A stretch of DNA of 64,000 nt from Streptacidiphilus sp. ASG 303 (lineage in GTDB: Bacteria; Actinomycetota; Actinomycetes; Streptomycetales; Streptomycetaceae): positions 1-64,000 of the forward strand of contig NZ_JAJLRA010000025.1 of NCBI RefSeq assembly GCF_020991365.1, given 5' to 3'. This document shows, piece by piece, positions 1 through 64,000 of this stretch (its first letter is position 1; each line of letters begins with the position of its first letter). Below the pieces are notes generated by a model that was given only the letters and a program-made list of their open reading frames with translations, had not been told where the DNA came from and searched no databases. The translations under genes and the position numbers were made by a program.

Positions 1-451
1 CTTGCGCCGCGTAGGCAATGCCAGCAACCGCCGGAAGGACTCCGAGGCTGCTGTTCCCCAGACGGTTAAGGGGCGACGGTGATAGCTCCATGACGTTCCT
101 CGAGTGATCGCGCTCTACCAGCGCAGCTTATAGTCGGCGGTCCGAGCAACGTCATGCGCACCAGTTTGGAAGACGGCGTATGCAGGGAGCGGCTGACCTG
201 GCAACTTCCCGACCTGGGTTGGAGCGTGGTCGGTACCGCTGTTCCCCGCGAGTCCCCGCCACGTCCCGCCGGAACGGGCACGCAACGGGCACGAGGCCTC
301 TTCGTCCCGAACTATGGGCACGACAGTCGCTGAGGTTTGCCGAGCACGGCGGTCTGCCGCTGGGGGCGGGTGACGGTCGGCACTGGGCGTAACGGTTGCT
401 GCACTTCCCGGCTATACAGCTGTAGCTGCGTTCACCGACGATGCCTCGTGC
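1..451. other. No confident gene; possible 3' tail of a cut gene
   Basis: Open frames here are short, mutually overlapping and have no convincing ribosome site or family signature. One frame open from the window edge ends at a TGA at 80-82 and could be the last 26 codons of a gene lying to the left, but this is a guess. Base composition is visibly less GC-rich than the housekeeping part of the window, as in the next three genes, which fits accessory DNA. Confidence 0.4.
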
Positions 452-922
452 TCAGTGCGGCTGAGGCAGCGGGTCCCAGTGAGCCGTGAGATCGGCACAC
501 ACGATCCGGATCGTTGCGGCGGTGAACCGGAGCTCGTGGCTGCAACCGATCTCATGCGGCAGGATCTCGTCCAGTCGGAGGCTGTTGTAGTCGCTGAGTG
601 CGAAGGGCTCGCCGTCGTCGGTGACCACGTCCATTTGGGCCACTTTCGTGTAGCGGAGCGTAAGCCCGTGCTCGCTCACTCCGCGGCAGCAGAGCAAGCG
701 CATCTCGAACCCAGGCGATGGAAAGCGAGTCGGCGGAAGCGCGCCAAGCTTGAGATCCTTCACGCATCGCGGTGAGGAGAATTCGTAGTGGTCGGAGTCG
801 CAGGCAAAGGCCTGGGCGCCGGCGGGCAGCGACGTGCGGAGGTCGGGCAACGCGGCTAGGTAGGCGCTGGGGTCGTGCCAGAAGCTCCCCCTACCCTGAC
901 GCTCAACGACGACGTACTTCAT
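452..922 (-). CDS. Hypothetical protein, 156 aa
   Basis: I do not recognise the family. The ATG at 922 is preceded by AGGAGG at a good distance, which makes this a credible gene. The product is soluble, with no signal peptide or membrane segment. It starts MKYVVVERQ and has scattered cysteines (near residues 41, 53, 78, 79, 128 and 141), an aromatic DHYEFSS stretch and a C-terminal part that reads like a beta-rich domain. Composition is less GC-biased than the core genes, and it stands alone facing left with no operon partner. It may be accessory cargo of the neighbouring element. Function unknown. Confidence 0.6.
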   Translation of the reverse strand: MKYVVVERQGRGSFWHDPSAYLAALPDLRTSLPAGAQAFACDSDHYEFSSPRCVKDLKLGALPPTRFPSPGFEMRLLCCRGVSEHGLTLRYTKVAQMDVVTDDGEPFALSDYNSLRLDEILPHEIGCSHELRFTAATIRIVCADLTAHWDPLPQPH

Positions 923-1140
923 GCCCCTCCTTTTGTGTTGGGTAAGGGTAGCGAGGCTGTAGACCCGGCTGCCGGATCAGTTCTTCTGGAACTGATCAGC
1001 CGATCCTGTCTTCTGCGGCGCGTCGAGGCGTCCTACCTCCGACCTGCGGCAGCGTGAGCGTTGTCTGTCAACGCTAGTCAGCCTTGGTCCGCCTCGCACG
1101 GCCCAGAGACGGTCTCACGAGTCCCAATCCTGCGATCAGG

Positions 1141-1425
1141 TCAATGCTGCTGACCTCTGGCAGCTCTCCACACCTGCTCGAAGTCGTAAGCGCTGATCAA
1201 GCTTGGTGTGAACTCATCGAGCTGAGCGATCTCCTCCAGCGGAGGCACCGGGACCTCGCCCAGTCCGATCGCGGGCGTGCATCGTGACTCGTCAGCCCAC
1301 TCCAGCCGACCATCTCGATAGATCTCAACCTTGCGCACCTCATAGCGGTCGTCGCCGATCTCGCTGAAGAGCTCGACTGGGTCCTCCGGGAAGTCGTGGT
1401 GCCAGAGGACTTTCAAGTACCACAT
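1141..1425 (-). CDS. DUF6881-type small protein
   Basis: The product is 94 aa from the ATG at 1425, preceded by GGAGGAAGG at 1432-1440. The longer frame reaching back to 1500 lacks such a site, so the shorter start is chosen. The sequence MWYLKVLWHHDFPEDPVE followed by EVRKVEIYRDGRLEWAD matches what I remember of the DUF6881 family, whose members have a KVxWhHd...EvRKVEvfrdG pattern. There are no membrane segments. The C-terminus carries an acidic, helical FTPSLISAYDFEQVW segment. Members are often found singly in actinomycetes, sometimes near polymorphic toxin loci; the biochemical function is not known to me. It is part of the lower-GC patch. Confidence 0.65.
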   Translation of the reverse strand: MWYLKVLWHHDFPEDPVELFSEIGDDRYEVRKVEIYRDGRLEWADESRCTPAIGLGEVPVPPLEEIAQLDEFTPSLISAYDFEQVWRAARGQQH

Positions 1426-1592
1426 GATCAGCCTTCCTCCGCCTTGACTGCGTGGCCTCTTCCTTATCAGTGATCCTGCGGTGAGCAACGGCGGCACCAT
1501 GTGGGCGGTCCGCCTAGGAGGTCGTCCCTCTGGAGATACGCTGCCATCCGTCGCGATCCGCTGGTGTTGCTGTCAGCCGTTGCTGTCAAGCG

Positions 1593-2021
1593 ATGCGTAT
1601 CGTCGGCGGCATCCAGCTGGAAGACTCGTCCACCGTGACAACGCATGATGCGGACAGCCTCGACGTCATCGAGGAGGAATGGCAGCGGCTGCTCTCCAGC
1701 GACCGAGTAGACCGCGAGCTGGTGCAGGCAGCCTACGCACAGCCTCGACTGCGGCAGCTCTTCCCCTGGGTCGGTATGTGGGAGCTGCACTTCAGCCGCT
1801 GCACGGAGCACCCTGCGACCTGGGACGTCCCGTACATCGCTCCCATGAAGGGCGGAGGCTTCCTCGTCGCAGGCCCGTCTCGGTCAGAGGTGGTCGGCCC
1901 CGCCAACACAGCGGAAGCGGCTGTCGCGATCGTGGTTGAACACCTACCTCCGGGCTGCGGCCGGGCTTTCCTCGGCAACCGGCACCAGCTGGCGGAGAAG
2001 GAGCAGACCGAGCAGCGGTGA
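1593..2021 (+). CDS. DUF6193-like protein
   Basis: The product is 142 aa. The segment AYAQPRLRQLFPWVG followed by ELHFSRCTEHPATW and, after a gap, VVEHLPPGCGRAFLGN recalls DUF6193, a streptomycete family in which an 'LRQLFPf...L.FsR' core and an 'LPpgcGpA..G' ending recur. The first 25-30 residues are polar and the true start is uncertain, because no clear ribosome site precedes the ATG at 1593. No catalytic residues are recognised. It is accessory, lies next to the inverted repeat at 2077-2171, and is codirectional with nothing. The family assignment is from memory of the motif only. Confidence 0.55.
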   Translation: MRIVGGIQLEDSSTVTTHDADSLDVIEEEWQRLLSSDRVDRELVQAAYAQPRLRQLFPWVGMWELHFSRCTEHPATWDVPYIAPMKGGGFLVAGPSRSEVVGPANTAEAAVAIVVEHLPPGCGRAFLGNRHQLAEKEQTEQR

Positions 2022-2076
2022 ACGCCTCCGCACGGGCGTTGGCGCGATCTTTGGCCGGTGGCCTGCCCGGGCTGGG

Positions 2077-2171
2077 GTCGAGCATGGCCAGGGGGCCATA
2101 CGCTGGCCGCGAATCGGGCTGGCTCCTGCCTGCCCGCATCTAGCCCGATCGGCCCCCTGGTCTTGCTCGAC
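2077..2171. repeat. Long two-tier inverted repeat
   Basis: Outer arms 2077-2097 and 2151-2171 are complementary at 19 of 21 positions (GTCGAGCA..., ending GGGGGCC). Inside them, 2113-2120 (ATCGGGCT) and 2142-2149 (AGCCCGAT) form a second perfect 8-bp stem, so the whole block could fold as a stem with an asymmetric bulge and a 21-base apical loop. It lies in the roughly 350-bp gene-free stretch between the DUF6193-like gene and the convergent ATPase gene. It could be a terminator, a mobile-element remnant, or a single-strand feature of the replicating element; the sequence does not decide. Confidence 0.7.
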
Positions 2172-2370
2172 GTCGGGCCCCGGACCGGGGAGGTGGCTAA
2201 AGATCGTGTCGGCGTCCGCCCCAGCCACCGGCCGGCCAATCCCCCCTCCCGCCTTGCGGCGCAGAGCGGGCCGCCGCCGGAGCGGGGCGAAGACAGGAGC
2301 GACGGCGAGCGGCGCCGCGCGGCGCCGCGGCGAGCGGAGCGAGCCTTGAACCCGTAGAGAAGGTTGTTAC

Positions 2371-2817
2371 TCATCCCCTCATGGATGCCGGTTCCGGCTG
2401 GTGCGTTCGGGTCGTCTCGTCGTAGCGCAGTGCGACCCTGACGGTCCGACCGTTCACATGGCTGAGCACGTCCATGCGGCTGGAGAGGGCTTCGACCAGG
2501 GCGAGGCCTCGACCGCTGGTGGAGCTGTCGTCGGCCTGGCGGGCGTGGGGGATGTCGAGGGCTCCGCCGTTGTCGGAGACGGCCATGACGAACAGGCCCG
2601 GTGTCCAGGTGAGCATGACGGTGAAGAGTCCGCCGGGCCGGCCGCTGTGGGTGTGGGTGATGGCGTTGGTGCTCAGCTCGGAGGCGATGAGTTCGGCTTC
2701 GTCGGCGCACGGGTAGCCGCGGCAGACGTCCCTGATCCAGCGGCGGACCCGGCCGACTTCCTGTGCTTCCCCTGGACAGGTGAGGTGCCAGACGCGGTAA
2801 GCTTCTCGTCTACTCAT
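2371..2817 (-). CDS. RsbW-like ATP-binding protein
   Basis: This is a 148-aa GHKL/HATPase_c_2 protein of the anti-sigma-factor kinase type. The N box ELSTNAITHT (about residues 46-55), the G1 box SDNGG and the G2 box SGRGLALVEAL are all present, so it should bind ATP. Streptomycetes carry many such orphan proteins. Partners are usually sigma factors or anti-anti-sigma (STAS) proteins, but neither is encoded nearby. The ATG at 2817 has GAAGGAC about ten bases upstream. The NUDIX gene lies upstream in the same orientation with about 50 bases between, so the two may be cotranscribed. It probably rides on the integrated element. Confidence 0.8.
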   Translation of the reverse strand: MSRREAYRVWHLTCPGEAQEVGRVRRWIRDVCRGYPCADEAELIASELSTNAITHTHSGRPGGLFTVMLTWTPGLFVMAVSDNGGALDIPHARQADDSSTSGRGLALVEALSSRMDVLSHVNGRTVRVALRYDETTRTHQPEPASMRG

Positions 2818-2867
2818 CCGTACAAGTCCTTCGCTGCTGGTGGGCCTGTGTGTGGTGAGGCCGGTTG

Positions 2868-3299
2868 CTAGATGAGTCTCACGCCGTCGTGGGCTCGGAC
2901 GGCGGGAGGGGAGGGGGCGTCGAGGGCGTCCAGGACCCGGATCGCGTAGGCCTCGTCGCAGAGGTCGGTGACCTCGTCGCGGGTGGCCCAGCGCAGGGCG
3001 TGGGTCTCGTCGCCGGTGGTGAGTGATCCCTCGACGGCTTCGCAGCGGAAGACCATCGCGACGATCAGGCGGGTCATGTTCTTGTAGACGCCGGTGAGGA
3101 CGGCCGGGGTCTGGATCTTGAGTCCGGTCTCCTCGTAGACCTCGCGCGCGAGCGCGTCGGGGATGGTCTCGCCGGCCTCCAGCACACCGCCGGGCGGCTC
3201 CCAGTGGCCGTTGTCCCGGCGCTTGATGAGCAGGGCGCGTCCGTGGTCGTCCACGATGACCCCGGCGACGCTCACCGAGTGGGGTCGGTCGTTCGTCAC
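2868..3299 (-). CDS. NUDIX hydrolase, candidate pSAM2 Pif-like immunity protein
   Basis: The product is 143 aa with a complete NUDIX box at residues 38-60 (G-x5-E-x7-REVYEETGL), so the metal-binding glutamates are intact and hydrolysis of a nucleoside-diphosphate-linked substrate is expected. The start is GTG at 3299 with GGAAAGGG upstream. It is divergent from the GntR repressor. In pSAM2 the immunity factor Pif, which blocks redundant transfer between element-bearing cells, carries a NUDIX motif and belongs to the element. The position beside the repressor suggests the same role here, but this is inference. An ordinary housekeeping NUDIX enzyme carried as cargo is the alternative. Confidence 0.8.
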   Translation of the reverse strand: MTNDRPHSVSVAGVIVDDHGRALLIKRRDNGHWEPPGGVLEAGETIPDALAREVYEETGLKIQTPAVLTGVYKNMTRLIVAMVFRCEAVEGSLTTGDETHALRWATRDEVTDLCDEAYAIRVLDALDAPSPPAVRAHDGVRLI

Positions 3300-3357
3300 G
3301 ATCGCTGCCCTTTCCGCTGGCTACGCTTCCACCGTAGCAACGGTCCGGCCGTGCACA

Positions 3358-3367
3358 CGTCTAGATG
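3358..3367. promoter_or_regulatory. Putative GntR operator before its own gene
   Basis: CGTCTAGATG lies 17 bases before the GntR start codon. It is the exact reverse complement of the CATCTAGACG core found twice ahead of the transfer operon (4250-4259 and 4324-4333), which suggests autoregulation. A separate small dyad, GCTACG/CGTAGC at 3320-3338, lies between this site and the divergent NUDIX gene. Confidence 0.55.
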
Positions 3368-3383
3368 CCTCAAGGAGTACTCC

Positions 3384-4172
3384 ATGGCTGCTCTCTCCTC
3401 CGGCTCCATCGGCTCGCTCGACCCCATGAGCGACCGGGCCGTCTTTCGGCAGATCGCCGACCGCATCCGTGAGGCCATCGACCGCGGCACCTTCCGGGAG
3501 GGTGACAAGCTCCCCTCCGAGACGGAGCTGATTGAGTACTTCGGCGTCTCGCGGATGACCGTGCGCAACGCGCTCCAGCTGCTCCAGGGGGAGGGCCTGG
3601 TCGTCTCCGAGCACGGGCGTGGGGTCTACGTGCGGCCCCGGCCCCCGGTACGGCGGCTGGCCTCGGACCGCTTCGCCCGGCGCCATCGCGAGCAGGGCAA
3701 GTCCGCGTTCATCGTGGAGGCGGACGCCGCGGGCAGCCACCCGGCGGTCGACAGCCTGGAGGTCAAGGAGGAGCGGCCGGCTCCGGAGGTCGCCACCCGC
3801 CTCGGCTCGCCGCACCGGGTCCTCGCCCGGCGCCGCCGCTACCTGCTGGACGGGCGGCCGGTGGAGTTTGCGACCTCCTACCTGCCGCTGGACATCGCCC
3901 GGGGCACCCCGATCGCGCAGCCGAACCCCGGACCCGGCGGCATCTACGCCCGACTGGAGGAGCTGGGCCACCGCCTGGACCACTTCGAGGAGGAGATCCG
4001 CGTGCGGATGCCCTCGCCGCAGGAGGTCAAGGTCCTCCAGCTCGCCGCGGGCATCCCGGTGATCCACCTGGTCCGCATCGCCTTCGACAGCGACGGCCGG
4101 GCCGTCGAGGTCTGCGACACCATCATGGCGGCGGACGCCTACGTCCTCTCCTACCGCCTGCCGGCCACCTGA
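3384..4172 (+). CDS. GntR-family (HutC/UTRA) repressor of the element, KorSA-like
   Basis: The product is 262 aa from the ATG at 3384, with AAGGAG at 3372-3377. The frame continues upstream, but no ribosome site supports a longer form. Residues about 14-80 form the winged helix-turn-helix (LPSETELIEYFGVSRMTVRN is the recognition region). Residues about 95-255 look like a UTRA ligand-sensing domain. In pSAM2-type elements a GntR protein, KorSA, sits in this position and represses the activator and transfer genes. The shared palindromic motif flanking this gene supports that role. Divergent from NUDIX and codirectional with the transfer operon. Confidence 0.87.
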   Translation: MAALSSGSIGSLDPMSDRAVFRQIADRIREAIDRGTFREGDKLPSETELIEYFGVSRMTVRNALQLLQGEGLVVSEHGRGVYVRPRPPVRRLASDRFARRHREQGKSAFIVEADAAGSHPAVDSLEVKEERPAPEVATRLGSPHRVLARRRRYLLDGRPVEFATSYLPLDIARGTPIAQPNPGPGGIYARLEELGHRLDHFEEEIRVRMPSPQEVKVLQLAAGIPVIHLVRIAFDSDGRAVEVCDTIMAADAYVLSYRLPAT

Positions 4173-4208
4173 CCGACGGCCCGTCACCAGGGCGGCGCAG
4201 GTATGTGC

Positions 4209-4333
4209 TTGACGCTCCTCTGCAACTCGTACACACTCAGAGGTGTACTCATCTAGACGAGTGGATATCTAGAGAGTGCAGCCATCCCGTGCGCCTCCCG
4301 CTGCCCGCTGCTCGATCGCAACTCATCTAGACG
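4209..4333 (+). promoter_or_regulatory. Transfer-operon promoter with two GntR operators
   Basis: TTGACG at 4209-4214 is a good -35 box, with CACACT 17 bases later as a possible -10. ACTCATCTAGACGAGT (4247-4262) is a 16-bp near-palindrome with one mismatched pair. ACTCATCTAGACGACT (4321-4336) repeats it, and a weaker TATCTAGAGA lies at 4266-4275. Placement just downstream of the promoter fits repression by the GntR protein. Confidence 0.6.
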
Positions 4334-4389
4334 ACTAGGTGTTGAGGTCGGCCGGGCCCGGGAGGACGAGAAGCAAGAGGAGACATCCT

Positions 4390-4740
4390 GTGCGTGCCAT
4401 CCGAGTCGAGACTTCCTCGGCCACGATCCTGCTCACCGAGCCCCCGGCCCCGAAGCTGCGGGACCGGCAGACCGGCGAGATCGCCAAGGACGCCGTCACT
4501 GGTGAGGCGCTGATGACGGTCGGCGTCGTCTACATCGACGAGGGGGAGTCCTCCCTCCTCTCGGTGACCGTCCCGCAGAGCGGCGTCACCGACGGGCTGC
4601 CCGTCGGCTCGCCGGTCTCGCTGCCCGGCCTGGTGGCCCGGCCGTGGGAGAGCGTCTTCAACGGGCAGGCCCGGCACGGCATCGCCTACCGGGCCGCCGC
4701 CGTCGCCCCGGGCGCCTTCCCGGTCCGGGCGGAGGGCTGA
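4390..4740 (+). CDS. Small AICE regulatory protein (SCO3933-like)
   Basis: The product is 116 aa from the GTG at 4390, with AGAGGAGA just upstream. The sequence begins MRAIRVETSSATILLTEPP and contains DRQTGEIAKDAVTGEALMTVGVVYIDEG. I recall this as a small family encoded directly before traSA in many streptomycete elements and annotated as SCO3933-family regulatory protein. It looks like a compact beta-rich protein with no membrane segment. It is the first gene of the transfer-replication operon, five bases before traSA, so coupled translation is likely. It may play the activator role that Pra plays in pSAM2, but that is inference from position. Confidence 0.75.
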   Translation: MRAIRVETSSATILLTEPPAPKLRDRQTGEIAKDAVTGEALMTVGVVYIDEGESSLLSVTVPQSGVTDGLPVGSPVSLPGLVARPWESVFNGQARHGIAYRAAAVAPGAFPVRAEG

Positions 4741-4745
4741 TCGCC

Positions 4746-6122
4746 GTGACGGACCTGGTGACCCTGCTGGAGGTCGGCGGACCGCTGGCGGCCGGAGGAG
4801 CGGGGGCGGCCTGGACCAAGGCCAAGGCCCCGGCGGTGTACTGGTCGGCCGTCGGCCTGCCGTTCACCGCCGCCCGCTTCACCGCCACCTACGGCTCCAC
4901 GATGGACGCGTGCGGCCTGACCGTCGCCCCCTCCCGCCTGCGGGCGGCCCTCATCCGCGCCACCACCCGGCGTGAGGTCCGCCCCGTCCCGCCGAAGGTG
5001 CGGCGCATCCGCCCGACCACGACCGGCCTGCGCGTCCGGCTCCGCCTCGCCCCCGGGCAGGAGCCGGCCGACGTGGCCGCCTCGGCCGAACGCCTCCGCC
5101 ACGCCTGGGGTGTGCACGCCGTCCACGTCACCGAGATACGGCCCGGCCTGGTCGAACTCCGCATGACCGGCTTCGACGTGCTCACCCGGGTGCGCATGCC
5201 GCGCCGCCTCCCGTCCGGCCCGATGCTCGTCCCGGTCGCGCTGCGGGAGGACGGCACCGCCTTCGTCCGCGACTACCGCGCCGTCCCGCACGCGCTCACC
5301 CTGGGCGCGAACCAGTCCGGCAAGTCCATGTACCTGCGGAACCTGGTCAGCGGGCTCGCCCGGCGGCCGGTCGCGCTGGTCGGCATCGACTGCAAGCGCG
5401 GAGTCGAACAGGCACCCTTCGCCCCGCGCCTGTCCGCCCTGGCCACCGACCCCGGGCAGGCGGCCGAACTGCTCGACGTCCTGGTGGCGGAGATGCAGGA
5501 GCGCTACGACCTGATCCGGCAGCGGCAGGGCATCGCCCCCGCCACAGCGGCGGAGGAGATCACCTCCGACATCTGGGGCCTGCCGGCCAAGGTCCGGCCG
5601 GTGCCGATCGTCCTCCTGGTGGACGAGATCGCCGAACTCTTCCTCACCGCCACCCGCAAGGACGAGGAACGGCGCGACGCGATGGTCACCCAGCTCATCC
5701 GCCTCGCCCAGCTCGGCCGCGCCGCCGGGATCTACCTGGAGATCTGCGGCCAGCGCTTCGGCTCCGAACTCGGCAAGGGCGCCACCATGCTCCGCGCCCA
5801 GCTCACCGGCCGCGTCGTCCACCGCGTCAACGACCGGCAGACCGCCGAGATGGGCCTCGGCGACATCTCCCCCGAAGCCATGCTCGCCGCCACCGCCATC
5901 CCCCCGGAGCGTCCCGGCGTCGCGGTGGCGGGCGACTCCTCCGGCGGCTGGTCCCGCATCCGCACCCCCGAGATGACCCTCGCCGCCGCCGCGGCCGTCT
6001 GCCGGGAGTCCGCACACTTGGTCCCCGACGTCCCCGCCCTGGACCCGTTCCGCCCGTACGTCCCGGCCGCCCGCGAGCCGGCCGAAGCGCCCCGCACCGC
6101 ACCGCTGCCCGTCACCGAGTAG
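4746..6122 (+). CDS. traSA: FtsK/SpoIIIE-type DNA translocase TraSA (conjugal transfer)
   Basis: The product is 458 aa from the GTG at 4746, with GGAGGG in the tail of the previous gene. It begins with a hydrophobic, membrane-associating stretch, then a basic linker. The P-loop GANQSGKS is at residues 187-194 and the Walker B IVLLVDEIAELF about 110 residues later, followed by LGRAAGIYLEICGQRF, typical of the FtsK RecA-like core. Streptomycete conjugation needs only this hexameric pump, which moves double-stranded DNA between mycelial compartments. No toxin-like or extra domains are visible. It is part of the operon ending with int. Confidence 0.93.
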   Translation: MTDLVTLLEVGGPLAAGGAGAAWTKAKAPAVYWSAVGLPFTAARFTATYGSTMDACGLTVAPSRLRAALIRATTRREVRPVPPKVRRIRPTTTGLRVRLRLAPGQEPADVAASAERLRHAWGVHAVHVTEIRPGLVELRMTGFDVLTRVRMPRRLPSGPMLVPVALREDGTAFVRDYRAVPHALTLGANQSGKSMYLRNLVSGLARRPVALVGIDCKRGVEQAPFAPRLSALATDPGQAAELLDVLVAEMQERYDLIRQRQGIAPATAAEEITSDIWGLPAKVRPVPIVLLVDEIAELFLTATRKDEERRDAMVTQLIRLAQLGRAAGIYLEICGQRFGSELGKGATMLRAQLTGRVVHRVNDRQTAEMGLGDISPEAMLAATAIPPERPGVAVAGDSSGGWSRIRTPEMTLAAAAAVCRESAHLVPDVPALDPFRPYVPAAREPAEAPRTAPLPVTE

Positions 6123-6211
6123 CCACCCGCCCCCACCGGTCGGCGCGACCGCCTCCGCGCCAGGTCCCTACCGCCCCCATGCCCGAAACCGACCCGAGAG
6201 GAGCCCCCACG

Positions 6212-6871
6212 GTGGCCCGTCTGCCCCGCCGCCCGGACGCCGTGCTCGTCCAGGCCGTCATCGCCGGTGCCCTGTCCTTCGCCCACCTCCACGACATCGC
6301 GGCGGCGGCCGGGCAGGACGGCTGGAAGGCGTGGGCCTACCCCGTCTCCGTCGACCTGCTGCTGGTCGCAGCCTGGCGCCGCATGCGCACCCTGCGCGCC
6401 ACCGGGGCCCCCGCCCGCTCGGCCTGGACTTGGTTCGCCACCGCCCTGACCGCATCCCTCGGTGCCAACATCGCCACCGCCGGACTCCTCGACCTGGCCG
6501 CGGTCCCCGCCTGGCTGCGCATCCTCGTCGCCGGATGGCCTGCCGTCGCCTTCTTCGGCGGCACCCTCCTCGCCCACACCCCCACCGGCACCACTGAGGC
6601 GGAGCCTGCCGACACCCCGGACTCCGTCTACGCCGAGCAGGACCCGGAGCCGGAACCGGTCACACCCCCGCCGCCGGCACCCGCCCTGCCCCCGGCCCCG
6701 GTCTCCTCCGCGCCGCCGGTCCCGGCCGCCCTGGTCGAGCACGCCCGCAAGGTCGCCGACGACCACCGCGCCCGTACCGGCACGCCGATCGACACCGCCA
6801 CCCTGCGCGCCCGCCTCGGCGTCACGCCCCAGCTCGCCGACGCCATCGCCGCCCGGCTCCAGCCCGCCTGA
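6212..6871 (+). CDS. SpdB2-like DUF2637 membrane spread protein
   Basis: The product is 219 aa from the GTG at 6212, with GAGAGGAG eight bases upstream. Four membrane segments are visible (starting near VLVQAVIAGAL, AYPVSVDLLLVAAW, TWFATALTASLGANIA and LRILVAGWPAVAFFGG), matching DUF2637. A Pro/Ala/Glu-rich linker follows, then a short helical C-terminal module (ATLRARLGVTPQLADAIAA) that resembles a degenerate helix-turn-helix. Spd proteins are thought to help the element spread from the first recipient compartment along the hypha, working with the TraSA pump. An octamer GACCCGGA, the pSVH1-type TraB recognition word, lies at 6641-6648 but only once. Confidence 0.85.
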   Translation: MARLPRRPDAVLVQAVIAGALSFAHLHDIAAAAGQDGWKAWAYPVSVDLLLVAAWRRMRTLRATGAPARSAWTWFATALTASLGANIATAGLLDLAAVPAWLRILVAGWPAVAFFGGTLLAHTPTGTTEAEPADTPDSVYAEQDPEPEPVTPPPPAPALPPAPVSSAPPVPAALVEHARKVADDHRARTGTPIDTATLRARLGVTPQLADAIAARLQPA

Positions 6872-6885
6872 CAGGAGGTCACGCC

Positions 6886-7074
6886 GTGTCCCCGATCCGC
6901 CCCCGCAACGTGCTCCGCATCGGCCCGGTCCAGGTCGCCACCTACTACGACGGCCGCGGCCGCGAGCGGCACACCGCCGCCTGCACCGCCCCCCGCTGCG
7001 GCTTCTCCGCCGACTACGACTCCCGTCCCGCCGCCGAACTCGCCGCCCGCACCCACCGCTGTGCCGTCCGCTGA
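6886..7074 (+). CDS. Mobile element transfer protein (small Cys protein)
   Basis: The product is 62 aa from the GTG at 6886, with AGGAGG ten bases upstream. The protein is small and basic with CTAPRCGF in the middle and a CAVR end plus nearby His residues, so a zinc-binding knuckle is possible. Sequences beginning with a 'VLRIGPVQVATYYDGRGR' style segment are annotated as mobile element transfer protein in many AICEs. It lies 14 bases after the SpdB2-like gene. The exact role in transfer or spreading is unknown. Confidence 0.8.
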   Translation: MSPIRPRNVLRIGPVQVATYYDGRGRERHTAACTAPRCGFSADYDSRPAAELAARTHRCAVR

Positions 7075-7090
7075 ACAGGAGCCCCCTGCC

Positions 7091-7285
7091 GTGACCGTCA
7101 CCCTCCCTCTGGTCGTCGTCCTCGGCGCCTTCGCCTGGATGGCCATCCGCTTCCTCGGCGTCCGCCTCTGGGTCGCCGCCGCCATCGCGCTGTTCGGCTT
7201 CTACCTCGCCCAGACCTGGGCCGCCCCCGTCATCGACCACACCACCCGCAGCGGTGTCGAGGTCGTCAACGGCGACCGCAAGTGA
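7091..7285 (+). CDS. Small two-helix membrane protein, Spd-like
   Basis: The product is 64 aa from the GTG at 7091, with CAGGAG at 7076-7081. An earlier in-frame ATG at 7061 would overlap the previous gene and lacks a ribosome site. Residues about 4-20 and 24-42 are hydrophobic and likely span the membrane, followed by a short polar tail. The operon position between transfer genes points to a spread (Spd) function, and membrane association with the other Spd proteins is expected. No family motif can be defined at this size. Confidence 0.7.
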   Translation: MTVTLPLVVVLGAFAWMAIRFLGVRLWVAAAIALFGFYLAQTWAAPVIDHTTRSGVEVVNGDRK

Positions 7286-7305
7286 CCCCCGAGAGGAGAC
7301 CCGCC

Positions 7306-7581
7306 ATGCTTCGCCCCAAGCTCCCCGACACCCCCGCCCACCTGGTCGCTACCACCCCGCAGCACGCTCCGGCCTGCGACTGCCGGCACGCTTCCGCCCC
7401 CGCCGCCCGACGGCCTGTCGGCCCGTACGTCGCCGCCGGTGCCGGGGCCCTCGCCGCCGTCATCGCGGTGGGCGCCGTCCTCACCGCGCTCCTGGCCGCC
7501 GTCGCCGTTACCGCCGTCTCGGTCGCCGTCTGCGTGGTGGTCCTGCGCTCCCTGCTCGCCTCCCACCACCGGGGCCGCTGA
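7306..7581 (+). CDS. SpdC/SpdD-like membrane protein
   Basis: The product is 91 aa from the ATG at 7306, with GAGAGGAGA just upstream. The N-terminal half is polar with CDCRHAS, and the C-terminal half is a long hydrophobic run from about residue 42 to 82 that can form two helices, ending LLASHHRGR. This architecture matches small spread proteins of Streptomyces plasmids. The stop codon overlaps the repSA start (TGATG), so the two are translationally coupled. Name and family are by position and topology only. Confidence 0.72.
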   Translation: MLRPKLPDTPAHLVATTPQHAPACDCRHASAPAARRPVGPYVAAGAGALAAVIAVGAVLTALLAAVAVTAVSVAVCVVVLRSLLASHHRGR

Positions 7582-8948
7582 TGACCGCGACCACCGCGCC
7601 CCCGCTCGCCGACCTGGTCTCGATCGCCCAGCTCGGCACGATGCCCGCCCTGCTCCGCCAGCTCCAGGGACTCGGCGGCTGCACCCACCCCGTCCGCCTC
7701 GACGGCCACCGCACCGAGATCCACGCTGGCACCGGCGAGGTCCTGCACCACCTCACCTCCACCGACCTCCCCGCCGGCCACCTCCTCATCCGCTGCGGCA
7801 ACCGCCGCGCCACCCGCTGCCCAGCCTGCGCCGAGACCTACCGCCGCGACACCTACCACCTGATCACCGCAGGCCTGCGCGGCGGCAAGGGCACCCCCGA
7901 CCACGTCGCCACCCACCCGCGGGTCTTCGCCACCTTCACCGCCCCCTCCTTCGGCCCCGTCCACAACCGCCCCACCGGACCGGCCGGAGCCGTCCGCCCC
8001 TGCCGCTGCGGCACCCTCCACGACCCCGACGCCCCGGACCTGGGCACCCCGCTCGACCCCGACACCTACGACTACCGCGGCGCCGTCCTGTGGAACGCCC
8101 ACGCCGGAGCCCTATGGCGGCGCTTCTCCATCTACCTGCGCCGCGAGGTCGCCAAGCGCGCCGGGCTCACCCAGCGCGCTTTCCGCGACCACGCCCGCAT
8201 CTCCTTCGCCAAGGTCGCCGAGTACCAGCGCCGGGGCCTGGTCCACTTCCACGCCGTCATCCGCCTCGACGGCCCCGACGGCGGCACCACCCCGCCCCCG
8301 CCCTGGGCCACTCCGGACCTGCTCGCCGACGCCATCCGGGCCGCCGCTGCTGCCGCCCGTATCCCCGGCCCGACCGTCGACGGCCGTACGTACGCCTTCG
8401 CCTTCGGCCGCCAGCTCGACATCCGCACCATCCGGTCGGCCGACCTCGACGGCGGCACCGACCTCACCGAACGCGCGGTCGCCGCCTACATCGCCAAATA
8501 CGCCACCAAGGGCGCCGAGACCGCCACCGGCACTCTCGACCGCCCCGTCCGCCTGATCGCCGAACTCGCCCACCTCGACCTCACCGACCACGCCCGCCGC
8601 ATGATCCGCACCTGCTGGGAGCTCGGCGCCCGCCCCGACCTGGAAGACCTCCGGCTCCGGGCCTGGGCCCACATGCTCGGCTTCCGCGGCCACTTCTCCA
8701 CCAAGACCCGCCGCTACTCCACCACCCTCGGCGCCCTCCGCGACGCCCGCGCCGCCTGGCGCCGCGCCCAGGCCCTCGCCGCCCACGCCGACACCCGCCC
8801 CGACCTCACCGGCGCCCAGGAGGAGGAGACCACCCTCGTCCTCGCCCACTGGGCCTTCGCCGGCACCGGCCTCACCCCCGGCGAGACCTGGCTCACCCAA
8901 GCCCTCACCCCCGCACCCGGAACGGAAGGAGAACCCACCCATGCCTGA
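7581..8948 (+). CDS. repSA: RepSA-type rolling-circle replication initiator
   Basis: The product is 455 aa from the ATG at 7581. Features are a CGNRRATRCPAC zinc-like motif near residue 76, the HFHAVIRLDG segment (the His-x-His metal motif of rolling-circle initiators) and YIAKYATKG, where one of the tyrosines is the likely nicking residue. RepSA-type initiators let pSAM2-like elements replicate after excision. It is coupled to the upstream Spd gene and overlaps xis by eight bases. The prim-pol gene found with some other AICE replication systems is absent, consistent with the pSAM2 type. Confidence 0.93.
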   Translation: MTATTAPPLADLVSIAQLGTMPALLRQLQGLGGCTHPVRLDGHRTEIHAGTGEVLHHLTSTDLPAGHLLIRCGNRRATRCPACAETYRRDTYHLITAGLRGGKGTPDHVATHPRVFATFTAPSFGPVHNRPTGPAGAVRPCRCGTLHDPDAPDLGTPLDPDTYDYRGAVLWNAHAGALWRRFSIYLRREVAKRAGLTQRAFRDHARISFAKVAEYQRRGLVHFHAVIRLDGPDGGTTPPPPWATPDLLADAIRAAAAAARIPGPTVDGRTYAFAFGRQLDIRTIRSADLDGGTDLTERAVAAYIAKYATKGAETATGTLDRPVRLIAELAHLDLTDHARRMIRTCWELGARPDLEDLRLRAWAHMLGFRGHFSTKTRRYSTTLGALRDARAAWRRAQALAAHADTRPDLTGAQEEETTLVLAHWAFAGTGLTPGETWLTQALTPAPGTEGEPTHA

Positions 8949-9153
8949 GCAGCTGCTGACCGTCGCCCAGGTCGCCGAACTCCTCGGCACCACGGAGCGC
9001 TTCCCGCGCCGTCTGATCGCCGAACGGCGCATCGTCTTCGTCCGGGTGGGGCGGCACGTCCGCATCCCCGAGAGCGCACTGTCGGCCTTCGTCCAGACCA
9101 ACACCGTCCAGCCGGTCACCACTCGGCGGCAGGGCTACCGGAGGGCTGCCTGA
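8941..9153 (+). CDS. xis: Excisionase (HTH_17/MerR-like)
   Basis: The product is 70 aa. It contains LTVAQVAELLGTTERFPRRLIAERRIVFVRVGRHVRIPESAL (quoted here only to locate residues 6-47; the key points are the helix-turn-helix and the GRHVRIP wing). Such proteins bend attachment-site DNA and push the integrase reaction toward excision. It overlaps repSA by eight bases and int by one base (TGATG), the standard rep-xis-int order of pSAM2-like elements. Confidence 0.93.
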   Translation: MPEQLLTVAQVAELLGTTERFPRRLIAERRIVFVRVGRHVRIPESALSAFVQTNTVQPVTTRRQGYRRAA

Positions 9154-10316
9154 TGGCCAACAGCAAGGGCAGGCGCCGCCGCTTCGGCGCTGTGCGCAGG
9201 CTTCCCTCCGGCCGATGGCAGGCACGCTATCCGGGACCGGACGGAGTCCTCCGGCCGGCGGACCAGACCTTCGCCTCCAAGACCGACGCGGAGGTCTGGC
9301 TCACCCAGACGGAAGCCGACATGACACGCGGAGACTGGCGCGACCCGGATGCCGGGGCGGTCAACTTCACGGCGTACGCGGAAGCGTGGATCGCCGAGCG
9401 GGATCTCCGCCCGACCACGGAGGAGCTGTACCGGCGCCTTCTGCGCATCCACCTGGTCCCGACCTTCGGGGCCTGGAACCTGGACGAGATCAGCGCGCCC
9501 CGGGTGCGGGCCTGGCGGGCCGGTCTGCTGGAGGAGGGGAAGCGGGTCACCGCCGCCAAGGCGTACCGGCTGCTGAGCTCGATCCTGGCGACGGCCGCCG
9601 ACGACGAGCTCATCCGGCGGAACCCCTGCCGGATCCGGGGCGGCGGCAAGGAGTCCTCACCCGAACGCGGGACGGCGACCATCGAGCAGGTCTACGAGCT
9701 GGCGGAGCTGGTGGGCCCCCGCTGGCGGGCGCTGGTCCTCCTGGCGGCCTTCACCACCCTGCGCCCGGAAGAGCTGGCGGAGCTGCGCCGACCGGACGTC
9801 GACCTCGACGCGGGGACCGTCCGGGTGCGCATGGCGGCGCCGGAGCTGACCACGGGCCGCCGGGTGGTCGGCGACCCGAAGTCGGACGCGGGCAGGCGCA
9901 CGGTCACCATTCCGGCCGTGGTCCTGCCGGATATCCGCCGGCACCTGGAATGGTTCGCCGAGCGGGAACCCGGCGGGCTGCTTTTCGTCGGCGAAAAGGG
10001 CGGCGCATTCCGCCGCTCGACCTTCGGCCGGATCTGGCGGAGGGCGCGGGACAAGGCCGGCCTGCCGGGCTTCCGCTTCTACGACCTGCGCCACACCGGC
10101 AACACGCTCGCCGCCGCGACCGGGGCCAGCCTCAAGGAGCTGATGGCCCGCATGGGCCACGCCTCGGTGCGAGCCGCCCTGGTCTACCAGCACGCCACCG
10201 CGGAGCGGGACCGCCGGATCGCCGAGGGGATCGACGCGGCCGTGGTCGAGATCCGGGGCCGGGGGAGGCAGAGGGGCGATGGCCCTTCTGGCACGGAACT
10301 GGCACGCGACGCCTGA
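9153..10316 (+). CDS. int: Tyrosine recombinase integrase
   Basis: The product is 387 aa from the ATG at 9153, coupled to xis. The N-terminal part holds an AP2-like/arm-binding region and a SAM-like core-binding domain. In the catalytic domain the first Arg lies in TTLRPEELAELR, a Lys in DPKSDAGRR, then FYDLRHTGNT, MGHAS and the nucleophile Tyr345 in ALVYQH. The usual first His of the HxxR box is Tyr here, a variant I associate with this integrase group rather than a defect. It lies 66 bases from the 3' end of tRNA-Gly(CCC), the expected attachment site. Confidence 0.95.
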   Translation: MANSKGRRRRFGAVRRLPSGRWQARYPGPDGVLRPADQTFASKTDAEVWLTQTEADMTRGDWRDPDAGAVNFTAYAEAWIAERDLRPTTEELYRRLLRIHLVPTFGAWNLDEISAPRVRAWRAGLLEEGKRVTAAKAYRLLSSILATAADDELIRRNPCRIRGGGKESSPERGTATIEQVYELAELVGPRWRALVLLAAFTTLRPEELAELRRPDVDLDAGTVRVRMAAPELTTGRRVVGDPKSDAGRRTVTIPAVVLPDIRRHLEWFAEREPGGLLFVGEKGGAFRRSTFGRIWRRARDKAGLPGFRFYDLRHTGNTLAAATGASLKELMARMGHASVRAALVYQHATAERDRRIAEGIDAAVVEIRGRGRQRGDGPSGTELARDA

Positions 10317-10333
10317 AAAGGTCTGGACAACAG

Positions 10334-10374
10334 AAAGGCCCGGGCTGGGGATTCATTCCCTGGCCTGGGCCTTT
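10334..10374. terminator. Bidirectional terminator between int and tRNA-Gly
   Basis: AAAGGCCC...GGGCCTTTT stem with a loop near ATTCAT; a T run follows on the + strand and TTTC on the - strand. It can end int transcription rightward and tRNA transcription leftward. Confidence 0.8.
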
Positions 10375-10382
10375 TCTTCTGG

Positions 10383-10453
10383 AGCGGGTGACGAGAATCG
10401 AACTCGCGCTCTGAGCTTGGGAAGCTCATGTTCTACCATTAAACTACACCCGC
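10383..10453 (-). tRNA. tRNA-Gly(CCC), AICE attachment site
   Basis: On the minus strand a full cloverleaf is visible. The acceptor stem is GCGGGTG/CACCCGC, the D-arm includes GTTTAATGGTAGAAC, and the anticodon stem TGAGC/GCTCA closes loop TTCCCAA (anticodon CCC). The T-arm carries GTTCGATTC, with a U discriminator. CCA is not encoded completely. The 3' end faces int, so this copy was restored by integration of the element. Confidence 0.96.
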
Positions 10454-10539
10454 ATGATCCGCCGTCAGACGGCGTCCCGCTGCTCCGTCACTGTACAGCA
10501 TCCCCGGCCGTGGGCGCACGGATGCCGGGCGGTGGTGAA

Positions 10540-10598
10540 GGGGTCGGGGCGGGCTGGTGTTCGGGGGTGTCGGGGCGGTGCGGGGCGGGGGGTGCGGG
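10540..10598 (+). other. G-run cluster (possible G-quadruplex)
   Basis: Eight runs of three to six guanines occur on the + strand within 59 bases, in the otherwise gene-free stretch 10454-10747 between the tRNA and the next gene. No other feature is seen in that gap except possible promoter sequence before 10748. Confidence 0.6.
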
Positions 10599-10747
10599 CG
10601 TACTGTGGGGCCCGCGAATCCCTGGGGCTGCTGCAGGTGGTGCCGTCCGGCGCGTCATGTCCGGAATGTCCCGTGATGTGATACCGGCGGCAGGGCACGG
10701 AGGCCCGGGTGATCCGCAGTGGGCTCGTCCGATGCGGAAGGGGATCG

Positions 10748-10969
10748 ATGGAGCAGCGCACCGTCGTCCGTTGTGCCGAAGGGCACCTGTTCAGCACCAG
10801 CACGTTTCCTCTGCAGAACCTCGGCCCCGGGCGGCTCGGTCCCGGGCGGCTGGTCCGCTGCCCGCGGTGCGGGCGGCTGCGCAGCTCGGTGCCGGCGGAC
10901 GTGCAGGAGCTGTCCGGCGGCCAGTTGGCCCGGGCGATGCGGCTGGAGGCGGCGGAGTTCCTGGCCTGA
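10748..10969 (+). CDS. Small zinc-ribbon-like protein
   Basis: The product is 73 aa from the ATG at 10748, with GGAAGGGG upstream. Residues VVRCAEGH near the start and LVRCPRCGRLR in the middle suggest a one-site zinc ribbon (C-x2-H-like plus CxxC). Short proteins of this kind, beginning MEQRTVVRC, are common and conserved in streptomycetes; their function is unknown to me. A strong hairpin follows at 10987-11021, so it is a single-gene unit ahead of dcd. Confidence 0.75.
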   Translation: MEQRTVVRCAEGHLFSTSTFPLQNLGPGRLGPGRLVRCPRCGRLRSSVPADVQELSGGQLARAMRLEAAEFLA

Positions 10970-10986
10970 GGGCCTGCCGCGGTCCG

Positions 10987-11021
10987 CGGCGGGCCCCGGC
11001 TGATTTAGCCGGGGCCCGCCG
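10987..11021 (+). terminator. Terminator hairpin before dcd
   Basis: Perfect 14-bp stem, CGGCGGGCCCCGGC with its complement, around a 7-base loop TGATTTA. It lies just before the dcd promoter. Confidence 0.8.
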
Positions 11022-11040
11022 CGCCGCGTAACCTCGTTGC

Positions 11041-11616
11041 GTGCTGCTCTCTGACAAGGACATCCGGGCCGAGATCGACAAGGGCCGCGTGGTCATCGAC
11101 CCGTACGAGCCGGCGATGATCCAGCCGTCCAGCATCGACGTCCGCCTGGACCGCTTCTTCCGGGTGTTCGAGAACCACCGCTACCCGCACATCGACCCTT
11201 CCGAGGAGCAGCCGGACCTGACCCGTCTGGTGGAGCCGGAGGGGGACGACGCGTTCATCCTGCACCCGGGCGAGTTCGTGCTGGCCTCGACGTACGAGGT
11301 CGTCACGCTCCCGGACGACATCGCCTCCCGGCTGGAGGGCAAGTCCAGCCTCGGCCGGCTGGGCCTGCTGACGCACTCCACGGCGGGCTTCATCGACCCG
11401 GGCTTCAGCGGCCACGTCACGCTGGAGCTGTCGAACGTGGCCACCCTGCCGATCAAGCTCTACCCGGGCATGAAGATCGGCCAGCTGTGCATGTTCCGGC
11501 TCACCTCGCCGGCCGAGCACCCGTACGGCTCCGAGCGGCACGGCTCCCGCTACCAGGGCCAGCGCGGACCGACCCCGTCGCGGTCCTACCTCAACTTCCA
11601 CCGCACCCGGGTCTGA
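11041..11616 (+). CDS. dcd: dCTP deaminase
   Basis: The product is 191 aa, the usual length. It converts dCTP to dUTP, feeding dTMP synthesis. Conserved [11 protein letters not shown] start, [20 protein letters not shown] and HVTLELSN segments are present, the last near the catalytic Glu region. GTG start at 11041; a TAACCT box at 11029-11034 lies only six bases before it and no ribosome site exists, so the mRNA is probably leaderless. Stands alone between a hairpin and a convergent gene. In streptomycetes dcd close to a tRNA-Gly gene is familiar to me. Confidence 0.97.
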
Positions 11617-11628
11617 GCGCCCCGGCCG

Positions 11629-12039
11629 CTACTTGTCGTTGAGGCAGAGGACGAACTTGTCGTCGTCCCACTGCTGGGCCAGGGCGGCGGCGTAGCCGTC
11701 GCCGCACCTGTCGGTGTCGAAGGTGTTGTCGACGACCTTGGCGACCTTGTAGTTGGCCTTGCCGTCGCCGCAGTCGAGCAGGGAGACGTCGGGGTCGTTC
11801 TCGCTCCCGGTGACGCTCACGCAGTCGCCGGCCTTGGCGTGCACCGGGTTGTTGAGGGCGTAGCCGAGGCCGAACTTGATCCCGCCTATCACCACGGCGG
11901 CGGCGATGATGCCGAGGATCTTCTTCCCCTTCCCGCCCTTCTTCTCGGCGGCGGAGGCCGGGGGCGCGGGGTGGAAGCCTGCCGGGGCCGCCGGGGGCAC
12001 CTGCTCGGTCTGCCGGCTGGGGGAGGGGGGAGTGGTCAT
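11629..12039 (-). CDS. LppU/SCO3897-like membrane-anchored protein
   Basis: The product is 136 aa from the ATG at 12039. A Pro/Ala-rich cytoplasmic N-terminus leads to KKGGKGKKILGIIAAAVVIGGI (membrane helix about 36-56), then an extracellular domain with AKAGDCVSV, LLDCGDGKANYKV, DRCGDGY and FVLCLNDK. Four cysteines could make two disulfides. This is the pattern of streptomycete LppU/SCO3897-type proteins, which have a DUF-like domain also found in serine/threonine kinase sensor regions. Role unknown. Convergent with dcd, 12 bases apart. Confidence 0.75.
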   Translation of the reverse strand: MTTPPSPSRQTEQVPPAAPAGFHPAPPASAAEKKGGKGKKILGIIAAAVVIGGIKFGLGYALNNPVHAKAGDCVSVTGSENDPDVSLLDCGDGKANYKVAKVVDNTFDTDRCGDGYAAALAQQWDDDKFVLCLNDK

Positions 12040-12260
12040 GGTGATGCCCTCGGGGTCCGTGGATCCTGTGTGTTGATCGAACAGCGGCACGCTATCTGTT
12101 GATTCGGTTCACAGGCGGTTCGGAAGGCCCGCTGGGGCGGCTTGTTGCCCAGGAGTGACAATGCGGGTGCGGTATCCACCCGTATGCCCTGCGCGGGAGC
12201 CCGCCGACCGGGAGCCCCGTCCGCCGGCCTGGCCGTGGACGGGGCTCCCGGCCCGCGCCG

Positions 12261-13190
12261 TCAGCGGCGCCGGGGGGTGGTGACGGCGGTCAGTTCGGTG
12301 CCGTCGTCGGACAGGCTCAGTTCGGTGCCGAGGGCGCTGAGCTCGCCGAGGCGGTGCAGGTGGGTACCGCCGCAGAAGATGGCGGCGGTGCCCTGCGGCA
12401 GGTCGCACGCCCAGCGGCGCCGCGCGGTCAGCTCGGGTCCCGGGACCTCGATGCGCACCGCGGCGTCGGCCTCGACCCAGGCGGCGAGCTGCTCGTTGAC
12501 GGCCTTGGCGATGTCGGGCAGCGCGTCGGCGAGGGCGGGGAGGCCCTCGGCGGCGTCGGAGGTGAAGCCCTTCTTCCGCAGCGACTTGCCCAGCCGGTAC
12601 ACGTCGATGCTGGTGCTGCCGCCGTCGGCGGTGGGCACGGTCATCCGGGACGACGCCATGGCGAGGCTGTCGAAGTCGGGGTTGCCGAAGGCGTCGCTGC
12701 GGCCCGGGTCCTTGCGCCAGCGGGGCGCCAGGGCGGCGTTCAGGGCGAGGGCGAGCAGGTGGCAGCCGGTGTGGGCGGCGGACAGCTCGGCCCGCCGCTC
12801 GGCGTCGACGCGGAGGTCGGCCTCCTGCCCGAGCAGGTCGTCGGCCGAGAGGCCGGCAGGGAGCGACTCCACCACGTGCAGGACCAGCCAGGCCCAGTCC
12901 TCGTCGCCGCGCCGGACCGGGATGTCGGCGCCCACGGCGACGGTGCCGGCGTCCGGCCCGACGGCACCCGTGAGGCAGTCGACGACGGGCAGCCCGGCGC
13001 CGCCCACGGTGAGGGTCCCGGTGTCCGCGGGCTGGTCGGGCCAGGTGTGGTCGAGCGGGTGGAACGGCGTGGCTGCGGTGGCGATGCCGTACCGGCCGTC
13101 GCCCAGGTCGTGGACGGCGACGACGGCGGACCGTCCCTGGACGGAGCCGGCCGGGAAGCCGACCTGGGTGGAGGCGGTGGGGAGGGGCAT
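12261..13190 (-). CDS. AlaX-like alanyl-tRNA editing / metal-dependent hydrolase
   Basis: The product is 309 aa from the ATG at 13190 (CCGGAG upstream; longer in-frame starts are in low-complexity DNA). N-terminal residues HDLGDGRYGIATAATPFHPLDHTWPDQP resemble the beta-barrel part of alanyl-tRNA synthetase-like proteins. AAHTGCHLLALALNAAL corresponds to the zinc-binding HTxxH segment, although the second His is preceded by Cys. FCGGTHLHRLGEL matches the C-x3-H part of the SAD editing domain. Together these indicate a free-standing editing protein that deacylates mischarged tRNA. Unlinked to neighbours. Confidence 0.8.
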   Translation of the reverse strand: MPLPTASTQVGFPAGSVQGRSAVVAVHDLGDGRYGIATAATPFHPLDHTWPDQPADTGTLTVGGAGLPVVDCLTGAVGPDAGTVAVGADIPVRRGDEDWAWLVLHVVESLPAGLSADDLLGQEADLRVDAERRAELSAAHTGCHLLALALNAALAPRWRKDPGRSDAFGNPDFDSLAMASSRMTVPTADGGSTSIDVYRLGKSLRKKGFTSDAAEGLPALADALPDIAKAVNEQLAAWVEADAAVRIEVPGPELTARRRWACDLPQGTAAIFCGGTHLHRLGELSALGTELSLSDDGTELTAVTTPRRR

Positions 13191-13330
13191 GCGGACACTC
13201 CGGAGGGTGGCGGTGCTGGACTGGTACGGGCCTCGTGGGCCGCCGTCCATCCTCGCGCACACGCCGCACGGCCGTGCCGCGCGCCCACCGCCGTGCCGTG
13301 CGCCCGCAGCCGTACCGCAGGTGCCCAGGA

Positions 13331-13373
13331 GTGCCGTACGGCCGTGCTGCACGGCTGCACGGCTGTACGGCAC
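13331..13373. repeat. Hairpin-forming inverted repeat upstream of the AlaX-like gene
   Basis: GTGCCGTAC/GTACGGCAC outer stem and GCCGTGC/GCACGGC inner stem with one opposed G/T, loop TGCACGGCT. It lies in a 276-bp gap rich in GCACGGC words. Confidence 0.7.
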
Positions 13374-13428
13374 GGCTGCGGGCACGACCGGGCGGCGCCG
13401 GGGCGTGCGGAAGGGGGGGCAGGGCGTG

Positions 13429-13461
13429 CGGAAGGGCCGGGGCGTCGCCCCGGCCCTTCCG
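13429..13461 (-). terminator. Terminator of the YIP1-like gene
   Basis: Perfect 15-bp stem (CGGAAGGGCCGGGGC and complement) with loop GTC, seven bases beyond the stop of the leftward gene. Confidence 0.85.
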
Positions 13462-13467
13462 CGGGCG

Positions 13468-14430
13468 TCAGTTCAGCGTCGGCAGCTTGATCAGGATGAG
13501 CAGCGCGACGAGCTGGAGCGCCGCCGCACCCGCCGCCTTCCCCCACGGCAGGTCGTGGACCCGGCGGACCATGGTCGTCATCAGCCCGGCGCACAGCAGC
13601 CAGCTGGCCCAGCCGAGGACCTGGACCACGCCGTTGTCGGCCGGCAGGAAGAGGGCGAGCAGGAGCCGCGGGGTGTCCGTGGTCCACGCGACCAGCGCGG
13701 AGAGGCCCACGGTGGGCTGCCACATCCCGTCGCCGCCCAGCTGCCGGGCCAGGGCGTGGGTGACCGCACCGAGGGTGGCCCCGGCGACGGTGAAGCCGAG
13801 CGCGCCCCCGAGGAGGGTCCACAGCGCGACGGAGAAGGTGGAGTCCAGGACCTGGCTGCGGGCGTCGCCGAAGCCGAGGACGGCGAGCGCGCCGTAGACC
13901 AGGGAGACCGTGAGGGCGGGCAGCCACACCTGGTGCGTGCGCATCTGCTCGAACGTCCGCGACGGGTTGAGGTACATGCCGGACAGCAGGTCGCGCCAGT
14001 GGAGCCGGGGCCCGGCGGTGTGCGGTCCGGCCTGCCCGCGGGCCCGGTACACGGCGACGTGGTCCTGGTCCTGCGCCCCGGGGGCGCCGTACGCGTCCCG
14101 GTACGGGTCCTGCACGCCGAAGGCCTGGGTGTGGCCGGGATTGTCGTCGTAGGCGGCGTACGGGTCGTGCGCCCCGGGGCCGGCGGGGCCCGGGCGGGGG
14201 TCCCGGAGGCCGCCGTCGTCGCCGAAGTACTGCGGTCCGTCCTGCCCGCCGCCGTGGCCGCCGAAGTACTCCGGCCCGCCTGCGGTGTCCTGCTCGCCGC
14301 GGTAGCTGCCGAAGACCCCGGCGGGAGGGGCGGGGGGCGTGCCGCGGCCCCCGCCGTACTCGTGGGGTGCGGGGCCCCCGTTCTGCCGGGGAGCAGCGCC
14401 GCGACCGTTGTCGTATCCGTTGCCAGCCAC
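13468..14430 (-). CDS. YIP1-family membrane protein
   Basis: The product is 320 aa. The first 150 residues are a Gly/Pro/Tyr/Asp-rich, disordered tail (many GG, PQYFG and YAAYDD-like elements). The rest has five hydrophobic helices (from VWLPALTVSLVYG to AAALQLVALLILIK), the size and topology of YIP1-domain proteins. Before the first helix, DLLSGMYLNPSRTFEQMR is the typical conserved lead-in of bacterial YIP1 proteins. Located in the cytoplasmic membrane; function not established in bacteria. Single gene with its own strong terminator. Confidence 0.82.
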   Translation of the reverse strand: MAGNGYDNGRGAAPRQNGGPAPHEYGGGRGTPPAPPAGVFGSYRGEQDTAGGPEYFGGHGGGQDGPQYFGDDGGLRDPRPGPAGPGAHDPYAAYDDNPGHTQAFGVQDPYRDAYGAPGAQDQDHVAVYRARGQAGPHTAGPRLHWRDLLSGMYLNPSRTFEQMRTHQVWLPALTVSLVYGALAVLGFGDARSQVLDSTFSVALWTLLGGALGFTVAGATLGAVTHALARQLGGDGMWQPTVGLSALVAWTTDTPRLLLALFLPADNGVVQVLGWASWLLCAGLMTTMVRRVHDLPWGKAAGAAALQLVALLILIKLPTLN

Positions 14431-14560
14431 GCCACGACGGTACCCGGCCGCGTCGCCGCTCCCCCGGAACGGAGTCCTCCGGGCCCTGTTTGCAGCCCAG
14501 TTGTGACACGCGGCGGGCCGGCGGGGAGGTCGGGGACGGAGCGGGGGCGGACATGCGGAA

Positions 14561-14601
14561 GGCCCGGCCGGCCGCCGCGGGGTGCGGCGGCCGGCCGGGC
14601 C
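14561..14601 (-). terminator. Terminator of the Fe-S oxidoreductase gene
   Basis: 16-bp perfect stem (GGCCCGGCCGGCCGCC and complement), 9-base loop, 25 bases after the leftward stop. Confidence 0.8.
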
Positions 14602-14625
14602 GGAGGGTGCGTGACCGGGGGCCGG

Positions 14626-17199
14626 TCAGGCGGTGCCGGAGTCCTCCGGCGTCTTCGCGGTGCCCTGCCCGGGGGTCTCGGCCTCTGCCTCGGTCTCCGC
14701 CCTGGCGGCGGTGACGGGCGCCTCCGCGGCCTTCCCCGCCGCCTTCTCCGCGGGCTTCCCCGCGGCTGCGGCGGCCGACCCGGCCTCGGCGGCCGACTCG
14801 GGCCCGGCCTCGGCGGCGGGCTCGGCCGCGGGGGCGTCCGCAGCCTTCGCCGTGGCCACGGCGGGAGCGGGAGCCGCCTCCGCGGCCCGGGCCGCCGGCT
14901 TCGCCGCCGGGGCGTCGGTGGTCCGTGCCTCGGCCGGGCTCTGCACCGTCGCGGCCTGCTCGACCGGCCTGGCGCCGACCAGGGCGGGCTCCGGTGCGGG
15001 CTCCGGCTCCGGCTCGGGCAGGGCCTTGACCGAGTCGAGCAGCAGCTGGGCGACGTCGACGACGCGCAGGTGCTCCTTGGCGGTGCCCTCGTTCTTCTTG
15101 CCGTTGACCGAGTCCGACAGCATCACCAGGCAGAACGGGCAGGCGGTGGAGACGATGTCCGGGTCCAGGGAGAGGGCCTCGTCCACGCGCTCGACGTTGA
15201 TCCGCTTGCCGATGCGCTCCTCCATCCACATCCGCGCGCCGCCGGCGCCGCAGCAGAAGCCCCGCTCCTTGTGGCGGTGCATCTCCTCGTTGCGCAGGCC
15301 GGGCACCCTGCCGATGATCTCGCGCGGCGGCGTGTAGACCTTGTTGTGGCGGCCCAGGTAGCACGGGTCGTGGTAGGTGATGAGGCCCTCGACCGGGTTG
15401 ACCGGGACGAGCCTGCCCTCGTCGATGAGGTGCTGCAGCAGCTGGGTGTGGTGGATGACCTCGAAGTGGCCGCCCAGCTGCGGGTACTCGTTGGCGATGG
15501 TGTTGAAGCAGTGCGGGCAGGTGGCCACGATCCGCTTGACCGGGGCGTCCTCCAGCACGGTGTTCAGGGTCTCGACGTTCTGCGCGCCGAGCATCTGGAA
15601 GAGGAACTCGTTGCCCAGGCGGCGGGCGGAGTCACCGGTGCAGGACTCCTCCTTGCCGAGGATCGCGAACGACACGCCCGCGGTGTGCAGCAGCTCCGCG
15701 AAGGCCTTGGTGGTCTTCTTGGCGCGGTCCTCCAGGGCGCCGGCGCAGCCGACCCAGTACAGGTACTCGACCTCGGCCGGGTCGATGTCCTCGCCGATGA
15801 CGGGGACCTCGATGCCGGTCTCCTTCTTCAGCTCCTTCACCCAGTCCAGGCGGGCCTTGGTGGCCATGCCCCACGGGTTGCCCTTGTTCTCCAGGTTCTT
15901 GAGCATCGTCCCGGCCTCGGTCGGGAACGACGACTCGATCATCACCTGGTAGCGGCGCATGTCGACGATGTGGTCGATGTGCTCGATGTCGACGGGGCAC
16001 TGCTCGACGCAGGCGCCGCAGGTGGTGCAGGACCACAGCACGTCCGGGTCGATGACGCCGTTCTCCTCGGCGGTGCCGATCAGGGGGCGCTCGGCCTCGG
16101 CGAGGGCGGCGGCGGGGACGCCGGCCAGCTGCTCGGCGGTGGCCTGCTCCTCGCCCTCCATGTCCTTGCCGCCGCCCGCGAGCAGGTAGGGCGCCTTGGC
16201 GAAGGCGTGCTCCCGCAGGTTCATGATCAGCAGCTTGGGGGAGAGGGGCTTGCCGGTGTTCCAGGCAGGGCACTGCGACTGGCAGCGGCCGCACTCGGTG
16301 CAGGTGGAGAAGTCGAGGATGCCCTTCCAGGAGAAGTGCTCGACCTGGGAGACGCCGAAGACGGCGTCGTCGGCCGGGTCCTCGAAGTCGATCGGCTTGC
16401 CGCCGGAGGTCATCGGCCGCAGTCCGCCGAGGGCGGTGGAGCCGTCCTCCTCGCGCTTGAAGAAGATGTTGAAGAAGGCGAGGAAGCGGTGCCAGGCCAC
16501 ACCCATGGAGGGGTTGATCCCGATGGTGATCGCCCACGCGAAGGAGATGCAGATCTTCAGCATCGCGACGAGGTAGACCAGGTTCGCGAGCGCACCGTGG
16601 GAGAGGCCGCCGAAGGCCTGCGCCAGCGGGTAGCTGACCAGGTAGGCGGGCTCGTAGGAGTCGACGCCGGCGAGGGCGCCCTCCAGGCCGCGGAGCACCA
16701 GGATGCACAGGCCGATGCCGAGGATCGTGTACTCGACGTAGAAGGCCTGCCAGGCGATCGACCCGGCGAACCGGGACTTGCGGCCGGCCCGGGAGGGCAG
16801 GCTCATCAGGCGGATCGCCATCAGCACCAGGATGCCGAGGGTGGTGAGGGTGCCGATCAGCTCGGTGAAGACCTCGAAGGGGGTCCAGTGGCCGAGGACG
16901 GGGAGCACCCACTCGGCGTCGAAGAGCTGCCCGAAGGCGTTCACCAGGGTGAGCACCAGCGAGAAGAAGCCGACGGCCACGAACCAGTGCGCGACGCCGA
17001 CGACGCCCCAGCGGTTCATGCGGGTGTGGCCGAGGAACTCCTTGGCCACGGTCTTGGTGCGCTGCGCCGGGTTGCCGGTACGGGTGTCGTCGGGCTGTCC
17101 GACCTTGACGACCTTGTAGATGTACGCGGCCGCGCGGGCGGCGAGCGCGATGCCGATCACGCTGGTGACCAGCGAGATGACGATCGCTGCGAGCTGCAT
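14626..17199 (-). CDS. Membrane heterodisulfide-reductase-like Fe-S oxidoreductase
   Basis: The product is 857 aa. About six N-terminal hydrophobic helices resemble the NarI/HdrE-type membrane domain. Then come two 4Fe-4S motifs, CTECGRCQSQCP (about residue 300) and CTTCGACVEQCP (about 393), and two cysteine-rich CCG-type blocks (CTGDSA...CPHCFN and HDPCYLGRHN...GFCCGAGGARMW...ACPFC). The last 140 residues are an Ala/Pro/Glu-rich tail of no clear function. The order matches the M. tuberculosis Rv0338c-type iron-sulfur reductases, which probably pass electrons between a quinone or heme and a cytoplasmic thiol/disulfide or other partner; the substrate is unknown. Single leftward gene, divergent from dnaK with 404 bases between. 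Confidence 0.88.
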   Translation of the reverse strand: MQLAAIVISLVTSVIGIALAARAAAYIYKVVKVGQPDDTRTGNPAQRTKTVAKEFLGHTRMNRWGVVGVAHWFVAVGFFSLVLTLVNAFGQLFDAEWVLPVLGHWTPFEVFTELIGTLTTLGILVLMAIRLMSLPSRAGRKSRFAGSIAWQAFYVEYTILGIGLCILVLRGLEGALAGVDSYEPAYLVSYPLAQAFGGLSHGALANLVYLVAMLKICISFAWAITIGINPSMGVAWHRFLAFFNIFFKREEDGSTALGGLRPMTSGGKPIDFEDPADDAVFGVSQVEHFSWKGILDFSTCTECGRCQSQCPAWNTGKPLSPKLLIMNLREHAFAKAPYLLAGGGKDMEGEEQATAEQLAGVPAAALAEAERPLIGTAEENGVIDPDVLWSCTTCGACVEQCPVDIEHIDHIVDMRRYQVMIESSFPTEAGTMLKNLENKGNPWGMATKARLDWVKELKKETGIEVPVIGEDIDPAEVEYLYWVGCAGALEDRAKKTTKAFAELLHTAGVSFAILGKEESCTGDSARRLGNEFLFQMLGAQNVETLNTVLEDAPVKRIVATCPHCFNTIANEYPQLGGHFEVIHHTQLLQHLIDEGRLVPVNPVEGLITYHDPCYLGRHNKVYTPPREIIGRVPGLRNEEMHRHKERGFCCGAGGARMWMEERIGKRINVERVDEALSLDPDIVSTACPFCLVMLSDSVNGKKNEGTAKEHLRVVDVAQLLLDSVKALPEPEPEPAPEPALVGARPVEQAATVQSPAEARTTDAPAAKPAARAAEAAPAPAVATAKAADAPAAEPAAEAGPESAAEAGSAAAAAGKPAEKAAGKAAEAPVTAARAETEAEAETPGQGTAKTPEDSGTA

Positions 17200-17534
17200 C
17201 GGCTGCTCCGTCTCCTCCGGCGGTGGGGGTGGGTGGTACGGGGATACAGGGCTCCCCTCCCTCGGAGTGTACCCATGAGTAACTTAAAGAGGGCGGAGCG
17301 GGTCGGACACTACTGCGCGCCGCGGCCCGTCCATAAGGCGCGGCGCCTATGGCCGCGGTCACGTAAGGCAACACTCACCCGTCCGCGGCGCCGCCGCCAC
17401 CCGTCCGCCGCGCACCCGTCCGCCGTGTCGCCGCCGCCCGCGCAGCCGCGCCGCCGCCCGCCCGCCGTGCCGTCGTCGCCCGGGCCGCCGTGCGGGGTCC
17501 GGCAGGAAAGTTGAGCGCCCGGCGCTCACCTCCG

Positions 17535-20089
<2,555 letters not shown>

Positions 20090-20098
20090 CGGTGCGTG

Positions 20099-20145
20099 CG
20101 CCGCGGAGCCGTGCCCCGGGTGCACCGGTGCACGGTTCCGCGGCG
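20099..20145 (+). promoter_or_regulatory. Hairpin between grpE and dnaJ
   Basis: CGCCGCGGA/TCCGCGGCG outer and CCGTGC/GCACGG inner stems, each perfect, with a single opposed base between and a 15-base loop. It lies ten bases after the grpE stop inside the operon, so it may act as a partial terminator or an mRNA stabiliser that sets dnaJ-hspR levels. Confidence 0.65.
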
Positions 20146-20218
20146 CCGCGACCGTCGCGGCCGCGGCAGGCCCGGCGTCCGTGACGAGCCCGAGAACGGT
20201 CGGGAGGAGGAGTTTCCG

Positions 20219-21385
20219 TTGAGCACCAAGGACTACGTGGAGAAGGACTACTACAAGGTCCTCGGCGTGCCCAAGGACGCCTCCACGGCGGAGATCAAGA
20301 AGGCGTACCGGAAGCTGGCGCGGGAGTTCCACCCCGACGCCAACAAGGGCGACGCCAAGGCCGAGGAGCGCTTCAAGGAGATCTCCGAGGCCAACGACGT
20401 GCTGTCCGACCCGGCGCGCCGCAAGGAGTACGACGAGGCGCGCTCGCTCTTCGCCGGCGGGTTCCGCGGCGCGGGCGGCGCGGGCGGGGCCGGCTTCGGC
20501 TTCGACCTCGGCGACCTCTTCAACGGCCAGCAGGGCGGCGGCGGTGCCGGGGGCTTCGGGGGCGGCGGCATCGGCGACGTCTTCGGCGGCCTCTTCAACC
20601 GCGGCGGCGGCCGCCAGGCGCCCCGGCGGGGCGCCGACGTCGAGTCCGAGGTCACCCTCGACTTCGACGAGGCCGTGGACGGCGCCACCGTCCCGATCCG
20701 GATGACCAGCCAGGCCGCCTGCAAGGCGTGCTCCGGCACCGGCGCCCGGGCGGGCACCACCCCCCGGGTCTGCCCCACCTGCGTGGGCTCCGGCCACGTC
20801 AGCCGAGGCCAGGGGGCGTTCGCGCTCTCCGAGCCGTGCCGCGACTGCAAGGGCCGCGGACTCATCGTCGACGACCCCTGCGACGTCTGCCACGGCAGCG
20901 GCCGGGCCACCTCGGCGCGCACCATGCAGGTCCGCATCCCGGCCGGGGTGCAGGACGGGCAGCGCATCCGCCTCAAGGGCAAGGGCGCCCAGGGCGAGCG
21001 CGGCGGCCAGCCCGGAGACCTCTACATCACCGTCAACGTCCACCCCCACCCGGTCTTCGGGCGCAAGGGCGACAACCTGACGGTCACCGTGCCGGTCTCC
21101 TTCCCCGAGGCGGCGCTGGGCGGCACCATCGACGTGCCGACCCTCGGCGGCCCGCCCGTGAAGCTGAAGCTTCCCGCCGGGACCGCCAACGGGCGGACCC
21201 TGCGGGCCCGTGGCAAGGGCGCCACCCGCAAGGACGGCACCCGCGGCGACCTGCTGGTCACCGTGGAGGTCGTGGTGCCGCACCAGCTGGCCGGCGAGGC
21301 CCTGGCGGCGCTGGAGCAGTACCGCGAGGCCACCGCCTCGGACGACCCGCGTGCCGCGCTCTTCAAGGCGGCGGAGGGAGCGTGA
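20219..21385 (+). CDS. dnaJ: Co-chaperone DnaJ (Hsp40)
   Basis: The product is 388 aa from the TTG at 20219, preceded by GGGAGGAGG at 20202-20210; the longer frame to 20096 has no ribosome site and is not DnaJ-like. J domain with HPD at residues 38-40, Gly/Phe-rich region (GAGGAGGAGFGFDLG), then four C-x2-C-x-G-x-G type zinc repeats (CKACSGTG, CPTCVGSG, CRDCKGRG, CDVCHGSG) and the C-terminal substrate domain. It stimulates DnaK ATPase and delivers substrate. Two bases before hspR in effect (stop 21385, start 21390). Confidence 0.98.
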   Translation: MSTKDYVEKDYYKVLGVPKDASTAEIKKAYRKLAREFHPDANKGDAKAEERFKEISEANDVLSDPARRKEYDEARSLFAGGFRGAGGAGGAGFGFDLGDLFNGQQGGGGAGGFGGGGIGDVFGGLFNRGGGRQAPRRGADVESEVTLDFDEAVDGATVPIRMTSQAACKACSGTGARAGTTPRVCPTCVGSGHVSRGQGAFALSEPCRDCKGRGLIVDDPCDVCHGSGRATSARTMQVRIPAGVQDGQRIRLKGKGAQGERGGQPGDLYITVNVHPHPVFGRKGDNLTVTVPVSFPEAALGGTIDVPTLGGPPVKLKLPAGTANGRTLRARGKGATRKDGTRGDLLVTVEVVVPHQLAGEALAALEQYREATASDDPRAALFKAAEGA

Positions 21386-21389
21386 CCTG

Positions 21390-21908
21390 ATGGACCCGCG
21401 AGGCACCGGCGGCATCGGCCCGGGTGTGGGGGACGGCCTTCCCGGCGGCCCCCGCCCGTCCCGGCCGGCGGCCGCCCCCTACCAGCTCACCGAGGACACC
21501 CCGGTCTACGTCATCTCGGTGGCCGCCCAGCTCTCCGGGCTGCACCCGCAGACGCTGCGGCAGTACGACCGGCTGGGCCTGGTCTCCCCGGACCGCGCGG
21601 CCGGCCGCGGCCGGCGCTACTCGGCCCGCGACATCGAGCAGCTGCGCGAGGTGCAGCGCCTCTCCCAGGAGGAGGGCATCAACCTCGCCGGCATCAAGCG
21701 GATCATCGAGCTGGAGAACCAGGTGGCCGCCCTGCAGTCGCGGGTGACCGAGCTGCTCGACGCCGTGGAGGGGGCGGCGGCCGCGATGCAGCAGCGCGAG
21801 GCGGCCGTGCACGCCTCCTACCGCCGCGACCTGGTGCCCTACCAGCAGATGCAGCAGTCCAGCGCGCTGGTGGTCTGGCGGCCCAAGGCCAGGCGTCCGG
21901 GGCAGTAG
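21390..21908 (+). CDS. hspR: MerR-family heat-shock repressor HspR
   Basis: The product is 172 aa from the ATG at 21390. A Pro/Gly-rich N-terminal extension is followed by VYVISVAAQLSGLHPQTLRQYDRLGLV, the MerR-type helix-turn-helix, GRGRRYSARDIEQL, and a coiled coil (IIELENQVAALQSRV). HspR binds HAIR sites and represses dnaK-grpE-dnaJ-hspR and clpB, with DnaK as corepressor in Streptomyces. Both targets in this window carry HAIR sites (17562-17582, 26092-26112). Last gene of the operon. Confidence 0.97.
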   Translation: MDPRGTGGIGPGVGDGLPGGPRPSRPAAAPYQLTEDTPVYVISVAAQLSGLHPQTLRQYDRLGLVSPDRAAGRGRRYSARDIEQLREVQRLSQEEGINLAGIKRIIELENQVAALQSRVTELLDAVEGAAAAMQQREAAVHASYRRDLVPYQQMQQSSALVVWRPKARRPGQ

Positions 21909-21939
21909 GCCCGCTCGCGTGGACGGGCTCCCTGAGCCG

Positions 21940-21972
21940 TCGGGCGGCCGTCCGGAACGGACGGCCGCCCGA
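21940..21972 (+). terminator. Terminator of the dnaK operon
   Basis: 14-bp perfect stem TCGGGCGGCCGTCC and complement, loop GGAAC. Confidence 0.85.
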
Positions 21973-22071
21973 GGCGTGTCCGGGCCCGGTGCGTGTCCGG
22001 GACGGTCCGCCGGACGGATCCGCGCGGGGCCCGAGGGGCCCTCGGGCCGCTCCGCCGGACAGGCGGTGCGC

Positions 22072-23088
22072 TCACGGGGTGTCCGCCGCCTCCCCGCCCT
22101 GCCTGCGCCCCTCCTCCCGCCCCATCCGCCACGCCAGCTGGAACAGGGTGTCCGCCCCGTACTGCTCGCGGACCTTCGCGATGTGGGCGGCGACGGTGCG
22201 CTGGCTGAGACTCAGCCGGCTCGCGATCGCCTGCTGGCCCAGCCCCTCGGCGAGCAGCCGCACGATGACGCGCTGCGTCTTCGAGGCGAGCTCGGCCGGG
22301 GACGGGGTGACCCCGCCGAGGGGGTCGGCCCGCGCCCAGTCCCGCTCGAAGCACGCCAGAATGTAGGCCACGGTCGCCCGGTCCTCGGTGAAGGCCGCCA
22401 CGCCGGTGTCGCCGGCCACCGGCATCACGGCGGTCCTGCGGTCGATGATGAAGACCCGCTGCAGCTGCTCGTCCAGGGTCCGCACCTCGCCGCCCCACGC
22501 GGTGACGGCCTCGGCGACGCTGCGCACCGTGGGGTCGTGCCGTGCGGCCGACTGGTAGAGGGTGCGCCGTGCCACTCCGCGGCGGAGCAGGGGGAGCTCG
22601 TGCTCCAGCATCACCTCCAGGGTGTTGGGGGCGCGGTTGTTCCCCGGCTGGACCGTGATGATCTCCTCGGTGCTCGCCGAGATCAGCTGGGCGATCTGCT
22701 CGCGGATCGCCGCTTTGCCTTCTACATAGCGCGTGGCCTGCGAACGGTCCTGCGGGCGTCTGCTGCGGTGGAACTCCTGCGACAGCCCGTCGAGCCGTTC
22801 CGGCAGCCCTGCCGCGTAGTCCATGAGCGCCCGGGCCTGCTCGTGCAGGGCGATGCCCCAGCGGGCCCTCAGCAGGTCGGGATCGACGGCGACATAGGCG
22901 GAATCGGTGGCCACGTAGGTGAGCAGGCCGGTTTCCACGAGTCGTTGCAGCGCCTCCTGGTCCGCCGAGGCCATCTTTTCCGACGGCCTGGTTCCCCCTG
23001 CTTCGAGTACGGAGAGGTACAGCTTCTCCGCTCCGGCGGTCAGGACGAATCGGGATCCGTCCATCGGCGGTACAGCGCTGTCCGACAC
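22072..23088 (-). CDS. LuxR-type regulator A (paralog pair)
   Basis: The product is 338 aa from the GTG at 23088 (GGGGA eight bases upstream; the longer frame has no site). About 50 N-terminal residues resemble a winged helix of the TrmB/PadR kind (AEKLYLSVLEAGG...LVETGLLTYV). A middle domain (REQIAQLISASTEEIITVQPG... to VAYILACFERDW) matches the sensor part of streptomycete TrmB-LuxR fusions. The C-terminal LuxR helix-turn-helix is GLGQQAIASRLSLSQRTVAAHIAKVREQ. No receiver domain is present, so it is not a two-component regulator. Divergent from and clearly homologous to the next gene along its whole length. Probable target is the small secreted-peptide gene or its partner; this is inference. 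Confidence 0.85.
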   Translation of the reverse strand: MSDSAVPPMDGSRFVLTAGAEKLYLSVLEAGGTRPSEKMASADQEALQRLVETGLLTYVATDSAYVAVDPDLLRARWGIALHEQARALMDYAAGLPERLDGLSQEFHRSRRPQDRSQATRYVEGKAAIREQIAQLISASTEEIITVQPGNNRAPNTLEVMLEHELPLLRRGVARRTLYQSAARHDPTVRSVAEAVTAWGGEVRTLDEQLQRVFIIDRRTAVMPVAGDTGVAAFTEDRATVAYILACFERDWARADPLGGVTPSPAELASKTQRVIVRLLAEGLGQQAIASRLSLSQRTVAAHIAKVREQYGADTLFQLAWRMGREEGRRQGGEAADTP

Positions 23089-23187
23089 ATTCGTCCCCAG
23101 TCGTCTCTCGCTCGTCCGAACGCGGGAGCGGATAGGATCGCCGTCCCGGCCGCCCACCGGCCTGTACGGTGAACGACTGGGCAAGAT

Positions 23188-23193
23188 TATGAT
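23188..23193 (+). promoter_or_regulatory. Candidate -10 box in the LuxR divergent promoter region
   Basis: TATGAT on the + strand, 52 bases before the start of regulator B. The 157-bp spacer between the two regulators must hold both promoters. No convincing dyad was found in it. Confidence 0.35.
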
Positions 23194-23245
23194 CCGAGCC
23201 AGTCCGAATGCGCCGCTCGCCTTCGGTCGGGGGCAAGGGGATGCC

Positions 23246-24265
23246 ATGGATGGAGCAGGCAGGGTCGACCAGGTCACACCCTCGGCAGACCTGCTTTCCG
23301 CCGGGGCGCGGCAGTTCTATCTCGAGGTGGTGCGGTCCGGCGGGCGATGCTCGGCCGGGACGGATTCCCCCGACGGAGACGTGCTGGAGGAGCTTCGCAC
23401 GATCGGTCTGCTGGTTCCCGACCCGGACGACCGCGGCGTGCTCGTCGCCGTCGATCCGCACCAGCTGTCGGCCGGCCTCAGCGCCGCGTGGCAGCGGCAG
23501 GCGCTCGAACTGATCTCACGGTCCGTCGGTATAGCCTCCGACCTCCAGGGCCTCGTCGAGGCATACCGCGAGACCGGCGCTCCGGAGGAGACCGGTGGGG
23601 TCATCGACTACGTCTTCGGCAAGGTCGGGATCAACCAGCGGCTGGTGTCCCTGCTCGAAGGCTGCTCCGAGGAGATGCTGACGGCCCAACCGGGCGGCGG
23701 ACGCAGCCCGGAGGCTATCAAGACCGCGATCGAGCGTGACATCGCCGTGCTGCGCCGAGGGGCGTCGATCCGGACGGTGTACCAGCCGAGCGCCAGGTAT
23801 TCGGCCCCCACACGCCACTACGTCGAGAGCATGACCAAGGAGGGCGGGCAGGTCCGCACGCTCGCGGAGCCTTTCGTGCGCCTCATCGTGATCGACCGTG
23901 CCGTGGCAGTGATTCCTGTCGGTGGGGACACGGGTAAAGCCGCCTTCGTCAGGGACGAAGCGGTCATCAGCTACCTGGTGGGCATCTTCGAGGGTTTCTG
24001 GGAGCGGGCCATTCCCTTCACGGGCGGATCGGAAGTCCCTCCGCAGGTGGTCTCCCGGATGAGGCACCAGATCGTGCAGTTCATGCTGCAGGGCGTTGGG
24101 CATCGGATCATCGCGCGCCGACTCGGCTTGAGCGAACGCACTCTGGCCCGGCACATCGCCGAGATGCGTGAGGAGTACGGGGCGGAAACGCTCTTCCAAC
24201 TGGGGTGGCAGCTGGCGAAGAACCCCTACGGACTGCCCGTGGAGGACGGCGTCGAACTCCCGTGA
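23246..24265 (+). CDS. LuxR-type regulator B (paralog pair)
   Basis: The product is 339 aa from the ATG at 23246 with AAGGGGA upstream. Same architecture as regulator A: N-terminal winged-helix-like part, central domain (QRLVSLLEGCSEEMLTAQPG, IRTVYQPSARYSAP, VRLIVIDRAVAVIPVGGDTGKAAFV) and LuxR helix-turn-helix GVGHRIIARRLGLSERTLARHI. Shared blocks with A include LYQSAAR/VYQPSAR, VIDRAVAVIPVGGDTG/IIDRRTAVMPVAGDTG and REEYGAETLFQL/REQYGADTLFQL. The pair likely arose by duplication and inversion. It ends nine bases from the convergent stop of the secreted peptide. Ligand unknown. Confidence 0.85.
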   Translation: MDGAGRVDQVTPSADLLSAGARQFYLEVVRSGGRCSAGTDSPDGDVLEELRTIGLLVPDPDDRGVLVAVDPHQLSAGLSAAWQRQALELISRSVGIASDLQGLVEAYRETGAPEETGGVIDYVFGKVGINQRLVSLLEGCSEEMLTAQPGGGRSPEAIKTAIERDIAVLRRGASIRTVYQPSARYSAPTRHYVESMTKEGGQVRTLAEPFVRLIVIDRAVAVIPVGGDTGKAAFVRDEAVISYLVGIFEGFWERAIPFTGGSEVPPQVVSRMRHQIVQFMLQGVGHRIIARRLGLSERTLARHIAEMREEYGAETLFQLGWQLAKNPYGLPVEDGVELP

Positions 24266-24274
24266 CGCGAAGGT

Positions 24275-24463
24275 TCAGTCCCAGGCGCTGTCGGATGCAA
24301 CGAAAGTGACGACGCGTGCAGTGCTCGCCGAGGAATGGACCGTGCTCTGCTCACGAGGGCTCTTGACGTCCCACGCGCTGTCCGCACTGGCCTGAGCCGC
24401 TCCCATGAGCAGGGTGGCGACAGCGGCGAGTGCACAGACCGTGAGTCGACGCGCGTTCTGCAA
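24275..24463 (-). CDS. Small secreted peptide with terminal DSAWD repeats
   Basis: The product is 62 aa from a TTG start at 24463, supported by GAAGGAG seven bases upstream. Residues 1-27 are a textbook signal peptide (MQNARR, hydrophobic LTVCALAAVATLLMGAA, then cleavage after QASA). The predicted mature peptide is about 35 residues. It begins DSAWD and ends DSAWD, with a Ser/Thr/Val-rich centre (STVHSSASTARVVTF) and no cysteine, so it is neither a disulfide peptide nor an obvious lanthipeptide precursor. Convergent with regulator B. It could be an extracellular signal read by the adjacent regulators, but no experiment is known to me. Confidence 0.75.
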   Translation of the reverse strand: MQNARRLTVCALAAVATLLMGAAQASADSAWDVKSPREQSTVHSSASTARVVTFVASDSAWD

Positions 24464-24575
24464 GGTTGGGCTCCTTCCCCGAGAGGCTGAGGCCGCACGT
24501 CGTACCTCTACTCGACGAAGGAACGGCCGTCACCATGATGGCGCATTCCCGAAGTAGTGTCACCGCCCTCTCGCA

Positions 24576-24610
24576 ATCAAGTTAATGTCATGAACATTTC
24601 AATTAAGAGA
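24576..24610 (-). promoter_or_regulatory. AT-rich islet and dyad upstream of the peptide gene
   Basis: This is one of the most AT-rich stretches of the window, holding AATGT-CATGA-ACATT (24584-24598) and TTAAT/ATTAA elements. On the minus strand it is about 115-140 bases before the peptide start, and TTGATT with a loose -10 (CTACTT) 17 bases on reads toward it. Likely regulator-binding and promoter region. Confidence 0.4.
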
Positions 24611-25175
24611 AGAGCGGGGTCCTCTGCTGCTCCCGCCGGTGAGTGCGGGAAGTCCCGGAAGCCCGGGCTGCGACCGGTGTTCGCTGCACCGGCCGCAACC
24701 CCCGGCGGCCGCGCGACGTCACGACCCCGTCTCTCCCCCGAGGGGACGGGGCGTCCGGCGGTGGCGCACGGCTGCCGGCACAGGAGGCTCCCCGGGGCCG
24801 CACGCCCCGCCTCCGGTGCGACTCCACGCTTTCGCGGGCGGGCCTCCGGGGACAAGGCCGACCGGAGGTCATCTTGGTGCGTTTGCACGGACATGCAGCC
24901 TTCCGACCGGCGCGGAACCGTCCGCGGCCGGCGCGCGTCCCACCCTGCGCCCGCCGATCGGCGGGGACCCCCGCCGGTCGGCGGGGGTGGTGCGTCATGT
25001 CGATGCCAGGCGGCGAGATGACACCCGGTGCCAGTGGACGCCCGGTGTGTGCGCAGTGGACGATCGGTGCTACCCCCTCAAGGCGCCGGGCCCGGCCGCC
25101 GTTCGTCCCCCGCATACCGCACCGTCACCAGGGGCTTGGCACTCCCCCCGGTCGGCCGTTCCCCCGGAGTCGACA
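24611..25175. other. Gene-free stretch
   Basis: No frame here has a credible ribosome site, codon pattern or family motif. GC-rich with scattered short dyads. It must carry the promoter of the gene starting at 25176. Confidence 0.5.
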
Positions 25176-25766
25176 ATGAGTGATGTCTTCATGCGCCCCG
25201 GCGCCCACCGCATGCACACCCCGCGTCGGGCCAGGGTGTTCCTCGCCGCACCGCTGATGCGGCTCACCGGCCCCGCGGACAGCGTGGTGACGCTGGCCAG
25301 CCGTACCCGGCTGACCGCGCTCCGCGCCGCGCTGCTCCGCTCGGGCGCCGCCGTCTTCAGCGCGCACCACAGCGACGCGTGGACGGTGGCCGGGCGGGTC
25401 CCCGAGCCGAGGGTCCCCTCGGACTACCGGGCGATGCAGTCCGCGGACCTGGTCTTCGCCTACGTGGGCGCCCCCCTCTCGGCCGGCGTCAGCCTCGAGC
25501 TCGGCTGGGCGTCGGCGCTGCGCAAGCCCGTGGTGCTGCTGGTGGAGGAGGCGGTCACCTACAACCCGCTGATCGCCACCATCGAGCAGGTCGCCCCGGT
25601 GCTGCCCCTGGTGTTCGACGACACCTGGTCCCCCGACGCCCTGGCGCACACCGTGGAGACCGCCCTCGACTGGGCGGGCATGGCGCTGTCCAACGCCGAG
25701 GGCTTCTGGACCGCCCCCCAGGACGACCTCTACAGCCTGCACCGGGCGGCGGTCGGCGAGGGCTGA
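25176..25766 (+). CDS. Nucleoside 2-deoxyribosyltransferase-like protein
   Basis: The product is 196 aa from the ATG at 25176 with CCGGAG upstream. It begins the fold at RRARVFLAAPLM, then ...MQSADLVFAYVGAPLSAGVSLELGWASALRKPVVLLVEE, the pattern of the nucleoside 2-deoxyribosyltransferase superfamily. The Glu of SLELGWA corresponds to the usual catalytic Glu and a DxxxAYxG-like element binds the nucleotide. Known family members cleave or exchange N-glycosidic bonds of deoxynucleosides or nucleotides. No partner gene is nearby, so metabolic salvage is the default guess. Followed by a strong terminator. Confidence 0.75.
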   Translation: MSDVFMRPGAHRMHTPRRARVFLAAPLMRLTGPADSVVTLASRTRLTALRAALLRSGAAVFSAHHSDAWTVAGRVPEPRVPSDYRAMQSADLVFAYVGAPLSAGVSLELGWASALRKPVVLLVEEAVTYNPLIATIEQVAPVLPLVFDDTWSPDALAHTVETALDWAGMALSNAEGFWTAPQDDLYSLHRAAVGEG

Positions 25767-25798
25767 GCCGCCCGCGGCACGCGGGACCCCACACGACG

Positions 25799-25834
25799 GC
25801 GGACGGCCGGCTGCGGAAGCAGCCGGCCGTCCGC
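25799..25834 (+). terminator. Strong hairpin terminator
   Basis: 16-bp perfect stem GCGGACGGCCGGCTGC with a GGAA tetraloop, 33 bases after the stop. Confidence 0.88.
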
Positions 25835-25880
25835 CGTTCGCCGCTGCCCGCCGCGGGCCGGTCGCGCCCGCGGCGGGCGC

Positions 25881-25928
25881 CGTCCTGCCGTCATCCGGTC
25901 CTGCCGTCATCCGGTCCTGCAGTCCGGG
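25881..25928. repeat. 16-bp tandem repeat
   Basis: Two near-identical units (CGTCCTGCCGTCATCC, GGTCCTGCCGTCATCC) and a third partial unit beginning GGTCCTGC. It lies in the gene-free spacer 25835-26091 before clpB. Confidence 0.75.
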
Positions 25929-26091
25929 AGTCCGACAGCCCTGCAGCCCGGCAGCCCTGCGGTCCGGCCCTGCCGCCCCGCCGTCCGTGAGCGGCGGGAG
26001 GGCCGGCGCGCGTACGGGTGGCCGGGACGCCGCGGCAGGGTACGGGGCCCGGAAGGGCCGGGACGCGCACCGGAAGGGCTCGCCATGCCAC

Positions 26092-26112
26092 GTTGAGCGG
26101 GTTAGACTCAAC
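26092..26112 (+). promoter_or_regulatory. HAIR operator of clpB
   Basis: GTTGAGC-N7-ACTCAAC, matching the HspR consensus CTTGAGT-N7-ACTCAAG at 11 of 14 positions and symmetric. It lies about 70 bases before the clpB start. Confidence 0.85.
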
Positions 26113-26182
26113 TTGTCTCACGTTGGACGAGGCAGGTCGGTGCCGCCGACCGCCACCCGGCGACACGGAGGAAGCGCGAGCA

Positions 26183-28807
<2,625 letters not shown>

Positions 28808-28831
28808 CCGCGCGTCGCACGGCAGGCCCGT

Positions 28832-28875
28832 GGACGTCCCGCCCGCCGCGCGCCCGCGCGGCGGGCGGGACGTCC
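28832..28875 (+). terminator. Terminator of clpB
   Basis: Perfect 20-bp stem (GGACGTCCCGCCCGCCGCGC and complement) with GCCC loop, 24 bases after the stop. Confidence 0.88.
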
Positions 28876-28890
28876 CGCGGGGCCGTGCCC

Positions 28891-28923
28891 GGCCGGTGCG
28901 CGGCCGGTGCGCGGCCGGTGCGC
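28891..28923. repeat. 11-bp tandem repeat
   Basis: Three units of GGCCGGTGCGC. The surrounding 28876-29185 stretch is GC-rich without any supported gene. Confidence 0.7.
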
Positions 28924-29185
28924 GGTCGGCGGGTCCCGCGGTCCCGGCGGGTCCCGGGCGTGTCGGGGGAGGCCCGCGGGGCAGGCTGAGGGGAGGCGGC
29001 GGCAGCGTCCGGGCCCGAGCCGCCGCCGGCCGTCCTCCGGACCCCCGGCCCCGCGGCCGGGAGCCCGCCGCCCCGCCCCGCGGCACCGCGTCCGGACCGC
29101 CCCGCCGCCGGGCTCCGGGCGGGCGCTGCGCCACGGCGGCGCCATGGGGGAGGATGGCAGCCGAACCGTCTCGAAGGGACCAGCC

Positions 29186-29734
29186 GTGAGCATCGACCCG
29201 TCCTCCATCCCGTCCTTCGGCATGCCCCCGCAGCAGCCGGGCGGCGGTCAGCCGAACCCCGCACCGCCGGTGGTGGTGCCGGACCAGGAGCTGGTCAAGC
29301 AGCTGCTGGACCAGATGCAGCTCAAGCACGTCGTGGACGAGGAGGGCGACCTCACCGCGCCGTGGGAGGGCTTCCGCGTCTACTACATGTTCCGTGGCGA
29401 GGAGAACGAGCTCTTCGCCGTCCGCTCCTTCTACGACCGGGCCTACCCGATCGAGCAGAAGGGCGAGATCCTCGACCTGGTCGACGAGTGGAACCGCGAC
29501 ACCCTGTGGCCGAAGGTCTACACGCACACCCACGAGGACGGCGTCGTCCGCCTCATCGGTGAGTCGCAGATGATCGTCGGCATGGGGGTCAACCTGGAGT
29601 ACTTCGTGACCACCACCGCGAACTGGACCAACGCCGCCGTCGGCTTCGAGCAGTGGATGGCCGAGCGCCTGGGCCTGCAGAAGGAGGTCGACGGCGAGGA
29701 CGGCGAGTCCGAGCCCGGCTCCGACGAGGCCTGA
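29186..29734 (+). CDS. YbjN domain-containing protein
   Basis: The product is 182 aa from the GTG at 29186, with GAAGGGA upstream. The N-terminus is Pro/Gln/Gly-rich. The domain from about residue 35 (ELVKQLLDQMQLKHVVDEEGDL...FRVYYMFRGEENELFAVRSFYDRAYPIEQKGEILDLVDEWNRDTLWPKVY) has the alpha-beta pattern of YbjN/type III secretion chaperone-like proteins, ending in an acidic tail. In E. coli YbjN affects motility and stress traits; in actinomycetes the role is unknown. Monocistronic by its flanking terminators. Confidence 0.83.
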   Translation: MSIDPSSIPSFGMPPQQPGGGQPNPAPPVVVPDQELVKQLLDQMQLKHVVDEEGDLTAPWEGFRVYYMFRGEENELFAVRSFYDRAYPIEQKGEILDLVDEWNRDTLWPKVYTHTHEDGVVRLIGESQMIVGMGVNLEYFVTTTANWTNAAVGFEQWMAERLGLQKEVDGEDGESEPGSDEA

Positions 29735-29753
29735 GCCTCCCCCGTCCGCGACG

Positions 29754-29786
29754 AAGGGCCCGCCCCCTGCCGGGGGGCGGGCCCTT
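29754..29786 (+). terminator. Terminator of the YbjN gene
   Basis: 14-bp perfect stem AAGGGCCCGCCCCC and complement, loop TGCCG. Confidence 0.87.
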
Positions 29787-29806
29787 CCGCCGTGCCGGGT
29801 ACCTCT

Positions 29807-29822
29807 GGACTTGCTCAAGTCC
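29807..29822. promoter_or_regulatory. Compact dyad upstream of the Cys/His/Gly protein gene
   Basis: GGACTTG-CT-CAAGTCC, a perfect 7-bp inverted repeat with a 2-base centre, 72 bases before the next start codon. It could be an operator. The spacing differs from HAIR sites. Confidence 0.45.
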
Positions 29823-29893
29823 GCTTTGGCCGCACCGCGGGGAGGGCACATACGCGGCACGCGCACGGATGCGCGGGAACAAAGGGGGACACC

Positions 29894-30154
29894 ATGGGCT
29901 TCGTCATCGTCGCCGCCGTCGTCCTGGCCGTGGCGGCCATTGCCGCCGCGTCGGGGAGGAGCCGCGGGGGCGGCCGCCGGAAGGGCCGCAGGACCGGATC
30001 GGACACCTCCTCCTCGTGGTGGGCCGGCGGGGACTCCGGCGGGAGCTCCGGCGGCGGCCACGGGGGCGGCCACCACTCCTGCGGCGGGGGCCACTCCTGC
30101 GGGGGCGGCCACGGCTGCGGGTCGGGCTGCGGATCGGGTTGCGGCTCCAGCTGA
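29894..30154 (+). CDS. Cys/His/Gly-rich small membrane protein
   Basis: The product is 86 aa from the ATG at 29894, with AAAGGGGGA upstream. Residues 2-20 are one membrane helix (GFVIVAAVVLAVAAIAAAS), then a basic linker (RSRGGGRRKGRR), then about 45 residues of Gly, Ser, His and Cys ending in repeats such as HSCGGGHSCGGGHGCGSGC. Five cysteines alternate with histidines, which suggests metal binding at the membrane surface. Similar Gly/Cys-rich tails occur in poorly studied actinomycete proteins. Function unknown. Confidence 0.72.
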   Translation: MGFVIVAAVVLAVAAIAAASGRSRGGGRRKGRRTGSDTSSSWWAGGDSGGSSGGGHGGGHHSCGGGHSCGGGHGCGSGCGSGCGSS

Positions 30155-30287
30155 AAGGCCCCCGGTGATTCCTCGCTCGTACGGGTAAATCCCCCACGGG
30201 CGGGCGGAATTCGTGCTTTCCTCTCTGAGTCACCGGACGATCTTTACCGCCACGGCCGGCCGCGCCGGCGGGCACGCGGAGCGGAGA

Positions 30288-30812
30288 ATGCTCACCACAC
30301 TGCAGACCTCCTACACCGACACCCGCGCCGGGGAGCTGGCCTGGTGCCTCGGCAGCGGCCCGCTCCCGGCGCTCGCGGTGCTCGACCTCCAGTTCGGCCC
30401 GGTGGCCCTGCAGCTGCGCCTGCTCGGCGCGTCGCACCAGGTCGTGCTGGCCGCCGGGCAGGGCATCCGCTCGGAGACGGTGGCCTGCCTCCCCGGGCGG
30501 CGCGCGCCGCTGCCGGCCCGCGTCGCCGAGCACGTCCAGGGCTGGGAGTACGACTTCGCGGCCAGGGTGGAGACCCTGGCGCCGGCCGCCTTCGCCGCCC
30601 GGGCCCAGGAGCTGATCGAGCTGGTGGAGGGGCATCCGAGCGGGCTGGCCGGGGTCTTCCCCGGGGACCCCAGCGCCTTCACCGCCCTGGTGGCGGCGGG
30701 CGACGGGCGGCGGCTGCGCTGGCGCACCTGGCACGCCTACCCGCAGGAGGGGACCCTGGTCTGCACCCGGTCCGCGCTGGTCGCGCCGACCCATGCGGAA
30801 TCTGTTCGGTAA
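30288..30812 (+). CDS. DUF2617 family protein
   Basis: The product is 174 aa from the ATG at 30288 (GCGGAG upstream; the earlier frame start at 30213 lacks support). The segments LTTLQTSYTDTRAGELAWCLG, LDLQFGPVALQLRLLGASHQV and LRWRTWHAYPQEGTLVCTRS match the DUF2617 family as I know it from streptomycetes, where it precedes a spermidine-synthase-like gene exactly as here. Soluble, no catalytic motif seen. The 92-base gap to the next gene contains a separate leaderless promoter, so cotranscription is uncertain. Confidence 0.82.
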   Translation: MLTTLQTSYTDTRAGELAWCLGSGPLPALAVLDLQFGPVALQLRLLGASHQVVLAAGQGIRSETVACLPGRRAPLPARVAEHVQGWEYDFAARVETLAPAAFAARAQELIELVEGHPSGLAGVFPGDPSAFTALVAAGDGRRLRWRTWHAYPQEGTLVCTRSALVAPTHAESVR

Positions 30813-30904
30813 TCGCTTTCCCGGTCGAACGGCCATGGAATTCCGCATCGGTGTCCCCCGGTCGGGTGACGAGAATTCCCGCGGTCTTCCCCTAGCGTTT
30901 GTTC

Positions 30905-32482
30905 GTGATCGACCAGTCCACCGGAACGGCCGTCCGCCGGCCCGTCGGCGACCCGCCTGCCGCCCCGCACCGCACCCGCGCCCGCACCCGGGCACCGTCC
31001 GGGCCGGCACGGCTGCTGGTGCTGCTCGCCGCCTTCGTCTGCGCGGCCTGCGGGCTGGTATACGAACTGGAGCTGGTCGCCCTCGGCGGGCGGCTGATCG
31101 GCGACCCGGTCACCCAGACCTCCCTCGTCCTCTCGGTGATGGTCTTCGCCATGGGCCTGGGCTCGCTGCTCGCCAAGCGCCTCACCCGGCGCCCGGCCGC
31201 GGCCTTCGCCGTCGTGGAGTCGCTGCTGGCCCTGACCGGCGGCCTCTCCGGGCTCGCCCTGTACGCCTGCTGGGCCTGGCTGGGGGGGTGCCGGGCCGCC
31301 ACCGTGGGCCTCGCCGCCCTGATCGGGGTGCTCGTCGGTACCGAGATCCCGCTGCTGATGACCCTCGTCCAGCGCATCCGCCGGGAGGACGCGGGCCACG
31401 CCGTCGCCGACCTCTTCGCCGCCGACTACGTGGGCGCCCTCGTCGGCGGCCTCGCCTTCCCCTTCCTCCTGCTCCCGGCCCTCGGCCAGGCCGCCGGGGC
31501 GATACTGGCCGGCGCGGTCAACGCGGTCGCGGGCGGCGCGGTCGCCCTGTGGCTCTTCCGCGACGAGTCGCCGCCGCGCACCCGCCTGCTGCTCCGGGCG
31601 GCCTGCGGCCTGGTGCTGGCCGCGCTCGCCGCGGCGGCGTGCGGCACCCCCGCGGTGGAGCGCGCCGCCCGGCGGACGCTCTACGGGGACCGGGTGCGCC
31701 TCGCCGAACAGGGCCTCCACCAGGAGGTCGTCCTCACCGGGACGGCCTCCGGCGCCGGACTGCGGCTCTACCTCGACGGACGGCCCGTCCTGTGCGCCGC
31801 CGACCGGGACCGCCTCCCGCAGGCCCTGACGCGGCCGGCCATGGCCGGCCCGCACCGCCGGGTGCTGGTCCTCGGCGGGGGCGGCGGCCTCGTCGTCCGG
31901 GAGGTGCTGCGGCACCCGGGCGTGCGCCGGGTCGTGGCCGTGCAGCCCGACCCCGACGTCACCCGGCTCGCCCGGACCGACCCGGCACTGACCGCGCTCA
32001 ACGGGCACGCGCTGGACGATCCCCGGGTCCTGGTCGCCGCGGCCGACCCCCTGGTCTGGCTGCGCGGCGCGGCGGCCGCCGCGCCCCCGTTCGACGTCGT
32101 CCTCGTCGACCCGCCCGGGCCCGGGGACGCGCACGGCGCGGACCTCCGGACGGAGGAGTTCTACGGACTGGCCGCACGCCTGCTCGCCCCCCGCGGCCGG
32201 CTCGCCGTGGCGGCCGGGCCGTTCGGGTCGGGTGCCGGGACCGCCGACCGGGGCCGGTTCAGGACCGTGGAGGCGGCGCTGCGCGCCGTGCCGCTGCGGA
32301 CCGCCGCGTACACCGTGCGCCAGGCCGCGTCCGGCTGCGGGAGCACGGCGGACCAGGGGTTCCTCCTCGCCGCGCCGCCCGGGGGCGGGGCGCTTGCGCG
32401 TCCGGTTCCCCCCGCCGTCCCCGCGGCCTCCGGCACCGGTCCGCTCCCGCCCCCGGAGACCCTCCTCCGGCCGCTGCGGTGA
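30905..32482 (+). CDS. Membrane spermidine-synthase-like protein, catalytic motifs degenerate
   Basis: The product is 525 aa. Start taken at the GTG at 30905 because TAGCGT (30893-30898) lies just ahead, indicating a leaderless mRNA; a TTG six bases earlier is possible. Six or more hydrophobic helices fill residues 35-245, then a Rossmann methyltransferase-like domain. The nucleotide loop reads GGGGGLVVREVL where aminopropyltransferases have GGGDG. VAVQPDP replaces the usual VELDP, and VLVAAADPLVWL replaces the NDDA-type segment. TEEFYGLAARLL is the remaining hallmark. Spermidine synthesis is therefore doubtful; a related transferase or binding role is possible. Confidence 0.8.
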   Translation: MIDQSTGTAVRRPVGDPPAAPHRTRARTRAPSGPARLLVLLAAFVCAACGLVYELELVALGGRLIGDPVTQTSLVLSVMVFAMGLGSLLAKRLTRRPAAAFAVVESLLALTGGLSGLALYACWAWLGGCRAATVGLAALIGVLVGTEIPLLMTLVQRIRREDAGHAVADLFAADYVGALVGGLAFPFLLLPALGQAAGAILAGAVNAVAGGAVALWLFRDESPPRTRLLLRAACGLVLAALAAAACGTPAVERAARRTLYGDRVRLAEQGLHQEVVLTGTASGAGLRLYLDGRPVLCAADRDRLPQALTRPAMAGPHRRVLVLGGGGGLVVREVLRHPGVRRVVAVQPDPDVTRLARTDPALTALNGHALDDPRVLVAAADPLVWLRGAAAAAPPFDVVLVDPPGPGDAHGADLRTEEFYGLAARLLAPRGRLAVAAGPFGSGAGTADRGRFRTVEAALRAVPLRTAAYTVRQAASGCGSTADQGFLLAAPPGGGALARPVPPAVPAASGTGPLPPPETLLRPLR

Positions 32483-32720
32483 GGACGCCCCGGAGCACCG
32501 CCGCCCGTACCGCACGCCGCCCGCCCCTGCCGCCCGCCCTGCCGCCCGCTCCCGGCTCACGTCGCACGCCCCCTTGCGCGCCGCGCGCCGACCGCCGCCG
32601 GGGCCGTGCAGGGGCCGTGCCGGGGCCTGCGGACCTGCGACGGGAGGGCCGGCGGGCCGGGGTCCGCGCGTCCACGGCGCAACGCCCTTCGCGACCGCGG
32701 CAGGTGGGTAGGCTCCCCAC

Positions 32721-33851
32721 ATGGAGCATCAGGTCCCCGTCCCGCTTCCGGCCCGGCTCGTCCGGCAGGCGCTCCGCGAACCCGGCCTGCTGGCCCGGTG
32801 CGTCCCGGGGCTGACCGTCGACGGTCCTGAACCCGGAGTGCCGCAGCCGGACGGACCGGGTTCCGGCGGGCCGGGCCGGGCGGACGGGACCGTCTCCGGG
32901 CGGCTGCGCCTGCGGGTCGGCGGCGCCAGCATCACCTACCGCGGCGAGTTCGCCGTCGCCCCGGACGGCGGCGGCGGGGACGGCGGCGGCGGGGACGGCG
33001 GCGGCGGGGACGGCGGCGGCGGGGACGGCGCCGTCTCGGTCACCGCCGAGGCCCGCGAGGTGCGCGGCGCCGGGCAGGTGTCCCTGGCCCTGCGCGTCGC
33101 CGTCGAGGAGGGGCCCGCCGGCTCCGGCACGGCGGTGCTGGTGGTCACCGGCAAGGTCGCCGTCCAGGGCCGCCTGGCCGAGGCCGATCCGGCGGCGGCC
33201 GCCGCGGCCGGACAGCGCCTGCTGGAGCGGACGGCCGCCGCGCTCGCCGCGGAGCACGCCGCGGGCGACCCCGCCGCAGGCGACCCCTCCGGGGACGGCT
33301 CCGCCGGGGCCGCGGCCCCCGAGGACCGGGCCGGTGACGCGGGGGACGTCGACGACCCTGCGGCGGACGGACCGGAGGAGCCCGCCGAGGCCGCCGGGAC
33401 GGTCGACGCCCGCCTGGAGGAGCTCGAGGAGCTCGGGGAGTTGGAGGGCCTGGAGGACCCGGACGCCCCCGGGGCCGCCCCCCTCCCGGACCACGGCGCC
33501 CTCCCGCTCCCCGGCGACCCGCTCCCCGGCGACCCGCTCCCCGGCGGCCGGGCCGCGGCCCGGGGCGCCGACGGCGCGGACCCGCTCGACGGGCCGGTCC
33601 GCCGCTCCATCGTGGGCCGCTCCGCGGAGGAGGTCGACCACGCCCCGCCCCGCGGCCGGTACGCGCCGGCGCTGCCCGCCCGCGGCGCCCGAGGCAGGGT
33701 GGCGGCCCGCAGGCCCGGCGCCGACCGCGGACCGGCCACGCCGGTGGCCGCGCCGGACGCCGACCGCAGCCTGCTGCCCTGGGTGATCGGGGGCGGTGCG
33801 GCCGTGGTGGGCGGTGCGGTCGCGCTGGCCCGCGTCCTGCGCAGGCGCTGA
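32721..33851 (+). CDS. CoxG/SRPBCC-like protein with C-terminal membrane anchor
   Basis: The product is 376 aa from the ATG at 32721, leaderless by its TAGGCT box at 32709-32714. Residues about 1-165 show the CoxG-type helix-grip pattern (VPLPARLVRQALREPGLLARCVPGL, LRVGGASITYRGEF, ALRVAVEEGPAGSGTAVLVVTGKVAVQGRLAE). A run of four GGGGD units (15-bp DNA repeats, about 32970-33030) is inserted in the domain, and a long acidic Ala/Gly/Pro linker leads to a C-terminal helix LLPWVIGGGAAVVGGAVALARVL and RRR. CoxG proteins sit on membranes and bind menaquinone-like cofactors or help oxidoreductase assembly; no CO-dehydrogenase genes are nearby. Confidence 0.75.
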   Translation: MEHQVPVPLPARLVRQALREPGLLARCVPGLTVDGPEPGVPQPDGPGSGGPGRADGTVSGRLRLRVGGASITYRGEFAVAPDGGGGDGGGGDGGGGDGGGGDGAVSVTAEAREVRGAGQVSLALRVAVEEGPAGSGTAVLVVTGKVAVQGRLAEADPAAAAAAGQRLLERTAAALAAEHAAGDPAAGDPSGDGSAGAAAPEDRAGDAGDVDDPAADGPEEPAEAAGTVDARLEELEELGELEGLEDPDAPGAAPLPDHGALPLPGDPLPGDPLPGGRAAARGADGADPLDGPVRRSIVGRSAEEVDHAPPRGRYAPALPARGARGRVAARRPGADRGPATPVAAPDADRSLLPWVIGGGAAVVGGAVALARVLRRR

Positions 33852-33995
33852 CCGGGCCGGCCGGGCCCGCCGCCCCTCCGCCCCGCCCCTCCGCCCCGCC
33901 CCTCCGTCCCGCCGCCCCGTCCCGTGCGACCTCCCCGCCCGTCCGCCTCCCGCCCCGCCACCCCGCCCGCCCGCCGCAACGAAGACGGAGCCCCC

Positions 33996-34871
33996 TTGAC
34001 CAGCGCTGCCGCCGACCTCCTCCCGGACACCCCGTCCGCCGTCCGCCTCACCGCCGGCGAGGCCGCGCTGACGGTGCTGCCCGACGCGGGCTGCCGCCTC
34101 GGCAGCCTGCGCATCGGCGGACTGGAACTCCTCCGCCGGCCCCCGGCGGAGCCCGACGCCGCACCCTCGGACCGGCTCTTCGGCTGGGGCAGCTTCCCCA
34201 TGGTCCCCTGGGCCGGCCGGGTGGACCGCGGGGTCTTCAACAACGGCCCGGTGCGGCACCGGCTGCCCACCGACGTGCTGCCGCCGCACGCGATCCACGG
34301 CACGGCGCTGACCGGGGCCTGGCGGCTCGCCGCGCCGCCGACCGACCGGGAGGCCGTCTTCGTCCACGACCTGGCGGACCCGTGGCCCTACCCCGGACGG
34401 GTCACCCAGCGCTTCGTGCTCGGGCCGGACGAGCTGCGCACCACCCTGGAGGTGGAGACGCGCGGGGACTCCTTCCCGGCACAGGTCGGCTGGCACCCCT
34501 GGTTCCTGCGGCACCCCCTCGGCGCGCCGGAGGGCAGCCGGCCGCTCCAGGTGGACTTCGCGCCCGCGTGGCAGGAGGAGCGCGGCGCCGACCACCTGCC
34601 CACCGGCCGGCGCATCGAGCCGCAGCCGGGCCCCTGGGACGACTGCTTCGGCATGCCGGACGGCGTCCGCGCCGTCCTGGACTGGCCGGGCCTGCTGCGG
34701 ATGACCGTCACCAGCGACTGCCGCTGGGCGGTGGTCTTCGACCAGCTGGGCGACGCCCTCTGCTTCGAGCCGCAGAGCGGGCCGCCCAACGGCCTCAACA
34801 CCCGGCCCCGCCTGGTCACCCCGATCGACCCCCTGGAGGCGGAGACGGTCTGGCGGTGGGAGCGCCCGTGA
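33996..34871 (+). CDS. Aldose 1-epimerase family protein
   Basis: The product is 291 aa from a TTG at 33996 with GGAG upstream. Galactose-mutarotase-like fold. Conserved pieces are FPMVPWAGRVDRGVF, IHGTALTG (contains the active His), QVGWHPWFLR (second His) and CFEPQSGPPNGLNTRP, which carries the catalytic Glu. It would interconvert alpha and beta anomers of a sugar or a modified hexose; the substrate is unknown. It ends 35 bases before pyrE, which has its own promoter. Confidence 0.88.
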   Translation: MTSAAADLLPDTPSAVRLTAGEAALTVLPDAGCRLGSLRIGGLELLRRPPAEPDAAPSDRLFGWGSFPMVPWAGRVDRGVFNNGPVRHRLPTDVLPPHAIHGTALTGAWRLAAPPTDREAVFVHDLADPWPYPGRVTQRFVLGPDELRTTLEVETRGDSFPAQVGWHPWFLRHPLGAPEGSRPLQVDFAPAWQEERGADHLPTGRRIEPQPGPWDDCFGMPDGVRAVLDWPGLLRMTVTSDCRWAVVFDQLGDALCFEPQSGPPNGLNTRPRLVTPIDPLEAETVWRWERP

Positions 34872-34906
34872 GGCGCCGGCCGCCGGGCGAACTAGGCTGG
34901 TGGTCC

Positions 34907-35446
34907 ATGAGCAACGACCGTGACGCCCTGCTGGCGCAGATCAAGGACAAGGCCGTCGTCCACGGCAGGGTCACCCTCTCCTCCGGCAAGGAGGCCGACT
35001 ACTACGTCGACCTGCGCCGCATCACGCTCGACGGCGAGGCCGCCCCGCTGGTGGGCCGGGTGATGCTGGACCTCACCGCCGACCTGCCGTACGACGCCGT
35101 CGGCGGCCTGACCCTGGGTGCCGACCCGGTCGCCGCCGCGATGCTGCACGCCGCCGCGGCCCGCGGCCGCCGCCTGGACGCCTTCGTCGTCCGCAAGACC
35201 GGCAAGGCGCACGGCCTCCAGCGCCGGATCGAGGGCCCGGACGTCCGGGGCCGCCGGGTGCTGGCCGTGGAGGACACCTCCACCACCGGCGGCTCGGTCC
35301 TGACCGCGGTGGAGGCGCTGCGCGAGGCGGGCGCCGAGGTGGTCGGCGTCGCGGTGATCGTGGAGCGCGGCGCCGCCCCGGCGGTCAAGGAGGCGGGCCT
35401 GCCCTACTACACCGCCTACGTCCCCGGCGACCTCGGCCTGGACTGA
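34907..35446 (+). CDS. pyrE: Orotate phosphoribosyltransferase
   Basis: The product is 179 aa, as usual. It makes OMP from orotate and PRPP. TLSSGKEADYYVDLRRI and VRKTGKAHGLQRRIEG (flexible catalytic loop) precede the PRPP motif VLAVEDTSTTGGSVLTAV. The ATG at 34907 is preceded by TAGGCT at 34893-34898 and no ribosome site, so it is likely leaderless. Separate from other pyr genes. Ends at the 68-bp palindrome. Confidence 0.97.
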   Translation: MSNDRDALLAQIKDKAVVHGRVTLSSGKEADYYVDLRRITLDGEAAPLVGRVMLDLTADLPYDAVGGLTLGADPVAAAMLHAAAARGRRLDAFVVRKTGKAHGLQRRIEGPDVRGRRVLAVEDTSTTGGSVLTAVEALREAGAEVVGVAVIVERGAAPAVKEAGLPYYTAYVPGDLGLD

Positions 35447-35474
35447 CCGCCTCCCCGGACGGCGGGAGCCGGAC

Positions 35475-35542
35475 CGGTCCGGTACACGGCCGAGGGCGGA
35501 TGTTCCACGTGGAACATCCGCCCTCGGCCGTGTACCGGACCG
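35475..35542. terminator. 68-bp perfect palindrome, bidirectional terminator
   Basis: Every base of 35475-35508 pairs with 35509-35542 and there is no loop. It separates the convergent pyrE and DedA genes and touches the DedA stop within two bases. The centre, TGTTCCACGTGGAACA, resembles the ParB site parS (TGTTTCACGTGAAACA) with two symmetric changes. Confidence 0.9.
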
Positions 35543-35543
35543 C

Positions 35544-36281
35544 TCAGCGGCGGCGGTGCCGCCCGCCGCCCTGCCCGGCCGTGTCCCGGGCGTACGGGGC
35601 GTCGACCTCGGGCTCGAGGTCGAGGCCCGCCTTCTTCTTCCGCCGCTCGCGCCACACCTCGACCAGGATCGGCGAGACCGACAGCAGCACGATGAGCGCC
35701 ATGGCCGGGATGAGGTACTTGTCGATCACACCGGCCAGCTGGTCGCCGGTGAGGTAGCCGATGAGCAGCATGGACTCGGTCCACAGCACGCCGCCGACGA
35801 CGTTCCAGACGAAGAAGGTGCGGGCCGGCATCTCCAGGGTGCCCGCCACCGGGTTGAGGAAGGTCCGCACGATGGGGATGAAGCGGGCCATGACCACGGC
35901 CTTGGCCGGCCCGAACTTGCCGAAGTAGTACTCGGCCTTCTCCACGTACTCCCGCCGGAAGACCTTCGACTCGGGTTTGTCGAACATCCGCGGGCCGACC
36001 TTGGCGCCGATGAGGTGGCCCAGCTGCGCCCCCGCGACGGCCGCCAGGGGGGCGCCCAGCAGGAGGGCCGCGATGGGCATCTGGACGCCCTCGCCGAAGA
36101 CCTTGGCGGCGGCGCCGGAGGCGGCCACGCCGGCCAGGATCAGCAGGGAGTCGCCGGGGAAGAAGAAGCCGATCAGCAGGCCCGTCTCGGCGAAGATGAT
36201 CGCGAGGATCCCGATCGCGCCGAGCGAGGAGATCAGCGACTTGGCGTCGAGGAGGTTGAGCGCGAGCGTCGTCGTGTCCAC
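35544..36281 (-). CDS. DedA-family membrane protein
   Basis: The product is 245 aa from the GTG at 36281, leaderless by a TACTCT box at 36288-36293 (minus strand). It has the DedA signatures FAETGLLIGFFFPGDSLLI (with the membrane-buried Glu) and GRFIP-like ARFIPIVRTFLNPVAGTLEM (RxxP), and several transmembrane helices. The tail is basic then acidic (ERRKKKAGLDLEPEVD). DedA proteins flip undecaprenyl phosphate or phospholipids and support membrane-potential homeostasis. Convergent with pyrE and divergent from fbaA by 255 bases. Confidence 0.93.
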   Translation of the reverse strand: MDTTTLALNLLDAKSLISSLGAIGILAIIFAETGLLIGFFFPGDSLLILAGVAASGAAAKVFGEGVQMPIAALLLGAPLAAVAGAQLGHLIGAKVGPRMFDKPESKVFRREYVEKAEYYFGKFGPAKAVVMARFIPIVRTFLNPVAGTLEMPARTFFVWNVVGGVLWTESMLLIGYLTGDQLAGVIDKYLIPAMALIVLLSVSPILVEVWRERRKKKAGLDLEPEVDAPYARDTAGQGGGRHRRR

Positions 36282-36536
36282 CGGTGCAGAGTAGCGGGAG
36301 GGCCTCCGCCGACCACGAGTCCGCCCCTGCGGCGGCCGCGCCGCACCCGAGGGCCCCGGCGCCCGCCGTCCCCCGCCGTCCCCCGCCTCCGGACCCTCCC
36401 CCGCCGCGGCCCGGCCCGCGCCGACGCGCCCGCCGTCCCGCCTGACGGGCAGGAAGGTGAAGCCCAGGGCCTCTTCTGGGAGGATGGCACAGGCGTTCAC
36501 CGTACGTACACCGCACACCGACAGGAGCGGATTCGC

Positions 36537-37559
<1,023 letters not shown>

Positions 37560-37570
37560 GCGTCACCCGG

Positions 37571-37602
37571 GTGCCCCGGCGCGGACTCCCGCGCCGGGGC
37601 AC
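37571..37602 (+). terminator. fbaA terminator
   Basis: 13-bp perfect stem GTGCCCCGGCGCG and complement, loop GACTCC. Confidence 0.87.
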
Positions 37603-37645
37603 CGGCGTGCCCGCACCCGTCGGGCCCACCCGTCAGACTGGTGCC

Positions 37646-38059
37646 ATGAACCTCCACGAGAACCTGCTCGGGGGCCCGCCCCCGACGCACCTGCCCGCCG
37701 AGCCCGAGCCGGCGGATCTGCTGGCCTCCGGCGCCTCCCCGGCCGAGGTGGCCGCCGCGCACCCCACCTCCTCCCTGGCCTGGGCGCAGCTCGCCGACGA
37801 CGCCTTCGCCGGCGGCCGGGTGGTCGAGTCCTACGCCTACGCCCGCACCGGCTACCACCGCGGCCTGGACGCGCTGCGCCGCAGCGGCTGGAAGGGCCAC
37901 GGCCCGGTGCCGTGGGAGCACGAGCCCAACCGCGGCTTCCTGCGCGCCCTGCACGCCCTGGCCCGCGCCGCCGACGCGATCGGCGAGAAGCCCGAGGCCG
38001 AGCGCTGCGCCCAGTTCCTGCGCGACAGCTCGCCCACCGCGGCGGACACCCTCGGCTGA
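37646..38059 (+). CDS. DUF3151 family protein
   Basis: The product is 137 aa from the ATG at 37646. CAGACT at 37634-37639 with no ribosome site suggests a leaderless mRNA. MNLHENLLGGPPPTHLP, TSSLAWAQLADDAFAGGRVVESYAYARTGYHRGLDALRR and PWEHEPNRGFLRALHALARAA are the DUF3151 pattern, a tetratricopeptide-like all-helical protein. Found next to fba across actinobacteria as I recall; function unknown. Confidence 0.88.
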   Translation: MNLHENLLGGPPPTHLPAEPEPADLLASGASPAEVAAAHPTSSLAWAQLADDAFAGGRVVESYAYARTGYHRGLDALRRSGWKGHGPVPWEHEPNRGFLRALHALARAADAIGEKPEAERCAQFLRDSSPTAADTLG

Positions 38060-38069
38060 CGGCCGCCCC

Positions 38070-38105
38070 GCCCCCGGCGCCGCCCGCCGCGGCGGCGCCG
38101 GGGGC
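38070..38105 (+). terminator. DUF3151 gene terminator
   Basis: 15-bp perfect stem GCCCCCGGCGCCGCC and complement, 6-base loop. Confidence 0.85.
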
Positions 38106-38185
38106 GCACACCGGCGGCCCTTCCCCCCGGACCGGGGCACATGATAGGGATCACAACGGTTCGCGGAGCCGATGAGGAGACCCCT

Positions 38186-39043
38186 GTGAACGACCCCGAC
38201 ACCGATCCCGCCGCCGTCACCGGAGACTCCGCGCAGGGCACACCCACCCTGGAGTTCGAGGGGACGACCCCGTACGAGGACTACGTGCACGCCTCCGTGC
38301 TCACGGGCCTCCAGCAGCCGCTCTCCGACGATCCGGGCGAGATGGCCTTCCTGGTCACCACCCAGGTCATGGAGCTGTGGTTCACCCTGCTCGTCCACGA
38401 GTGGCGCACCGCCCGGGACGCCCTGTTCAAGGACGACACCGAACGGGCGATGGAGGCGCTGCGCCGCAGCCTCACCGCGCACCGGGCGCTCAACGACTCC
38501 TGGCGGCCCATCGCCGCCCTCACCCCGGCGCAGTTCAACGCCTACCGCACCGCGCTGGGCGAGGCCTCGGGCTTCCAGTCGGCGATGTACCGGCAGGTGG
38601 AGTTCCTGCTGGGCGACAAGTCGCTGTCGCTGCTCCGCCCCCACCGGGGCCACCCCCGGGTGCACGCGGAGCTGGAGGCGGCCCTCGCCGAGCCGTGCCT
38701 CTACGACGCGGTGATGGACCACCTGCACCGGCAGGGCCTGCCGGTGCCCCGGGAGGTGCTGGACCGCGACGTGACGCAGCCCTGGACCCCGCACCCCGGC
38801 GTCGAGGAGGTGTGGCGGCAGGTCTACGCCGGCCCCCAGGGCAGCCCGCTGGTCGCCCTCGGCGAGGTGCTCACCGACGTCGGCGAACTGGTGTGGCGCT
38901 GGCGCAGCGACCACCTGCTGGCCACCCGCCGCGCCATGGGCGCCAAGGCGGGCAGCGGCGGGTCGCCGGGCGTGGCGTGGCTGGAGAAGCGGGCCGCGCG
39001 CTCGGTCTTCCCGGAGCTGTGGACGGCCCGCAGCCATGTCTGA
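38186..39043 (+). CDS. kynA: Tryptophan 2,3-dioxygenase
   Basis: The product is 285 aa from the GTG at 38186 with GAGGAG upstream (an ATG 45 bases earlier lacks a site). Heme enzyme that opens the indole ring of tryptophan to N-formylkynurenine. YEDYVHASVLTGLQQPLSD, FLVTTQVMELWFTLLVHEW, GFQSAMYRQVEFLLGDK and WRSDHLLATRRAMGAKAGSGGSPGVAWL follow the family, the last holding the proximal heme His and the substrate loop. It overlaps the next gene by eight bases. Confidence 0.93.
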   Translation: MNDPDTDPAAVTGDSAQGTPTLEFEGTTPYEDYVHASVLTGLQQPLSDDPGEMAFLVTTQVMELWFTLLVHEWRTARDALFKDDTERAMEALRRSLTAHRALNDSWRPIAALTPAQFNAYRTALGEASGFQSAMYRQVEFLLGDKSLSLLRPHRGHPRVHAELEAALAEPCLYDAVMDHLHRQGLPVPREVLDRDVTQPWTPHPGVEEVWRQVYAGPQGSPLVALGEVLTDVGELVWRWRSDHLLATRRAMGAKAGSGGSPGVAWLEKRAARSVFPELWTARSHV

Positions 39044-40025
39044 CGCCCTGCGGGGCGGCGGACCGCACCGCGCCGCCCCGGCCGCCCGCGCCGCCGTGTC
39101 CGCCGTGTCCGCCGCGGCCCCGCCGACCGCCGTCGCCCCGCCGACCGCCGCCGCCTGCGGCCCCGCCGAGGAGGAGCGCCGGGCCCTGGGCAGGCCGCCG
39201 GTGGAGCCGCCGCGGACCCTGCGCTACGGCGGCCACCCGGACCAGGTCTGCGACCTGTGGCGGGCCGCCGACCCGGACGCGCCCACGGTGCTGCTGCTCC
39301 ACGGCGGGTTCTGGAAGCAGCAGTACGACCGGCGCCACCTCTCGCCGCTCGCCGCCCACCTGGCCGCCTCCGGCTTCCACGCCGTGCTGGCGGAGTACCG
39401 GCGGGTGGGGGGCGCCGGGGGCTGGCCGGGGACCCTGGACGACACCGCCGCGCTGGTCGACGCCGCGGCGTCCGGCACCCTGGCGGCCGACGTGCCGTCC
39501 TCGGGGAGGGCGCCGCTGCTGCTCGGCCACTCGGCCGGGGGGCACCTGGCGCTGTGGGCGGCGGCCCGGCACCTCCTCCCGGCCGACGCGCCGTGGCGCG
39601 GCGGGCGGCGGCCGCGCGGCGTGCTCGCCGTCGCCCCGGTGGCCGACCTCGCCGCCGCCGTCGCGGACGGCAGCGGCGGCGGTGCCGCGGCCGCCCTCCT
39701 CGGCGGTGCCGACCGGGTCGCGGAGCGCCTGCCGTACGCGGACCCGGCGGCCCTCGGGCCGACCGGGGTCCCCACCGTCGTGGTGCACGGCGAGGACGAC
39801 CCGGACGTCCCGGTGGCCCGCTCCCGGGCGTACGCGGCGGCCGACCCGGCGGTGCGGATGCTCCCGCTGCCCGGGGTGGGCCACTTCGCGCCCGTGGACC
39901 CCGGCACGGCGGCGTGCGGGGTGCTGCTGGACGCCCTGCGCGCCCTGGACGCGGCCACGACGGCACCGGCGGCGGCCCCGCCCGCGGACGGCGCCCCGGA
40001 GGCCCCGGAGGAGGGAGGCCGGTGA
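39036..40025 (+). CDS. Alpha/beta hydrolase, probable kynurenine formamidase
   Basis: The product is 329 aa from the ATG at 39036. After a low-complexity Ala/Pro N-terminus, VLLLHGGFWKQQYDRRHLSPLA carries the HGGFW oxyanion motif seen in kynurenine formamidases. GHSAGGHLALWAA holds the nucleophile Ser, VVVHGEDDPDVPV the likely Asp, and LPGVGHFAPVDP the catalytic His. Overlap with the dioxygenase gene supports hydrolysis of N-formylkynurenine. A general esterase is the alternative. Coupled also to the P450 gene (GTGA overlap). Confidence 0.83.
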   Translation: MSDALRGGGPHRAAPAARAAVSAVSAAAPPTAVAPPTAAACGPAEEERRALGRPPVEPPRTLRYGGHPDQVCDLWRAADPDAPTVLLLHGGFWKQQYDRRHLSPLAAHLAASGFHAVLAEYRRVGGAGGWPGTLDDTAALVDAAASGTLAADVPSSGRAPLLLGHSAGGHLALWAAARHLLPADAPWRGGRRPRGVLAVAPVADLAAAVADGSGGGAAAALLGGADRVAERLPYADPAALGPTGVPTVVVHGEDDPDVPVARSRAYAAADPAVRMLPLPGVGHFAPVDPGTAACGVLLDALRALDAATTAPAAAPPADGAPEAPEEGGR

Positions 40026-41248
40026 ACGCCCCGTCCGCCGAGGCCCTCGGCTTCGACCCCTGGTCGCCCGCCTTCGTGGCGCACCCCTACGACGTGTACG
40101 CCCGGCTGCGGGAGCAGGCCCCGGTGTCCCGCTACGAGCCCACCGGCCAGTGGCTGGTCTCCCGCCACGCGGACGTCTCGGCGCTGCTGCGGGACCGCCG
40201 CCTGGGCCGCACCTACCTGCACCGCTTCGGCCACGAGGAGTTCGGCCGCACCCCGCCGCCGCCCGAGCACGAGCCCTTCCACACCCTCAACGGGCACGGG
40301 CTGCTCGACCTGGAGCCGCCCGACCACACCCGCATCCGCCGCCTGGTGTCCAAGGCCTTCACCCCGCGCATGGTGGAGTCGCTGCGCCCCACCGTGCGGC
40401 GGCTCGCGGAGGAGCTGGCGGCCGGCCTGGTCGCGGACGGCGGGGGCGACCTGGTGGCCCGGGTCGCCGAGCCGCTGCCGGTCGCGGTGATCGCCGAGAT
40501 GCTGGGCGTCCCGGAGGCGGACCGCGGCCTGCTGCGGCCCTGGTCGGAGGCGATCACCGGCATGTTCGAGCTGAACCCCTCCGAGGAGGCGGCGGCCCGC
40601 GCGGTGCGGGCCTCCACGGAGTTCTCGGACTACCTGCGGGCCCTGGCCGCCGAGCGCCGCCGCAACCCCGGCGGCGACCTCGTCTCGGCCCTGGTCGCCG
40701 CCCACGACGAGGGGGACCGGCTCAGCGAGCAGGAGCTGGTCTCCACCTGCGTGCTGCTGCTCAACGCCGGCCACGAGGCGACCGTGAACACCACGGCCAA
40801 CGGCTGGTGGGCGCTGCTGCGCCACCCGGACCGGCTCGCGCAGCTGCGGGCCGACCCGGAGCGGCTGCTGCCCACCGCGGTCGAGGAGCTGATGCGGTAC
40901 GACACACCGCTGCAGATGTTCGAGCGGTGGGTGCTGGACGACATCGAGGTCGCCGGGGTGCGGATCCCGCGCGGCTCGGAGGTGGCGCTGCTGTTCGGCT
41001 CCGCCAACCGGGACCCGGCGCGGTTCGCGGACCCGGACCGGCTGGACCTGGCCCGGGCCGACAACCCCCACATCAGCTTCGGCGCGGGCATCCACTTCTG
41101 CCTGGGCGCCCCGCTGGCGCGGCTGGAGCTCGCCGAGTCCTTCGGCGCGGTGCTGCGGGCCGCGCCGCGGCTGTCGCCGGTGCGGGAGCCGCAGTGGCGG
41201 CCCGGCTACGTCATCCGCGGCCTGGCGGAGCTGCCGGTCGAGGTGTGA
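40022..41248 (+). CDS. Cytochrome P450
   Basis: The product is 408 aa from the GTG at 40022, overlapping the previous stop. I-helix LLLNAGHEATVN, ExxR in EELMRYDTP, and heme loop FGAGIHFCLGAPLAR with Cys360. Class I bacterial P450 needing ferredoxin and reductase, which are not encoded nearby. Operon position with tryptophan dioxygenase and formamidase suggests a substrate derived from tryptophan or kynurenine, which I infer but cannot show. The insertion point is where a kynureninase gene might have been expected. Confidence 0.92.
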   Translation: MNAPSAEALGFDPWSPAFVAHPYDVYARLREQAPVSRYEPTGQWLVSRHADVSALLRDRRLGRTYLHRFGHEEFGRTPPPPEHEPFHTLNGHGLLDLEPPDHTRIRRLVSKAFTPRMVESLRPTVRRLAEELAAGLVADGGGDLVARVAEPLPVAVIAEMLGVPEADRGLLRPWSEAITGMFELNPSEEAAARAVRASTEFSDYLRALAAERRRNPGGDLVSALVAAHDEGDRLSEQELVSTCVLLLNAGHEATVNTTANGWWALLRHPDRLAQLRADPERLLPTAVEELMRYDTPLQMFERWVLDDIEVAGVRIPRGSEVALLFGSANRDPARFADPDRLDLARADNPHISFGAGIHFCLGAPLARLELAESFGAVLRAAPRLSPVREPQWRPGYVIRGLAELPVEV

Positions 41249-41360
41249 CGGACCGGTCTGCGGGAGGCGGCCGGCCGGGCCCGGCGGCCCCGGCCCCGGC
41301 CCGCCGGTGCCTCCGGCCGACGCCGCCCGTCCGGGGCCGCCGCCCGTTCATGGCGGTGCG

Positions 41361-43910
<2,550 letters not shown>

Positions 43911-43916
43911 GTGACC

Positions 43917-43946
43917 GCCGCCCCGGCCCCCGCGGGCCGGGGCGGC
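43917..43946 (+). terminator. purA terminator
   Basis: 13-bp perfect stem GCCGCCCCGGCCC and complement, loop CCGC. Confidence 0.85.
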
Positions 43947-43999
43947 GGCGGTGCCGCCGGCGGATCCGCGCCGGCGCCACCGCCGTCTCCGGACCCTTT

Positions 44000-44048
44000 T
44001 GCACTGGTGCAGAATCCCGTTGCCTCTAGTGCAATCGGCCGCTACAGT
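44000..44048 (+). promoter_or_regulatory. GNAT promoter with two TTGCACTAGTGCAA-like operators
   Basis: -35 TTGCCT (44020-44025), 17-base spacer, -10 TACAGT (44043-44048). TGCACTGGTGCA at 44000-44011 and TTGCCTCTAGTGCAA at 44020-44034 look like two degenerate copies of one palindrome with centres about two helical turns apart, the second covering the -35. Confidence 0.6.
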
Positions 44049-44055
44049 CCCGTCC

Positions 44056-44658
44056 ATGCCCGCCGCCACACCCGTGCCCACCGTCCTGGAGGGCGGCCGC
44101 GTCCGCCTGGAGCCGCTGACCCCCGCCCACCTGCCCGACCTGTTCGCCGCGGGCGGCGGGGACGACGAGGTGTGGCGCTGGCTCCCGCACCGCACCCCCC
44201 GCACCGAGGACGAGCTGGGCGTCCTCGCCGGACAGCTGCTCGCCGACGCCGGCCGGGGCCTCTGCGTCCCCTTCGCGGTCGTGGACCGCACCACCGGCCG
44301 GGCCGTCGGCTGGACCGCCTACCTGGAGGTCGTGGAGGAGGACGAGCGGCTGGAGATCGGCTGGACCTGGTACGGCCGCGCCGTCTGGCGCACCGCCGTC
44401 AACACCGAGTCCAAGCTGCTGCTGCTCACCCACGCCTTCGAGGACCTCGGCTACGGGCGCGTGCAGTGGAAGACCCACCACCGCAACGAGCGCTCCCGCG
44501 CCGCCATCGCCCGCCTCGGCGCCGTCCAGGAGGGCGTCCTGCGCCGCCACCGCCGGTACCCCGACGGCAGCTGGCGCGACAGCGTGTACTTCTCGATGCT
44601 GGCCGACGAGTGGCCCGCCGCGAAGGCCCGGCTCGCCGCACGCCTCGCCCGGGGCTGA
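44056..44658 (+). CDS. GNAT-family N-acetyltransferase (RimJ/RimL type)
   Basis: The product is 200 aa from the ATG at 44056, leaderless (TACAGT eight bases ahead; the frame's earlier start is in promoter DNA). LEGGRVRLEPLTPAHLPDLF is the typical beginning. EIGWTWYGRAVWRTAVNTESKLLLLTHAFEDLGYGRVQWKTHHRNERSRAAIARLGAVQEGVLRRH (given to locate residues 98-165) carries the acetyl-CoA and helix motifs. The target may be protein N-termini, a small amine or an antibiotic. Repression from the overlapping operators is likely. Confidence 0.9.
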   Translation: MPAATPVPTVLEGGRVRLEPLTPAHLPDLFAAGGGDDEVWRWLPHRTPRTEDELGVLAGQLLADAGRGLCVPFAVVDRTTGRAVGWTAYLEVVEEDERLEIGWTWYGRAVWRTAVNTESKLLLLTHAFEDLGYGRVQWKTHHRNERSRAAIARLGAVQEGVLRRHRRYPDGSWRDSVYFSMLADEWPAAKARLAARLARG

Positions 44659-44759
44659 CCGGCGGGCCCGAGCGGCTCCGTCCGGCGGGGCTGGCCGGCG
44701 GGACCGAGCGGGGCCGGCCGGCGTGCGCGCGTGCCGCACCGGCTGACAGGGTGTCGCGC

Positions 44760-44817
44760 GCCGGGGGCAACGGCAGACAGGGTGCAGCTGCCCCCGGCGG
44801 GCGGCGCTTCCTAGGGT
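44760..44817 (+). promoter_or_regulatory. Aminotransferase promoter with inverted repeat
   Basis: GCCGGGGGCA (44760-44769) and TGCCCCCGGC (44789-44798) form a perfect 10-bp dyad; its right arm overlaps the expected -35. TAGGGT at 44812-44817 is the -10, seven bases before the ATG. Confidence 0.5.
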
Positions 44818-44824
44818 GGCCGGT

Positions 44825-46180
44825 ATGAGCATCGCTGCCGACCCTTCCGCGGGGCAGGCCGTCAAGGCCGCGGACCGCGCGCACGTCTTCCACTCGTGGT
44901 CCGCCCAGGGCCTGATCGACCCGCTGGCCGTGGCCGGCGCCGAGGGCTCCTACTTCTGGGACTACGACGGCCGGAAGTACCTCGACTTCTCCTCCCAGCT
45001 GGTCAACACCAACATCGGCCACCAGCACCCCAAGGTCGTCGCGGCCATCCAGGAGCAGGCGGCGAAGCTCTGCACCTTCGCCCCCGCCTTCGCCATCGAC
45101 GTCCGCAGCGAGGCCGCCCGGCTGATCGCCGAGCGCACCCCCGGCGACCTCGACAAGATCTTCTTCACCAACGGCGGCGCCGAGGCCAACGAGAACGCCG
45201 TCCGCCTGGCCCGCCTGCACACCGGCCGGCAGAAGGTGCTCGCCACCTACCGCTCGTACCACGGCTCCACCGCCAACGCGATCGCCCTCACCGGCGACCC
45301 GCGCCGCTGGCCCAACGAGACCGGCACCTCCGGCGTCGTCCACTTCTGGGGCCCCTACCTCTACCGCTCGAACTTCCACGCCGCCGACGAGGCGCAGGAG
45401 TGCGAGCGCGCCCTGGCGCACCTGGAGCAGGTCATCGCCTTCGAGGGCCCGCAGACGGTCGCCGCGGTCATCCTGGAGACCGTGGTCGGGACCGCCGGCA
45501 TCCTGGTCCCGCCGCCCGGCTACCTGGCCGGCGTGCGGGAGATCTGCGACCGGTACGGCATCGTCCTCGTCCTCGACGAGGTGATGGCGGGCTTCGGCCG
45601 GACCGGCGCCTGGTTCGCCGCCGACCACTGGGGGGTCACCCCGGACCTGCTCACCTTCGCCAAGGGCGTCAACTCCGGCTACGTGCCGCTGGGCGGCGTC
45701 GCCATCTCCGCCGAGATCGCGGCGACCTTCGACGAGCGGCCCTTCCCCGGCGGCCTCACCTACTCGGGCCACCCGCTGGCCTGCGCCTCCGCCGTCGCCA
45801 CCATCAACGCGATGGCGGAGGAGGGCGTCGTGGAGAACGCCCGCGAGATCGGCGAGCGGGTGCTCGGCCCGGGCCTGCGCGAGCTCGCCGAGCGCCACCC
45901 GTCGGTCGGCGAGGTGCGCGGCACGGGCGTCTTCTGGGCGCTGGAGCTGGTCCGCGACCGGGAGACCCGCGAGCCGCTGGTGCCGTACAACGCGGCGGGT
46001 GCGGCGGGGAAGCCGATGGCGGACCTCACCGCGGCCTGCAAGGAGCGCGGGCTGTGGCCGTTCGTCAACATGAACCGCCTCCACGTCGTGCCGCCGTGCA
46101 ACGTCTCGGAGGGCGAGGCCAAGGAGGGCCTGGCGATCCTGGACGAGGCGCTCGCCGCCGCCGACGCGCACACCGTCTGA
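44825..46180 (+). CDS. Class III PLP aminotransferase
   Basis: The product is 451 aa from the ATG at 44825, apparently leaderless. SYFWDYDGRKYLDFSSQLVNTNIGHQHPKV, FFTNGGAEANENAVRLAR, SYHGST, VLVLDEVMAGFGRTG and LTFAKGVNSGYVPLGGVAIS (catalytic Lys) are class III hallmarks. The substrate is probably an omega-amino acid such as beta-alanine, GABA or taurine, with pyruvate or 2-oxoglutarate. The codirectional GntR gene downstream is a candidate local regulator. Confidence 0.92.
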   Translation: MSIAADPSAGQAVKAADRAHVFHSWSAQGLIDPLAVAGAEGSYFWDYDGRKYLDFSSQLVNTNIGHQHPKVVAAIQEQAAKLCTFAPAFAIDVRSEAARLIAERTPGDLDKIFFTNGGAEANENAVRLARLHTGRQKVLATYRSYHGSTANAIALTGDPRRWPNETGTSGVVHFWGPYLYRSNFHAADEAQECERALAHLEQVIAFEGPQTVAAVILETVVGTAGILVPPPGYLAGVREICDRYGIVLVLDEVMAGFGRTGAWFAADHWGVTPDLLTFAKGVNSGYVPLGGVAISAEIAATFDERPFPGGLTYSGHPLACASAVATINAMAEEGVVENAREIGERVLGPGLRELAERHPSVGEVRGTGVFWALELVRDRETREPLVPYNAAGAAGKPMADLTAACKERGLWPFVNMNRLHVVPPCNVSEGEAKEGLAILDEALAAADAHTV

Positions 46181-46487
46181 CGCCGCGCCCCTCCGCACGC
46201 CCCACCCGCACGCCCTCCGCGTGTCCGGCGGGGACACCCGGCCCGGGGGCACCCGGCCGGGGCCGCACACGCACCCGGCCGCCCCACCGCAGGCCGCCGA
46301 CGGGCCGGGTCCGCCTCCCCCGCACGGGAGCCGGACCCGGCCCGCCGGCCGTCCGCCGGCCGTCCGCCCCGGGGCCGCGCCCCCGCCGGCCGCCCGTCCG
46401 CCGTCCGTCCGCCGGTGACCACCGGCGCCCCGGCGCCCCCTTCGCGTACGGTGTACGGGACGTCGGCCGCCGGGGAGGAGAGCGCGC

Positions 46488-47372
46488 ATGACCGCAGGCA
46501 GCGGATCCGCCGTCGTGCGCCGCAGCAGCCTCCGCGAGCAGATCGCGGGCGCCCTGCGCGAGGAGATGATGGCCGGGCGCCTCGCCGCCGGCACGCACTT
46601 CACCGTCAAGGAGATCGCCGAGCTCTACGGCGTCTCGGCCACCCCGGCCCGGGAGGCGCTGGTCGACCTCACGGCGCAGGGGCTGCTGCGGGTGGAGCAC
46701 CACCGGGGCTTCGCCGTCCCCGCGCTGGACTGGCAGGACTTCCTCGACATCGTCGAGGCCCGCACCCTGCTCGCGGACAACGTCTTCCGCCACCTCGGCC
46801 GCCGCCCCACGGGCATCGCCTGGGACCGGCTGCCCAGCGTGCGGCGCCGGGCGGAGGCCGCGACCCGGGCGGCCCGGGCCGGCCAGCTGGACGTCCTGGT
46901 CGGCTGCGACCGCCGGTTCTGGCGCGAGGCCGGGGGACTGCTGGGCAACCCGCGGATCAGCGACTACCTCGACCTGCTGCGGGTGCAGTCGTGGATGTAC
47001 GCCGCCCCCCGGCTGCGGGGCCGCCCCGACCTGGTCCGGACCTGCTGGGACGGCCACGTGGAGCTGGTCGACCGGATCGCGGAGCGCGACCGGGCCGGCG
47101 CCCACCGGATGGTCCTCGCGTACAACCGGGCCGCGGTGGAGCTGATGGCCCGGCTGGACGGGCACGAGGTGCCGGGGCTGCTGCCCGACGGGCCGGACGC
47201 CCCTGCGGCCCCGCCCCCCGCCGCCCCCGCGTCCGCGCCCGCCCCCGCGTCCGCGCCCGCCTCCGCGTCCGTGCCCCGGCAGTCCGCCCCCGACGGCGTC
47301 CCCGCCCCCGGCGGCGGCCCCGCCCCCGGGGACCGGTCCGCCCCCGGCGGCCGCTCCGCGGAACCCGGCTGA
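46488..47372 (+). CDS. GntR-family (FadR-type) regulator
   Basis: The product is 294 aa from the ATG at 46488, with GGGGAGGAG upstream. Residues about 12-78 are the winged helix (REQIAGALREEMMAGRLAAGTHFTVKEIAELYGVSATPAREALVDL region). A helical FCD-like domain follows (DFLDIVEARTLLADNVF... AGAHRMVLAYNRAAVELM). The last 75 residues are Ala/Pro low-complexity. 307 bases after the aminotransferase gene, a stretch with no supported gene. It may control the aminotransferase. Confidence 0.88.
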   Translation: MTAGSGSAVVRRSSLREQIAGALREEMMAGRLAAGTHFTVKEIAELYGVSATPAREALVDLTAQGLLRVEHHRGFAVPALDWQDFLDIVEARTLLADNVFRHLGRRPTGIAWDRLPSVRRRAEAATRAARAGQLDVLVGCDRRFWREAGGLLGNPRISDYLDLLRVQSWMYAAPRLRGRPDLVRTCWDGHVELVDRIAERDRAGAHRMVLAYNRAAVELMARLDGHEVPGLLPDGPDAPAAPPPAAPASAPAPASAPASASVPRQSAPDGVPAPGGGPAPGDRSAPGGRSAEPG

Positions 47373-47502
47373 CAGTCCGGTCCGGGCCGCGCCCCCGGCC
47401 GGTAGGGTGAGCGTTCCGTGCCCGGGCGGAGCACAGAGCGCCACGGTGCAGCGGACCGTCCCCACCCCCGACGCCGCGCCTGACCGGCGCACAGGAGTGC
47501 CT

Positions 47503-48150
47503 GTGGCCTGCGACATCTGGCTCGTCCCCCTCGTGGACGTCCTCTGCCACGCTCCGGAGAACCCCTTCCGGGACGACCTCGACGTCTACAACGCCGCCCT
47601 CGCCGCCCAGGGGCTGCCCGAGGTGCCGGTGTACCGCTACATGCCGGGCCTGAGCGGCGACGTCGAACCCGTCGCCGCCTTCGACTACGACTCGCTGCAC
47701 TTCCTGCGCCGCGCCTACCTGCTGCAGCTCACCGGCTTCGAGGTGGCCCCGGTGGGCGAGCTGGGCGGCGACTACGAGCAGCTGCTGGAGATGTTCGAGT
47801 CCACGGCGGAGCAGTCGCACCTCGTCTGGCACTTCGACCACGCGGGCGCGTACGTGCCGGTCGACTTCGCCGCGCCGCTGGTGGACGAGTCGCTGCTGGC
47901 CGCCGGCGGTCCGCTCGGCTCGGTCCACGGGCTGCTGCGCGAGCTGGAGGCGGTGGCGCCGGTGCTGGGGATCGACCCGGCGGCCCCCCCGGCGCCGACC
48001 CGGCCGCTGGGGCCGACCGAGCTGGAGCAGCCGTTCCACCCCCCGCTCGACGACCTGGGCCCGTTCGCCCGGGAGCGGCACGCCTGGGCCGGACTGCACG
48101 CCGCGGCGGTGCGCAGCCTGGGCCAGGGCTCGATGATCGTCTTCGCCTGA
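47503..48150 (+). CDS. Conserved hypothetical protein, 215 aa
   Basis: I do not recognise the family. GTG at 47503 with ACAGGAG upstream. Soluble, acidic and rich in aromatics: MACDIWLVPLVDVLCHAPENPF, VYRYMPGLSGDVEPVAAFDYDSLHFLRRAYLLQLTGFEVAPVGEL (located at residues 48-92), LVWHFDHAGAYVPVDFAAPL and a C-terminal helical half ending RSLGQGSMIVFA. It looks like a real, well-conserved streptomycete protein by codon pattern and ribosome site. Ends at a bidirectional palindrome. Confidence 0.7.
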   Translation: MACDIWLVPLVDVLCHAPENPFRDDLDVYNAALAAQGLPEVPVYRYMPGLSGDVEPVAAFDYDSLHFLRRAYLLQLTGFEVAPVGELGGDYEQLLEMFESTAEQSHLVWHFDHAGAYVPVDFAAPLVDESLLAAGGPLGSVHGLLRELEAVAPVLGIDPAAPPAPTRPLGPTELEQPFHPPLDDLGPFARERHAWAGLHAAAVRSLGQGSMIVFA

Positions 48151-48151
48151 G

Positions 48152-48195
48152 CCGTCGTCCCGGCCCGCCCCGCGCGGGGCGGGCCGGGACGACGG
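48152..48195. terminator. 44-bp perfect palindrome, bidirectional terminator
   Basis: CCGTCGTCCCGGCCCGCCCC... pairs completely with its mirror; no loop. It separates two convergent genes by 1 and 4 bases. Confidence 0.88.
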
Positions 48196-48199
48196 ACGC

Positions 48200-48988
48200 T
48201 CAGCGCAGCGGCCCCTCCGGGGGCCGCTGGCGCGGCATGGTCGGCCGGTTGCCCGGGCCCGGCAGGACCCGCACCTGGGCGCCGCCGCCCGCCTCGCTGC
48301 GGCCGCCCCACACGCCGGGGGCCTGCGTCGGCAGCCGGGTCATGGCGGCGCGGAACTCCAGCATCCACTCCGCGGTCTCGCTGCGGACCATGTCCGAGAC
48401 GTCCTCGCAGAACCGGCGCAGCACGCCCAGGCAGCGCTCCGCCGCCTCGGCCGCGGTGCCCTCCGTGGGGCCGAGCACCTCGCGCACGCACTCCGACGCC
48501 CAGTCGAACTGGAACGCCTCCAGGCGGCGCTGCAGCGCCTGCGCCGTGCTGACGTCCCGCATCCACCCGGAGGTCAGGCCGAACGCCCGGTCCGCGACCA
48601 CGCAGGCGCCGGCCAGCACGAACAGCACGTAGCCCCAGGGCGCCGCCCCCCGCCACACGCCGGTCAGCCCGAGCAGCGGCAGCCCCGCGCCGCAGGCCGC
48701 CGCGACGGCCGCCACCAGGCGCAGGGACCGGGCGGCCCGGCGCTTCCAGGCGCGGTCGCGCAGGTACCAGTCGACCGCCTCGACGGCCCGCTCCTCGGAC
48801 CAGCGGTACAGCTCCTCCAGCCGCTCCGCGGGCTCGCCCCAGTCGCCCAGCGGGAACTGGCGGGCCCCCAGGTCGGCGCGGCGGGGCCGGGCGCCCTCCT
48901 CGGCGGTGGCCGCGGCGGGCTGGTCCTCCTCGCCCGGCTCCCCGCTCCAGGGGTTCTCCTCCTCGGGCTGCATTTCCGGCTGGCTCAC
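48200..48988 (-). CDS. SLATT-domain membrane protein
   Basis: The product is 262 aa from the GTG at 48988 with GGGAG upstream. The N-terminal 60 residues are acidic and disordered. Two close membrane helices (SLRLVAAVAAACGAGLPLLGL and WGYVLFVLAGACVVADRAFG) sit inside a long helical region (RLEELYRWSEERAVEAVDWYLRDRAWKRRAARS... QALQRRLEAFQFDWASECVREV). This 2TM helical layout matches the SLATT family (often also called DUF4231-like), proposed pore-forming effectors in nucleotide-signal defence systems. No nucleotidyltransferase or SLOG gene is adjacent here. Confidence 0.7.
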   Translation of the reverse strand: MSQPEMQPEEENPWSGEPGEEDQPAAATAEEGARPRRADLGARQFPLGDWGEPAERLEELYRWSEERAVEAVDWYLRDRAWKRRAARSLRLVAAVAAACGAGLPLLGLTGVWRGAAPWGYVLFVLAGACVVADRAFGLTSGWMRDVSTAQALQRRLEAFQFDWASECVREVLGPTEGTAAEAAERCLGVLRRFCEDVSDMVRSETAEWMLEFRAAMTRLPTQAPGVWGGRSEAGGGAQVRVLPGPGNRPTMPRQRPPEGPLR

Positions 48989-49265
48989 CTGTGGCACTCC
49001 CTGTGCGGCCGTACCGGCCGGGTGCCGGCAGTTCTCCAAAGGCACTTCTTACCGCCAAATGGCTGACCGCGGGGGCGGTTCGACAGGGACGCACCCGGGG
49101 TGCCGCCCCCGGACCCCGAGGTGGGAGCCGGTCCGGACCGGCGCGGATTTCACCCGGGAGAGTGGGTGTCCCGCGCGCCCCGAATGTGACGGAATCGACA
49201 AATGCCCACCTCGGGCGGGCCGCCGCCGCCCGGGCCGCCGGGCCCAGGCACTACCCTTGCCAGGC

Positions 49266-50558
49266 GTGAAGGTCCTCGTCATCGGCGGCGGCGCCCGCGA
49301 ACACGCCCTGTGCCGCTCCCTGTCCCTCGACCCCGACGTCACCGAGCTCCACTGCGCCCCCGGCAACGCCGGCATCGCGCAGGTGGCCCGGCTGCACCCG
49401 GTCGACCAGCTGGACGGTGCGGCGGTGGCCGACCTGGCCGCCGGCCTCGGCGCCGGCCTGGTGGTCGTCGGCCCGGAGGCCCCGCTGGTGGCGGGCGTCG
49501 CCGACGCCGTGCGCGACCGCGGCATCCCCGTCTTCGGCCCCTCCCGCGAGGCTGCCCTGCTGGAGGGGTCCAAGGCCTTCGCCAAGGACGTGATGGCCGC
49601 CGCCGGGGTGCCCACCGCCCGCTCCTATGTGTGCACCACGCCCGAGGAGGCCGCCGACGCGCTGGACGCCTTCGGCGCCCCGTACGTGGTGAAGGACGAC
49701 GGCCTGGCCGCGGGCAAGGGCGTCGTCGTCACCTCCGACCTGCAGGAGGCCCTCGCCCACGCCGCCGCCTGCGGGCGCGTGGTGATCGAGGAGTTCCTCG
49801 ACGGCCCCGAGGTCTCGCTCTTCGCCGTCACCGACGGCACCACCGTCGTGCCCCTCCAGCCCGCGCAGGACTTCAAGCGCGCCCACGACGGCGACGAGGG
49901 GCCCAACACCGGCGGCATGGGCGCCTACTCGCCGCTGCCCTGGGCCGGCCCCGAGCTGGTGGACGAGGTCCTGGCGACCGTGCTCCAGCCCACCGTCGAC
50001 GAGCTGCGCCGCCGCGGCACCCCCTTCTCCGGCCTGCTCTACGCGGGCCTGGCGATCACCTCGCGCGGCGTGCGGGTCATCGAGTTCAACGCGCGCTTCG
50101 GCGACCCGGAGACCCAGGTGGTCCTGGCCCGCCTGCGCACCCCGCTGGCCGGCCTGCTGCTCGCCGCCGCCACCGGCAGGCTCGACGAGCTGGAGCCGCT
50201 GCGCTGGAGCGACGGCGCCGCCGTCACCGTGGTGGTCGCCGCCGAGGGCTACCCGGCCTCCCCGCGCTCCGGCGACCCGGTCGAGGGCCTGGCCGAGGCC
50301 GAGGCGGCCGACGGCACCGCCTACGTGCTGCACGCCGGCACCCGGCTCGGCGAGGACGGCGCGGTCCTGTCGGCCGGCGGCCGCGTCCTGTCGGTCACCG
50401 CGGTCGGGGAGGACCTCGCCCTGGCCCGCCGACGGGCGTACGACGCGGTGGCGCGGATCCGGCTGGCCGGCTCCCACCACCGCACCGACATCGCGCTGAG
50501 GGCCGCCGGCGGGCAGGACGCCGGTCGGGACGGCAGGCAGGACGACGGCGCGCGGTAG
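49266..50558 (+). CDS. purD: Phosphoribosylamine-glycine ligase
   Basis: The product is 430 aa from the GTG at 49266. TACCCT at 49252-49257 suggests a leaderless mRNA. ATP-grasp enzyme: [36 protein letters not shown]-like [44 protein letters not shown] and [11 protein letters not shown]. It makes GAR in the second purine step. The C-terminal 20 residues are Gly/Asp/Arg low-complexity. The preceding 277 bases hold only promoter-like sequence. Confidence 0.97.
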
Positions 50559-50935
50559 GCGGAGCGGCGGTCCGGGGCCTCGGGCCCGGTGGCGTGCGGG
50601 CGGTGCCCTCACCTCACCGGACCCAAGGCCCCGAACTGTTTTCCGGGTCCGCCGCCGTGGGGCGGCCCGGTGCCGAACGGAGCCGCCCGGCCAGTCCTTC
50701 GGGTGAAGCGGGCGGTATCCGGCTGACGCCGGAAGGGAGGTGGCCGTATGGTGCCCAGGACCGCGGATCCGGCTCGTCGTACCGGGGGGAGTCCCGCCGG
50801 GTGACCGGGGCCGCGCAGGGGGATGCTGCGGTTCGGGACCAGCCGCCTCTTTCGGGGGAAGGAGGCGGAACCCGGAACGGCGGCCCGTGCACGCACGTCA
50901 GACGTGACAGGGGCGCTGCGGAGAGCATCCGGTCC
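50559..50935. other. Gene-free stretch with a tiny open frame
   Basis: ATG at 50748 after GGAAGGGAGG opens 18 codons (to 50804). A leader peptide is possible but there is no other support. Confidence 0.25.
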
Positions 50936-51058
50936 ATGACCGGATCGCGGCGGTTCTCCACCGTTCCACTGTGGATTCTCGGACTCTTCGGACCGGGTCG
51001 CAGCGCCCGCCGTCGGAGCAGGACCGGCGGACGGGCGAGGCGGCGGCAGGGGGTGTGA
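50936..51058 (+). CDS. Possible 40-aa basic peptide
   Basis: ATG at 50936, GGAGAG ten bases upstream, MTGSRRFSTVPLWILGLFGP followed by an Arg-rich tail. The stop lies six bases before the next gene, so it could be a translationally coupled leader. It could equally be chance in this GC-rich DNA. No family recognised. Confidence 0.25.
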   Translation: MTGSRRFSTVPLWILGLFGPGRSARRRSRTGGRARRRQGV

Positions 51059-51064
51059 CGGAAG

Positions 51065-52876
51065 GTGGCAGGTGTCGACGCGGCGCGAGCCCGTGCCCAT
51101 GCGGTCCTGCGGGTCCGCGGCCTGGCCGTGGCGGCCGCCGCGCTGCCCGCGGCCGTCGCCGTCGTCCTCCTCGCCGGGCGGGCGACCGGCAGGCTCGGCG
51201 CCCCCGGGTCGCCCGACGCGGCGGTCTGGGACGCGGCCCGCTGGGCCGCCTGCGCCGTGGCCGCCGCGACCCTGCTGCTGGGCGCCGCCGTGGCCGCGGT
51301 CCTCACCCGCGCCCGGCCCCCGCAGACCCCCTCGGTGGCGGTCCGCGAGCGCGAGGCGCCCGAACTCCACCGGCTGATCCGCGACCTCGCCGCCCGGATG
51401 GAGGTGCCGGCCCCGTCCGCGATCGCCCTCACCCCCGACTGCGACAGCTGGCTGGAGGACGCCGACACCCCCGCGCTCGGCCCCCCGCTGCCGCACCTGC
51501 CCGGCCGCCGCCCGGAGCCCCCCGCCCCGGTGCTCGTCATAGGCTCGCCCTTCCTGTGGTGGATGCGCGTCCCCGAGCTGCGCGCCCTCCTCGCCCCCGT
51601 GGTGGCGGGTACCGCCGCCTCCGCCGACCCGGACATCGCCGCCGCCCGCCGCTTCGTCCGCGGCCTGGACGCCGCGTCCGCCACCGTCCGCCGCGGCCGC
51701 GGCGGACCGCCCTCCGGCACCCCCTCCGGCACCTCCTCCCTTCTGCGCCCGCTGCACCGGGCCGCCCTGGCGGTCCTCGACCGGATCACCCGCACCCTGC
51801 TGCGCGCCTGCCGCGGCCACGCGGCCGAGCTGGAGCGGGCGGTGGCCGCCTGGGCCTCGGAACAGGCCCTCGCCGTCGACTACGGGCTGCGCATCGCGGC
51901 CCAGGAGCAGGTCGGCCTCGCCTACGCGGGGTGGGACCGCCTGCTGACCCGCGTGGCCCTGCCCGCCTGGCGCATCGCCTGCCTCCCCACCCACCTGAAC
52001 GCCGGGGTGGTCGCCGCGCTGACCGAGCTCTCCCGCCGCGACCGGCTCGCCGAGGGCTTCGAGCGGCGCCTCGGCGACCGCCCCGCCTGCGACCTGCTGG
52101 AGGAGCCCGGATCCGTCGACGAGGCCGTCTCGCTGCTCGCCGCCCGCCTCTTCCACGGCGTCCCCCGCGACGCGGGGAAGGGCGCCCGCGGCTGGGGCCG
52201 GGTCGGCTGGGAGGAGTACCCGGCGGCGGTGGTCGACCGCATCTGGCGCTCCCAGGCCGCCGCCCTGCACGCCGCCGTCGACCGCACCGCCCCCGGGGGC
52301 CCGGCCGGTCCGGGCCGGGGGCCGGACGCCGTCCGGCGCCCGCCGCGGCGGACCCGCCTCGGGACCGGCCCGGGGGCCCGGGGCGGCCGGGGCGGCCGGG
52401 ACGACGCCGCGGCCGGCACCGGCCCGACGCTGGCCCGGGTGCTGGAGCGGCTGCGGGCCGGCGACGCCGACCGGCTGGCCGCCGAGCTGGCCCCCCGGCC
52501 GGGCCGCGCGTCCGGCGGGGCGGGCGGGTCCGGCGGGTCCGGCGGGGCCGGTGGGTCCGGCGGACCGTCCGGGGCCTGGGAGCCCGCAGGGCAGCCCGAG
52601 CCCGGCCAGGCGCTCCTGCCGGTGCCGCCGCGCACCGGGCGGGACCTCCTCGCCGACCACGTCGCCGCGATGGTGTGCTGCGCCGCCGTGGACACCGCCG
52701 GCGCCGTGCCCGGCCTCGACTGGCTGGACGGCCCGGCGCTGCTGGTCCGCGGCACCCGCCGGACCGACCTGACCGCCCCCGTCGTCCGCGCGGTCGAGCA
52801 GGGCGACGACGGCCCGCTGCGCGACTGGCTGAACGCCGTCGGCGTGCGGCTGGAGAAGCCGGTCCGGCTCGCCTGA
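51065..52876 (+). CDS. M48-like membrane protein lacking the HExxH motif
   Basis: The product is 603 aa from the GTG at 51065 (GGAAGG upstream). Two N-terminal helices (GLAVAAAALPAAVAVVLLAG, WAACAVAAATLLLGAAVAAVL) and a domain that follows M48 peptidase order: ELHRLIRDLAARMEVPAPSAIALTPD, PVLVIGSPFLWWMRVPELRALLAPVVAGTAASADPDIAAARRF. Where M48 enzymes have LAHELGH it reads LAPVVAG, so zinc binding is lost. A Gly/Ser-rich stretch near residue 480-500 consists of GGSGGSG-like repeats. Function unknown; a structural or binding relative is inferred. Confidence 0.65.
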   Translation: MAGVDAARARAHAVLRVRGLAVAAAALPAAVAVVLLAGRATGRLGAPGSPDAAVWDAARWAACAVAAATLLLGAAVAAVLTRARPPQTPSVAVREREAPELHRLIRDLAARMEVPAPSAIALTPDCDSWLEDADTPALGPPLPHLPGRRPEPPAPVLVIGSPFLWWMRVPELRALLAPVVAGTAASADPDIAAARRFVRGLDAASATVRRGRGGPPSGTPSGTSSLLRPLHRAALAVLDRITRTLLRACRGHAAELERAVAAWASEQALAVDYGLRIAAQEQVGLAYAGWDRLLTRVALPAWRIACLPTHLNAGVVAALTELSRRDRLAEGFERRLGDRPACDLLEEPGSVDEAVSLLAARLFHGVPRDAGKGARGWGRVGWEEYPAAVVDRIWRSQAAALHAAVDRTAPGGPAGPGRGPDAVRRPPRRTRLGTGPGARGGRGGRDDAAAGTGPTLARVLERLRAGDADRLAAELAPRPGRASGGAGGSGGSGGAGGSGGPSGAWEPAGQPEPGQALLPVPPRTGRDLLADHVAAMVCCAAVDTAGAVPGLDWLDGPALLVRGTRRTDLTAPVVRAVEQGDDGPLRDWLNAVGVRLEKPVRLA

Positions 52877-53129
52877 CGTCCGCCCGGTATCCGTCCTTCC
52901 GGGCGTCCGCCCCGGCGGCGGCGCCCGCGGTGGCACCGGCCGGGGAAGCCCCCGAGGACGCCCCCCCGGGGGCCTGCCGAGGATGATCGGCAAGAACATT
53001 TGTCATATTCGTACCCACACGGGGTGACGCAACGGTGGCAGGATGTGATGTGCTGGACGTGCGCCGGGCGCGGGCGGTCCGGACGGCCGCCGCACTCTCC
53101 CGCGTCCGCGTCGGGGCAGGAGGGACACC

Positions 53130-54683
53130 GTGGGGACGGATCAGATCCGCCGCTGGGAGTCGGGTGCGCTCGCGCACGCCGTGACCGACCCCTTCGGGCT
53201 GGGCCCGCTGCCCTGGCTGCGCGGCGCCGACACCTACGTCGAGGGCTCCGGTCCCGACGCCGCCGGGACCGTGCTCCCCTGGTACGTCGACCTCGCCGCC
53301 CCCGGGCAGCAGCTGCTGCCCGGGACCAGGCGGGTGCCCGACCGCGCCGGACCGGCGGGCGCGCCCCGCAACTCCGACGACGTCGACTGCCGGATCAAGG
53401 GCTTCGCCTCCGCCGGGACGGTCCGCCCCGGCGGCTCCGTGGACCTCCGGGTGACCGTCGACCCGCCCCGCGAGTTCACCGTCGACGTCTACCGCATCGG
53501 ACACTACGGCGGCGACGGCGCCCGCCACATGACCTCCGGACCCGGCGTCAGCGGCCTGCGGCAGCCGGCCCCGCTGGTGGCGGGGCGCACGGTCTCCTGC
53601 CACCACTGGTGGCTCTCCTGGCGGCTGCACATCCCCACGCACTGGCAGCCGGGCGCGTACGTCGCGGTCCTCACCACCGTCGACAGCCTGGACCGCACCC
53701 ACATCCCCTTCACCGTCCGCGACGACCGCCCGGCCGACCTGCTGCTGCTCCTCCCGGACGTCACCTGGCAGGCCTACAACCTCTTCCCGGAGGACGGGCA
53801 CACCGGCGCCAGCCTGTACCACGCCTGGGACGAGGAGGGCAGGCTGCTCGGCGAGCAGGACGCCGCGGTGACCGTCTCCTTCGACCGCCCGTACGCCGGG
53901 GCCGGCCTGCCGCTGCACGTCGGCCACGCCTACGACTTCGTGCGCTGGGCGGAGCGCTACGGCTACGACCTCGCGTACGCCACCGCCACCGACCTGCACG
54001 CCGGCGCGGTCGACCCCGCCCGCTACCGCGGCCTGGTCTTCCCGGGCCACGACGAGTACTGGTCCGCGCCCATGCGGCGGGCCGCGGAGCGGGCCCGGGA
54101 CGCGGGCACCTCGCTGGTCTTCCTCTCGGCCAACACCATGTACTGGCGGGTCGAGCTGTCGCCCTCCCCGGCCGGGGAGCCCGACCGGCTGGTCAGCTGC
54201 CGCAAGCGCCGCCGCCCCGGCCCGGGCGTCCCCTTCCAGGGGCCGGCCGGCGCCCGCACCGCGCTGTGGCGGGACGCCGGCGAGCCGGAGCAGGGGCTGC
54301 TGGGCGTCCAGTACGCCGGGCGGGTCCCCGAGCCCGCCCCGCTGGTCGTGCGCAACGCGCACCACTGGCTCTGGGAGGGCACCGGGCTGCGGGAGGAGGA
54401 CCCGGTGCCGGACCTGGTGGCCGGGGAGGCGGACCGGTACTTCCCCCGGGTCGCCCTGCCCGAGCACTCCGAGCGCGTCCTGCTGGCCCACTCCCCGTAC
54501 ACGGACGCCGCCGGCGTGCGCCGCCACCACGAGACCTCGCTCTACCGGGCGCCGAGCGGTGCCTGGGTCTTCGCCTCCGGCACCTTCGCCTGGTCCCCTG
54601 CGCTGGACCGCCCCGGCCACACCGACGACCGCATCCAGCGCGCCACCGCCAACCTGCTGGACCGCATCTGCAAACGGGGGTGA
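53130..54683 (+). CDS. N,N-dimethylformamidase beta-subunit-like protein
   Basis: The product is 517 aa from the GTG at 53130 with CAGGAGGG upstream. It has a beta-rich first third (VRPGGSVDLRVTVDPPREFTVDVYRIGHYGGDGAR) and then the DMFA2-like domain: LLLLPDVTWQAYNLFPEDGHTGASLYHAW, VSFDRPY, EYWSAPMR, DTYG-type HHWLWEGTG. The family name comes from the large subunit of a dimethylformamidase, but most actinomycete members are uncharacterised. No signal peptide is evident. Part of a conserved stretch between purD and purC. Confidence 0.8.
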   Translation: MGTDQIRRWESGALAHAVTDPFGLGPLPWLRGADTYVEGSGPDAAGTVLPWYVDLAAPGQQLLPGTRRVPDRAGPAGAPRNSDDVDCRIKGFASAGTVRPGGSVDLRVTVDPPREFTVDVYRIGHYGGDGARHMTSGPGVSGLRQPAPLVAGRTVSCHHWWLSWRLHIPTHWQPGAYVAVLTTVDSLDRTHIPFTVRDDRPADLLLLLPDVTWQAYNLFPEDGHTGASLYHAWDEEGRLLGEQDAAVTVSFDRPYAGAGLPLHVGHAYDFVRWAERYGYDLAYATATDLHAGAVDPARYRGLVFPGHDEYWSAPMRRAAERARDAGTSLVFLSANTMYWRVELSPSPAGEPDRLVSCRKRRRPGPGVPFQGPAGARTALWRDAGEPEQGLLGVQYAGRVPEPAPLVVRNAHHWLWEGTGLREEDPVPDLVAGEADRYFPRVALPEHSERVLLAHSPYTDAAGVRRHHETSLYRAPSGAWVFASGTFAWSPALDRPGHTDDRIQRATANLLDRICKRG

Positions 54684-54837
54684 CCCGGCGGGCCGTCCGC
54701 CGCGGCCCGGCGTGGGTGCCCGGGAAAGCCCGACCCGGGTGATATCCACCTGAGGTGGGCGGAATATGACGGTATGCCGGATCAGTCCGGTCCCGTCCGC
54801 CCGCGGCAGACGCTCGCGGAACGGAGAGGGGCCGTGC

Positions 54838-56544
54838 ATGTCCGGCAGTGACGATCAGGAGACGGCGTCCGGACCGGTGCGCGGCGGGACCCCGCCGTCG
54901 CGGTGGCGGTGGGTCTCCGAGCACCAGGTGCTGGCGGGCCTGCTGGCCGGCGCGGTCCTGCTGGCGGGCGGCGCGGGGGCGGCCTGGCTCACGGTCGGCG
55001 ACCCGCGGCCGGACGTGCCGACCGCCCGGGTGGAGCGGCGGGCGCTGGACGGTTCGGTGCTGGTCCGCGGCACGGTGACCACGGCTCAGACCGTCCAGGT
55101 GACGGCGCCCGCCCCGGGGTCCGGAGGAGCCGTCCGGGCGGTGGTCACCGGACTCCCGGTGCGGACGGGCCAGACGGTCGCCGCCGGACGGGTGCTGGTG
55201 GAGATCTCCGGCCGCCCCGTCTTCGCGCTGCCCGGCGCCCTGCCCGCCTACCGCGACCTGCGGCCCGGCGACCGCGGCGCGGACGTCACCCAGCTGCAGA
55301 AGGCCCTGCGCGGCCTCGGCCTCCGCACCGGCCGGGACCGCGCGGGCGTGTTCGGCCCCGGCACCGCGGCCGCGCTCACCGCCTTCTACGCCTCCCGCGG
55401 CTACACCCCGCTGCCCGCCCGCCCGGACGGCGACACCCGGCTCGCGGAGGCCCGCAACGCCGTGGCCGCCGCCCGCCGGGCGCGCCAGGACGCCGCGGAC
55501 GCGCTGGCCGACGCCCGCGACCGCAGGGCCGCCCTGCCCGGCGACGCCTCCGCGGCGGACCGGACGGCCGCCGGGCAGGCGGTCGCCGAGGCGCGGCGCC
55601 GGGTCAGGAGCGCCGACGCCGACCTCGCGGACGCCCGGGGCCTGCTGACGGCGGAGAAGGCGGCGGACGGGCCCCTGCTGCCCGTCTCCGAGGTGCAGTA
55701 CCTCCAGGGCTTCCCGGCCGTGGTGGACGCGGTCCCGGTGGCGGTCGGCGGACTGGTCACCGGCAGCGCCATGACCGTCTCCGCGGACGGCATGGTCGTC
55801 TGCGGGGGGCTCCCCGCCTACCAGCGGGCAGTGGTCCGGCCGGGCCAGCCGGTGCGGATCGTCTCCGAGGCCGGCCGGGTCAGCGCCGGGGGCACCGTCG
55901 TGTCGGTGGCGGACGTGCCGGTCCGCCAGCCGGCGGCCGTCGTGACCCAGGACGGCTCGGCGCAGGACGGCTCGGCCCAGGACGGGTCGGCGCAGGACGG
56001 CTCGGCGCAGGACGGGTCGATGCGGCAGGGGGCGGTACCGGGCCGCCCGGCGCAGGACTCCGGCCGGGTCGCGCCCGCGGCGGACCCCGCCGCCTGCCCG
56101 GTCGTGGTGCGCCCCGACCACCAGCTGGACCCGGGCATGGAGGCCCAGCAGGTCCTCCTGTCGGTCCAGGCCCCTCCCTCCCGCGGCAGCGTGCTGGCGG
56201 TGCCCGCACCGGCGATCCGCACCGGCGGCGACGGGCGCGCGGTGGTGACGGTGTACCGGAAGCACCGGGAGCGCACCGTGGAGGTCGTCACCGGCGCCTC
56301 CGGCGGCGGCTGGACCGAGATCCGGCCGCTCGACGACGGCGCGGTGCGGGAGGGGGACCGGGTGGTCCTGGACGGGGCGGACCGGACGGGCACCGGCCCC
56401 GCCACGGCCGCGCCGTTCCCGGCCCCTTCCCCGGCGGCCCCGGGACCGGCCTCGGCGGGCCGGCGGCCGGGGCCGCCCGCCGCCGTCCTCACGCCGGGGA
56501 CCCCGGCGGCCCGACCGTCCCGGGCGGCGGGCCGGCACGCGTGA
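54838..56544 (+). CDS. Peptidoglycan-binding / efflux-adaptor-like membrane protein
   Basis: The product is 568 aa from the ATG at 54838, with GGAGAGGG upstream. A cytoplasmic start, one helix (VLAGLLAGAVLLAGGAGAAWL), then a lipoyl-like hairpin region (VRGTVTTAQTVQVTAPA). A PG_binding_1 domain (YRDLRPGDRGADVTQLQKALRGLGL... FGPGTAAALTAFYASRGY) and an Ala-rich coiled coil follow. QDGSA is repeated five times near residue 384. It resembles adaptors of MacA type fused to a peptidoglycan-binding domain; no MacB partner is seen here. The tail is low-complexity. Confidence 0.78.
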   Translation: MSGSDDQETASGPVRGGTPPSRWRWVSEHQVLAGLLAGAVLLAGGAGAAWLTVGDPRPDVPTARVERRALDGSVLVRGTVTTAQTVQVTAPAPGSGGAVRAVVTGLPVRTGQTVAAGRVLVEISGRPVFALPGALPAYRDLRPGDRGADVTQLQKALRGLGLRTGRDRAGVFGPGTAAALTAFYASRGYTPLPARPDGDTRLAEARNAVAAARRARQDAADALADARDRRAALPGDASAADRTAAGQAVAEARRRVRSADADLADARGLLTAEKAADGPLLPVSEVQYLQGFPAVVDAVPVAVGGLVTGSAMTVSADGMVVCGGLPAYQRAVVRPGQPVRIVSEAGRVSAGGTVVSVADVPVRQPAAVVTQDGSAQDGSAQDGSAQDGSAQDGSMRQGAVPGRPAQDSGRVAPAADPAACPVVVRPDHQLDPGMEAQQVLLSVQAPPSRGSVLAVPAPAIRTGGDGRAVVTVYRKHRERTVEVVTGASGGGWTEIRPLDDGAVREGDRVVLDGADRTGTGPATAAPFPAPSPAAPGPASAGRRPGPPAAVLTPGTPAARPSRAAGRHA

Positions 56545-56587
56545 AAGACTCCCGGCAGGCAGCCCCTGAACACGAGGTAGTGAAGCG

Positions 56588-57508
56588 TTGAGCGGATTCG
56601 TCGAGAAGCCCGAGCCGGTCCAGGTCCCCGGCCTCGTCCACGTCCACACCGGGAAGGTGCGCGACCTCTACCGCAACGCCGCCGGCGACCTGGTGATGGT
56701 CGCCAGCGACCGGATGTCCGCCTACGACTGGGTGCTGCCCAACGGGATCCCGGACAAGGGGCGGATCCTCACCCGGCTCTCGCTCTGGTGGTTCGACCTG
56801 CTCGCCGACACGGTCCCCAACCACGTCCTGTCCGCGGAGGTCCCGGAGGGCGCCCCCGCCGACTGGGAGGGCCGGACGCTGGTCTGCCGCGACCTGCGGA
56901 TGCTCCCAGTGGAGTGCGTCGCGCGCGGCTACCTCACCGGCTCCGGCCTGCAGGAGTACCGGCGCGACCGGACCGTCTGCGGCCTCGCGCTGCCCGAGGG
57001 GCTGGTCGACGGATCGGAGCTGCCCGCCCCCGTCTTCACCCCGGCGACCAAGGCCGAGGTCGGCGAGCACGACGAGAACGTCCCCTACGAGGAGGTCGCC
57101 CGCCGCGTCGGTCCGGAGCTGGCCGCCCTCCTGCGGCAGACGACGCTCGCCGTGTACGGGCGGGCCCGGGACGTGGCGAGGGAGCGGGGGATCATCCTCG
57201 CGGACACCAAGTTCGAGTTCGGCCTCGACCCGGCGACCGCCGAGGGCGGGGAGCCGCGCCTGGTCATCGCCGACGAGGTGCTGACGCCGGACTCCTCGCG
57301 CTTCTGGCCGGCCGACAGCTGGGAGCCGGGCCGGCCGCAGCCGTCCTTCGACAAGCAGTACGTCCGGGACTGGCTGTCGTCGCCGGCCTCCGGCTGGGAC
57401 CGCAGCGGCGACACGCCGCCGCCCGCGCTGCCGGACGAGGTCGTGGAGCGCACCCGCGCGAAGTACGTGGAGGCGTACGAGCGGCTGACCGGCACCCCCT
57501 GGAGCTGA
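56588..57508 (+). CDS. purC: SAICAR synthetase
   Basis: The product is 306 aa from a TTG at 56588. Forms SAICAR from CAIR and aspartate. HTGKVRDLY (nucleotide site), SDRMSAYDWVLPNGIPDKG, VECVARGYLTGSG, TPATKAEVGEHDENV, ILADTKFEFG and EVLTPDSSRFWPAD are canonical. The ribosome site is weak (GAGG then GAAG). Convergent with the tRNA-Gly pair; two hairpins follow. Confidence 0.97.
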   Translation: MSGFVEKPEPVQVPGLVHVHTGKVRDLYRNAAGDLVMVASDRMSAYDWVLPNGIPDKGRILTRLSLWWFDLLADTVPNHVLSAEVPEGAPADWEGRTLVCRDLRMLPVECVARGYLTGSGLQEYRRDRTVCGLALPEGLVDGSELPAPVFTPATKAEVGEHDENVPYEEVARRVGPELAALLRQTTLAVYGRARDVARERGIILADTKFEFGLDPATAEGGEPRLVIADEVLTPDSSRFWPADSWEPGRPQPSFDKQYVRDWLSSPASGWDRSGDTPPPALPDEVVERTRAKYVEAYERLTGTPWS

Positions 57509-57532
57509 GCCCGGCCGCCGGAGCCGGGCCCG

Positions 57533-57568
57533 CCGCCTCCCGCACCCCGACCGGGGTGCGGGAGGCGG
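57533..57568 (+). terminator. purC terminator
   Basis: 16-bp perfect stem CCGCCTCCCGCACCCC and complement, GACC loop. Confidence 0.87.
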
Positions 57569-57592
57569 CGGGTTCCGCCGGTGCGCGGAAAC

Positions 57593-57626
57593 GCAGAAGG
57601 CCCGCTCCGAGGAGCGGGCCTTCTGC
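57593..57626. terminator. Second, bidirectional terminator between purC and tRNAs
   Basis: 16-bp perfect stem GCAGAAGGCCCGCTCC and complement around GA. It lies 7 bases beyond the 3' end of the tRNAs. Confidence 0.88.
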
Positions 57627-57632
57627 ATGTGG

Positions 57633-57705
57633 AGCGGACGACGAGATTCGAACTCGCGACCCTCACCTTGGCAAGGTGATGCTCTACCAACTGAGCCACG
57701 TCCGC
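57633..57705 (-). tRNA. tRNA-Gly(GCC), copy 1
   Basis: Minus-strand cloverleaf: acceptor GCGGACG/CGTCCGC, anticodon stem TCACC/GGTGA with loop TTGCCAA (GCC), T-loop GTTCGAATC. Identical to copy 2. The major glycine tRNA for GGC/GGT codons, which dominate this genome. Confidence 0.97.
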
Positions 57706-57752
57706 ATGATCTTTATGGTACCACCCGCTTCCGGGTGGACGTTTGTGCTGCG

Positions 57753-57825
57753 AGCGGACGACGAGATTCGAACTCGCGACCCTCACCTTGGCAAGGTGAT
57801 GCTCTACCAACTGAGCCACGTCCGC
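57753..57825 (-). tRNA. tRNA-Gly(GCC), copy 2
   Basis: Same 73 bases as copy 1, 120 bases upstream on the minus strand, so the two are probably cotranscribed. The 47-base spacer differs. Confidence 0.97.
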
Positions 57826-57965
57826 ACGGTGCCTTCGGCACCTGCCTCCGCCTCCCTGCCGGGCTGCGGCGACGAGGATTACTCTACAACATCCCCGGGG
57901 GTGCTTGTCGCATCCCCGCCGCGGCGGCGCGTGACCGTCGCGGCGGGGCGTGACCGGGAGGGCTC

Positions 57966-58283
57966 TCAGCTGGCCTCGGCGAACTTCTCGTACACGTGCT
58001 TGGGGATGCGGCCGCGGGCCGGCAGGTCCATGCCGTGCGACTGGGCCCAGGCGCGCACCGCGGCCGGGTCCGGGGCGACGGCGGTGCGGCGGAAGGACTT
58101 GCCGCTGCGGCTCTGCCGGCGGCCGGCCGCCACGTACGGGGCGAGGACCTCCCGCAGCTTCTCGGCGTTCTCGGCCGACAGGTCGATCTCGTACGACTTG
58201 CCGTCGACGCCGAAGTGGACGGTTTCCTCCGCCGCACCGCCGTCCAGGTCGTCGGAGAGCGTGACCACTACACGCTGTGCCAT
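57966..58283 (-). CDS. lsr2: Lsr2 nucleoid-associated protein
   Basis: The product is 105 aa from the ATG at 58283 with GAGAGGA upstream. The dimerisation half reads MAQRVVVTLSDDLDGG... YEIDLSAENAEKLREVLAPYVAAGRR. The DNA-binding half VRAWAQSHGMDLPARGRIPKHVYEKFAEA contains the RGR AT-hook-like contact. Lsr2 is the actinobacterial H-NS analogue that silences AT-rich, often transferred, DNA. It sits between purC and purS, divergent from purSQL. Confidence 0.96.
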   Translation of the reverse strand: MAQRVVVTLSDDLDGGAAEETVHFGVDGKSYEIDLSAENAEKLREVLAPYVAAGRRQSRSGKSFRRTAVAPDPAAVRAWAQSHGMDLPARGRIPKHVYEKFAEAS

Positions 58284-58819
58284 GGGTGTCAATCCTCTCG
58301 GGCAATAGGACCGCCCCCGGCGACGGGGAGCGCCGGGAGGTCCGGTGTGCACCGGCCGTCGGGCGGTCCGCCGCAGGGGCGCGGCAATCCGCCGGGTGCG
58401 AACCACCTGCCGCGACCGGTGCTCTTATTCTGCACCAAAACCCGGCAGGAATTGAACCCTCTACTTTTCCCGCGCCGAATATCCGCACCGGCCGGATACC
58501 GGGTCGGATACCGGGCCCATACCTCCGGTCGATCTGCCCGGAGTGCCGGTAATGGCAGCGTTCCCCGGGGCCTTCGCGCGGGCCGGTCCCCGTGGTGCGG
58601 AATCCGGCAAAAGAGGTGCATTTCCGTGGTCGCCGCCCGCCTTCCCGCCGGCTCCCGAGGGGCTTCCGCGCCGCGTCGCGGCCTGCTCGGCGCGGGGTGT
58701 GCGGGCGGGCGGGTAAGGGGCGGAAGTCTACGCGCGTTGCGCCGCCCGGGCCGCCGGAGTGCCCGAAACGCTGGGTATTCTGGGGATCCCGCCCCCACGC
58801 ACCAACACCGGGAGTGCCA
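58284..58819. other. Intergenic stretch, lsr2 / purS promoters
   Basis: No supported gene. It holds the divergent promoters of lsr2 and purSQL. 58420-58510 is less GC-rich than the surroundings, which fits Lsr2 self-binding, but no site can be defined by eye. Confidence 0.5.
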
Positions 58820-59074
58820 GTGGCACGCGTCGTCGTCGACGTCATGCTCAAGCCGGAGATCCTCGACCCCCAGGGCCAGGCGGTGCAGCGCGCACTGCCG
58901 CGCCTCGGATTTGACGGGATCTCTGATGTCCGCCAGGGAAAGCGCTTCGAACTCGAGCTGGACGGCCCCGCCGACGAGGCCACCCTCGCGCGTATCCGCG
59001 AAGCCGCCGAGACCTTCCTCGCCAACACCGTGATCGAGGACTTCACCGTGCGCGTCGAGGAGGAGGCGAAGTGA
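58820..59074 (+). CDS. purS: FGAM synthase subunit PurS
   Basis: The product is 84 aa from the GTG at 58820 with GGGAGTG upstream. [20 protein letters not shown] and the [19 protein letters not shown] segment are typical. It bridges PurL and PurQ. Overlaps purQ by four bases (GTGA). Confidence 0.97.
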
Positions 59075-59748
59075 CCGTCCGCGTCGGCGTCGTCACTTTC
59101 CCCGGTTCGCTCGACGACCGCGACGCCCAGCGCGCGGTCCGCCTCGCGGGCGCCGAGCCGGTCGCCCTCTGGCACCGCGACAAGGACCTGCACCAGGTCG
59201 ACGCCGTGGTCCTCCCCGGCGGCTTCTCCTACGGCGACTACCTGCGCTGCGGCGCCATCTCCCGCTTCTCGCCGGTGATGGACACCCTCATCGAGCAGGC
59301 GAGGGCCGGCATGCCGGTGCTCGGCATCTGCAACGGCTTCCAGGTCCTGTGCGAGTCCCACCTGCTTCCGGGCGCCCTCACCCGCAACGACAGCCTGCAC
59401 TTCGTCTGCCGCGACCAGCGGCTGCGCGTCGAGAACGCCGCCACCGCCTGGACCTCCGACTACGAGCAGGGCCAGGAGATCACCGTCCCGCTGAAGAACG
59501 GCGAGGGCCGCTTCGTCGCGGACGAGCACACCCTGGACGCCCTGGAGGCCGAGGGCCGGGTCGTCGCCCGCTACCTGGACGTCAACCCCAACGGGTCCTA
59601 CCGCGACATCGCCGGCATCACCAACGCCGCCGGCAACGTGGTGGGCCTCATGCCGCACCCCGAGCACGCCGTGGAGCCCCTCACCGGCCCCGGCACCGAG
59701 GGCCTCGGGTTCTTCACCTCGATCCTGAAGAAGCTGGTCAACGCCTGA
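59071..59748 (+). CDS. purQ: FGAM synthase glutaminase subunit PurQ
   Basis: The product is 225 aa. Class I amidotransferase: nucleophile Cys in [10 protein letters not shown], and His/Glu in [31 protein letters not shown] and [14 protein letters not shown] are family blocks. It supplies ammonia to PurL. Overlaps purS by four bases and purL by one (TGATG). Confidence 0.98.
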
Positions 59749-62012
59749 TGTCGCAGAAGCACCTGGACACCGTCGCGCACGCCGCCGAGACCCCCGACGC
59801 CGAGCAGCCCTGGGCGGAGCTCGGACTCAAGCAGGACGAGTACGAGCGCATCCGCGCCATCCTCGGCCGCCGCCCCACCGGCGCCGAGCTGGCCATGTAC
59901 TCCGTGATGTGGTCGGAGCACTGCTCGTACAAGTCGAGCAAGGTCCACCTCAAGCAGTTCGGCGAGAAGGCCCCCGCCTCCGACGCCATGCTGGTCGGCA
60001 TCGGCGAGAACGCCGGCGTCGTCGACGTGGGCCAGGGGTACGCGGTCACCTTCAAGGTGGAGTCGCACAACCACCCCTCCTACATCGAGCCCTACCAGGG
60101 CGCGGCGACCGGCATCGGCGGCATCGTCCGCGACATCCTCGCCATGGGCGCCCGCCCCGTCGCGGTGATGGACCCGCTGCGCTTCGGCGCCGCCGACCAC
60201 CCCGACACCCGGCGCGTGCTGCCCGGCGTCGTCGCCGGCATCGGCGGCTACGGCAACTGCCTGGGCCTGCCCAACATCGGCGGCGAGGTCGTCTTCGACC
60301 CCTGCTACCAGGGCAACCCCCTGGTCAACGCGCTCTGCGTCGGCGTGATGAAGCACGAGGACATCCACCTCGCCAAGGCCAGCGGCCCCGGCAACAAGGT
60401 CGTCCTCTACGGCGCCCGCACCGGCGGCGACGGCATCGGCGGCGTCTCCGTGCTGGCCTCGGAGACCTTCACCGACCAGGGCCCCACCAAGCGCCCCGCC
60501 GTCCAGGTCGGCGACCCCTTCCAGGAGAAGCTCCTCATCGAGTGCACCCTGGAGGTCTTCGCCGAGAAGCTGGTCGTCGGCATCCAGGACCTCGGCGGCG
60601 CCGGACTGTCCTGCGCCACCAGCGAGCTGGCCTCGGCCGGCTCCGGCGGCATGCGGGTCGACCTGGACCGGGTGCCGCTGCGCGACGCGACGCTCTCGCC
60701 GGAGGAGATCCTCATGAGCGAGTCGCAGGAGCGCATGTGCGCCGTGGTCGAGCCCGACAAGGTCGACCGCTTCCTGGAGATCTGCGAGAAGTGGGACGTC
60801 ATCGCCACCGTCATCGGCGAGGTGACCGACGGCGACCGGCTGGAGATCTTCTGGCACGGCGAGCAGGTCGTGGACGTGCCGCCGCGCACCGTCGCCCACG
60901 AGGGCCCGACCTACCAGCGCCCCTACGCCCGCCCGGAGTGGCAGGACGAGCTGCAGGCCGACGCCCCCACCGCCGACCGCCTCAAGCGCCCGGCGAGCGG
61001 CGACGAGCTCAAGGCCACCCTGCTGGCCCTGGCCGCCCACCCGAACCAGGCCGACAAGTCCTGGATCACCTCGCAGTACGACCGGTACGTGCTCGGCAAC
61101 ACCGTCCTCGCCCAGCCCGAGGACTCCGGCATGATCCGCATCGACGAGGAGACGAACCTCGGCGTCGCGGTGGCCACCGACGGCAACGGCCGTTACGCCA
61201 AGCTCGACCCGTACACCGGTGCCCAGCTGGCCCTGGTCGAGGCGTACCGCAACGTCGCCGCCACCGGCGCCCGGCCGCTGGCCGTCACCGACTGCCTCAA
61301 CTTCGGCTCGCCCGAGGACCCGGCGGTCATGTGGCAGTTCGCCGAGGCCTGCCGCGGCCTGGCCGACGCCTGCCAGGTGCTCGGCACCCCGGTCACCGGC
61401 GGCAACGTCTCCCTCTACAACCAGACGGGCGAGACCGCGATCCACCCCACCCCGGTGGTCGGCGTGCTCGGCGTCATCGACGACGTCGAGCGGCGCACCC
61501 CGATGGCGTTCGCGGAGGAGGGCCAGCTGGTCTACCTCCTCGGCGACACCGGGGACGAGTTCGGCGGCTCCGCCTGGGCCCAGGTCGCCCACGACCACCT
61601 CGGCGGCCTCCCGCCGAAGGTCGACCTGGAGCGCGAGCGGCTGCTGGCCGAGATCCTGATCGCCGCCTCCCGCGACGGCATGGTCGACGCCGCCCACGAC
61701 CTCTCCGACGGCGGCCTCGCGCAGGCCCTGGTGGAGAGCTGCCTCAAGGGCGGCCGGGGCGCCCGGATCGTCGTCCCCCAGGGGACGGACCCGTTCGTGC
61801 TGCTCTTCTCGGAGTCGGCCGGCCGGGCGATCGTCGCGGTGCCGCGCAGCGAGGAGCTCCGCTTCACCGACATGTGCGGCGCCCGGGGCCTCCCCGCCAC
61901 CCGCATCGGCGTGGTGGACGGCGACACCATCGAGGTCCAGGGCCAGTTCTCGGTCTCCCTGGACGAGCTGCGCACCGCGCACGAGGCCACCTTCCCGGCC
62001 CTGCTGGGTTGA
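59748..62012 (+). CDS. purL: FGAM synthase large subunit PurL
   Basis: The product is 754 aa, the small PurL type requiring PurS and Pur[58 protein letters not shown]-like [12 protein letters not shown] and [15 protein letters not shown] are the expected ATP and substrate motifs. Converts FGAR to FGAM. Last gene of the operon; terminator at 62054-62085. Confidence 0.98.
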
Positions 62013-62053
62013 GCCTCCCCGCCGCGCCCCCGGAGGGCGCGGCACCCGCCTCC

Positions 62054-62085
62054 GGGGCGGTCCGTCCGCAGGGACGGGCCGCCCC
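62054..62085 (+). terminator. purSQL terminator
   Basis: GGGGCGG/CCGCCCC and CCGTCC/GGACGG stems with one opposed pair and a short GCA(G) loop. Confidence 0.75.
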
Positions 62086-62114
62086 GCGGCGCACCGGTGG
62101 CTACCCTCGGTCCC

Positions 62115-63110
62115 ATGCCGCAGCCGCAGGCCCGCAGGGGCGCCCGCCGTGTCCGCACCCACGACCCGGTCCGGGTCCGCACCGCCCTGGCGACCCAGAC
62201 GGAGGTGGTGCGCGGTGCCGTGCGCGCCCTGTGCGCCCACCCGCGGGCCGCCGAACTGCTGGCCGCCCCGACCCGGCTCGGCGCGTGGGCGGTGGGCGAC
62301 CTGGTCGTCCACCTCTGCCTGGTCCTGGAGCAGATCCCGCCGCGCCTCGCCGACCCCGTGCCGGACGGCGAGGCGCTCTCCCCGACCGCCCTGCTCCGGA
62401 GGGCCCCCACCGCCGCGGCGGACGTCGCCTCCTGGGTGCGCCGCACCTCCGAGGAGGAGGCCGCCAGGGAGGAGGCCGCCCGGGAGGCCAGCCGGGAGGC
62501 CACCGCACCCGGCGGGGCCGTACCGGACGGCCCGTCGCGCGGCGGACCGGACGGCGGCCGCCGGATCCCGTCCGCCGCCCGGACCGGGGAGCGGTTCGAC
62601 GCGGCCGCGGGCGCCTTCCTCGCCCTGCTGGACGGTCCCGAGGCGGCCGACCCGCAGCGCCGCTTCCCGTTCCGCTTCGGCCCGGTCCTGCTCGCCGACT
62701 ACCTGCTCACCCGCCTCCTCGAGCTCGTCGTGCACGCCGACGACCTGGCCGAGGCGCTGGACCGCGCCGCCCGCGCCCTCGGCACGGAGAGCCCGGTGCC
62801 CCTCCCCGACGCCTTCCGCCACGACCGGCAGGCGCTGGCCGCCCTGACCCGGCTGCTGGCCGACACGGCCGCCGAGGCCGCGCCCGGGGGCGCCGTCGAG
62901 CTGCGGGTGCCGCCGTTCGCCGTGGTGCAGTGCGTGGAGGGGCCCCGGCACACGCGGGGAACCCCGCCGAACGTCGTGGAGACCGACCCGCTCACCTGGA
63001 TCCGCCTGGCCACCGGACGGACCTCCTGGGCCGACGCGGTGGACTCCGGGGCGGTCTCCGCGAGCGGCGAGCGGAGCGACCTGTCGGGGCTCCTCCCGGT
63101 GACGGGCTGA
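62115..63110 (+). CDS. Maleylpyruvate isomerase / TIGR03083-like protein
   Basis: The product is 331 aa. ATG at 62115 with TACCCT at 62102-62107, so leaderless; an upstream GTG in frame is less likely. The DinB-like four-helix bundle begins at TALATQTEVVRGAVRAL and includes AWAVGDLVVHLCLVL; LLADYLLTRLLELVVHADDLAEAL is the mycothiol-linked isomerase-type His motif. A sterol-carrier-like C-terminal part includes VPPFAVVQCVEG and TDPLTWIRLATGR. The role is probably in mycothiol-dependent chemistry; unproven. Confidence 0.82.
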   Translation: MPQPQARRGARRVRTHDPVRVRTALATQTEVVRGAVRALCAHPRAAELLAAPTRLGAWAVGDLVVHLCLVLEQIPPRLADPVPDGEALSPTALLRRAPTAAADVASWVRRTSEEEAAREEAAREASREATAPGGAVPDGPSRGGPDGGRRIPSAARTGERFDAAAGAFLALLDGPEAADPQRRFPFRFGPVLLADYLLTRLLELVVHADDLAEALDRAARALGTESPVPLPDAFRHDRQALAALTRLLADTAAEAAPGGAVELRVPPFAVVQCVEGPRHTRGTPPNVVETDPLTWIRLATGRTSWADAVDSGAVSASGERSDLSGLLPVTG

Positions 63111-63178
63111 GCCGGCCGCCCCGGCGGGACGGCCCGGCCTGCCGCGTCGCCGCGCCCGCCCGGGCCGGGCCGGTCCGC

Positions 63179-63481
63179 TCACCGGACGCCCCCGGCGGCG
63201 GACGGGCCGGTGCGCGCCGCCCGGCCGAGCCGGACGGCGTCCAGGAGGAGGCCGTCCGCGAGGACCGCCAGACCGTCCCGGCCGTCGTCCAGCGCCTGCC
63301 GCAGGAGCCGGCCCACCCGCTCCGCCTCGGCCGGGCAGACCGCTCCGGCGGCGGCCAGCGCCGGGCTGCGGGCGGCCTCCCGCACCTCCCGCGCCGCCTC
63401 CCGGACCGTGGCGGCCGCGGCGTGCCACACCAGCGGCGCCGCGTCGGGCCGCGCCGCGGGCCGTGCGGGGTGCCCGCTCAC
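63179..63481 (-). CDS. Hypothetical helical protein, 100 aa
   Basis: GTG at 63481 overlaps the upstream gene's stop by four bases (GTGA), which supports both genes. Ala/Arg-rich helices (TVREAAREVREAARS, AERVGRLLRQALDDGRDGLAVLADGLLLDAVRLGRAAR). No family recognised. It could be a small partner of the upstream product. Confidence 0.6.
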   Translation of the reverse strand: MSGHPARPAARPDAAPLVWHAAAATVREAAREVREAARSPALAAAGAVCPAEAERVGRLLRQALDDGRDGLAVLADGLLLDAVRLGRAARTGPSAAGGVR

Positions 63482-64000
63482 CGTCCCGCCGTCCCGGCCG
63501 GGGCCTGCACCCGGGCCCCGACCCCGCTCGCCGCCCTGCCCGCCGCCGCCCCGGCCTCCCGCGCCGCGCGGCGCCGGCGGTCCGCGGCGGCCAGTGCCGC
63601 GCGGTGGGCGGTCTCGGCCCTCCAGCGGTCGGCGCAGGCGTCCGCCGCCGCGGCCGCCCGGCGCAGCCCGTGGGCACCGGCCGCCGTCGCCCGCACACGC
63701 TGCCGCAGTCTGCGCCGGAGGGCGGCCGCCGCCGCGCCGGGCAGCTCCCCGGCCTGGTCGCAGGCGCGGCCCAGGCGGCGCGCGCAGCCGTCCATCTCCT
63801 CGGCCCGGTGCCGCAACCGCTCGGCGAGCCCGTGCAGGCCGTCCGGCGAACCCGCCGCCGTGCCCGGCCCCGGGACCCCCGCCGTGCCCGGCCCCGGACC
63901 CGGCGGCCCGGTCCCCGCCCTGCCCGCCGCCGCTCCGGACCCCGCCCTGCCCGCGGCCCTGTTCGCGGCTCTGTTCGCCGCCGTCGCCGCACCCGCCGCC
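63478..64000 (-). CDS. Partial hypothetical protein, start beyond the window
   Basis: Open from the window edge to the TGA at 63478-63480 (about 173 codons visible). The first 60 visible residues are Gly/Ala/Pro/Arg low complexity. The rest is helical (LHGLAERLRHRAEEMDGCARRLGRACDQAG, then RLRQRVRATAAGAHGLRRAAAAADACADRW), ending RVQAPAGTAGR. The spacing of hydrophobic and polar residues resembles WXG100-type helical hairpins, but no WxG is seen. A TTG at 63816 is an internal alternative start. Confidence 0.55.
   Translation of the reverse strand, partial: AAGAATAANRAANRAAGRAGSGAAAGRAGTGPPGPGPGTAGVPGPGTAAGSPDGLHGLAERLRHRAEEMDGCARRLGRACDQAGELPGAAAAALRRRLRQRVRATAAGAHGLRRAAAAADACADRWRAETAHRAALAAADRRRRAAREAGAAAGRAASGVGARVQAPAGTAGR

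Follow-up and report, generated by a model that had tools for sequence, protein, structure and literature searches.

The question raised by this locus is whether a NUDIX hydrolase gene at positions 2868 to 3299 (minus strand) of a contig of Streptacidiphilus sp. ASG 303 (NZ_JAJLRA010000025.1) is a transfer-immunity gene of an AICE, comparable to pif of pSAM2, or a housekeeping enzyme. A preliminary description of the sequence had noted an intact NUDIX box and a divergent repressor gene, and had suggested a transfer-exclusion gene in the place of pif. The window, i.e. the whole stretch of 64,000 nucleotides that was analysed, begins at the first base of the contig, and the left end of the element lies outside it.

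The NUDIX gene and the element around it

The ORF, of the type called A1 below, has a GTG start and encodes 143 amino acids matching the Pfam family PF00293 (E 1e-20, 74.5 bits, cut-off 21.1). The pattern GX5EX7REUXEEXGU is intact at residues 38-60 (G38, E44, R52, E53, E56, E57 and G59; positions 3120 to 3188, minus strand), and the product is thus a member of the NUDIX family. The gene starts 84 bp from, and divergently to, the start of a gene for a KorSA-like GntR-UTRA repressor (3384 to 4172, plus strand; PF00392, 3.8e-23; PF07702, 2e-28), which bears out this part of the preliminary description. Downstream of the NUDIX gene, after a gap of 50 bp, lies a gene for an anti-sigma-kinase-like HATPase_c_2 protein (2371 to 2817, minus strand; PF13581, 8.4e-15).

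The repressor gene is followed on the plus strand by genes for a Pra-family regulator (SCO3933 family, 4390 to 4740; NF051478, 6.5e-38, 129 bits, above the cut-off of 80), an FtsK/SpoIIIE-type transfer protein similar to TraB/TraSA (4746 to 6122; PF01580, 1.5e-33), a DUF2637 membrane protein that its position suggests to be Spd-like (6179 to 6871; PF10935, 6.5e-20), a RepSA-type replication initiator (7608 to 8948; PF20199, 2.7e-160; NF041486, 552 bits, below the cut-off of 700), an excisionase (8941 to 9153; TIGR01764) and a tyrosine integrase (9153 to 10316; PF00589, 3e-16). A tRNA-Gly(CCC) gene (10380 to 10453, minus strand) comes next and is the likely attachment site. The gene order NUDIX, divergent GntR, Pra, TraB, Spd, RepSA, Xis, Int and tRNA-Gly is that of an AICE, and the tyrosine integrase, excisionase, RepSA and FtsK-like Tra beside a tRNA gene identify it as one of the RepSA type.

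Partial copies (54 bp) of the 3' part of the tRNA-Gly(CCC) gene are found on two other contigs of the same genome, C145 and C134, and about 300 bases at the end of C134, read backwards, are nearly identical to positions 1-330 of the window. These repeats suggest that several AICEs occupy one tRNA-Gly(CCC) site or its vicinity, where the assembly breaks. A further RepSA copy of this genome (C156:311968-312909) contains two in-frame TGA stops and belongs to a decayed element.

The box pattern is intact in all 128 type-A loci compared, 121 of which are distinct after removal of identical NUDIX sequences. Conserved motifs were also found outside the box (V...RPHSVSVAG, DNGxWE, LTGxYKN, VFRC, RxLDALD and RxHDG). 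As every box is intact and the median dN/dS among type-A pairs, which are non-independent, is ~0.18, the enzyme is probably active. The best AF2 model reached a pLDDT of 84.3 (the other four, 40-63), and a Foldseek search gave 625 PDB matches at E <= 0.001, including MutT2, Ap4A hydrolases and CDP-Chase. The predicted structure is thus an ordinary NUDIX fold and does not point to a substrate.

Linkage of the NUDIX gene to the repressor and to AICEs

Genome contigs were scanned with the NUDIX gene of the window, which yielded 329 relatives; the analysis continued with the best 80 (76-86% identity). A divergent GntR gene was found beside 78 of these 80 (the exceptions being L079 and L098), a co-directional HATPase gene beside 75, and both TraB and RepSA within 9.5 kb of 61. 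Neither TraB nor RepSA was detected for 14 of them, with at least 5.5 kb visible on that side, and the remaining 5 loci are cut or partial. This set was selected via NUDIX, and a converse set was selected via RepSA: 80 elements hand-picked among the matches listed (40 + 40), several of them from a single genome. Pra was present in 69 of the latter elements and absent from 11. A GntR gene lies co-directionally upstream of Pra in 32 of the 69, and a type-A NUDIX gene is on the opposite strand in 31 of these 32 (the exception is L220). Among the remaining 37 Pra-bearing elements, 18 carry another or a more distant NUDIX gene and 19 none nearby (Fisher p 8e-6); thus, a NUDIX gene is not required by every AICE. 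The genome of the window itself contains six RepSA matches and one type-A NUDIX gene, the next best NUDIX being 39% identical.

The NUDIX gene of the window is therefore a gene of the element. A housekeeping NUDIX enzyme, also considered, is ruled out by the linkage in the RepSA-selected elements with GntR upstream of Pra, and the best relatives are not chromosomal enzymes devoid of element linkage. The suggestion of a transfer-exclusion gene holds in part: an AICE gene with a KorSA-like repressor as its constant neighbour and a role that agrees with print is retained, and the likeness to Pif is one of gene context.

Three kinds of AICE NUDIX were distinguished. Type A pairs with GntR-UTRA and comprises A1, similar to that of the window, and A2, 52-61% identical to it. 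Type B (L149, L153 and L156) comes after an HTH regulator, for which the Pfam matches fall below the cut-off. The third kind, found in pSAM2-type elements (L148, L150, L151, L152 and L155), is a GntR wHTH fused to NUDIX in one ORF (for L150, Pfam gives 5.1e-19 for GntR and 1.6e-18 for NUDIX) and is separated from Pra by ~1.4-1.5 kb, which include another ORF. The regulator thus varies, and NUDIX often, if not always, accompanies it. A HATPase gene is present downstream of NUDIX in 66 of the 70 distinct full A1 elements and in none of the 23 A2 elements; the HATPase copies are mostly only ~40-50% identical to that of the window.

In a plasmid collection, one divergent GntR partner (Nonomuraea) was found among four neighbourhoods, and no element genes were detected by tblastn in two of them, H2 and H3. 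A locus of Nonomuraea gerenzanensis (L015), from another order of Actinomycetes, has a divergent GntR (63%) and a NUDIX (64%) with no TraB or RepSA match nearby. Among 50,697 phage records, 6 matched the NUDIX gene, none of them across more than 80% of the query.

Predicted operators, backbones and copy numbers

Upstream of the Pra-family gene, the window contains an operator-like 16-bp palindrome, ACTCATCTAGACGAGT, at 4247 to 4262 (plus strand, no mismatch) and a second such site at 4321 to 4336 (plus strand, one mismatch). A weak site with three mismatches and one good half-site lies between NUDIX and GntR (3355 to 3370, plus strand). The operator pattern matched the window four times, against a mean of 0.17 in shuffled sequences, the best matches being the two before Pra; the match at 1212 is probably due to chance. 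With its GntR wHTH and UTRA domains and predicted operators before its own gene (3355, weak) and before pra (4247 and 4321, good), the repressor has the features of a KorSA-like protein.

In A1 loci the gaps carry a palindrome similar to ACTCGTCTAGACGAGT (TCTAGA-type), and in A2 loci ACTCATGTACATGAGT (TGTACA-type). The TCTAGA-type scores better in 83 of 87 NUDIX-GntR gaps and in all 72 distinct GntR-Pra gaps of A1, and the TGTACA-type in 25 of 27 NUDIX-GntR gaps and all 23 GntR-Pra gaps of A2; shuffled gaps score below the real ones. As the consensus was derived from the same sequences that were scored, what counts is that the two gaps agree and that the subtypes differ. There are thus two NUDIX/GntR subtypes with different predicted operators.

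Some backbones close to that of the window carry the other subtype. In L188, L193 and L201, RepSA and TraB are 76-78% and 77-78% identical to those of the window, versus 55-56% for NUDIX, 48% for GntR and 50-54% for Pra, and their operators are of the A2 type. Similarly, an element on contig C77 of the same genome as the window (L184), whose RepSA and TraB are 92% and 83% identical to those of the window, has an XRE-TPR regulator instead of GntR, and no NUDIX gene was found in the stretch examined. It provides one example of coexistence across cassettes, beside the window element. Rank correlations over 86 loci between the identity of NUDIX to that of the window and the identities of the other genes were 0.38 for GntR, 0.39 for Pra, 0.31 for TraB, 0.50 for RepSA and 0.25 for Int, and GntR is not singled out as the closest companion of NUDIX. 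The whole backbone thus travels together within a subtype, and the case for swaps is carried by these few mosaics (L188, L193, L201 and L184), which suggest that the NUDIX/GntR pair may act as an exchangeable immunity unit.

TraB and RepSA were both missing nearby in 21 of the 121 distinct loci; these solitary loci (L080 is an example) have intact NUDIX boxes, and 17 of them kept GntR and 14 the HATPase gene. By synonymous distance, most solitary copies are nearest to a copy in a full element, which points to repeated losses of Tra/Rep as the probable source of solitary cassettes. One of them (L045) lies near a dcd-like gene, and a dcd-like gene also follows the tRNA-Gly gene of the window (11041-11616, an ORF identified by eye).

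The 119 type-A NUDIX copies detected in 200 genomes are spread over 112 of them, with one copy in 105 genomes, two in 7 and none in 88 (variance/mean 0.53). Among the matches listed, RepSA copies are over-dispersed (1.67 in 91 genomes) and type-B NUDIX copies mildly under-dispersed (0.86). When labels were shuffled within genera on the RepSA elements listed, 3 genomes with at least two type-A copies were seen versus 9.0 expected (P 0.0004); here the RepSA count set an upper limit on the type-A copies, which left 51 of 60. A1 and A2 occur together in 1 of the 200 genomes, versus 14.8 expected irrespective of genus, and the within-genus test on 91 genomes gave 1 versus 4.5 expected (P 0.008). 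The eight same-genome pairs examined include five with a solitary copy, one on a short contig and two in which both elements are full. These two are L062/L081 and L236/L237; in the latter, one NUDIX gene has an internal stop and GntR was not found. Two NUDIX copies within one locus were seen in L061 (93.5% alike), L067 and L098 (second copy partial).

The prevalence of one copy per genome can also reflect vertical inheritance, competition for one attachment site or repressor incompatibility. A tRNA gene was found on the integrase side in 39 of 54 loci scanned, and integration beside several tRNAs, of seven kinds, argues against one inherited locus. Many of these tRNAs are Gly-CCC or Arg-CCT, so that site competition could contribute.

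Role of the NUDIX gene and comparison with known systems

We consider it rather probable that the NUDIX gene of the window serves this AICE as its Pif-type transfer-immunity gene, and that the KorSA-like repressor, its operators and this gene make up a single cassette. The near-constant pairing in both directions (31/32 and 78/80), the intact boxes, the operator subtypes, the mosaics, the copy numbers and the published role of Pif all argue for this reading. In an element-bearing cell, GntR would silence Pra and, through Pra, rep, xis and int. The NUDIX enzyme would remove a nucleotide-like signal, or otherwise block whatever prompts transfer from a mating partner, and redundant transfer into such a cell would then fail. 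The operator subtypes, copy numbers and solitary loci fit such a cassette, as far as genomic data can tell. A bolder version, which we put forward tentatively, is that NUDIX, GntR and operators, perhaps with Pra, are an exchangeable AICE cassette, that coexistence of elements in a genome is determined by this cassette rather than by the Tra/Rep backbone, and that solitary cassettes persist by keeping their host immune.

As the NUDIX gene is almost invariably paired with a repressor whose UTRA domain binds ligands, the enzyme could also make or destroy a small nucleotide-like ligand of GntR-UTRA and so tune induction in the donor, immunity being a side effect. Other AICEs with a GntR wHTH-NUDIX fusion, or with NUDIX beside an HTH regulator, speak for such a regulatory partnership, which we hold to be possible but unlikely: Pif reportedly exerts its effect in the recipient (PMC3218068), and the fused ORFs, set apart from Pra by another ORF, may not be master repressors. 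We regard as quite improbable that the gene is a MutT-like nucleotide-sanitation cargo riding beside the repressor by chance. The ordinary fold and box and the kinds of PDB structures matched would suit it, and the NCBIfam 8-oxo-dGTP diphosphatase models do match, but far below their cut-offs (PRK10776, 43.5 versus 148 bits; TIGR00586, 37 versus 97.9 bits); by the linkage argument, such a cargo would neither be fixed beside one regulator type nor swap together with the regulator and its operators.

Even less credence is given to a defence gene kept by the host against AICEs or phages, with the solitary GntR-NUDIX pairs as domesticated forms. The solitary loci, with their intact boxes and frequent GntR and HATPase neighbours, would agree with it, as would a match to the PADLOC candidate model PDC-S07 (E 2.2e-17), but this model may describe no more than NUDIX in general, and full elements predominate (61 of the 80 best relatives). 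Moreover, the solitary cassettes may stem from recent deletions, and the dN/dS values come from non-independent pairs that do not separate out the solitary branches.

The immunity-cassette reading takes up an idea already in print, since NUDIX genes of AICEs have been taken for exclusion systems or for a guard against redundant transfer in the available text of PMC3218068, PMC9513070 and PMC11706625, the first of which called the mechanism and range of the Pif-type mating block unknown in 2011. New here are the operator subtypes, A2 cassettes on window-like backbones, the copy numbers and the solitary loci. In the accessible part of the literature on AICE NUDIX, pSAM2 and conjugal immunity, nothing was found on subtypes with matching operators, on the swapping of cassettes or on cassettes that stand alone. 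With its operator-matched subtypes, its natural swaps and its naturally solitary cassettes, the family described here opens both mechanism and range to experiment: one can ask which component determines specificity and whether a single NUDIX confers protection against related elements.

Pif of pSAM2 (Possoz et al. 2003) is, like the product of the gene in the window, a NUDIX protein, and in both cases the RepSA-type AICE has a KorSA-like GntR upstream of Pra; by these descriptions, the likeness is one of context and of the GntR-Pra order. The pSAM2 gene is placed in the chromosome of S. ambofaciens ATCC 23877, within island GI-3 (4,270,811-4,326,714 according to PMC11195616). A probe of the S. 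ambofaciens plasmid (pSAM1) gave no near-identical match in 392 Streptomyces genomes, the best being 83% over part of the probe. The element of the window differs from pSAM2 in its additional HATPase gene, in a RepSA that scores below the NF041486 cut-off and in tRNA-Gly(CCC) as the likely site. In the available descriptions of pSAM2, pra is downstream of korSA and KorSA sites lie upstream of both genes (the part of PMC4494728 at hand gives no KorSA site). The window similarly has GntR-UTRA directly upstream of a Pra-family gene and palindromic sites upstream of both, but the site described for pSAM2 has 17 nucleotides and that of the window is a 16-bp palindrome with a TCTAGA core. The SCO3932/SCO3933 pair, from the AICE remnant of S. 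coelicolor, also combines a GntR/HutC repressor with a Pra-family gene; according to the accessible text, which does not mention NUDIX, it differs in its motif and in that both genes share one intergenic region, where two binding sites lie. In the immunity regions of lambdoid phages, repressor and operators are exchanged jointly among related backbones. The logic proposed for the AICE cassette is similar without homology, and the AICE unit would include a hydrolase and concern conjugation.
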